From: Candidatus Saccharimonadota bacterium | GTDB taxonomy: Bacteria; Patescibacteriota; Saccharimonadia; Saccharimonadales; 2-12-FULL-41-12 | Direction of reading: 5' to 3' | Length of the DNA: 39,583 nt | NCBI GenBank assembly: GCA_022842995.1 | Contig: JALHOM010000009.1 | Coordinates: 18,235 to 57,817, forward strand | In this document: positions 1-39,583 of the stretch, piece by piece | Layout of the letters: every line of letters starts with the position of its first letter | Numbering within the stretch: position 1 is the stretch's first letter | Made by a program: the position numbers and the translations under genes | Notes under the pieces: model-generated | Databases searched by the model: none | What the model saw: only the letters and a program-made list of their open reading frames with translations | Told to the model about the DNA's origin: nothing

Positions 1-1500
1 AATTACGACTTCCGCTACCCAGGACCAGTAACGATTCGCTACGCCCTCGGCGGTTCTCGAAATGTCCCAGCGATTAAAGCAATGGCCATCGCTGGCGTCG
101 AAAAAACAATCGCCACTGCTGAAGCCATCGGCCTGAAGGATACTGGTGACCCTAGAATAGAAGGACAGGGTTACAACTGTTACGAAGATGATGAACTAAC
201 CAAAGAAGCCCCCTGCTACACATCAGCCGGAATTGGTGATGGCGCTTATCTAAAGCTCGATGAGCACGTTCACGCTCACAGTACTATTTCTCGCAACGGA
301 AATCTTATACCTCAAACCTACATCTTGAAAGTGGAAGATGCTTCTGGGAAGGTAATTGAAGAGTGGAAGCCAAGCGCTGGTAAACAGGTCGTTCGTGATG
401 AAGCTGCCTATATTGTTGCCGACATGATGGCGGACCCTAATGCGAGTTACATGGCACAAAAAATCCATCGCTATAAAAACCATAAATTCTCAGTTAAAAC
501 CGGCACTACCAACGATTCGAAAGACGGATGGATTATGGGCTTTTCTACCCAATACTCTGCCGGTGTTTGGGTCGGCTATCACAATCGCCAAAAAGAACTA
601 TCCGGCTTCATGGAAGTTATGACTCAGCCAATTTGGAATGGCTGGATGAAGCGCGTCCATGAAAATATTCAACCAGAAGAGAGAGTTAAGCCAGCTGGCA
701 TCAAGACTCTGCCGGCATTTATTGTACGCAACCATATCGGCGTCGCATCAGTAGAGCCAAGCCCTGCTAATGATCTTTATCCTTCTTGGTATAAGCAAAA
801 AACACGCGGTACAAAAGAAGTTATCGACAAAGTATCCAACAAACTCGCTACAGACTGCACACCGGAGCTTGCTAAAGAAACTGTAGGCAATGCATCGGCC
901 AATCAATTCTCCGCCGATAAGTTCCACGGTGGTGGTGGCAGCGCCGGAACAACCGACCGAGACGATGTACACAAGTGTGAAGATGCTAAGCCAGGTATTA
1001 CCATGACGGTCTCTGGCAGTCTGATTACTGTTACTGTTTCTCAAGGTACTCACCCCCTCAACAGCGATCGATTCAGAGGAACTGTCAATATCAAAATAGG
1101 CGGTCAGGTCGTTCAATCATTCCAGGTAAGCGATAGCCCCAGCACGGTGAGCTACACCGCAACAGTCACAGGATCACAAGACGTCACCGCCGAAGTAATT
1201 GATAGCGTCCTGTATAGCAGCAGCGATACCCAGACAGTCAACTTCGGAACGCCTGCTGTCGCCAATCCCCTGACGCTCAGTGCTCGCCGTCAAGGCTCGA
1301 ACGCCGTCTTTGAATGGGATAGTTTCAGCGGCATAACCTCTGTCTATAAAGTTTCAGACAATAGTGTTTTGTGCTCGGGCTCTAGTGCATCCGATAGTGA
1401 TTGTAGCGTTGCAATTGCCACTGCGCCTATTGGGACGAGCGTCTATGCTAAGGACAGCACCGGTAAACAATCCCCCAACGTGACCGTTTCGGGGCCATAG
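1..1500 (+). CDS. Class A penicillin-binding protein, C-terminal part (transpeptidase domain plus Ig-like C-terminal extension); 5' end outside window
   Basis: Frame 1 is open from base 1 (NYDFRYPGPVTIRYALGGSRNVPAIKAMAIAGV...), so the listed ATG at 82 is internal. Contains SVKTGTTNDSKDGWIMGFSTQYSAGVWVGYHN (KTG motif of transpeptidases). Confidence 0.9.
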   Translation, partial: NYDFRYPGPVTIRYALGGSRNVPAIKAMAIAGVEKTIATAEAIGLKDTGDPRIEGQGYNCYEDDELTKEAPCYTSAGIGDGAYLKLDEHVHAHSTISRNGNLIPQTYILKVEDASGKVIEEWKPSAGKQVVRDEAAYIVADMMADPNASYMAQKIHRYKNHKFSVKTGTTNDSKDGWIMGFSTQYSAGVWVGYHNRQKELSGFMEVMTQPIWNGWMKRVHENIQPEERVKPAGIKTLPAFIVRNHIGVASVEPSPANDLYPSWYKQKTRGTKEVIDKVSNKLATDCTPELAKETVGNASANQFSADKFHGGGGSAGTTDRDDVHKCEDAKPGITMTVSGSLITVTVSQGTHPLNSDRFRGTVNIKIGGQVVQSFQVSDSPSTVSYTATVTGSQDVTAEVIDSVLYSSSDTQTVNFGTPAVANPLTLSARRQGSNAVFEWDSFSGITSVYKVSDNSVLCSGSSASDSDCSVAIATAPIGTSVYAKDSTGKQSPNVTVSGP

Positions 1501-1567
1501 CTCTCGCTTAGACGTTAGACCCTCAAGTAGCCAATTCGCCATATACCGCAGGCGACTTTATCTCCGC

Positions 1568-1606
1568 AAGAAGAAGAAGAAGAAGAAGAAGAAGAAGGAG
1601 GAGGAG
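1568..1606. repeat. Trinucleotide microsatellite (AAG)10(GAG)3 in a convergent intergenic gap
   Basis: Read directly: aag x10 at 1568-1597 followed by gag x3 at 1598-1606. Confidence 0.95.
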
Positions 1607-1628
1607 GATAGTTCCCCTCGAGAGAATC

Positions 1629-2321
1629 TTAGTTTCGAGAACCGAGTTTCGAGAAAATCATTTTACCGGCTTCTGTTTGCAGCATTCGTGTTACAGAAAC
1701 AGACACTTTCTTGCCAATCATACGACCCGCACCGGCAACAACGACCATAGTCCCATCATCCAGATAGCCCACGCCTTGGTCTTTGTTGCTCCCTTTTTGG
1801 ACAATCTTAATCTCTATTGCTTCACCGGGTAACACTGGCGGCCTCAGGTCTTGGGATAATTGATTTATATTCAGCACTCTTACCCCGTGCACAACCGCAA
1901 CTTTATTTAAGTTAAAATCGTTTGTACATAAATAATAGCCCTTGTCTTCGCAAAGCCTGACGAGCTTATCGTCAGTAAATTTTAGCTCTTTATAATCATG
2001 GTCCGAGATAACAACTCCGCCTGGAACTTCTTGCTGAAGCGCCGCAACAACATCCAGGCCGAACCGTGCTCGCTCACGCTTGTGGGCATCACGACCATCA
2101 GCCAATAGCTGCATCTCAGCTATGACAAATTTCGGAACCAATACTTTACCGGGCAAAAATCCGCCTTTAGCTACATCGATTATCCGCCCATCGATGATAG
2201 TCGAAGTATCCATCACCGCATAGGCGCCATTTTTGGCCTGCTTTTTGGGCCGGAGTGCAAGATATAGTAACGCCGTCCCAGTCAGCTGCAGAAACCCCAT
2301 AATTAGTACGTCTAGATTCAA
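1629..2321 (-). CDS. PIN/TRAM domain protein (YacL-like putative RNase)
   Basis: N-terminal TM segment, PIN motifs (VMDTSTIIDGRI, CTNDFNLNKVA) and C-terminal TRAM-like region (GVGYLDDGTMVVVAGAGRMIGKKVSVSV). Confidence 0.85.
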   Translation of the reverse strand: MNLDVLIMGFLQLTGTALLYLALRPKKQAKNGAYAVMDTSTIIDGRIIDVAKGGFLPGKVLVPKFVIAEMQLLADGRDAHKRERARFGLDVVAALQQEVPGGVVISDHDYKELKFTDDKLVRLCEDKGYYLCTNDFNLNKVAVVHGVRVLNINQLSQDLRPPVLPGEAIEIKIVQKGSNKDQGVGYLDDGTMVVVAGAGRMIGKKVSVSVTRMLQTEAGKMIFSKLGSRN

Positions 2322-2345
2322 TTCATTCCTCGTTTATCTCTCTGT

Positions 2346-3695
2346 CTATACAAGATAGGTATTAAGCGCCTCTTTAACGGATTTTACTTCTTTAAGGATA
2401 CTACCTTTCGGCTTATTTTTCATAGCCGGACCAATCGCAATAGTGTAGCCTAGTTTTTTACTTTCACTTAAACGCTTATCGGCAAAAGGCACATGACGGA
2501 CCTCGCCAGAAAGGCCTACCTCTCCGTAAACAACGATTTTTTCGTTTAAAACCATGGCTTTAGCAGCCGATCCGATTGCCATACAGACCGCCAAATCAAG
2601 ACCTGGATCCTGAATTTTAATACCACCAACGATGTTTATATAGATATCTTTATCGGCAAGCTCGAGCTTTGTTCTTCTTTCGAGCATGGCGATAAGTACA
2701 TTTAAACGATTAAGGTCTATCCCACTGGCCGCTCTTTTGGGGTAGCCGTATGATGTCTGGTTCACAAGAGCTTGCACTTCAACCAAAACCGGTCGACTGC
2801 CTTCCATTGTAGCGAGCACTATCGAACCGTCTGTTATTTGCCGTTCACTCAGCAATGCTTCGGATGGGTTCTCGACAGTTCGAAGTCCACTTTCGACCAT
2901 TTCGAAAATTCCCGCCTCATTGGTCGATCCAAAGCGATTTTTTATACTTCGCAATACTTTGAATCCACCGTATCTATCGCCTTCGAGTTGAAGGACAGTA
3001 TCGACAACGTGCTCCAAGACTTTGGGGCCCGCAATTGAGCCCTCTTTAGTAACATGACCAACCAAAATCAAAGCAGTGTTTTTATTTTTGGCAGCATTGA
3101 TTAATAAATGGGCGCAGTTGGTTATCTGCGATACACTGCCCGCCACTGACGAAACCGACTCCATGGCAATTGTTTGAATAGAGTCAACAATAACAAGATC
3201 ATAACTGCTCGAACCTATGGTTTGGGCGATATCATCAGCGCTCATAGAAGACACTAACTCAATTGCAGCCTTCCCAGATCCTAGCCTCTCGGCACGCATA
3301 GCAACCTGATGGACCGACTCTTCACCAGAAACGTAAAGTACGGAAGACCCTTGAGAAACAGCGCCGGCAATTTGCATGAGCAAGGTACTCTTTCCGATCC
3401 CTGGCTGACCAGCAATCAAGATCACACTACCGCGCACAATTCCTCCACCAAGCACTAAGTCAACGTCTTTTATTTCCGTTAAAATACGCTGATTGTGGTC
3501 GCTCGATCCCGCCTGAGCAATAGCTACGGGCGAAAGAGTTTTACCGCTCTTGATTGCGCTACCATTGCCCGACACAATAAGCGCCTCCTCAACAAGGGTA
3601 TTCCACTCACCGCACGTCGAACAACGCCCAGCCCACAGTGAGCTCTGAGCGCCACAATTATTACACACAAATCGCGAAGCAGGTTTCTTTGCCAT
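2346..3695 (-). CDS. radA: DNA repair protein RadA/Sms
   Basis: Zn finger CNNCGAQSSLWAGRCSTCGEW, Walker A GQPGIGKST, KNRFG motif, Lon-like C-terminal domain. Confidence 0.96.
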   Translation of the reverse strand: MAKKPASRFVCNNCGAQSSLWAGRCSTCGEWNTLVEEALIVSGNGSAIKSGKTLSPVAIAQAGSSDHNQRILTEIKDVDLVLGGGIVRGSVILIAGQPGIGKSTLLMQIAGAVSQGSSVLYVSGEESVHQVAMRAERLGSGKAAIELVSSMSADDIAQTIGSSSYDLVIVDSIQTIAMESVSSVAGSVSQITNCAHLLINAAKNKNTALILVGHVTKEGSIAGPKVLEHVVDTVLQLEGDRYGGFKVLRSIKNRFGSTNEAGIFEMVESGLRTVENPSEALLSERQITDGSIVLATMEGSRPVLVEVQALVNQTSYGYPKRAASGIDLNRLNVLIAMLERRTKLELADKDIYINIVGGIKIQDPGLDLAVCMAIGSAAKAMVLNEKIVVYGEVGLSGEVRHVPFADKRLSESKKLGYTIAIGPAMKNKPKGSILKEVKSVKEALNTYLV

Positions 3696-3701
3696 AAAAA
3701 T

Positions 3702-4682
3702 CTAATTTCTGGTCTGTGGCTCTATGGGCGGCGGACTAGATTTTAGAGAGTCATAAAGCTCGGCTTCTGTAATTGCAATCGTATTAAAATCTTCAACCAA
3801 CTGGTTATACTCAGCGACTTCCCTCTGACGCTCCTTGACAAGAGCGTTATATATGTTCACCAACGCATTAAAGCTCGCGACCTTCGCATTATACTCCGAG
3901 ACTCTTCCAGATGACAGTAAACTATCCAACTGCGAACGCTCGACATCAATCTCCTTGCCCAGTGAACCAAGCTGAGCTTCATTGTCGTCTAACGTCGATT
4001 TCAACACCTTTAGACGGGCGTCATAAGATTTTGCCTGATTCTCCAGATTAACAAATGTACTCTCGTATTTTGAGAGCAAGGCAACGACAGCCTGACGATC
4101 GGTAAAATACTTCGAATAATACTCTTCGAGTTCTTGAGGCAGAACAGCAACTTCAGTTCCCAATATTGAATGAAGCTCAGTCGGGACGACCGAGGGGTCG
4201 CGTTTTTTATAATTCTCTACATTATCTTTTATACGTTGATTGTCAAGATTGGCAAACGCTTGAGCCGTCAAACTATCTATCCGTGACCTCTCATCGCTAC
4301 TCAATCGATCATACATCGCATGGAGCACTTCATGGGCCGCGGTAACTTCTACAATCCCGTTTAATCGCTCATCAGTAACAATTAGCAGATAAATCCCGTC
4401 ATTCTGCACATAACAGCCAAGGACAATGGTTTCTTCCTGTTGTGTACAGGATTTAGCGAACTCGGGCTTTTGCTGGAGTTGCGGATGATTTACGTAAAAT
4501 ACCCGTCGAGTAGCCTCAGACATCTTCGTTTTGTCGGCCAATGCCGAGACTTCGGCAGGAGGTGTGTAATTTCGAAGCGCGACGTAGTCTAAGATGCTTC
4601 GAACATTCATCAGTGAATATCCGACAACCAAAATAACGCTCATCAGGACAAAAACCGACGCTATGCGCAAACTACGCTTCAT
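3702..4682 (-). CDS. Membrane-anchored putative zinc metallopeptidase-like protein with C-terminal coiled coil
   Basis: ORF listed to 4700 (TTG start); ATG (MKRSLRIASVF) at 4682 preferred. N-terminal TM helix, HEVLH motif (VTAAHEVLHAMYDRL), long Q/E/L-rich coiled coil. Confidence 0.65.
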   Translation of the reverse strand: MKRSLRIASVFVLMSVILVVGYSLMNVRSILDYVALRNYTPPAEVSALADKTKMSEATRRVFYVNHPQLQQKPEFAKSCTQQEETIVLGCYVQNDGIYLLIVTDERLNGIVEVTAAHEVLHAMYDRLSSDERSRIDSLTAQAFANLDNQRIKDNVENYKKRDPSVVPTELHSILGTEVAVLPQELEEYYSKYFTDRQAVVALLSKYESTFVNLENQAKSYDARLKVLKSTLDDNEAQLGSLGKEIDVERSQLDSLLSSGRVSEYNAKVASFNALVNIYNALVKERQREVAEYNQLVEDFNTIAITEAELYDSLKSSPPPIEPQTRN

Positions 4683-4722
4683 AAAGCTTGTCAATTCCAA
4701 TTATCATGAGCATTATATGGCC

Positions 4723-4749
4723 ATTATACCCCAGTAGCCATTTGGTCAA
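4723..4749 (-). promoter_or_regulatory. Putative sigma70-type promoter for the 3702-4682 gene
   Basis: Minus strand TTGACC (4749-4744) and perfect TATAAT (4728-4723); the 15-bp spacing is short. Confidence 0.4.
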
Positions 4750-4770
4750 AATAGCATCCAAGAAAAGTAA

Positions 4771-7245
4771 TTACTCAGAGGTGACGTTGTATTCGAGAAC
4801 ACCCTTCTTGAGGCCTACCTGAACAATAGAACCTTTCGTGTATCGACCGTCCAAAATTCCTGCCGACAATTCATCTTCCAGCGTATCTTGCAAAAGTCTC
4901 CTCAGGGGTCGAACACCATTCTTGGCATCGTAGCCATTATCAGCAAGGTACTTCTTGGCAGTAGATGAAACTTTCAGGACAATACCGCTCGCAACAAGAC
5001 GTTGCTGCAAGCTGTTCAGTTGCAGATCAAGAATCTCCAGGATTTGAGGCCTTGTCAGGGCGTGGAAAACGATTGTTTTATCGATGCGGTTTAAAAGTTC
5101 TGGTCGCATAGATTTCTTCAGCGAATCAATCACTGATTGACGATTTACTTCGTGTAACTTATCGAGCTCTGCTGCTTGATGAGCGCTTTGCGAGGCTACT
5201 TCGAAGCCAAGCCGAGCTTCTTTTTGAAGCTTCTCGGCCCCGATGTTACTCGTCATAATTACTATGGTATTACTGAAGTCAACCAACCGACCCTTGCCGT
5301 CCGTCAAGCGTCCATCTTCTAATATCTGAAGGAGGAGATTAAAGACATCAGGATGGGCCTTTTCGATTTCGTCAAACAACACCAAAGAATACGGCTGACG
5401 ACGAATCTTATCCGTTAATTGACCGCCATCATCATAGCCGACATAGCCAGCCGAGGTACCGACTAACCGCGACGCATTATGACGCTCACCAAATTCACTC
5501 ATATCTATTTTTACAAGAGCGTCTTCGCTGCCAAAGAATTCTCTGGCGAGTACTCGGGCTAATTCGGTCTTACCAACACCGGTTGGGCCAAGGAAAATAA
5601 ATGAGCCGATCGGCCGACGTTCGTCAGAAATACCACTTCGGTTTCTGCGCACAGAGGTGGCAATGGCTTCGATAGCCTCTTTTTGTCCGATGATGTGCTT
5701 GCCGAGTGTTGCTTCGAGCTTGAGAAGATTTTTAGCTTCAGACCGAATTACTTTGGTGACGGGAACTCCCGTTATTCTTGCGACAACAGCCGCCACATCG
5801 TCACTAGAGAGCACAAGCCGTTCAGTATCTTTGTGCTTGCCTTGCAACTCGGCAATTTCGCGGGCTAATTGCGAAGCCTGAGTTTTAAATTTAGCGGCCG
5901 TCTCGTAATCTTCGGCAGCAGCAGCGTCTTCAATACGGACCTGCAATAAACGGTGTTCTTTCTGAGCCCTGCGTAGTTCTGGTGGTGTTTTGCCCTTGTC
6001 GACGCGCAAAAATGCCCCTGCTTCATCGAGTAAATCAATCGCCTTGTCAGGCATAAACCGATCATTAATGTAGCGCTTCGCGAAACGCGCTGTATCGACG
6101 ATCACTTCGTCAGATATGGCGATATTATGGAACTTTTCATAATGTTTTCTGAGGCCCTTTAATATCTGGATCGTTTCGGTTTCGGTTGCTTCCGGCACTT
6201 GGACAGGCTGGAAACGTCGTTCGAGGGCTGCGTCTTTCTCGATGTACTTGGTATATTCGTCTGTAGTCGTGGCACCGATCATCTGCATTTTGCCACGAGC
6301 CAGTGCAGGCTTAAGCATATTGGCAGCGTCCAGTGCACCTTCGGCTGCTCCTGCACCGACTAGCAGATGAAGCTCGTCTACAAAGACGATGGTCTTCGGG
6401 TCATTTTCGAGCTCTTGCATAACTTTTTTTAGCCGCTCTTCGAACTCACCGCGATATTTCGTACCGGCAATCATTAAGGCTAAATCAAGCATGACAATGC
6501 GCTTATCTAGTAGACTATCGGGGACATCCTCGGCAACTATTCGCGCTGCTAGACCCTCGACTATTGCCGTCTTACCAACACCGGGCTCACCGATGAGTAC
6601 AGGATTATTCTTATTGCGTCGGCTCAAAATGGTTATCACGCGGCGTATCTGAGCATCGCGACCGATAACGGGATCGAGTTTTTTCTTGCGGGCTGCTTGG
6701 GTTAAATCTGTACCAAAGAAATCAAGAGCACTCTTTTTGTCGCGCCTCGTTTTGCTGCCCGGTTCATAGCCAGCACCGTTTTCTTGCTGCCGTGATAGGT
6801 ATTGTTCGAGCTCCTGCGAAAGTAGTCCGATATTAACTCCCATCTCACGAAGCAGTTCGATGGCACGACCATTTTTCTGGCTCAGTAAGCTGTAGAGAAT
6901 ATGCTCGGTACCGCAATATTCCTGACCAAAGTCTTGACTAATTTCATAAGCCATCTTCAGCGTTAATTTAGCAACTTCGCTTAAACCCTTTGCTTCGTGA
7001 GGCTGAATTGGAGCACCGTCGCTGTTGAGCTTGAGACGCGCCTTAGAAAGAGTGACATCAGCACCAGCCAGAATTTTAGCCCCCATCGAGCTATCTTGAG
7101 CTAATAATCCAAATAACAAATGCTCTGTACCCATGTACGGGCTGCCTGTAGCGCGCGAAATCGAATCGGCGTTTTTAAGGGCGCCAAGCGCATTATCTGA
7201 GAAATGGTTCAAGAAATCTGGTAGGTCTGGGCTCATTGGGTTCAT
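4771..7245 (-). CDS. clpC: ATP-dependent Clp protease ATP-binding subunit ClpC
   Basis: Clp N domain, two AAA+ modules ([25 protein letters not shown]), UVR-like middle region, 824 aa. Confidence 0.95.
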
Positions 7246-7305
7246 AATGAATCCTCACTCTTTAAAGTTTTAGCAACATAGGATTATTACTAGTCACTAA
7301 GCACT

Positions 7306-7344
7306 ACTCTACCAAAATTAGCACTCACAAGTCAAGAGTGCTAA
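7306..7344 (-). promoter_or_regulatory. CIRCE operator (HrcA-type) overlapping a predicted clpC promoter
   Basis: Perfect TTAGCACTC-N9-GAGTGCTAA at 7318-7344. On the minus strand the N9 spacer contains TTGACT (7335-7330), followed after 18 bp by TAGAGT (7311-7306). Confidence 0.93.
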
Positions 7345-7345
7345 T

Positions 7346-8038
7346 TTAGCTTGTTAAACCACCCATTTGTTTACAGACCGCCACAATTTGACCCTCGGAT
7401 GGAAATTGCCCCAATACATGATCTGCGGTTCTAATCAATGGGACAGTGGGAGTATCTTTACCGTTTATGATCCGTCGGAAAGTACTATCGAGTCCTGGAC
7501 CGGACACGTACACTCTGCTCGTCATGGGAACAAGCTCAACATAATCAGAGGGAGTCAATTCGTCACCGCCCTTTACTACCGGTACTCTAGAAGCCAACAA
7601 TACGGGAACCGATACGTCCCCAACAGGAGACTTAGTGTCGATAAAATCAACGCTCATCTTGTAGCTATCTGTCGGATTATCCAACCGTTTTTTTGATGGA
7701 TCGCTGACAACGAACGTATTGAAACTAGGATTATCTCGCTCGATTACACCTGGATTGACAGTAATCCGCCAAACATTTATTCCCTCAGGGGTCGCCAAAC
7801 AAGTACCAAGAGCAACTTTCGCTGCCCTATCTTGCAGTACACCTCTACGGAAGGCGTCCAGTTCATTTAAAGGAGCAGTAGCTGCGATATTCGGAGCTGC
7901 TTCAGCCTGATTATCCCCACCGCGGAACGCATCAACAAGAGGACCTCCCACACGCCAACCCGCTAAAGCAGCTATTACGGCAGTGCCCACAATAAGAGCC
8001 ATACCCGGTATTCCAAGTTTCTTCGACTCGATACTCAC
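7346..8038 (-). CDS. Conserved hypothetical membrane-anchored protein
   Basis: 230-aa ORF with a single N-terminal TM segment, between nusA and clpC in the same orientation. Confidence 0.75.
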   Translation of the reverse strand: MSIESKKLGIPGMALIVGTAVIAALAGWRVGGPLVDAFRGGDNQAEAAPNIAATAPLNELDAFRRGVLQDRAAKVALGTCLATPEGINVWRITVNPGVIERDNPSFNTFVVSDPSKKRLDNPTDSYKMSVDFIDTKSPVGDVSVPVLLASRVPVVKGGDELTPSDYVELVPMTSRVYVSGPGLDSTFRRIINGKDTPTVPLIRTADHVLGQFPSEGQIVAVCKQMGGLTS

Positions 8039-8063
8039 AACATATTCCTCGCAATATTACCGA

Positions 8064-9230
8064 CTATTCGCCGTGCTCTTCAATCGCCTCAAGCAGGCTA
8101 CTTTCGAGCTGTTCTTTCTTTTTGAGTTTTTGACCACCGACTGGCTTGAGCGTATTCACTTCTGCACCTTCTGGGATTTCAGCGTCAGGCACTTGGTCAG
8201 ATACGATATCAATTTCGTAGCCCGTTAGCTTGCTCGCTAAACGAACGTTTTGACCGCTTTTACCGATAGCGATGCTGAGCTGGTCTTCTGGAACGTTAAC
8301 GACCGCCTTTTTATTTGATTCATCTAAGTGAACTTTCGTAACTTTAGTCGGGCTAAGCGCATTGGTCAAAAAGGCGACTGGGTCGTCATCCCATACGACG
8401 ATATCGATCTTCTCTTGATCGCCGATTTCGCTCATAACAGCGTTGACGCGAGTTCCGTGACCACCAACAAATGTACCAACAGGGTCTACACCAGGGACCA
8501 TCGAAGTAACCGCAATCTTACTGCGGACACCGGCTTCACGGGCGATTGCCTTGATAGCCACCGAGTTGTTTTCCATCTCTGGGACCTCAGCTCTAAACAG
8601 CCATTCCATAAACTCGGTCGAACCACGTGACACAACCAACTGCGGACCTCGGAAGCCTCTTTCGACGTCTTTTAGATACACTTTCAGTCGTTGACCAGGG
8701 TGGTAACGCTCGTTTTGGATTTGTTCACCGGCTGGCATAATAGCCTGAGCCTTACCGAGGTCAATACGAACCATACGGCCTTCAACGCGAGCCACAACAC
8801 CGTTAATGACTGTACCAATCTTGTCTTGGTATTCGTTCATAATGATTTCTCGCTCGGCTTCTCGCAGTCGTTGCAAAATAACCTGTTTAGCTGTCTGAGC
8901 CGCGACGCGACCGAAGCTATCGGCTTTTTGGTGGAACTCTAAGATATCACCGATCTCGGCGTCTTTTTTGATCTTTCGCGCGTCTTCGAGAGTGATTTCG
9001 AACCGCTCATCACCAACTTTCTCGACAACGTCTTTGCCCACATAAACGTCGATATCGCCAGTCTTGGTGTTGATCGAAACGCGAACTTCTTGCTCACGAT
9101 CACCGAAATCTCTTCGGTAAGCAGCCGCGAGAGCCTGCTCGACTACTTCTTGAACGGCATCTTCTGGTAAATTTTTCTCGTTGGCAATAGTAGATATCAC
9201 TACGCCTAGTTGCTTAACATCAATATCCAT
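8064..9230 (-). CDS. nusA: Transcription termination/antitermination factor NusA
   Basis: NusA N-terminal, S1 and KH domains (EAGVRSKIAVTSMVPGVDPVGTFVGGHGTRVNAVMSEIGDQEKIDIVVW; IAIGKSGQNVRLASKLTGYEIDI). AGGAG Shine-Dalgarno upstream. Confidence 0.97.
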   Translation of the reverse strand: MDIDVKQLGVVISTIANEKNLPEDAVQEVVEQALAAAYRRDFGDREQEVRVSINTKTGDIDVYVGKDVVEKVGDERFEITLEDARKIKKDAEIGDILEFHQKADSFGRVAAQTAKQVILQRLREAEREIIMNEYQDKIGTVINGVVARVEGRMVRIDLGKAQAIMPAGEQIQNERYHPGQRLKVYLKDVERGFRGPQLVVSRGSTEFMEWLFRAEVPEMENNSVAIKAIAREAGVRSKIAVTSMVPGVDPVGTFVGGHGTRVNAVMSEIGDQEKIDIVVWDDDPVAFLTNALSPTKVTKVHLDESNKKAVVNVPEDQLSIAIGKSGQNVRLASKLTGYEIDIVSDQVPDAEIPEGAEVNTLKPVGGQKLKKKEQLESSLLEAIEEHGE

Positions 9231-9274
9231 AAATACTCCTATCTCTTTAAAATCATCATTTTATGCAAGGTTCT

Positions 9275-9306
9275 GATATAAAAAATCCGACCACAGTGGC
9301 CGGACA
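9275..9306 (-). terminator. Rho-independent terminator downstream of the 9336-9914 gene
   Basis: Minus strand: TCCGGCCACTGTGGTCGGA hairpin followed by TTTTTTATAT. Confidence 0.75.
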
Positions 9307-9335
9307 ACAAATCTATTATATCACACTACTTCAGA

Positions 9336-9914
9336 TTAACGATGCCCTGTAATTCGGAAATATAGTTCCTGGCAATGACCAATCAGATTACCGATACGTT
9401 TTTGTTTGTTGCTAAGCTCCTCGGTTAAATATGCGTTCGAAGTTTCTAAGTCGACTACAGATCTCTTGAGGGACTCTAGCTTATCAATTTTATTTAAGCT
9501 TTTAGGGATCCTAACTAAGCACACCAGTCCAGTCACAGCTATAACTAAGGATGCATTGTTGAGTAACATTTCCCTGGCAACATCTTGCCGAGAAAAGAAA
9601 TGATCTGATTCGTACTTATTGAAATATTTATAAGTTAAAAATCCTAGACAATAAATCCCTCCCGCACCACCTCCACCCACCTTACGAAAAAGGTTTCTCT
9701 CCTCATCATCAATTAAACTATCGATTTCAGATACCAGCCCTAGATTCGGGTCAGGCAATGAATCCGTTGCTACTAAACTCGGGATTTTAGGAACCCTAGT
9801 CGGCGAAACGCCTATCTGCGCCAAAAAGCCAATCTCAGTCGGGACTGAAGAAATGCCGGAATCTGAAAAGTACGGCGCAACTCGGCCAGGCCTACCTTCA
9901 CCAATTTCATTCAT
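9336..9914 (-). CDS. Hypothetical protein with two probable TM segments and C-terminal coiled coil
   Basis: 192-aa ORF followed by a terminator and divergent from the aminopeptidase gene. Confidence 0.6.
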   Translation of the reverse strand: MNEIGEGRPGRVAPYFSDSGISSVPTEIGFLAQIGVSPTRVPKIPSLVATDSLPDPNLGLVSEIDSLIDDEERNLFRKVGGGGAGGIYCLGFLTYKYFNKYESDHFFSRQDVAREMLLNNASLVIAVTGLVCLVRIPKSLNKIDKLESLKRSVVDLETSNAYLTEELSNKQKRIGNLIGHCQELYFRITGHR

Positions 9915-9957
9915 ATAATATTTATATCATTGTTTACCTCTTTTGTACAGTTTTCGT

Positions 9958-9963
9958 TATAAT
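9958..9963 (+). promoter_or_regulatory. Putative -10 element for the M1 aminopeptidase gene
   Basis: Perfect TATAAT 43 bp before the ATG at 10007; -35 not well defined. Confidence 0.45.
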
Positions 9964-10006
9964 ACAGTACTTTCTAAACTGCAGACGAAACGCTACACTG
10001 TTAACT

Positions 10007-12583
10007 ATGACTAAATCCGTTGCAAGACTTATAAAACAATTCAAACCCTCTAACTACCAACTGTCTCTCCATATCGACGAGAAAAACAAGGTTTTTTCCG
10101 GCGAAGTAACTATCTCTGGCCAAAAAGTTGGCCGGCCGTCCCAGCGGATTACCTTTCATCAGACCGACCTCAAAATCACTGATGCCACACTCACAAAAAC
10201 AGAAAAATCAGGGTCCAAAAACATCACTGTATCGAGAATCAACAATCAGGACACCCTCAGCGAAGTACGCGTTCATGCCGACGAAATGCTCTATCCAGGC
10301 GAATACGCAGTAACGCTCAAGTTCAAAGGGACAATCAACGACAAGGCTTCGGGCTTGTACCCGAGTTATTACAAAGATGGCGACCAAGAAAAAGCGCTCT
10401 ACGCCACTCATTTCGAAAGTCATCATGCTAGAGAAGTCTTCCCGTGTATCGATGAGCCCGCCGCCAAAGCCAGCTTTGACCTAAGCATAAGCACCACTAC
10501 CGGACTAACGGTACTCTCCAACACTGACCCTATTTCGACCACCGAAAATAGCGACGACACAACTACCACGACATTTGCGACTTCTCCAGTAATGAGTACT
10601 TATCTCCTGGCCTTTGGGATCGGTGAATTACATCATATCGAAGGCAAGACAAAACACGGCGTCACCCTTCGCTGCTGGAGCGTAACAGCTCAACCAAAAA
10701 CCCATCTGCAATATTCTCTCGACGAAGGCATCAGGGTTCTCGATTTTTACGATGATTATTTCAAAACTCCCTTCCCACTAGCCAAATGCGACCAGCTCGC
10801 TCTACCGGAGTTTCCAGGAGGCTCGGCAGCTATGGAAAACTGGGGACTGGTTACCTACCGTGAAGATTGCATGCTGGTCGACCCCCAGAACCCGTCGTTA
10901 CCGGGCCAACAATACATTTCGTTAGTCATTGCCCACGAGCTTTCTCATCAGTGGTTCGGCAACCTGGTCACCATGGAGTGGTGGGACGACCTGTGGCTTA
11001 ACGAAAGCTTTGCATCAATCATGGAGCACATGTGTCTTGACGCGCTGCACCCCGATTGGCACCAATGGGAACGCTACATCACCCAAGACGTTCTGGCCGC
11101 TTCGAACCGCGATATTTATTCTGGCGTACAGCCCGTCGGTATCGAAGTTCATCACCCAGACGAGATAGGCTCGATTTTTGATGGAGCAATCGTCTACGCT
11201 AAAGGTGGTCGGTTACTCAAGATGCTCCACGACTATATCGGCGATGAAGCCTTCCGACAAGCTTTACAGAAATATTTCAAAGAACACGCCTACAAGAACA
11301 CCCGTCGAGAAGATCTCTGGCGAGCGATGAGCGACGCTTCCGGCAAAGATATAAATGCCCTGATGACACCGTGGCTAACACAGTCCGGCATGCCTGTTCT
11401 TTCCGTTGATACCGCCGATCAGCCAAACGCGCGAACTATTTCACAAAAACGCTTTGTTCTAGACAAAACCGACGACACACAAATGTGGCCGGTGCCCCTA
11501 CTTAGTGATGATATATCAGGGACAGATCTGCTCGATAAGCAGAAGATGTCAGTTCAACTCAAAAACGACAATGCACCACTCATAAATACCCTGGGGAGTG
11601 GCCATTATCTTGTTCATTACCAGGAATCCTCGGATTTCCAGTCGATCATCGACAGACTAACTAAACCCGAGACGCAAGCCGAAACCAAGATAAATACCCT
11701 CAATGACCTAGCTCTACTCTCACGAGGCGGTCAAGCATCGATCACCGACACTCTCGACCTCGTTAGCAATCTGTCAAACGAAGAACGAGAACCGGTCTGG
11801 AGTCTCATGTCTAGAGGCATTGGTATGGCAGCAGGAATTGCCGAGTTTAATGAGCCGATCGAGACTGCTTTAAGGGCCTTTCGACTAAAGCTAGCCCAGC
11901 CAAGGTACGAAGTTCTGGGATGGGACGACGTCGAAGGTGAAGATCCTAACACAACCCTGTTAAGAGCTACAATTGCCGGTATCATGATTGCCACCGAAGA
12001 CAAAGCCATGATTTCCTTTGTACTCGACAAGTACGACCCAAACACGATAGAAAAACTGCCCGCAGATCGACGTGACCACATATTGACGACCGCCGTTCGC
12101 TTTGGGGATCTTACCTCTGTCGCCGAAAGACTCCTACAGCTCCACAACGACACGATTGACCCCGATTTACAGATGTCTATAGCAAGCGCACTGTGCAGTA
12201 CGCGCTCACCTGAACTTGCTGAGCGACTTTGTGTTGAAGCCATCGGAGACAAAGGATTTGTGCGCATGCAAGATATGTTCCGGTGGTACGCCTACATGCT
12301 GCGAAACAAATACACACGTGAGGTCGCATGGGACTGGATTACAAAATCATGGCCTCGTTTGGAAGAACTTTTTGGTGGCGGCACAATGCTTGATTACTTT
12401 GTTAAATTTTCGGCAGCGCCACTGCAAACGTCGGAGTGGGAAAAGAAGTTCCACGATTTCTTCGAACCAAAGATCGACAATATCGAGATCTCCAGAGACA
12501 TCAAAGTTGCCTTTTCCGAGATTACCTCGCGAATCGAATGGCGCAACCGCGAACTACCGAAACTCGAAAAATATTTCTCGTAA
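10007..12583 (+). CDS. M1 family zinc aminopeptidase
   Basis: GGSAAMENWGLVTYRE (GAMEN-like) and HELSHQWFGNLVTMEWWDDLWLNESFA (HEXXH-X18-E), 858 aa. Confidence 0.96.
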   Translation: MTKSVARLIKQFKPSNYQLSLHIDEKNKVFSGEVTISGQKVGRPSQRITFHQTDLKITDATLTKTEKSGSKNITVSRINNQDTLSEVRVHADEMLYPGEYAVTLKFKGTINDKASGLYPSYYKDGDQEKALYATHFESHHAREVFPCIDEPAAKASFDLSISTTTGLTVLSNTDPISTTENSDDTTTTTFATSPVMSTYLLAFGIGELHHIEGKTKHGVTLRCWSVTAQPKTHLQYSLDEGIRVLDFYDDYFKTPFPLAKCDQLALPEFPGGSAAMENWGLVTYREDCMLVDPQNPSLPGQQYISLVIAHELSHQWFGNLVTMEWWDDLWLNESFASIMEHMCLDALHPDWHQWERYITQDVLAASNRDIYSGVQPVGIEVHHPDEIGSIFDGAIVYAKGGRLLKMLHDYIGDEAFRQALQKYFKEHAYKNTRREDLWRAMSDASGKDINALMTPWLTQSGMPVLSVDTADQPNARTISQKRFVLDKTDDTQMWPVPLLSDDISGTDLLDKQKMSVQLKNDNAPLINTLGSGHYLVHYQESSDFQSIIDRLTKPETQAETKINTLNDLALLSRGGQASITDTLDLVSNLSNEEREPVWSLMSRGIGMAAGIAEFNEPIETALRAFRLKLAQPRYEVLGWDDVEGEDPNTTLLRATIAGIMIATEDKAMISFVLDKYDPNTIEKLPADRRDHILTTAVRFGDLTSVAERLLQLHNDTIDPDLQMSIASALCSTRSPELAERLCVEAIGDKGFVRMQDMFRWYAYMLRNKYTREVAWDWITKSWPRLEELFGGGTMLDYFVKFSAAPLQTSEWEKKFHDFFEPKIDNIEISRDIKVAFSEITSRIEWRNRELPKLEKYFS

Positions 12584-12605
12584 TTTTTTCTTAGCTCAAC
12601 TGGAG

Positions 12606-12947
12606 TTACTGTACCCTTTCGATAAATGTAATCTTAAATTCTTCGCCACAGACTTCGGCGGCGCTCAAAACATACTCGCCTCTCCAACCGTTCATCGCTA
12701 CCCATACCTCGGCAGCATAGGACATCTGCCGTAATTTGCTGTCGGTTATATAGTCAAAACCAGATCCCTGACCACTGCTCGAGCGGAACTTAACTTCGAC
12801 GAAGTGTATGCATTTCTTCTTCCGGGCAATAACATCGATTTCACACTTTTCGGTCTTCCAGTTATGATCGAGTATTTTGTACTTCTGGGCCTTTAGATAG
12901 TCAATGACTGCGAGCTCTGCGTTTTGGCCGTCAAAATTATGTTTCAT
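12606..12947 (-). CDS. YraN family (UPF0102) endonuclease-like protein
   Basis: GQNAELAVIDYLKAQKYKILDHNWKTEKCEIDVIARKKKCIHFVEVKFRSS; overlaps the rnhB 3' end as in common rnhB-yraN pairs. Confidence 0.88.
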   Translation of the reverse strand: MKHNFDGQNAELAVIDYLKAQKYKILDHNWKTEKCEIDVIARKKKCIHFVEVKFRSSSGQGSGFDYITDSKLRQMSYAAEVWVAMNGWRGEYVLSAAEVCGEEFKITFIERVQ

Positions 12948-13527
12948 ATGCCGTAAAATACCTATTTCTAAAATTTTTATACGACCAACGATGAAGCGAT
13001 GTCAGCCCGTGCTTTTCGACGGCAGCCTGATGAAATGCCGTCCCATAACCAACATGTTTATCAAAGCCATACCCGGGATATTCATTTGCCATTTGCTCCA
13101 TAAAGCCATCACGGGCGACTTTCGCAACGATACTGGCCGCCGAAACCGCCGGGATCAAAGCATCAGCCTTAACCAAACAAGACACGTTACGGTAGTCAGA
13201 CTCTGCTAAATAATTGATATTGCCGTCAATGACTATCTTATAATCTGACGCATCAAGCCCCTCGAGGGCGCGCTTGCAAGCTAAAGATGTTGCCTCAGTT
13301 AGCCCCAGATCATCGACTTCAACTGCACTAACCCAACCCAAACCGATAAATTCCGCACTGTCCTGAATTGACTTGGCGAGCTCTTGCCTTTGGTTTCTGG
13401 TGAGGAGTTTTGAGTCTTTAAGCCCAGGAATTTCTGATTTCAGCAAGACCGCCCCGACGACCAACGGGCCAGCCCATGCACCTCTACCAACTTCATCGAT
13501 CCCAATAACCACGTTCATATCAGGCAT
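12937..13527 (-). CDS. rnhB: Ribonuclease HII
   Basis: GIDEVGRGAWAGPLVVGAV, DSKLLTRNQR, AASIVAKVARD, GYGFDKHVGYGT. Confidence 0.96.
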   Translation of the reverse strand: MPDMNVVIGIDEVGRGAWAGPLVVGAVLLKSEIPGLKDSKLLTRNQRQELAKSIQDSAEFIGLGWVSAVEVDDLGLTEATSLACKRALEGLDASDYKIVIDGNINYLAESDYRNVSCLVKADALIPAVSAASIVAKVARDGFMEQMANEYPGYGFDKHVGYGTAFHQAAVEKHGLTSLHRWSYKNFRNRYFTAYET

Positions 13528-13547
13528 TATAATCAGACTCTCTCATG

Positions 13548-13606
13548 AAATAAATAAAAATCCGCTCCACTATGCTAGGGTTTACGGCCCTTTTAGGGAA
13601 GCGGAT
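13548..13606 (-). terminator. Rho-independent terminator (branched) downstream of rplS
   Basis: Minus strand: ATCCGCT ... AGCGGAT (7-bp outer stem, arms 13600-13606 and 13560-13566) followed by TTTTTATTTATTT; inner CCCT-AAA-AGGG hairpin. Confidence 0.7.
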
Positions 13607-13640
13607 GTTTAAGCTATGACGAGATCAAATAATAAGCGGC

Positions 13641-14132
13641 TTAAGCTTCTTTTGGAACTTCGGTCTTGTCGGAGGCTTCTGCTTTTGGCGCTGAAGTTTC
13701 GGCTTCGTTTTCGCTAACAGGAGCAGCTTCTTCGACGACAACAGGAGCTGGCTTCTCTTCAACAGTATTGACTGCTTGTTTGTCAAAGTCGACGGCAGCC
13801 AAACGCGCTGATTTACCGGTTCGCTCACGCATGTAAGTTAAGTATTTGCGACGAACTTTAGATCGCTTAACAACCTCAACCTTTTCAACCAATGGACTGT
13901 GCATAAGGTAGGTCTTCTCTACCCCAATACCACTGGCGATTCGGCGAACGGTAATGCTGCTGGTGTGGCTGCTTTTGCGGTCGGTTCGAATAACCAGGCC
14001 TTCAAAAACCTGGATACGCTCTTTGCTACCTTCTTTAATCTTTTGGTGAACACGAACAGTGTCGCCACTCTGAACATTGACGACATCGTGCTTTTTGAAC
14101 TTGGCTTCGATAGCCGAAATTACTGATGACAT
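13641..14132 (-). CDS. rplS: 50S ribosomal protein L19 with A/P/E-rich C-terminal tail
   Basis: VHQKIKEGSKERIQVFEGLVIRTDRKSSHTSSITVRRIASGIGVEKTYLMHSPLVEKVEVVKRSKVRRKYLTYMRERTGKSARL. Confidence 0.96.
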   Translation of the reverse strand: MSSVISAIEAKFKKHDVVNVQSGDTVRVHQKIKEGSKERIQVFEGLVIRTDRKSSHTSSITVRRIASGIGVEKTYLMHSPLVEKVEVVKRSKVRRKYLTYMRERTGKSARLAAVDFDKQAVNTVEEKPAPVVVEEAAPVSENEAETSAPKAEASDKTEVPKEA

Positions 14133-14201
14133 AGTTATATAAACCTTAACTCTTTTATAACGTTTAAATTATCATATCACATCTGTTAAAAATATCAAAA
14201 C

Positions 14202-14490
14202 CTAGAAACTAGAAACTAGAAACTAGAAACTAGAAACTAGAAACTAGCTGAGTATGATTTGTCTGTTTTTGGTTGGCAATAGCAATGTTTTGATTTCTGC
14301 GAATTCCTAATTTCTAGTTTCTAATTTAGAGTTAAGAGGTATGAGTCAAGAGATAAGAGTAGCTCCTAGCTACAAGATACTAGCGACTAGCTACGAGCTC
14401 CTTTCGCCGCAGGCGAATCTTAACTCATGACTCATGACTCATGACTCTCTTGTCCTTCCCCTTTCCTCTTTCGTCTTTTATCTTTAAACT
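14202..14490 (+). repeat. Heptad-periodic mosaic repeat element, copy A (includes (CTAGAAA)6 and ACTCATG x3)
   Basis: Parses into consecutive 7-mers; CTAGAAA x6 at 14202-14243, 56-bp core at 14246-14301, hairpin TTCGCC-GCA-GGCGAA at 14403-14417, ACTCATG x3 at 14423-14443. Confidence 0.9.
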
Positions 14491-14496
14491 AACCCT

Positions 14497-15636
14497 ATGG
14501 ATTACAACGAAATAGCGCTTAAAAAACACCGAGAGCTCAAAGGCAAAATCTCAACCGAACTAAAAGACACCCTCGACACCAAAGATCAACTCAGCATCTA
14601 CTACAGCCCTGGGGTCGGGGCTGTCAGCTCTCACCTGGCAAAGCACCCCGAAGATACTCGGGACTACACGTGGACCGGGAATACAGTCGCCGTCATTTCC
14701 GACGGTTCGGCTGTCTTGGGACTGGGCAATATTGGACCTGAAGCAGCTTTGCCCGTCATGGAGGGTAAGTGCATGTTGTTTAAACACTTTGCCGGGATAA
14801 ACGCCATTCCGATTGTCCTGAATGTTCATACAGCAGACGAAATTGTTGCAACCATTAAAGCCTTGTCGCCAACAATCGGCGCCATCAACCTGGAAGATAT
14901 TGCTGCTCCTCTATGTTTTGAAGTAGAAGATCGCCTCAAAGCCGAACTCTCCATCCCGATATTCCACGACGACCAACATGGCACAGCAGTGGTCGCACTC
15001 GCCGGCCTGATCAATGCCATGAAAGTTACCGGGAAAGACCTAGGAAGTTGCCGAATCGTCGTCAATGGTGTCGGTGCCGCCGGAGTAGCCATCATAAAAC
15101 TCATTAAACTCTATTCCCCAGAAGCGATCATCATTGGCCTTGATAGCAAAGGGATCATTTCGGGCAACCGCACCGACCTCAATGCTTCAAAAAGCATGCT
15201 CCTAACGCAAGACTTAATCGCCTCCGATGTAAACGGCGTCCTCGAGGACTCACTCATAAACGCCGACATTTTCATTGGTGTCAGCCAAGCAAATTTGCTT
15301 GAGGCAAAGCATATCGAAAGCATGTCCAAAGACCCTATTATCTTTGGCCTCGCAAATCCGATTCCTGAAATCATGCCAGATATTGCCAAAAGTGCCGGCG
15401 CAAAAATAGTAGCCACTGGCCGTAGCGACTTCCCGAATCAAGTTAATAACGCTGTCGCTTTCCCGGGGATTTTCAGAGGCGCACTCGATAACGGGGTACG
15501 TAAAATTACCGATAACCACAAACTAGCTGCAGCACGTGCCATCGCCTCGCTTGTCGAAAACCCAACTGAAGATACCATCATTCCCTCGGTTATGGACGAA
15601 CGTTTAGTGCCGTCTATCGCGAAAGTTATCGCGTAA
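14497..15636 (+). CDS. Malic enzyme (NAD(P)-dependent malate dehydrogenase, decarboxylating)
   Basis: YYSPGVGAVSSHLAKHPEDTRDYTWTGNTVAVISDGSAVLGLGNIGPEAALPVMEGKCMLFKHFAGINAIPIVL; FHDDQHGTAVVALAGLINAMK. Confidence 0.96.
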   Translation: MDYNEIALKKHRELKGKISTELKDTLDTKDQLSIYYSPGVGAVSSHLAKHPEDTRDYTWTGNTVAVISDGSAVLGLGNIGPEAALPVMEGKCMLFKHFAGINAIPIVLNVHTADEIVATIKALSPTIGAINLEDIAAPLCFEVEDRLKAELSIPIFHDDQHGTAVVALAGLINAMKVTGKDLGSCRIVVNGVGAAGVAIIKLIKLYSPEAIIIGLDSKGIISGNRTDLNASKSMLLTQDLIASDVNGVLEDSLINADIFIGVSQANLLEAKHIESMSKDPIIFGLANPIPEIMPDIAKSAGAKIVATGRSDFPNQVNNAVAFPGIFRGALDNGVRKITDNHKLAAARAIASLVENPTEDTIIPSVMDERLVPSIAKVIA

Positions 15637-15648
15637 CATCAAAAGCCC

Positions 15649-16812
15649 ATGAAACACCAGATCACCAAACTATATGCTCTCAGTTTTTGTGCTGGATTGG
15701 TGTTTTATTATGGAATCGAGCGCCTCTACTTTTTTAGTCTTGGATACGAAGCCAGTATCATTGCTCTGCTCCCGATCGCCTCGGCCATCGTAACCATCGC
15801 TCTCGATATCCCGCTTGGCTATTTTTCAGATAAAATCGGCCGAAAACGAACCTTAGTCCTGGCCTGCATCAGCCTCGCGCTATCGAGCCTACTCTATGTC
15901 ATGAGCTCTAGTTTATTGGCAATCATCATGGCCAGCTCGCTCCATGCGCTTTTTTGGGTGGGCGTATCGGGGACCTTCCAAGCTCTCATATTCGAAAGTC
16001 TCCGCGATCTCGGCAGCACCAAACACTACAACAAAATTCTTGGGAGAGTCTATTCTTTCCTATTCGGCGGTATGGGCATCGCGATATTGTCGGCCGGATT
16101 TATCGCCGAAGCTTTCGGCTTTGGCACTAATTTCTTCCTGGCGATGCTATCGGCAACGGTTGCCACTTTTATTGCCCTTACCCTCCGGGAGCCGTCTGTC
16201 GACAAACAAAAACCGCTCGATACGTGGGTCAAGCACGTCAAAGAAGCGGCCCACATTGTTCGCTACTCGCGAGTCGTATCGCTCCTCCTTATGACCGCCC
16301 TCGTATTTGGCGCAGTCATATGGGTAAGTAATGAATTTTCGCAATATATATTCCAAGATCTTGGCCTACAGTTGCAGCTAGTGAGTATCTTGAGCGCCCT
16401 GGCACTTTTCAGCGCTTCGGTTGGGCGCTTATTGGCCCATCGGCTTGAAAAATTGCGACGACCATTAGTAGCCATTATGCTCCTGCTGATTTTCGGTGTT
16501 GGACTAGCTGAACCACCCCTAATTTACATCTGTTTATTGCTGTACTTCGGTATCGCCCACTGTTTTCTAAATTCGATCGAGTCGGCTATTCAACACAAAC
16601 TACCAAATCATCTCCGCGCAACTACCATGTCGCTGTATAGCACTTTATTATCGATAATCATCTTGGTATTTGCCCCTCTGAGCAGCCTGGTACTCAGATA
16701 CTACGAGGTACAGAGCCTGTTTGTTATAGCTGCAATTATTACTTCTGTGTCTCTCGGCGTCCTGTATTACCTACTTCGTCTCCCTGCAAATAAAGTATCT
16801 CACCCCCGTTAG
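15649..16812 (+). CDS. Major facilitator superfamily transporter
   Basis: About 12 hydrophobic segments and the MFS loop motif GYFSDKIGRKRTL. Confidence 0.9.
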   Translation: MKHQITKLYALSFCAGLVFYYGIERLYFFSLGYEASIIALLPIASAIVTIALDIPLGYFSDKIGRKRTLVLACISLALSSLLYVMSSSLLAIIMASSLHALFWVGVSGTFQALIFESLRDLGSTKHYNKILGRVYSFLFGGMGIAILSAGFIAEAFGFGTNFFLAMLSATVATFIALTLREPSVDKQKPLDTWVKHVKEAAHIVRYSRVVSLLLMTALVFGAVIWVSNEFSQYIFQDLGLQLQLVSILSALALFSASVGRLLAHRLEKLRRPLVAIMLLLIFGVGLAEPPLIYICLLLYFGIAHCFLNSIESAIQHKLPNHLRATTMSLYSTLLSIIILVFAPLSSLVLRYYEVQSLFVIAAIITSVSLGVLYYLLRLPANKVSHPR

Positions 16813-16950
16813 AACCGTCGATGCCACCAAAATACATCAACACACAAGATAGATTATCGCGCTTCGGGTAGCGTCATCCGCCCGAGCATGAAAGAGTTAT
16901 TTTGTTATAATCAGGCAATCTCACTGACGGCCATCGTTTTAACTTTATAG

Positions 16951-17622
16951 CTATCTCAGCAAATCTGACCTCTCAAGATAACTGCTAAGGACCTTTTCGG
17001 GCTCAAACAGCAGTGAATCATGCACGAATCCCGGTAAACTGATAATTTGGACTCCACTCGTCTCAGCCTGAGCAAGTTGACGATCGGAAGGCTGGAAATA
17101 TGTGTCCGCTTCGCCGTAGACAAGCTCAACAGTTTCTGTTTTCCCGGATCCAAGCATCCTGGCCCCGGCATCAATAGCGTCAAACCTAGGAATTGTACCG
17201 TTAAAAATCATCTTCCAATGAGCCACTGCACCCGGTAAGATTAATGTTTGAAAAATTTGGCGATTAAAGCAGGCTACTTCGGACTCAAGAGAATGACGCC
17301 TGCCGTAGAGGTGATTCACAAAATACTTGCGAATAGTGTCAATCGAGTATTCGAGTAACGTTTTTGGCAAAGGTGCCGCGAATGCCGTCAGGGATAACGG
17401 GTGTGCTTCCGAAATCGGAATCATGCCCGCCGAAAAACTAACTACACGCCGTCCATCAAACGGAAAAGCCCCATTTTCTCGCATAGCCATAAGGTCGGGC
17501 AAGGAATGACCCGGAATATCAGGGTTGCGCAAAACGTAACCAAAAGCCTCGCCAACTCTCTTGACTTGCCTCGGATGATTGCTAAACCCCAGGCCTAGAT
17601 GTATTTCCGGACTACTCATCAA
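16951..17622 (-). CDS. Putative alpha/beta hydrolase-like protein
   Basis: Nucleophile-elbow-like VVSFSAGM, acid-loop-like VYGEADTYF, terminal GFVHDSLLFEPEKV. Confidence 0.5.
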   Translation of the reverse strand: MMSSPEIHLGLGFSNHPRQVKRVGEAFGYVLRNPDIPGHSLPDLMAMRENGAFPFDGRRVVSFSAGMIPISEAHPLSLTAFAAPLPKTLLEYSIDTIRKYFVNHLYGRRHSLESEVACFNRQIFQTLILPGAVAHWKMIFNGTIPRFDAIDAGARMLGSGKTETVELVYGEADTYFQPSDRQLAQAETSGVQIISLPGFVHDSLLFEPEKVLSSYLERSDLLR

Positions 17623-17807
17623 TTATTATTTTATAATCGTTTTACAAAATGTCAACTAGCTCGTACTCATTCACCACCTTTGCAACATAAAGGCAGGCTC
17701 ATCAGACTATAGTTGGTATCAATAGGCTGCAGCTACTACTAATCAAATAGCAATCATTAATACACCAAATAAAAGTTCAGCATTATTCAATCATCACCCC
17801 TGAAACC

Positions 17808-17848
17808 CATGTAAATGTCGTACGCGACCCTAGTACAACATTTACATG
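17808..17848. repeat. Inverted repeat H1 (CATGTAAATGTcGTAC ... GTACaACATTTACATG)
   Basis: 16-bp arms with one mismatch and a 9-nt loop GCGACCCTA. Confidence 0.9.
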
Positions 17849-17997
17849 TACTGCTAAGGCCAGTTCAGCAAGGTGTTACGGGAGGTTTTTACAGACTTTC
17901 CTATGGATAAGGCTACTTGTTTGCTGTGGAGTGAGTTTTTATAGTTTTTCAGATTACTTAACAGGAGTGATGTGTCGTTTCGGTGAAACTATCAGAA

Positions 17998-18039
17998 CCA
18001 TGTAAATAAAATACGCGATCGCGTATTTTATTTACATGG
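17998..18039. repeat. Perfect 42-bp palindrome H2 (CCATGTAAATAAAATACGCGATCGCGTATTTTATTTACATGG)
   Basis: Two 21-bp halves are exact reverse complements; followed on the plus strand by GTTTTTTGG. Confidence 0.95.
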
Positions 18040-18270
18040 GTTTTTTGGCTAGTCATTGGGATTAAGAGTGGTCGTTCGAAAAAGGCCTATCAATGAGTGT
18101 GTTTTATGAACCGGTAGGCATGGAGGGCGGTCTTAAGATATATCTGGAATTAATAATGTACGTTAGGGTGTTTAAAATCGGCTACGGTAAAGTTCGTAAT
18201 TTATACGTAGCTTATCCGGAGGACAGGGTGAATGGTGGCAAAATGTTGCAACGGCTTTGAGTTGTCTACG

Positions 18271-19869
18271 CTAGCCCACGACGCGGTAGACTTCTTCGAG
18301 AGTTGTTTCGCCAGCGATTACACGGAGTATGCCGTCGTGAAGCATGGTAGTCATGCCGTCTTTAACCGCCTGGGCTTCGAGCATATCCGTTGTCACTTGT
18401 TGTGGAGGTAAACGAAGCAGCTCCTGAACTCCTCTGGACATAACGAACTGTTCACGGAGGGCTACCTGGCCTTTATAGCCAAAGGGATTATCCTCAGATG
18501 CGCCCGGACTATACAGCGTTAAATTATCGATATTCGGTCGCTCCATGTTTGGAGGCAGGGTATCGAGTATCGTGCGCAATTGACTCTTCAACGCTTCGTC
18601 GGGTTGATAGGCCTGTTTGGTTGTATCATCGAGACGTCGTACTAAACGCTGGGCCATTACCAAATGAATTGCGTTAGCAAACAACGGATTTATGCCGATA
18701 GCATCCTGCATCCTAGTGAGCGCTGCTGCTGCCGAACTAGCGTGGAAGGTAGACAACACCAAATGCCCCGTCAAAGCCGCCTGAAGCGCCGTCCGAGCGG
18801 TATCCTGGTCCCTTATTTCGCCAACCATCACCACATCAGGATCAAGACGCAGAACAGCCCGAAGCTTCTCGGCAAAACCAAGCTTATTATGGTCGCCCTC
18901 TACCGGGATCTGCACGACACCAGGCATGAAATATTCGACCGGGTCTTCTAGGGTAATAATTTTTCGCTCGGGCGTGTTGAGGGTATTGATGATCGAATAA
19001 AGCGTGGTCGTTTTACCGGAACCTGTTGGACCTACGACCAGCACCATCCCCGAGGGGTGTTTAATAACATCGTCAACTGCCGCTCGTTCTCTGTCGTTAA
19101 GACCTAATTTATCGAGATTCAGATACTCCAGTTCAAAGTTAAAGAGTCGCATGACGACATCAACACCATAAACTGTTGGGACCGTCTCAACGCGCAAGTT
19201 AACCGTCACCTCCTCGCCGGTTGCGAGACGATATTCGCGGTTGATATGACCCGTCTGTGCATCTGGCGCTCCGGTGCTAACATTGGCAGCTATCGCCACG
19301 GACGACAGAACTTGGCGGTATTTTTCGTGGCTTATGCCAGCTACCGGATGCAAAACACCATCCACGCGAATACGAACCCTGATTTCATTCTCCTGGCACT
19401 CTAGATGTATGTCAGAACCTTTCAGTTGATAGCACTGCTTTACCAAATAACCCAGAACGTCGTCGGCCAAAACGCTTTCCAGCGTCTGGGATACACGCGA
19501 ATACATATCACTATCATTCGACTGACCAAAAGAAACGTCCTCATAAATGATCTGTTTAGGCGGGTTATACAGCCTCATATACTCTTCAAAGCCACTGTCA
19601 GAAATCAACGAAAATTCTATACGCTGATCTTGAAAGCGACCACGTAGCGAGTTCATGGTCACTTGAGATGTCGTGTTTGTAACGCCGAAAGAAATGTGAT
19701 GATCATCGACAAAAAGCGGTGTTATCCGAAGATCTCTTAACTCTTGATAAGTCATGACATCTTTGTAAAGAACTTTTTCAATAGCCGACGTATCTACGTA
19801 GGCAATACCTAAGATTTGTGAACGGCGTTGCGTCGACTGTTCTTCAGTCACACGGGGATCTTGACTCAT
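18271..19869 (-). CDS. GspE/PilB-family type II secretion / type IV pilus assembly ATPase
   Basis: Walker A GPTGSGKTTTLYSIINTLNTPERKIITLEDPVEYFMPGVVQIPV, GEIRDQDTARTALQAALTGHLVLSTFHAS. Confidence 0.95.
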   Translation of the reverse strand: MSQDPRVTEEQSTQRRSQILGIAYVDTSAIEKVLYKDVMTYQELRDLRITPLFVDDHHISFGVTNTTSQVTMNSLRGRFQDQRIEFSLISDSGFEEYMRLYNPPKQIIYEDVSFGQSNDSDMYSRVSQTLESVLADDVLGYLVKQCYQLKGSDIHLECQENEIRVRIRVDGVLHPVAGISHEKYRQVLSSVAIAANVSTGAPDAQTGHINREYRLATGEEVTVNLRVETVPTVYGVDVVMRLFNFELEYLNLDKLGLNDRERAAVDDVIKHPSGMVLVVGPTGSGKTTTLYSIINTLNTPERKIITLEDPVEYFMPGVVQIPVEGDHNKLGFAEKLRAVLRLDPDVVMVGEIRDQDTARTALQAALTGHLVLSTFHASSAAAALTRMQDAIGINPLFANAIHLVMAQRLVRRLDDTTKQAYQPDEALKSQLRTILDTLPPNMERPNIDNLTLYSPGASEDNPFGYKGQVALREQFVMSRGVQELLRLPPQQVTTDMLEAQAVKDGMTTMLHDGILRVIAGETTLEEVYRVVG

Positions 19870-19907
19870 ATCTTCTACTAATTAAAGCATAAGCCTTTCT
19901 CAAGTTG

Positions 19908-19913
19908 TATACT
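19908..19913 (+). promoter_or_regulatory. Putative -10 element (TATACT) for the TrmH-family gene
   Basis: 12 nt before ATG 19926. Confidence 0.4.
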
Positions 19914-19925
19914 TATCTTTGCATT

Positions 19926-20423
19926 ATGCACACCTCAATCTCGATTATTGCCCATAATATTCGCTCAACTCACAACGTTGGCTCTATCTTACGAACCGCC
20001 GATGGCTTTGGCGTGGACAAAGTCTTCATTACCGGCTACAGCCCATATCCAAAAGCCACCAGCGATCAACGATTGCCCCACATTGCCGAAAAGCTCGATA
20101 AACAAATAGATAAGACTTCCCTCGGTGCTCAGCATAGCGTACCCTGGGAACACCGCGACGACCCTTACGAGATCATATCCGAACTTCGATCCGGCGGCAC
20201 TAAGATTATTGGCCTTGAACAATCGCCAACCAGCGTGCCTTTGCCTGAGTTTGAAGTTCCTCAAAACGTAGCGATTTTACTCGGCGAAGAAGTCAGCGGT
20301 ATCGAAGCCAATTTACTCGAACTATGCGATAAGGTCGTAGAAATACCTATGTTCGGCAAAAAAGAATCCTTCAATGTCAGTGTGGCAACGGCAATCTGTC
20401 TATACCGCTTTCGCTTTGCGTGA
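19926..20423 (+). CDS. TrmH/SpoU family RNA 2'-O-methyltransferase
   Basis: HNIRSTHNVGSILRTADGFGVDKVFITG, NVAILLGEEVSGIEANLLELCDKVVEIPMFGKKESFNVSVATAICLYRF. The ORF track start at 19905 (TTG) overlaps a -10-like TATACT, so ATG 19926 is preferred. Confidence 0.93.
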   Translation: MHTSISIIAHNIRSTHNVGSILRTADGFGVDKVFITGYSPYPKATSDQRLPHIAEKLDKQIDKTSLGAQHSVPWEHRDDPYEIISELRSGGTKIIGLEQSPTSVPLPEFEVPQNVAILLGEEVSGIEANLLELCDKVVEIPMFGKKESFNVSVATAICLYRFRFA

Positions 20424-20445
20424 ATCCATGGTATAAATAAAACAA

Positions 20446-21366
20446 ATGCCCGTAAAACAAAAACGAACCCATCATAAGGGTAGGCAAAACGAGAAGCGAA
20501 CCAAGCATTTTCTTAAAGCCTATGCGCCGTATTTACCACTACTAACCATTGTTAGTTTTGGTCTGTTTATTTCAACCACCCCAACCTTTAAAAACATCCA
20601 CGGTAATGTTCTGTCATATGCAACCAATACGACAGATGCCGGCCTACTAGAAGCAACCAACAAAGAGCGCACCAAAAACGGCCTCGAGGGCTTGGTCTAC
20701 AATGTAAACCTCGACAAAGCAGCCCAGGCTAAAGCCGAAGATATGGCCAGTAAAAACTATTGGTCGCATAATACACCCGATGGCAAAGAGCCCTGGATTT
20801 TTGTTGAAGGTACTGGTTATCAGTATTATAAGGCCGCCGAAAATCTGGCCTATGGCTTTGATACAAGTAATTCGACCGTTGTCGGGTGGATGAACAGTCC
20901 TTCGCACCGCGCCAATGTTCTCGACAAAGACCTCAAAGAAGTCGGCTTTGGCATCATCAACATCCCGAACTACCAAGGTAAAGGACCGGAGACGCTCGTT
21001 GTCGCCATGTACGGAACCCCGGCAGCCAAAACTTCGCTGGCTGCGGCCCCTACAACCTTAAACTCGACCACTGACAAAGGCCCGGCCGTGGTTTCACCAT
21101 CCTCCACAACCGACCAAACAGAGTCCAAGAAAATTAGCTATGCTCAGATGCTCACCGGCGGCGCAGCGCCATGGATTAGTCTCGCTATTGGTATTAGTAT
21201 TGGTTTAATGTTGATGTACTTGGTACTCAAACACACTAAAAATGTCGCCAAAGCCATTCGCTCCGGGGAGAAATTCATCCTCCATCACCCACTACTGGAC
21301 ACTACCATTCTCGCCCTGATTGCGCTGGCTACCATCGTTATCCAGACAGCTGGTGTGATTCACTAA
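20446..21366 (+). CDS. CAP (SCP/PR1-like) domain membrane protein
   Basis: LLEATNKERTKNGLEGLVYNVNLDKAAQAKAEDMASKNYWSHNTPDG ... AAENLAYGF ... VVGWMNSPSHRANVLDKDLKEVGFG; TM segments at both ends. Confidence 0.93.
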   Translation: MPVKQKRTHHKGRQNEKRTKHFLKAYAPYLPLLTIVSFGLFISTTPTFKNIHGNVLSYATNTTDAGLLEATNKERTKNGLEGLVYNVNLDKAAQAKAEDMASKNYWSHNTPDGKEPWIFVEGTGYQYYKAAENLAYGFDTSNSTVVGWMNSPSHRANVLDKDLKEVGFGIINIPNYQGKGPETLVVAMYGTPAAKTSLAAAPTTLNSTTDKGPAVVSPSSTTDQTESKKISYAQMLTGGAAPWISLAIGISIGLMLMYLVLKHTKNVAKAIRSGEKFILHHPLLDTTILALIALATIVIQTAGVIH

Positions 21367-21406
21367 ACCTTATTCGTGTGAGCAGTAATTTGTTGCATCT
21401 AAGATC

Positions 21407-24400
21407 TTACCGTAAGACAACGTTCTGATCACTGAAGATTGCCCGAAGAGCGCTGATAAGTTCTGGCTCCGGCACAACACCTCCAGGAACCTTGACGAGT
21501 TTCTTGCTGTCATCGGGCCCAACCACCAGCACGACCGGCGTACTCCCCGGAAACCTATCAACAAGCCCCTTAAGGTCCTCCAGCTGTACGTGATTCGACG
21601 TATCAACGACCCTCACAAATAGACGCGGATCAGGCCGGGGCGCTGACTGCTCCAAGCCGCTAGAAGCAGCTTTCTTGAACGTTTTCTTAGTAACTTTTCC
21701 TTTGGGGCGCTTGTAGGTCTTGCCTGTGGCGACATAGTTTTTGACTTGATCAACCGTTAACTCACGCGCGTCATCGACCATAATTTTCACTTCGTCGGTG
21801 ATGTTTCCTTCGCGGTCTTTCGCAGAAACTTTTCCATTCACCATAACAACACTGTCACGCTCCCAAATCCCTACCGTCTGCTGGTATGCACCTGGGAATA
21901 AGATAAGTTCTATTTCTGAATTAAGGTCGAGTATCTTGATAAACGCCATTTTTGCGCCATTTTTGGTGATTATTTCGCGAACATCACTCACCGAGCCACC
22001 GACCTTAACTGCCTTGCCGTCAAGCATTTTATCGATTTCGGCGATTGGCAAGCACTGCTCTTTGAGGAAGTGTTCGAACTCGCCAAGCGGATGACTACTG
22101 AGATAGAGCCCAAGCAATTCACGCTCCCAGATCAACTGCTCGCGATTCGTAAACTTGGGCTGGCTTTCGTCAAGTAGTAGCTTCGGCGCAACTTCGGACG
22201 TAGTTGATCCGCCAAACAAATCGGTTTGTCCACTTAAACGCTCCTTTTGAACGCGCTGTGAATGCGCGAGCATTGCCTCGACGTTATGAAGCAAAACACT
22301 TCTATCGCCAAAACTATCCAGCGCACCCGCTTTAATGAGGCTTTCGAGAGCTTTTTTATTAACAATGCGCGGACTAACTTTATCAAGAAAATCTTCTAGA
22401 TCCTTAAACCCGCCAGCTTCTTCCCTGGCCCGAATGATTTCAGCAACAGCTCCGGAACCGACGTTCTTGATCGCATCCATACCAAAGCGTATTTTATCTG
22501 GCGAGTCGTCTTCGGACTTAATAACGGCAAATTCATGAAAAGAGGTGTTCACATCTGGCGACATGACCGTGATGCCCATATATTTACACTCGGTAATCTC
22601 GATGGCCAGTCGATCGATATCATCATAATCACTGGTCATGAGCGAGGCCATGAAGGCCTCTGGATAATGAGCTTTCAGATACGCCGTCCAGTACGAAATC
22701 ATCCCGTAACATGCCGAGTGGGACTTATTGAAACAGTAATCTGCAAAACCCATCAGTTTCTTCCAGAAACCTTCGATCAATGCTTTATCGATGCCGTTTT
22801 CGACCGCTCCACCAATGAAGCGTTCTTCCATTTTCAGCATCATGTCACGCTTTTTCTTACCGATCGCCTTACGAAGCGTGTCGGCTTCACCGCCGGTAAA
22901 GCCACAGACATCCCGTGAAATCTGCATGAATTGTTCTTGGTAAACCAAGACGCCATAAGTACCTTTGAGCGCAGCCTCCATCTTGGGATGATCATAGGTC
23001 ACATCTTCAAGGCCATTTTTGCGCCTAATGAAACTATCGGTCAGTCCAGCACTAAGTGGACCGGGGCGATATAAGGCACCCATGGCAACGATGTCTCCAA
23101 ATTCCGTTGGCTTGAGCTCCCTCAAATACCGCTTCATGCCAGAAGATTCAAACTGGAACACACCAGTTGTGTCTCCACGCTGTAACAGCGCATAAGTCTT
23201 AGGATCGTCAAGCGTTAGTGAAATAACATCAATATCTTCGCCGTATACTCTCTTTACAATACGGAGCGTGTTTTTGACAATTGTTAAGTTAGAAAGCCCC
23301 AAAAAGTCCATCTTGAGAAGTCCCAAATCTTCCACCGGACCCATTGAATACTGCGTCGAAATAACCCCCTTTTGAGCCATTTCAAGAGGCGTAAAATTCA
23401 CGATATCGTCAGGGGCAATCACCACGCCAGCGGCGTGGACTCCATGTGAACGAATTGTCCCTTCAAGACGCATCGCCAAATCAAAGACCTGCTTTGCCTG
23501 AGGGTTATTTTCGTATTCGTTTTTTAGGTCTGCATTATCTTTGAGAGATTTTTCCAGCGGAATATGTCGACCCTGCACTGGCGGTGGGATCATTTTTGCC
23601 AGCCGGTCGGACTCAGCATAAGGCACCTGCAACACCCGAGCAACGTCCCGCACTGCGTTGCGCGCCGCCATGCGACCAAACGTTACAATATTAGCCACAC
23701 GTTCCTTGCCATATTTTTCGACACAGTACTCGATAACCTCGTCACGTCGAGTATCCTGAATATCGATATCAACATCAGGCATACTAATACGATCAGGGTT
23801 TAAAAATCTCTCGAACAACAGATCGTAATCAAGCGGATCAAGCTCCGTAATACGCATGGCATAGGCAATGATCGAACCGGCTGCGCTACCTCTACCAGGA
23901 CCAAAAACGATGCCTTTTGCTTTACCCCAGTTAATAAAATCGGCAACGATCAAGAAATAGCCATTAAAGCCCATACTTTCAATAACAGAGAGTTCGTACT
24001 GAGCACGCTCGAGAACATTGTTTGGAATAACTTTTTTCGCCGAAGCAATATCCAACTGCTTGCTCTCGGCTTCAGGAATACCGCCGTAGCGCCAGGCCAA
24101 GCCACGATACACCCACTTATCAAGAAATGATTTTTCGTCTTCGCCATCTGGCACCGGGAACTTCGGGATGAGAATTTTACCCAGCTCAAGTTCGACATTA
24201 CAGCGATCGGCCAGCAATTTAGTATTACGGACAGCATCTGGATGTTCTTTTCCCCAGCGTTTAATAATCTCTCTGGGGTCTGCCACAAAGAGCTCAAAGT
24301 CTTTGAGGCTCATACGCTTTTCGTCAGACAAAAATGAGCCCGTCTGCACACAAAGTAGAATCTCGTGGGCTTCTTGATCCTCATGCTTCAAATAGTGCGC

Positions 24401-25054
24401 ATCGCCGGTTATAACAGGAGGAATATCTAGCTCTTCGCTAAGACGAAAAGCGTATTTATTAATCTTGACCTGCTCATCCCATTTACTCGGGTGATCCGGG
24501 TGGCCATGATCTTGGATTTCTATGTAATACCGATCGCCAAAAACCGATTTATACCACTGCGCTATCTTGACCGCTTCTTCATATTTATCGATCCGAAACA
24601 GATCGGATAACTCACCGTTGGCACAGCCAGATAATATAATGAGTCCTTCGTTATATTTCTCGAGCAAGTCGTGATCGATACGGGGTTTATAGTAAAATCC
24701 ATCGAGATTAGCTATGGTAGAGAGCTTCATCAGGTTTTTATAACCCTGATTGTTCATAGCCAAGATTATAAGATGATATATTTGCTTGTCGAGGGAAGCT
24801 TCTTTATCAGTATGTTTACGCGAAGCAATGTAAGCCTCCATACCGATAATAGGCTTAATCCCACCGTTATTTGCGCTGGAGTAAAATTCCACCGTTCCCG
24901 ACAAGGTGCCGTGGTCGGTCATGGCAACCGCTTCCATGCCCATTGCCTTAACCTGGTCAATCAACGCCGGAACCTTGGTCAGCCCATCGAGCAAACTATA
25001 CTGCGTGTGATTATGCAGATGTACAAAATCTGACGGTTGAAGATCCACGGACAC
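21407..25054 (-). CDS. dnaE: DNA polymerase III subunit alpha
   Basis: PHP domain FVHLHNHTQYSLLDGLTKV, GFNGYFLIVADFINWGKAKGIVFGPGRGSAAGSIIAYAMRITELDPLDYDLLFERFLNPDRISMPDVDIDIQDTRRDEVIEY, YQEQFMQISRDVCGFT. Confidence 0.98.
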   Translation of the reverse strand: MSVDLQPSDFVHLHNHTQYSLLDGLTKVPALIDQVKAMGMEAVAMTDHGTLSGTVEFYSSANNGGIKPIIGMEAYIASRKHTDKEASLDKQIYHLIILAMNNQGYKNLMKLSTIANLDGFYYKPRIDHDLLEKYNEGLIILSGCANGELSDLFRIDKYEEAVKIAQWYKSVFGDRYYIEIQDHGHPDHPSKWDEQVKINKYAFRLSEELDIPPVITGDAHYLKHEDQEAHEILLCVQTGSFLSDEKRMSLKDFELFVADPREIIKRWGKEHPDAVRNTKLLADRCNVELELGKILIPKFPVPDGEDEKSFLDKWVYRGLAWRYGGIPEAESKQLDIASAKKVIPNNVLERAQYELSVIESMGFNGYFLIVADFINWGKAKGIVFGPGRGSAAGSIIAYAMRITELDPLDYDLLFERFLNPDRISMPDVDIDIQDTRRDEVIEYCVEKYGKERVANIVTFGRMAARNAVRDVARVLQVPYAESDRLAKMIPPPVQGRHIPLEKSLKDNADLKNEYENNPQAKQVFDLAMRLEGTIRSHGVHAAGVVIAPDDIVNFTPLEMAQKGVISTQYSMGPVEDLGLLKMDFLGLSNLTIVKNTLRIVKRVYGEDIDVISLTLDDPKTYALLQRGDTTGVFQFESSGMKRYLRELKPTEFGDIVAMGALYRPGPLSAGLTDSFIRRKNGLEDVTYDHPKMEAALKGTYGVLVYQEQFMQISRDVCGFTGGEADTLRKAIGKKKRDMMLKMEERFIGGAVENGIDKALIEGFWKKLMGFADYCFNKSHSACYGMISYWTAYLKAHYPEAFMASLMTSDYDDIDRLAIEITECKYMGITVMSPDVNTSFHEFAVIKSEDDSPDKIRFGMDAIKNVGSGAVAEIIRAREEAGGFKDLEDFLDKVSPRIVNKKALESLIKAGALDSFGDRSVLLHNVEAMLAHSQRVQKERLSGQTDLFGGSTTSEVAPKLLLDESQPKFTNREQLIWERELLGLYLSSHPLGEFEHFLKEQCLPIAEIDKMLDGKAVKVGGSVSDVREIITKNGAKMAFIKILDLNSEIELILFPGAYQQTVGIWERDSVVMVNGKVSAKDREGNITDEVKIMVDDARELTVDQVKNYVATGKTYKRPKGKVTKKTFKKAASSGLEQSAPRPDPRLFVRVVDTSNHVQLEDLKGLVDRFPGSTPVVLVVGPDDSKKLVKVPGGVVPEPELISALRAIFSDQNVVLR

Positions 25055-25108
25055 AACAAAGCCCCTTAGTTACGCATGCGAACCAGCATACATTAGCATT
25101 ACGAATAC

Positions 25109-25127
25109 ATTAATTTTAACAATTAAT
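25109..25127. repeat. AT-only inverted repeat ATTAATT-TTAAC-AATTAAT upstream of dnaE
   Basis: Perfect 7-bp arms, 5-nt loop, 55 bp upstream of the dnaE start. Confidence 0.6.
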
Positions 25128-25161
25128 CGTGTAACTGGTCTTCTAAAAAACGTAGTATTAA

Positions 25162-25560
25162 CTACTTTTTCTTAAGATAGGTCAGCAAGTTCTTCTTGGC
25201 GAGCTTAACTTCGGCAATAGCTGCCTCAAGATTCGGATCATCAATATCACCATCATGTAGCGCGCTCAGGATTTCACGGGCTTTTTCTTTGGCGACCTTA
25301 GCCTTGGCGATAGCATCATCAAGCTCGGTCTTGGCTTTGTCGCGGAGCTGTTTACTGCGAGCTTCGGCGTCGGAAATCATTGAGGACAGTTCACTATGAA
25401 TCTTCTTGAGGCGTTTTTCGGCCTCGATACGTGCCTTCCCGGCTGCTGAAGCAATATCTTTACGCGTTTCTTTACCGCTCTTTGGGGCAGTCAAAATACC
25501 AGCTAAATAACCGGCGGCCAGCAATACCGCACCACCTGCAGCTACAACTTTTTTCTTCAT
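25162..25560 (-). CDS. YtxH-domain-like membrane/coiled-coil protein
   Basis: MKKKVVAAGGAVLLAAGYLAGILTAPKSGKETRKDIASAAGKARIEAEKRLKK (YtxH-like N-terminus). Confidence 0.75.
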   Translation of the reverse strand: MKKKVVAAGGAVLLAAGYLAGILTAPKSGKETRKDIASAAGKARIEAEKRLKKIHSELSSMISDAEARSKQLRDKAKTELDDAIAKAKVAKEKAREILSALHDGDIDDPNLEAAIAEVKLAKKNLLTYLKKK

Positions 25561-25820
25561 TTCTTTTTTCCTCTCGCCTTAATTAAAGATTCGCTAATGT
25601 TTGCAACTAACTTAGTAATCGCTATAGGAGTAGCCGTTTTTTCAAAAAAGGCTGTCACGTGCTCGGCTTTATCGGCAACCGATTCAGCCTTTTCGGTGAT
25701 TCGCTTAACGATTCTAATAATTTGAATTATCTTGACGGCGATTATTACAGATGCAATCAATACAACGGCCAACAGTCCACCGAGAATAATAACGAGAATT
25801 TGAAACCAGATACTATCCAT
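25557..25820 (-). CDS. Small membrane protein of unknown function
   Basis: 87 aa, one strong TM helix, 4-bp overlap with the downstream YtxH-like ORF. Confidence 0.65.
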   Translation of the reverse strand: MDSIWFQILVIILGGLLAVVLIASVIIAVKIIQIIRIVKRITEKAESVADKAEHVTAFFEKTATPIAITKLVANISESLIKARGKKK

Positions 25821-25826
25821 GTATAT

Positions 25827-26723
25827 CTATTTTAGCACGCGCTGCAAGTGTTCGCGTAGCGAGGGTCCAAGTTCTTCATCGGCGAGAGCAAAATCGAATA
25901 GAGTTTTTAAATAACCAAGTTTATCGCCAGTATCATAACGAGTACCGTTTTGGATGGTTGTCGCGTAGAAATTATGACCGTCTTGCAACATAGGCTGTAA
26001 AACGTGATCAGTCATATGAAACTCTTCGTTTTCGCGAACAAGCCCCTGGCCTTTTTCAAGGTAACCAAGAACCTCAGGAGTTAATAAGTATCCTCCTACA
26101 CTTGCAAAATTCGACGGGGCCGCGTGCACTCCGGGCTTTTCGAATACACCATTCATCTTAATGAGATTATCGGTAACTTTCTCACCTCCAACAACTCCAT
26201 AACGGTCGTATTCAGAGTCATGATTAAGCTGGATACAAGGAACAATATTGCCACCGTATTGTTCATATAAAGCAATCATCTGACTAAAGGCATTCGGCTC
26301 TGACACAGTCAAATCATCTGCGTACAGATAAAAGAACGGTTCATTACCAATAATATGGGCGGCGTTCAGGAGAGGCGTCGCCGTCCCGTACATCCCTTTT
26401 TGGCGAATATAGACAAAGTTCGCCAAATTGGAAATCGCCCTAATTTCAGACAATAATTCAATCTTATTAGATTTACGTAAGTTAGCCTTAAGCTCGGCAC
26501 TGGCAACATCGAAATGATCTTCAATAGAGCGCTTATGATAGCCGGTTACGATGATGATATCCTCTATGCCGGCCTCAGAAAGCTGCTCGACGATATATTG
26601 GATAATTGGCTTATCAACAAGCGGCAACATCTCTTTCGGCATAGCCTTGGTTTGTGGCAAAAATCGAGTACCAAAGCCTGCCGCCGCAATAACAGCCTTA
26701 CGAACCTTTTTATTCTCACCCAT
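25827..26723 (-). CDS. galU: UTP--glucose-1-phosphate uridylyltransferase
   Basis: VRKAVIAAAGFGTRFLPQTKAMPKEMLPLVDKPIIQYIVEQLSEAGIEDIIIVTG. Confidence 0.96.
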   Translation of the reverse strand: MGENKKVRKAVIAAAGFGTRFLPQTKAMPKEMLPLVDKPIIQYIVEQLSEAGIEDIIIVTGYHKRSIEDHFDVASAELKANLRKSNKIELLSEIRAISNLANFVYIRQKGMYGTATPLLNAAHIIGNEPFFYLYADDLTVSEPNAFSQMIALYEQYGGNIVPCIQLNHDSEYDRYGVVGGEKVTDNLIKMNGVFEKPGVHAAPSNFASVGGYLLTPEVLGYLEKGQGLVRENEEFHMTDHVLQPMLQDGHNFYATTIQNGTRYDTGDKLGYLKTLFDFALADEELGPSLREHLQRVLK

Positions 26724-26751
26724 GACTTAAATAGACCCCCTTATACTACGT

Positions 26752-28185
26752 CTATTTTAACGTATCTCGGATGATTTGTTGCACAACTCCAGGGTTCGCC
26801 TTGCCGGCCGACTCTTTCATCACCTGCCCAACCAAGAAGCCAATGGCTTTCATCTCGCCGGCTCTGATATCTTCGGCTGCCTTTGGATTTGCGTCGATTA
26901 CCCGTTTAACGACTGTCTCGAGCTCACCGCTGTCGGAAACTTGCAACAGATCATGTTCTTCGGCATATGTTTTTGGCGTAACGTCATCAAGCAATATTGC
27001 CTCAAAAACTTTTTTCGCCTGAGTGGAACTGAGTAGATTGGTGTCCACCATTTCGGCCAGTTCATGAAAGGATGCAAGCGAATAATGCAACTCGGCCTGA
27101 GATTTCTGATTATCGTTGGCTATTTTTGGTGCCAATTGACCAAGCCACAGCAAAACTGCAGAAGATTTCTTTTCCTGGCCAAATTGTGCCAAATAATCAA
27201 AACAGGCAGTGGCGATCTCTGCGTTATCAAGAATTGTTTCGGTCAACTCTTCATCTAAGCCATTTTCTCTAAGGGTTAGGCGCATGGTATCAACCGAAGG
27301 GCCCATCGTCTGTTCGACTTCTTGAATATATTCATCGCTAAGCTGCACTGGCGGGATATCGGGATCAGGGAAATAACGATAATCATGTGCTTCTTCTTTG
27401 GAGCGTTGCGAGAAAGTCCGCTGCTTGGCGTCATCCCAACCACGGGTCTCCTGAACCACTTCACCACCTTTTTCGCAGACTTCGATTTGCCTGGCGATTT
27501 CGTATTCCACGGCTTTTTCGACGGCTCTAAAACTATTGAGATTTTTTGTTTCCGTTCTTTTGCCTAGCTTATCGGTAGCAGAGACTGAAACGTTAACATC
27601 AAAACGCATGTTGCCGTAGTATAGATCCGCTTCACTGACGCCAGAATATTTCATGAGTAAATATAGCTCGCGGGCATAAGCCTTGGCTTCTTGCGCCGAA
27701 TGGATCTCTGGCTCACTGACAATTTCCAGTAGCGGAGTTCCGGCTCGGTTAAGATCAACTAAACTATAGTCTTTGCCCGCTGGGTGCGTACTTTTACCGG
27801 CATCTTCTTCCAGGTGTGCCCTGGTGATGTTGATAGTTTTTGCTTCGCCGTCGACGACAATATCTACCTGACCCCCCAAAATAATCGGATAATACAGTTG
27901 CGTGATTTGATAGCCTTTTGGTAAATCAGGATAGAAATAGTGCTTTCTGTCAAAGACACTGTGATTCTGGGCATGAGTTTTGAGTGCGTGCGCTGCCTTA
28001 ACAGCCAACTCTACCGCGCCTTTGTTAAGAACGGGCAATGCGCCTGGCATACCTAAGCAAATATGGCTGATCAAGCTGTTTGGAGGCGCCTCACGAGCAT
28101 CGTTGCCAACTGAAGCAAACAACTTCGTCTTGGTTTTCAGCTGAACGTGACACTCAATACCGATAGTGGCTTTATAGTTGCTCAT
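26752..28185 (-). CDS. gatB: Aspartyl/glutamyl-tRNA amidotransferase subunit B
   Basis: IGIECHVQLKTKTKLFA, DRKHYFYPDLPKGYQITQ, LVDLNRAGTPLLEIVSEPEI. Confidence 0.97.
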   Translation of the reverse strand: MSNYKATIGIECHVQLKTKTKLFASVGNDAREAPPNSLISHICLGMPGALPVLNKGAVELAVKAAHALKTHAQNHSVFDRKHYFYPDLPKGYQITQLYYPIILGGQVDIVVDGEAKTINITRAHLEEDAGKSTHPAGKDYSLVDLNRAGTPLLEIVSEPEIHSAQEAKAYARELYLLMKYSGVSEADLYYGNMRFDVNVSVSATDKLGKRTETKNLNSFRAVEKAVEYEIARQIEVCEKGGEVVQETRGWDDAKQRTFSQRSKEEAHDYRYFPDPDIPPVQLSDEYIQEVEQTMGPSVDTMRLTLRENGLDEELTETILDNAEIATACFDYLAQFGQEKKSSAVLLWLGQLAPKIANDNQKSQAELHYSLASFHELAEMVDTNLLSSTQAKKVFEAILLDDVTPKTYAEEHDLLQVSDSGELETVVKRVIDANPKAAEDIRAGEMKAIGFLVGQVMKESAGKANPGVVQQIIRDTLK

Positions 28186-28595
28186 TTCAAGGCTCCTATG
28201 TCGCGCAGTCCTTGACCGATGCCCATCAATGCCTTTTTAACTTCTTCTTTTTTGAGAACTATCTCATCGCCACCGCTATCGATCTTCGTTCGTAATTTGT
28301 GACCGAACCAAACTCCATCATGATCGGTAAATAATTTTTGGGCCGCAACAAGCTTTTCGCCAGTTGTCGCGCCTTTAATTTTCTTCTTTTTAAGTGCCAG
28401 GGCGAGCAAATCGTCAGCCTCAATAATCGCCTGCTTCCACTGGTCTTTTGAAGCGCAGCGACTCTGAAGTGCACGCCATTTTTCGACAAAAGAATCGTGC
28501 TTGAGTTTTTTTGGAAGCTTGAAAAACAAGGTCGTTGCCAGTGAAGTTATGACCAAGATAAGTGCTATGATAAAAACTATTTTTTCGGGAGTCAT
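28182..28595 (-). CDS. Small TM protein of unknown function embedded between gatA and gatB
   Basis: 137 aa, N-terminal TM, 4-bp overlaps with both gatA (28592-28595) and gatB (28182-28185). Confidence 0.75.
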   Translation of the reverse strand: MTPEKIVFIIALILVITSLATTLFFKLPKKLKHDSFVEKWRALQSRCASKDQWKQAIIEADDLLALALKKKKIKGATTGEKLVAAQKLFTDHDGVWFGHKLRTKIDSGGDEIVLKKEEVKKALMGIGQGLRDIGALK

Positions 28596-30019
28596 GCAGC
28601 AACCTCCTCGACCTTTTTGGCTACTTCGAGCAACATTTTATCCTGCTTTTGCTGAACCATGAGCTGAAGGCCTACGGGCAATGAGTTATTCGACTTGACC
28701 GGAATCGAGATAGCCGGGATACCGACTAGATTGGCCGAGACGGTCATAATATCAATCAAGTACATAGCAAGTGGGTCGGCAATATTTTCGCCAATTTTGA
28801 AAGCCTGTACGGGTGCCGTTGGACCAACCAAAACATCGCAACTCTCCAAGGCTTTATTAAATTCATTGATTAGCTTCGTCCGCACTAACTGTGCTCGCTG
28901 ATAATAAGCATCATAGTATCCACTACTCAGGACGTAAGCACCAATCATTATTCGACGCTTAGCTTCATTACCAAAGCCTACTGATCGACTCTTGGCATAA
29001 CTTTCTTCGAGATTTACGGCATCGCGATCTGAATGCCCATAGCGCTGACCGTCGTAACGACTGAGATTAGAGCTCACTTCAGCAGGACAAAGGATGTAAT
29101 AAACCGCGAGGGCCAGGTCAATAGATGGGATACTAACTTCCACTATTTCACCGCCAGCAGACTTGATCTGGTTAACGGCCTGGTCGATACTGCCACGAAC
29201 CGACTCGTCTACTCCCGAACCGAAAAATTCTTTAACAATTCCGAATTTAATCCCCGTCAGATCGACCGGCTTTAAATCGCTGTAATCCTGACTGTCACGC
29301 TCGATAGTCGTCCCATCGAGTTCGTCTTTGCCGGCCATGCATTCCAAGACAAGAGCTGCATCCTCAACTGTTGAAGCGATAGGTCCAATAACATCGGTCG
29401 AGCTAGCCATAGCCACTACGCCGCTCCGTGAAACCAACCCATAGGTTGGCTTAAGTCCGACAACACCACAAAAACTAGCTGGCAGGCGAATAGAGCCGCC
29501 GGTGTCTGTCCCGAGAGAAAACGGAGCCATCGACAGGGCCACTGCTGCTGCCGAACCACCAGAACTACCGCCAGGGACTCTTTCGGCGTCATGAGGGTTT
29601 TTGGTAGTCATATAGTCACTATTTTCGGTACTACTTCCGTGTGCAAAAGCATCAAGATTAGCTTTAGCTACACAAATTGCCCCCTCAGCTTCCAAGCGCT
29701 CAATTGCGCTCGACTGATACGGCGCATTAAAACCGCGCAAGATATTGCTCGCAGCGGTTGTTTCAGCGCCAAATACTAAAAAGTTGTCTTTGGCAATGAA
29801 CGGTACTCCAGCTAATCGACCAACATTTTCGCCGACAGCAATTCGAGCGTCAATTTCTTCGGCCCTTTTAAGAGCTCGTTCTTTTGTTAAAGAGATAATT
29901 GCCTTAAATTCGCCGTGTTCTTCAATAATTTGTAGCGATTTTTCAACCATGTCACGAGCAGAAGATTTGCGAGAAGCAACATCTGACGTAATGGTTTTGA
30001 TCGAAGGCCATATAGACAT
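28592..30019 (-). CDS. gatA: Aspartyl/glutamyl-tRNA amidotransferase subunit A
   Basis: Amidase signature VPGGSSGGSAAAVALSMAPFSLGTDTGGSIRLPASFCGVVGLKPTYGLVSR. Confidence 0.97.
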   Translation of the reverse strand: MSIWPSIKTITSDVASRKSSARDMVEKSLQIIEEHGEFKAIISLTKERALKRAEEIDARIAVGENVGRLAGVPFIAKDNFLVFGAETTAASNILRGFNAPYQSSAIERLEAEGAICVAKANLDAFAHGSSTENSDYMTTKNPHDAERVPGGSSGGSAAAVALSMAPFSLGTDTGGSIRLPASFCGVVGLKPTYGLVSRSGVVAMASSTDVIGPIASTVEDAALVLECMAGKDELDGTTIERDSQDYSDLKPVDLTGIKFGIVKEFFGSGVDESVRGSIDQAVNQIKSAGGEIVEVSIPSIDLALAVYYILCPAEVSSNLSRYDGQRYGHSDRDAVNLEESYAKSRSVGFGNEAKRRIMIGAYVLSSGYYDAYYQRAQLVRTKLINEFNKALESCDVLVGPTAPVQAFKIGENIADPLAMYLIDIMTVSANLVGIPAISIPVKSNNSLPVGLQLMVQQKQDKMLLEVAKKVEEVAA

Positions 30020-30025
30020 AAGCGG

Positions 30026-30313
30026 TTATAAGACCCTCTTGACTTTAATATAGTTATCTTCACGATCTGGCAAGTTTTTCAAAAGCTCGTCTTGTGTTAC
30101 AGAGTCGGCAATTTCATCTTCGCGCATAACATTTACGAGACCCGTGACTTGATTAGTCGGACTCAAACCTTCAACATCTGCATCGGCTAATTTTTGAATG
30201 TATGACAAAATTTCGTCAAGTTCAGCCTGAAATTTCGAGACCTCTTCTTCGCTCAGACTAATCATGCTTAGTCGAGCCAATTTTAATACATCGTCTTTTG
30301 TAATAGTCGCCAT
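30026..30313 (-). CDS. gatC: Aspartyl/glutamyl-tRNA amidotransferase subunit C
   Basis: VLKLARLSMISLSEEEVSKFQAELDEILSYIQKLADADVEGLSPTNQ, directly upstream of gatA. Confidence 0.95.
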   Translation of the reverse strand: MATITKDDVLKLARLSMISLSEEEVSKFQAELDEILSYIQKLADADVEGLSPTNQVTGLVNVMREDEIADSVTQDELLKNLPDREDNYIKVKRVL

Positions 30314-30323
30314 CTGGTGAACA

Positions 30324-30329
30324 ATTATA
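30324..30329 (-). promoter_or_regulatory. Perfect -10 element TATAAT for the gatC operon
   Basis: Minus strand TATAAT 10 nt before the gatC ATG; TGTTAA -35-like hexamer 16 nt upstream. Confidence 0.6.
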
Positions 30330-30357
30330 GCAAAGAATCACGTCGTTAACAGATTTT

Positions 30358-30423
30358 TTAAACAACAAAAACTGTAGCCGTTATTTCACGTATATAACGT
30401 AAATTATCGGGCTACAGTTTATC
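30358..30423 (-). terminator. Rho-independent terminator downstream of the 30456-31598 gene
   Basis: AAACTGTAGCC (30369-30379) / GGCTACAGTTT (30410-30420) 11-bp stem followed on the minus strand by TTGTTGTTTAAAAAA. Confidence 0.75.
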
Positions 30424-30455
30424 GAAAGATTTATGATATAGCTAAACGTACAACG

Positions 30456-31598
30456 CTACAACGCAGGTTCTTCTGACACAGTTTCTTCAATCGGGGCTTC
30501 TGGGACGGGTTCAGTCGAAATCGCTTCGGCTGGAGCTTCCAGAGGCTGATCTATAGTCACTTCGGCCCCCTGAACTTCGGAAGTGTCAGCGCTCGGCTGG
30601 GCAACCACTGCAGTAACGGTGAGCTGGAAGCAATCACGGCCAGAGCTATGTTGCCATTCGTTAATGTTCGATGATTCAGTAACTAACGACGGGATGTAGC
30701 CTGACATTTTATCATCGCCAGTGCGTGACGTTGTAGAGAAATTAGCGCATAATTGATATCCACTGTCACTTAGTCGTTCGTAGGTATAAATATAGCTATT
30801 TGAACGCTGCGCTTGCTCAGAAGAAAGATTCAAGTCACTCAGAGCCTCTGGCATATAACCTCGAGCGGTTACAAAGTTATTTACTTCCGCTTTAATAACG
30901 CTCAGGTCAGACGCAATTACTCTATCGACCATAACCTGCCTGCTTTCAGAGAAAGGAAATAGCACGAACAATAACGCGACGATCAGCGAACCAGTAATTA
31001 AGCCGTACCTGTATTGATGCCTAAATCTTGCGAATATGTCACTCGCAACTACGCGGTAATCATTGCCATACGCCCACGCTGTCGTAAGGAGGGCAAGTGA
31101 AGCAAACAGATAAGCCGTGGTAGCCTGCCAGTCAAAAACCGCTTGTGTTAAATAGCCAATGCTCAAAAATGCCAAGACGGAATCGATAAACAGGACTGAA
31201 CTCAACACCGCCCAAACACTTATACCTGTCAAGAAAATGCCTAAGCTGATTTTTCTCCATGCCAAGTTCTTGACGGCTGGATTCCTCGCTTCGGACTCGG
31301 CGGTTCGCTGAATCAGGATTACCGTCAGTGGAAGTAAAACCGTAAATGCCGATATAAGCCAGACATACATATCGCCTGAGTGAAGCCATGACAGAACGCT
31401 CAATATAGACTCGTCAAACAGACTATTGAACATGCTCATTACAACCGCCAACAAACCTGTCACGAATAACAGCTGAAGCCCGTATTCAAATATATACGAC
31501 CGACTTTCGCCGAAACTTGTGTTCTTCAGAGAAAACAAGAAATTTTTTGATTTTTTACGTGCTGGTTTTTTACCAGCAAGACCACTAGATTGTGCCAT
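30456..31598 (-). CDS. Multi-TM membrane protein with P/E-rich C-terminus, unknown function
   Basis: ORF track begins at 31655, but GGAGG precedes ATG 31598 (MAQSSGLAGKKPARKKSKNF); multiple TM segments. Confidence 0.75.
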   Translation of the reverse strand: MAQSSGLAGKKPARKKSKNFLFSLKNTSFGESRSYIFEYGLQLLFVTGLLAVVMSMFNSLFDESILSVLSWLHSGDMYVWLISAFTVLLPLTVILIQRTAESEARNPAVKNLAWRKISLGIFLTGISVWAVLSSVLFIDSVLAFLSIGYLTQAVFDWQATTAYLFASLALLTTAWAYGNDYRVVASDIFARFRHQYRYGLITGSLIVALLFVLFPFSESRQVMVDRVIASDLSVIKAEVNNFVTARGYMPEALSDLNLSSEQAQRSNSYIYTYERLSDSGYQLCANFSTTSRTGDDKMSGYIPSLVTESSNINEWQHSSGRDCFQLTVTAVVAQPSADTSEVQGAEVTIDQPLEAPAEAISTEPVPEAPIEETVSEEPAL

Positions 31599-31718
31599 TA
31601 TACCCCTCCAATTACGTACTATTGTAACACCATAAGCGAAAAATAAAATAGGCATTAGCAGAATATATTTTTCCTGACTCGCAATTCTTCTTTTTTGCGT
31701 AATATGAAAGAGAAATGA

Positions 31719-33680
31719 CTACATTTTCTGTTTGATTTCGGCGATTACGTCCCGCAGCTCTGCAGCTTTCTCGAACTCCAGGTTAGCCGACGCCAAATCC
31801 ATCTGCCTACTCAGGTCACGGACAAGGTGTTTATACTCGTCTTTTGGTACTTTATTCAGATCAAGCTTTGGCTTTTCGCTATCTGGCATATCTGGTCGCA
31901 TACCGGCCGCAATTGTCTTGGCTATCCCTGCAGGAGTAATGCCATGTTTTTGGTTATAGGCTTCTTGAATCTCTCGACGACGATCAGTTTCGTCAATCGT
32001 TCGCTTCATACTCTTGGTTATTTTATCGGCGTACATTATAACTCGACCCTCAACGTGACGCGCCGCCCTACCAACGGTCTGAATTAGTGCTTGCTCGCTT
32101 CGCAAGAAACCTTCTTTATCGGCGTCCAGGATAGCTACCAAGCTAACTTCCGGCAAATCCAGTCCTTCTCGCAGCAAGTTAATACCAACAACCACGTCAT
32201 ACACACCCAGACGCAAATCACGCAAGATATCAGTTCGATCAAGCGTATCCACCTCGCTGTGTAAATAGGCAACTTTGATGGAAAGTTCCTGCAAATACTC
32301 TGTTAAATCTTCGCTCATCCGCTTTGTAAGAGTCGTCACAAGAACGCGGTGACCTTTAGCGGTCGTTGCCCGTATCTCAGCTATCAAATCATCTACCTGC
32401 CCATTTACAGGACGAACTTCAATCTCCGGATCAATCAGTCCGGTCGGTCGTATTATTTGTTGAATCGGCTCTGGGCTTCGGCTCAGCTCGTACTCCGCAG
32501 GTGTCGCACTCACGTAAATAACTTGGTTAACATGACGCTCAAATTCCTGGAAATTCAGTGGACGGTTGTCCAGAGCACTCGGCAAGCGAAAACCATGTTC
32601 AACGAGCACTTCCTTGCGGGCCCTATCGCCGTTATACATCCCCCTCACCTGAGGAATTGTCATATGACTTTCGTCAATTAACATCAAAAAATCATCGGGG
32701 AAATAGTCGAGCAACGTCGCTGGCTGCTCACCTGGCTCGCGGTTGGTAAGATAGCGACTGTAGTTCTCGATACCTTTCACAAACCCCGTTTCTTCTAGCA
32801 TCTCGAGGTCAAAGTTAGTTCTTTGCTCTATTCGTTGGGCTTCTAAAAGTAAACTGTTTTTCTTAAAATATGCCAGCCGTGCTTCCAGCTCGCTACGTAT
32901 GTGCCCGAGGGCCACTTTGAGCTTATCTTGCGGAGTAACGTAGTGGCTTCCAGGAAAGATGGCCAGCTTATCTAGCTTCGATAGTATCTCGCCGGTCAAC
33001 GGGTCTATAGAGGTTATGCGATCAACCTCATCACCAAAAAATTCTATCCGATAGGCAATTTCTTCTCCAACAGGGTAAACATCAATAACATCACCTCGTA
33101 CCCGAAACGTCCCACGATGAAAATCAACATCATTTCGCTGATACTGAATATCGGTGAGATGACGCATGAATTTATCGCGTTTGCGGCTTTCACCAACAGC
33201 AATCCGAATCGCCATATCACCATAGTCCTCTACCGAACCAATGCCATAAATACAGCTAACACTGGCCACAATTAATACGTCCTTCCGGCTCAACAGAGAC
33301 GACGTGGCGGCGTGTCGCAAACGATCAATTTCTTCATTGATCTGGCTATCTTTTTCGATATACGTGTCGGACCGAGCAATATAGGCTTCCGGTTGATAAT
33401 AATCAAAGTAGCTAACAAAATAATGGACGGCGTTATTTGGGAAAAAATCTTTGAACTCACTATACAGCTGGGCAGCAAGTGTTTTGTTATGACACAGGAC
33501 AAGCGTTGGCTTCTGCACAGCCTGCACGACATTGGCCATAGTAAATGTCTTTCCAGACCCCGTAACACCTAGTAACGTCTGCTCCTTAACGCCGCCCTTG
33601 AGCCCCGCCACAAGCGCCTCAATAGCAGCCGGCTGATCGCCGGTCGGTTTATACGGTGAAGTTATCTGAAAAGAAGACAT
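31719..33680 (-). CDS. uvrB: Excinuclease ABC subunit B
   Basis: [76 protein letters not shown]-terminal UVR motif. Confidence 0.98.
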
Positions 33681-33688
33681 ATACCACT

Positions 33689-33694
33689 ATTGTA
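33689..33694 (-). promoter_or_regulatory. Putative -10 element TACAAT for uvrB
   Basis: 8 nt before the uvrB ATG, in context GGTTACAATAGT. Confidence 0.45.
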
Positions 33695-33731
33695 ACCTAA
33701 CGTCCTTTGCAAAAGAGTGCCAGCTTATCTT

Positions 33732-33839
33732 TTAGAGCTCACCAGCTTGTCGAGCCCACAGTGCAGCGTATCGGCCATTCCGTTCAATGAGCTCTTGGTG
33801 AGTCCCCGACTCTTCGACTTTCCCATCATATTTTAGGGC
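33732..33839 (-). pseudogene. C-terminal remnant of an ABC exporter ATP-binding protein
   Basis: Stop-to-stop minus-strand frame: ALKYDGKVEESGTHQELIERNGRYAALWARQAGEL*, matching the D-loop/H-loop-distal C-terminus of MsbA/MdlB-type exporters; no upstream domain present. Confidence 0.85.
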
Positions 33840-33849
33840 TTAGCTAGAA

Positions 33850-34413
33850 TTAGCGGAAAAGATCTCTATGCTCAGCGTGGATCGAATCCAGCAGTTTGGT
33901 TATTTGATCTACCAGGTCTTCTGGATCATCGCTAAAGACCACATTGGAGCTACGCTCTTCGCCGGCTGCCTTCAAAATATCCATAATCTCGGTGCTAACC
34001 CCACCAGCCCCCTGCAAGAAGCCAATTGGAGTATCTGTTTCCATGGCGATGGTAAATTCATGCAACGTACCAAGTCGACCACCAATACTCACCACCGCAT
34101 CAGAGGAATTTATCAGCAACATGTCCCGCCCTACATAATGCATTCCCGTGTATAAAATACTGTCGTAAGCCTCTGTCGGCAAACGATATTTGCGAACATG
34201 CTCAATCTTGGATGTCGCCGGACTGATCCCCAGGCTCATCTTGCCTCCAGCAACCTTATAGCTTTCGGCAGCATAGTTCGGAAGTCCGATAGTGGCACCA
34301 GTCAGTAAGGTATGTCCGGATTTGGCAATCGAGGCACCAACAGCCGCAGCCAACAAGCGACCCTCTTCAACACTCTGCCCCTTCGAGGCACCCGAAACAC
34401 AGATTTGATACAT
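33850..34413 (-). CDS. LOG family / TIGR00725-like putative nucleotide-binding (lysine decarboxylase-like fold) protein
   Basis: VSGASKGQSVEEGRLLAAAVGASIAKSGHTLLTGATIGLPNYAAESYKVAGG ... SSDAVVSIGGRLGTLHEFTIAMETDTPIG. Confidence 0.8.
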   Translation of the reverse strand: MYQICVSGASKGQSVEEGRLLAAAVGASIAKSGHTLLTGATIGLPNYAAESYKVAGGKMSLGISPATSKIEHVRKYRLPTEAYDSILYTGMHYVGRDMLLINSSDAVVSIGGRLGTLHEFTIAMETDTPIGFLQGAGGVSTEIMDILKAAGEERSSNVVFSDDPEDLVDQITKLLDSIHAEHRDLFR

Positions 34414-34468
34414 TATTGCTTATCCTTATTTGTAGTATACATCATTTATTTTCCTTTTTAGCAGCGAC

Positions 34469-35692
34469 TCATGCCCTCGCAAGATCTTCACCAATCGACT
34501 GATACGTCTTGACGATATCTTGGGCCACACTGTCGCTCGATAAATACCGTGCCCACAGCTCTTCCCATAAACGTTTCTTGCCATATGTGCGTGCACCAAC
34601 TCCATGATCATGCCGATTAGCTGCGTTGATGACTACATCTAGTACGTTAAGCGATACGGGCTGATTGTTTCCAGAGACGAAAACGCTATAATCAAGCTCT
34701 TTCCAATATTCAAAACGGGGATCTAGCGAGACCAGAACCGCCAGTGGCCAGTCTGCCTGGAAATCGTCGGCCATAACATGAGGCTGCTCAACACTTGCCA
34801 AAAAGTCCTCGTTGCCAACCAGATGTCGATGAATACTATTCCAGCCGATATCGCTGAGCTTCAATGAAGTAGCCAACACACCCTCTTGTGCCACCTGGGC
34901 CAAGAATTCACCAAACTTTTTGTGAGTGCTGAGGAGCCTGTAAAACGCGCTGCGACTCCTGATTTCGCTTACCGCGTCCAAGGTCAGTAAAGTAAGCGCC
35001 AAAACATCCAATGGGAATCTGTATTTTGGTGAATGCAAAATAACCGTTGCTGTCTCGTGATGAGTAAAGCATATTTGACGCGTCGGGAATCCCGCTTTAT
35101 GCAGCTTTTCGACCCGCGCCGAGCTCACAACAGAAAGATTTATTGGTTCGAGGTCAAAATCCAGCGGCGCTATTTTTTTATACTTTGCGTAAAAGCGCTT
35201 ATTCCAATCGGCCGACTCGAGTTGATTGGCCAAAAGTAAAATCTCGCTTGGTGAATTACGTTTTAGCATAGAATCAACCGAGCGCAGACCCAAGACTTTC
35301 ATGACGTGCTTTGGCGGCTGCTTGGTCAGCAAGCTTCGTAACAAAGCTGGTCGCATAGCCCATGCTTTCTTATGTTTCAGTTGCTTGAGAGACCACTTCA
35401 CAACCTTGTTCGTCATTTCTTCGGGAGTGTGGTTGGGCGTAATGCCAATTATATCAGCGAGCCACTGGTTGTCCTGCCGAGCCCGCTCCTGCAGCGCGAA
35501 ATAAAGCTCGCTAGAAATGGTGTCGGTAGGGTCAAGGCCAAGTTCGCTCACCGCCGCCGTTGCCCGAATGCGCATATCCGAATAGAGCTTTAAATCATGG
35601 CCAGCCCTCCCCGTACGAGCTTCCCACTGCTCGACCATATGCTTAAAGGCCAGGCTATCTATATCTAGAATGTCAGCTAATACTTTGGCCAC
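34469..35692 (-). CDS. Conserved hypothetical helical protein (407 aa)
   Basis: Long ORF between co-oriented genes; no family recognised. Confidence 0.75.
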   Translation of the reverse strand: MAKVLADILDIDSLAFKHMVEQWEARTGRAGHDLKLYSDMRIRATAAVSELGLDPTDTISSELYFALQERARQDNQWLADIIGITPNHTPEEMTNKVVKWSLKQLKHKKAWAMRPALLRSLLTKQPPKHVMKVLGLRSVDSMLKRNSPSEILLLANQLESADWNKRFYAKYKKIAPLDFDLEPINLSVVSSARVEKLHKAGFPTRQICFTHHETATVILHSPKYRFPLDVLALTLLTLDAVSEIRSRSAFYRLLSTHKKFGEFLAQVAQEGVLATSLKLSDIGWNSIHRHLVGNEDFLASVEQPHVMADDFQADWPLAVLVSLDPRFEYWKELDYSVFVSGNNQPVSLNVLDVVINAANRHDHGVGARTYGKKRLWEELWARYLSSDSVAQDIVKTYQSIGEDLARA

Positions 35693-35753
35693 AAGGACGT
35701 TCCTTCTTTTGCCGGTTGCATATTCTTTTTAGTCAAAGGTTTCTGGTGGATAG

Positions 35754-36758
35754 TTAAATTCGTTCTGGCTTGTACCAGTCTGGGGCACTCTGCAATAATC
35801 CCGCAAGCTCGCGCTCTGTCAATAAACCAGCCTGCGCACCAACGTGCTGAACAACGTTCATAGAGCTAATCGGCGCCCATTGCAATGCACCATCAACCGT
35901 ATTCCCCTTGATAACTGCCGCAACGAACGTCGATGTAAAGGCATCGCCAGCTCCAGTTCTTTCAACGGGTGGCTTCGGATCAGGATAGATCGGCATTTTA
36001 AAGCGATTTTGACCATCTGAAGCATAACTGCCCTTCGGACCATCGCTAATTAGAACTATCTTTGGACCAAGATCATGCAGTCTGTTGAACAAGTCGTGAA
36101 TGTCGTCGTAATTTCCGCCCGTTATAAAGACCGCTTCTTCCCTGTTGACGGCCACCAGTTCGGCACGCCTATAAACATGGCCGAGTCGTTCAATGCCGGC
36201 CTGCATCTGGAAGGTTCCCGGCTGGAAGGCAAGCTTAATCTCGGGATGTCGCTCCAGCGACTCGATCATTTCGTCATGATAATCAAGGGCGTGCTCAGAA
36301 ATCGAACTAAAATAAATCCACTTCGGCATTTCGTGCTTTCTGAAATGTGGCCACCTGTAGTCATACTCTTCGTGCTTGATTAGTATCGTGCGCTCTTCTT
36401 TGTACCAAAGAACGTAATGGTAATTGCTCACTTTTTTAGGGTTAATCCTTACGAAGCGCGTATCAACGTCTAACTTATCAAGGGTATGAATAATATCTCG
36501 GCCAGCCGAATCTCCACCGACATTAGAAATCAAGCCGCAATTAAGTCCTAATTTTGCGAAGTTAACCGAGGCATTCGCCGCGTTTCCGACTGCATTAATA
36601 ACTTCTGAGTGATCAAAAGGAATTTTGGTAGCAAATGGCATGGACAACACCGGCCCATCATGAGACTCAGAAACCTCCGCACGATCATCTAAAAGTTTAA
36701 TAAACGCATCAGTTACGACGTCGCCCACACATAGGACATCAACTTGAGAAGTACTCAT
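35754..36758 (-). CDS. PfkB family carbohydrate/nucleoside kinase
   Basis: VLCVGDVVTDAFIKL, NAVGNAANASVNFAKLGLNCGLISNVGGDSAGRDII, ERTGAGDAFTSTFVAAV. Confidence 0.94.
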   Translation of the reverse strand: MSTSQVDVLCVGDVVTDAFIKLLDDRAEVSESHDGPVLSMPFATKIPFDHSEVINAVGNAANASVNFAKLGLNCGLISNVGGDSAGRDIIHTLDKLDVDTRFVRINPKKVSNYHYVLWYKEERTILIKHEEYDYRWPHFRKHEMPKWIYFSSISEHALDYHDEMIESLERHPEIKLAFQPGTFQMQAGIERLGHVYRRAELVAVNREEAVFITGGNYDDIHDLFNRLHDLGPKIVLISDGPKGSYASDGQNRFKMPIYPDPKPPVERTGAGDAFTSTFVAAVIKGNTVDGALQWAPISSMNVVQHVGAQAGLLTERELAGLLQSAPDWYKPERI

Positions 36759-36806
36759 CTACCACCCCTTGGTTTTTATTATGCTTATGCCTTATATTGT
36801 GCCACA

Positions 36807-37101
36807 GGAATTGGAAATTTGGAACTTGGAAATTTGGAATTAGTAGTGAGTCATGAGACATGAGTTATGAGTTAAGATTCGCCTCCGGCGAAAAAGGTAG
36901 GATAGTAGCTAGCACTAGTATCTAGTAACTAGTAGCTAGATTCTTGGAGTTACTCTTGTCTCTTGACTCTTATCTCATGACTCTAAATTAGGAATTCGAA
37001 ATTAGAAATTTGAAATTGGCAGTAACCCAAAAATCGCTATTGCCAACCACAACCGAATAAAACATACTCAGCTAATTCCTAATTTCTATTTTCTAATTCC
37101 T
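36807..37101 (-). repeat. Heptad-periodic mosaic repeat element, copy B (inverted relative to copy A)
   Basis: On the minus strand: AGGAATT AGAAAAT AGAAATT AGGAATT, then a 56-bp core (37073-37018) matching copy A at 44/56 positions, same order of heptad modules, hairpin TTCGCC-GGA-GGCGAA (36892-36878). Confidence 0.9.
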
Positions 37102-38010
37102 AACCTGGGCTTTGCCCGCGCTACCGAAAGCATCGATCTTTGTCTCGACGACGACCTGCACCGCAGCTATAACTTCGTCCATCAGTTTAATGACAGCAAA
37201 CTCATCAGGGTTTTCATCTAACACCTTTTCGAGAGTGTTTCTAAAGGCCACACGCATATCTGAATTAATATTTATTTTGGAAACACCAATCTTAGCAGCA
37301 CTCACAAAATAGTGCTCTGGGGTTCCGCTACCGCCATGAAGGCTGATATTGCATTCAAGCGTGTCGCGAAGGCGCTGGAGCAACTCCAAGTCCAAGACTT
37401 TTGGAACGGGATATTTCCCATGCAAATTACCAACGGCTGCCGCATAGGTGTCTATACCGGTTGCTTCCACGAAAGCCAAAGAACCCTCAGGCGTGGAAAA
37501 TGTCTTCTTGATTTCTTCGTAGTCAATATTTTCTTTATGAACGTTCGAACTACCCCCAAAATAATGCGGTTCGCTCTCTACCAACGCACCCGTCAACTTG
37601 GCGTATTCGACTATCTGGCGAGTTTCGGCAATGATTTCTTCTTCCGAGGCGTCATGTCGAGCTTGGGAAATATCAATATGGATAAATTCAAAACCGGCTT
37701 CTATGCCGGCAATAGCGTCGGCCACAGTTGGACTATGGTCGAGATTGATATACATTTCTACGCCGTGGGAAACTTTGTAGTTGTCCACCATATCGCGTAT
37801 GTTGTCCAGGCCAAGAGCGTCTACCTCACCCTTGCTGAGCTCTACCATAAGTGGGGATTTTTTAGCCTGCGCGGCAGCGACTACCGCCTTCAGAGTTTCT
37901 TGGTTATCTAAGTTGAAGGCCCCAACGGCAAATTTCTCAGCCCGTGCTCGCTTCATCAAATCTCGAGCATCACTACAATTTTGTCGCATTTCGCGTAAGG
38001 TTAGAGGCAT
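37093..38010 (-). CDS. Class II fructose-bisphosphate aldolase
   Basis: VGAFNLDNQETLKAVVAAAQAKKSPLMVELSKGE, VEMYINLDHSPT, ISLHGGSGTPEHYFVSAAKIGVSKININSDMRVAF. Confidence 0.95.
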   Translation of the reverse strand: MPLTLREMRQNCSDARDLMKRARAEKFAVGAFNLDNQETLKAVVAAAQAKKSPLMVELSKGEVDALGLDNIRDMVDNYKVSHGVEMYINLDHSPTVADAIAGIEAGFEFIHIDISQARHDASEEEIIAETRQIVEYAKLTGALVESEPHYFGGSSNVHKENIDYEEIKKTFSTPEGSLAFVEATGIDTYAAAVGNLHGKYPVPKVLDLELLQRLRDTLECNISLHGGSGTPEHYFVSAAKIGVSKININSDMRVAFRNTLEKVLDENPDEFAVIKLMDEVIAAVQVVVETKIDAFGSAGKAQVRN

Positions 38011-38044
38011 AATCCCACCGTTTAATTATTGATATCTTACGTAT

Positions 38045-38073
38045 ATTCTAACTTGTTAGCACAAGCGGTTCAA
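38045..38073 (-). promoter_or_regulatory. Putative sigma70 promoter for the aldolase gene
   Basis: Minus strand TTGAAC (38073-38068), 17-bp spacer, TAGAAT (38050-38045); -35 overlaps the stop of the upstream transketolase gene. GGTGGGAT precedes the aldolase ATG. Confidence 0.6.
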
Positions 38074-39041
38074 CCAATCATCTGATGAACTGCAAAGGTT
38101 ATGTGTTTTGCCGTTAGTCCAAAATGCTCCAAGAGTTCATCTGGCGACCCTGACTCGCCGAAACGGTCTACGATCCCCATGCGTTTAACGGGCACCGGTA
38201 AATGCTCTGATAATTGTTCGCAGATAGCACCGCCCAGCCCGCCGTTTATCTGAGCTTCTTCTATCGTTATGGCTCGACCGGTCTTTTGAACCGAAGACAG
38301 AATCGTGGCTGAATCAAGCGGCTTAATAGTCGGTACATGCACAACCTCGGCGTCAATCCCATCTTTGGCAAGCTTTTCGGCCGCCACCAAGGCCTGATAC
38401 GTCATGGTGCCTGTTGCAATAAGACTAATGTGCGCACCCGATCTTAGAACGTATGCTTTTCCGATTTCGAAAGGTGCTTCAGGATAAGTAAAAACCGGCG
38501 TGGCTTCACGAGCCAGTCGTAAATATGCAGGACGCGGGTCTTTAGCGAGGGCAATCGTCGCCTTCTCGGCCTCGATACTATCTGCCGGAATAACAACGAC
38601 CATATTTGGCAAAACCCTCATGAGCGCAATATCCTCGAGCATCTGATGCGTTGCTCCATCAGGGCCAACACTGATTCCAGCATGTGAACCAACAATTTTC
38701 ACCGGACGATCATTCAAACAAATCGTGGTTCGAATTTGTTCCCAGTTACGTCCAGGACTAAATGCAGCGTAGCTACTGACAAAAGGTATTTTGCCCTGAG
38801 CAGCCAAGCCCGAACCAACGGTAACCAGGTTTTGCTCGGCAATCCCAATCTCAATATATCGACCAGGAAAAGCGTCTTTAAAGAAATTCATCTGCGTAGA
38901 ATCAGTTAGATCAGCACAAGCAGCAACAACATTTTCGTTTAATTCACCCGCCTTAACAAGGCCTTTGCCGAAGCCCTTTCTGATAGGTTCCTTGGCTACA
39001 TCGGTGGCCATAAAATTATCAATCACCATACGATTACTCAT
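38070..39041 (-). CDS. Transketolase, C-terminal subunit
   Basis: GFGKGLVKAGELNENVVAACADLTDSTQMNFFKDAFPGRYIEIGIAEQNLVTVGSGLAAQGKIPFVSSYAAFSPGRNWEQIR. Confidence 0.95.
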   Translation of the reverse strand: MSNRMVIDNFMATDVAKEPIRKGFGKGLVKAGELNENVVAACADLTDSTQMNFFKDAFPGRYIEIGIAEQNLVTVGSGLAAQGKIPFVSSYAAFSPGRNWEQIRTTICLNDRPVKIVGSHAGISVGPDGATHQMLEDIALMRVLPNMVVVIPADSIEAEKATIALAKDPRPAYLRLAREATPVFTYPEAPFEIGKAYVLRSGAHISLIATGTMTYQALVAAEKLAKDGIDAEVVHVPTIKPLDSATILSSVQKTGRAITIEEAQINGGLGGAICEQLSEHLPVPVKRMGIVDRFGESGSPDELLEHFGLTAKHITFAVHQMIG

Positions 39042-39583
39042 GTTCGCTCCGAATCTTTCCGCCTAAGGTACGTAGTTCGTGGAGGGCTTTCTTGGCCTCT
39101 TCATGATTTGGCGGCTTACCGTGCCAAGCGTATTGAAATTCCATAAAATCAACACCTTTTCCGGGAATGGTCTGAGCGATAATCGCCACTGGCCTATTCA
39201 CAATCGCGCGAGCCAAAGCACAGGTTTCGATAAAGGCCTCGATATTATTGCCATCAACTTCCAAAACGTGCCAGCCAAAGGCCTCCCATTTATCCCGCAA
39301 GTTTTCAAGTGGCATAACCATCTCAGTTGGACCGTCGATCTGGATGTTATTGCGGTCAATAATACCGATGATGTTGCCAAGTTTGTATTTACCGGCCAAC
39401 ATAGCCGCTTCCCAAATATTGCCTTCATTAAGCTCACCGTCGCCCATAACAACATAAACCCAGCGGTGAATCTGTTTATTTATATTCATTGCCAGAGCCA
39501 TTCCGCAGGCTTGGCTGAGGCCACAGCCCAAAGGACCCTAGTATTCTCCAGTCCGGGTAATTTGGTTCGCTCAGGGTGTCCTT
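39034..39583 (-). CDS. Transketolase, N-terminal (TPP-binding) subunit, 5' end outside window; apparent frameshift near 39538
   Basis: GPLGCGLSQACGMALAMN, VVMGDGELNEGNIWEAAMLAGKYKLGNIIGIIDRNNIQIDG; GHPERTKLPGLENT lies in a different frame immediately upstream. Confidence 0.88.

Follow-up and report, generated by a model that had tools for sequence, protein, structure and literature searches.

What kind of sequence occupies the divergent gap between rplS (13641-14132, minus strand) and the malic enzyme gene (14497-15636, plus strand), and how did it come to be there? The gap lies in a window of 39,583 nucleotides, the whole stretch of DNA analyzed here, which is part of contig C9 of a source genome of 1.11 Mb in 30 contigs. 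Our analysis suggests that the sequence in the gap, copy A, probably belongs to a species-specific family of dispersed non-coding repeats that are similar to MITE or BOX elements and composed of heptad arrays of the STRR type.

Structure of copy A

The first-pass annotation of the window described copy A as a mosaic of several heptamer families filling the gap to within about 6 bp of the malic enzyme start codon. The heptad pattern and the location were both borne out. The 3′ edge of the element is ~6 bp short of the ATG at 14497, and 66 bp of the gap remain, containing a promoter-like site for rplS. Lag-7 self-match over 14202-14490 is 0.61, a clear excess over the 0.262 (sd 0.028) of dinucleotide shuffles (z = 12.4), the comparison the annotation had proposed. 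It is still 0.57 (z = 10.4) when the AGAAACT array is left out. Self-match declines steadily at lags 14, 21, and 28 (0.55, 0.49, and 0.41), and all remaining lags are at background. Perfect units are found at 14202-14247 (6.6 units of CTAGAAA) and at 14423-14447 (3.6 units of ACTCATG). The features of copy A, and the position of a second copy in the window, are as follows.

14202-14490: copy A, whole element, in the divergent gap between rplS and the malic enzyme gene
14202-14247, plus strand: outer heptad array, CTAGAAA x6.6, left arm of hairpin 1, pairs with 14296-14333
14247-14283, plus strand: conserved non-heptad core, GCTGAGTATG...GGTTGGCAATAGC, 12 copies genome-wide, lag-7 self-match 0.33
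14284-14300, plus strand: apical part of hairpin 1, variable in the alignment of core copies
14301-14328, plus strand: AATTCCT / AATTTCT / AGTTTCT heptads, right arm of hairpin 1
14329-14359, plus strand: GAGTTAA-type heptads, left arm of hairpin 2
14360-14401, plus strand: CTAG/AGCT heptads, self-complementary
14403-14417, plus strand: GC hairpin, TTCGCCGCAGGCGAA, a motif found genome-wide in these elements only
14418-14447, plus strand: TTAACTC/ATGACTC heptads, right arm of hairpin 2
14448-14489, plus strand: pyrimidine-rich heptads, TTTCNTCT, ending ~6 bp before the malic enzyme ATG
36807-37102, minus strand: copy B, whose outer array gives an aldolase gene its stop codon

The arrays of copy A pair with one another. 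In hairpin 1 the AGAAACT array pairs with the AATTTCT array across the core, and in hairpin 2 the GAG-type and ACTC arrays pair across a middle made of the CTAG array and the GC hairpin. Other copies have this middle replaced by AAAGATT arrays plus a complementary partner of their own. The outer arms are complementary in some copies (25 of 25 bp in the C3 copy, in which the core is missing), and their sequence is not fixed. The elements fold far better than shuffled sequences (z -4.3 to -6.4). This inverted pairing of the arms, together with a location at gene 3′ ends (see below), was absent from the first-pass annotation, and these are the more unusual features of the element.

The annotation placed all heptamers in one register, without spacers, around a 56-bp core of eight heptads. 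The array left of the core does keep a single phase relative to it in 12/12 copies, even though it is made up of either AACTAG or AATTAG units, depending on the copy; this constancy despite differing array sequence indicates in-place replacement of units. In the copies with scores for both the AATTTC and the GAG family, these two also keep a constant one-base phase offset, despite differences in core length. The core itself has low lag-7 self-match (0.33 in copy A, 0.37 in copy B) and is not a set of heptads. Its length varies, and the phase of the GC hairpin differs between copies. Thus, core and hairpin are modules separate from the heptad arrays. The shared register is that of neighboring heptad arrays and does not run through the core or the GC hairpin, so that the single register holds among adjacent arrays only and the absence of spacers was overstated.

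A repeat family in the source genome

A search of the source genome resulted in 55 matches, of which about a dozen are long. Twelve copies of the non-repetitive core (GCTGAGTATGTTTTATTC-n-GTGGTTGGCAATAGC, ~37-45 bp) score 41-63 bits, and all of them lie within the 535 kb from eight contigs that we examined as stretches. The GC hairpin TTCGCCnnnGGCGAA occurs at 8 sites genome-wide, every one within an element, and a version with a four-base loop in two more copies brings the total to about 10 sites. Elements are roughly 250-500 bp in length. A multi-copy composite with several heptad families, a conserved core, and a hairpin, as first described, is therefore present in this genome. The same 535 kb contains 27 lag-7 regions, compared with 0-2 at any other lag tested between 4 and 12, and many heptad arrays of the source genome have no core.

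Outside of this genome we did not find the core. The sequence model R1 gave nothing above 18.3 bits in 294 other genomes of the order, the exact core pattern was found among GTDB-species contigs on one Buttiauxella contig only, which we take as chance, and there was no match in IMG/VR viral contigs, phages, or plasmids. As judged from these sequence searches, the composite is confined to a single species within the set of genomes covered. The further copies that the annotation asked for in the source or related genomes are thus found in the former (12 cores) and not in the 294 other genomes of the order.

Other repeats were seen in passing. A TAACTGA x5 array is located at C1:132118-132265, and this heptamer is one reported from Beggiatoaceae and Cyanobacteria. 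On contig C8 (~36.4 kb), two close, long near-perfect palindromes are built on GTGACGACCGTCAC at ~1640-1790 of the stretch examined (L022), with differing outer arms. In the window, a trinucleotide run, (AAG)10, separates two convergent ORFs at 1568-1597.

Location at gene ends and a possible role in RNA

Convergent gaps hold 8/12 core copies, versus ~18% of all gaps being convergent; copy A, in a divergent gap, is an exception. With the element subtracted, gap lengths are close to those of ordinary gaps of the same type (convergent 30 vs. 46 bp, co-directional 39 vs. 49 bp, divergent 77 vs. 116 bp), and the elements are therefore extra DNA that was added. The median distance from element to gene on gene 3′ sides is about 5 bp, with ORFs called mechanically, so that individual gene ends may be off. 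Arrays often carry the stop codon of the adjoining gene (GGAAACTAG, AGGAATTAG) or directly follow a stop codon. At copy B, the array at 37093-37102 encodes the C-terminus AQVRN*, stop included, of a class II aldolase (ORF 37093-38010, minus strand). Stop codons are present in most heptad unit types, which explains both the absence of the arrays from coding sequence and their tolerance at gene ends. The position of the elements would then reflect where insertion does no harm rather than a selected role in RNA.

The elements could instead act as structured RNA, either at mRNA 3′ ends or in leaders, with a terminator-like, stabilizing, or regulatory effect and with arms selected to pair. The strong folding is consistent with this, as is the finding that the array side faces a gene 3′ end in 10/12 core copies (one doubtful ORF included), and copy A would form the malic enzyme leader. 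Selection for pairing in one strand of RNA is, however, not visible: like-oriented stems, with strand-symmetric scoring, have 20 G.U versus 28 A.C mismatches and thus no G.U excess, and permuting the heptads within an arm costs only ~3.5% of matches per bp. The arms match through their common vocabulary. The GC hairpin lacks the U-tract of a terminator, and Rfam returned no family at gathering score, with two sub-threshold plant microRNA matches only. Given the mismatch counts and permutations, we consider a selected RNA structure to be rather unlikely.

Formation of the mosaic

The annotation also held that simple slippage would not give several families in one phase. We modeled this with a birth-death simulation that starts from random sequence and duplicates and deletes 7-bp blocks, with ~2 substitutions for every duplication. 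Simulated self-match at lags 7, 14, 21, 28, 35, and 42 is.65,.50,.42,.37,.34, and.31, and in the 13 longest observed regions it is.61,.51,.44,.38,.32, and.31. A new family in the simulation is a mutated neighboring unit, and therefore phase is kept automatically. In this model the lag profile of the mosaic is reproduced, which removes the main ground for calling it inexplicable; elaborate multi-family mosaics would need nothing beyond 7-bp duplication and mutation. A simulation with similarity-dependent slippage fit more poorly than unrestricted 7-bp duplication/deletion across the settings tried.

Inverted arms are a different matter. We observed 23 inverted-arm stems, versus 4-12 per set in the duplication-only simulation, and inverted copying is therefore a step additional to duplication. 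This step may be fold-back copying (template switch) during replication. Unit sequences of the element drift, with replacement in place, in a pattern that fits repeated tandem duplication and deletion of 7 bp plus substitution, and this turnover likely made the copies diverge after dispersal.

The arrays might instead have grown independently at each site as 7-bp microsatellites, with no composite ever dispersed. The many arrays without a core, the fit of the simulation, and the finding of the same heptad words in unrelated genomes are all in line with such local growth. Duplication alone yields too few inverted arms, however, and copying is required to place a common non-repetitive core at 12 sites and the same GC hairpin at ~10. 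Local growth is contradicted for the core-bearing copies, and as an account of the family we think it unlikely; for simple arrays it is likely true.

Dispersal

The composite repeat may have spread through the genome as a non-autonomous, MITE- or BOX-like element via some copying activity. We did not find target-site duplications (the longest match between flanks is 4.4, against 4.2 for randomly paired flanks) or a linked transposase. The relatives examined belong to other genera and have lost synteny at the copy A locus, so that no empty site was seen.

The core might be a promoter (TTGCCA-17-CATACT, on the other strand relative to copy A) that faces outward and is taken to new sites by the element. 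It has a sigma-70 match of 9/12 in copy A, and the hexamer-like blocks are retained in most copies. In 9-10 of the 12 copies, however, such a promoter would point antisense into a gene 3′ end, conservation extends to the bases around the hexamers, and at copy A there is a better promoter-like site, that of rplS, just outside the element. From its sequence, a promoter function of the core seems quite improbable. Mobilization as a REP/BIME element by a RAYT (TnpA-REP) enzyme is very improbable, even though the element is extragenic with a GC hairpin and the source genome has five Y1_Tnp matches: none of these five Y1/RAYT-like genes adjoins the element's GC hairpin, the clear palindromes that some of them possess are unrelated to it, the GC hairpin is confined to heptad elements, and two heptad-bearing genomes (G099 and G042) have no Y1_Tnp match. 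The five genes are located on contigs C3, C4, C11, C14, and C18 (L105-L107), and the clear palindromes are near those on C3, C4, and C11.

Comparison with known repeats

The closest parallel to the paired heptads is in the P6b stem of the trnL intron of Nostoc and Calothrix, which has degenerate heptanucleotide repeats of class I (TDNGATT) and class II (NNTGAGT). Units of the two arms pair, copy number shifts by 7 nt, and motif class has been switched in place, independently (PMC4476775, PMC3488679). The element described here shares the degenerate 7-nt units (its GAG family is nearly the same as NNTGAGT), the paired arms, the likely change in copy number by 7 nt, and the in-place replacement of unit class. 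The intron repeats, in contrast, are a single stem of a self-splicing cyanobacterial intron, whereas the element is a dispersed intergenic composite that combines several families with a core and a GC hairpin, and it gives no indication of selection on an RNA strand. Heptad repeats in intergenic DNA are also known, e.g., TAACTGA in Beggiatoaceae (PMC4679880) and GGGAATC/GGGGAYT in Xanthomonas and Nostoc (PMC4692102). Like these and the STRRs of cyanobacteria, the units here are 7-bp, tandem, intergenic, and patchy over phyla. The known arrays are single-family and direct, lack a conserved core, and for the most part have no inverted partners, while the element has several families, inverted partners, and a core. 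It thus agrees with STRRs in its tandem intergenic 7-bp units and departs from them in not being a single family free of other modules.

BOX, MITE, and REP repeats are modular, non-coding, multi-copy, and extragenic, with inverted repeats. The element resembles them in all of these respects and differs in the missing target duplications and linked transposase, and in having arms of drifting heptads rather than fixed termini. Its outer arms might count as the terminal inverted repeats of a MITE in those copies where they are complementary. The annotation could name no family for the mosaic. Heptads that pair into stems (PMC4476775) and intergenic heptads are known; the architecture appears to be new, although its kind is not.

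Heptad elements in other genomes

Lag-7 regions are scarce in most of the sampled relatives and dense in two genomes, G019 and G106, whose surveyed stretches were picked partly for containing hits. GAG-type arrays were found in 11/295 genomes of the order and RAANTAG arrays in 22/287 genomes of the phylum. Heptad hairpins with different cores or loops are found in other genomes of the phylum (e.g., G019 and loci L168, L171, and L172), and at L168 two heptad families are in one phase. Identical heptad words turn up in unrelated genomes. The heptad-element kind is recurrent and patchy across the genomes sampled. G019, which belongs to another family of the order, has many copies of a distinct heptad-hairpin family with the loop TATATTTTTAAAAACTA (L031-L040). 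In the openly accessible literature, we found no account of such elements for Patescibacteria.

Seven-base units dominate among bacterial tandem repeats. The multi-copy, internally replicated arrays of the source genome allow 7-bp turnover, inversion, and insertion to be distinguished from one another, and they are found in a streamlined genome that tolerates large non-coding additions at its gene ends. We suggest, tentatively and as a minority possibility, that Patescibacteria share an active process in which 7-bp block duplication and inverted copying have repeatedly built lineage-specific hairpin mobile elements with new cores. If so, the source genome, G019, and others would carry elements of a class in which the arms undergo constant rewriting while pairing and 7-bp phase persist.
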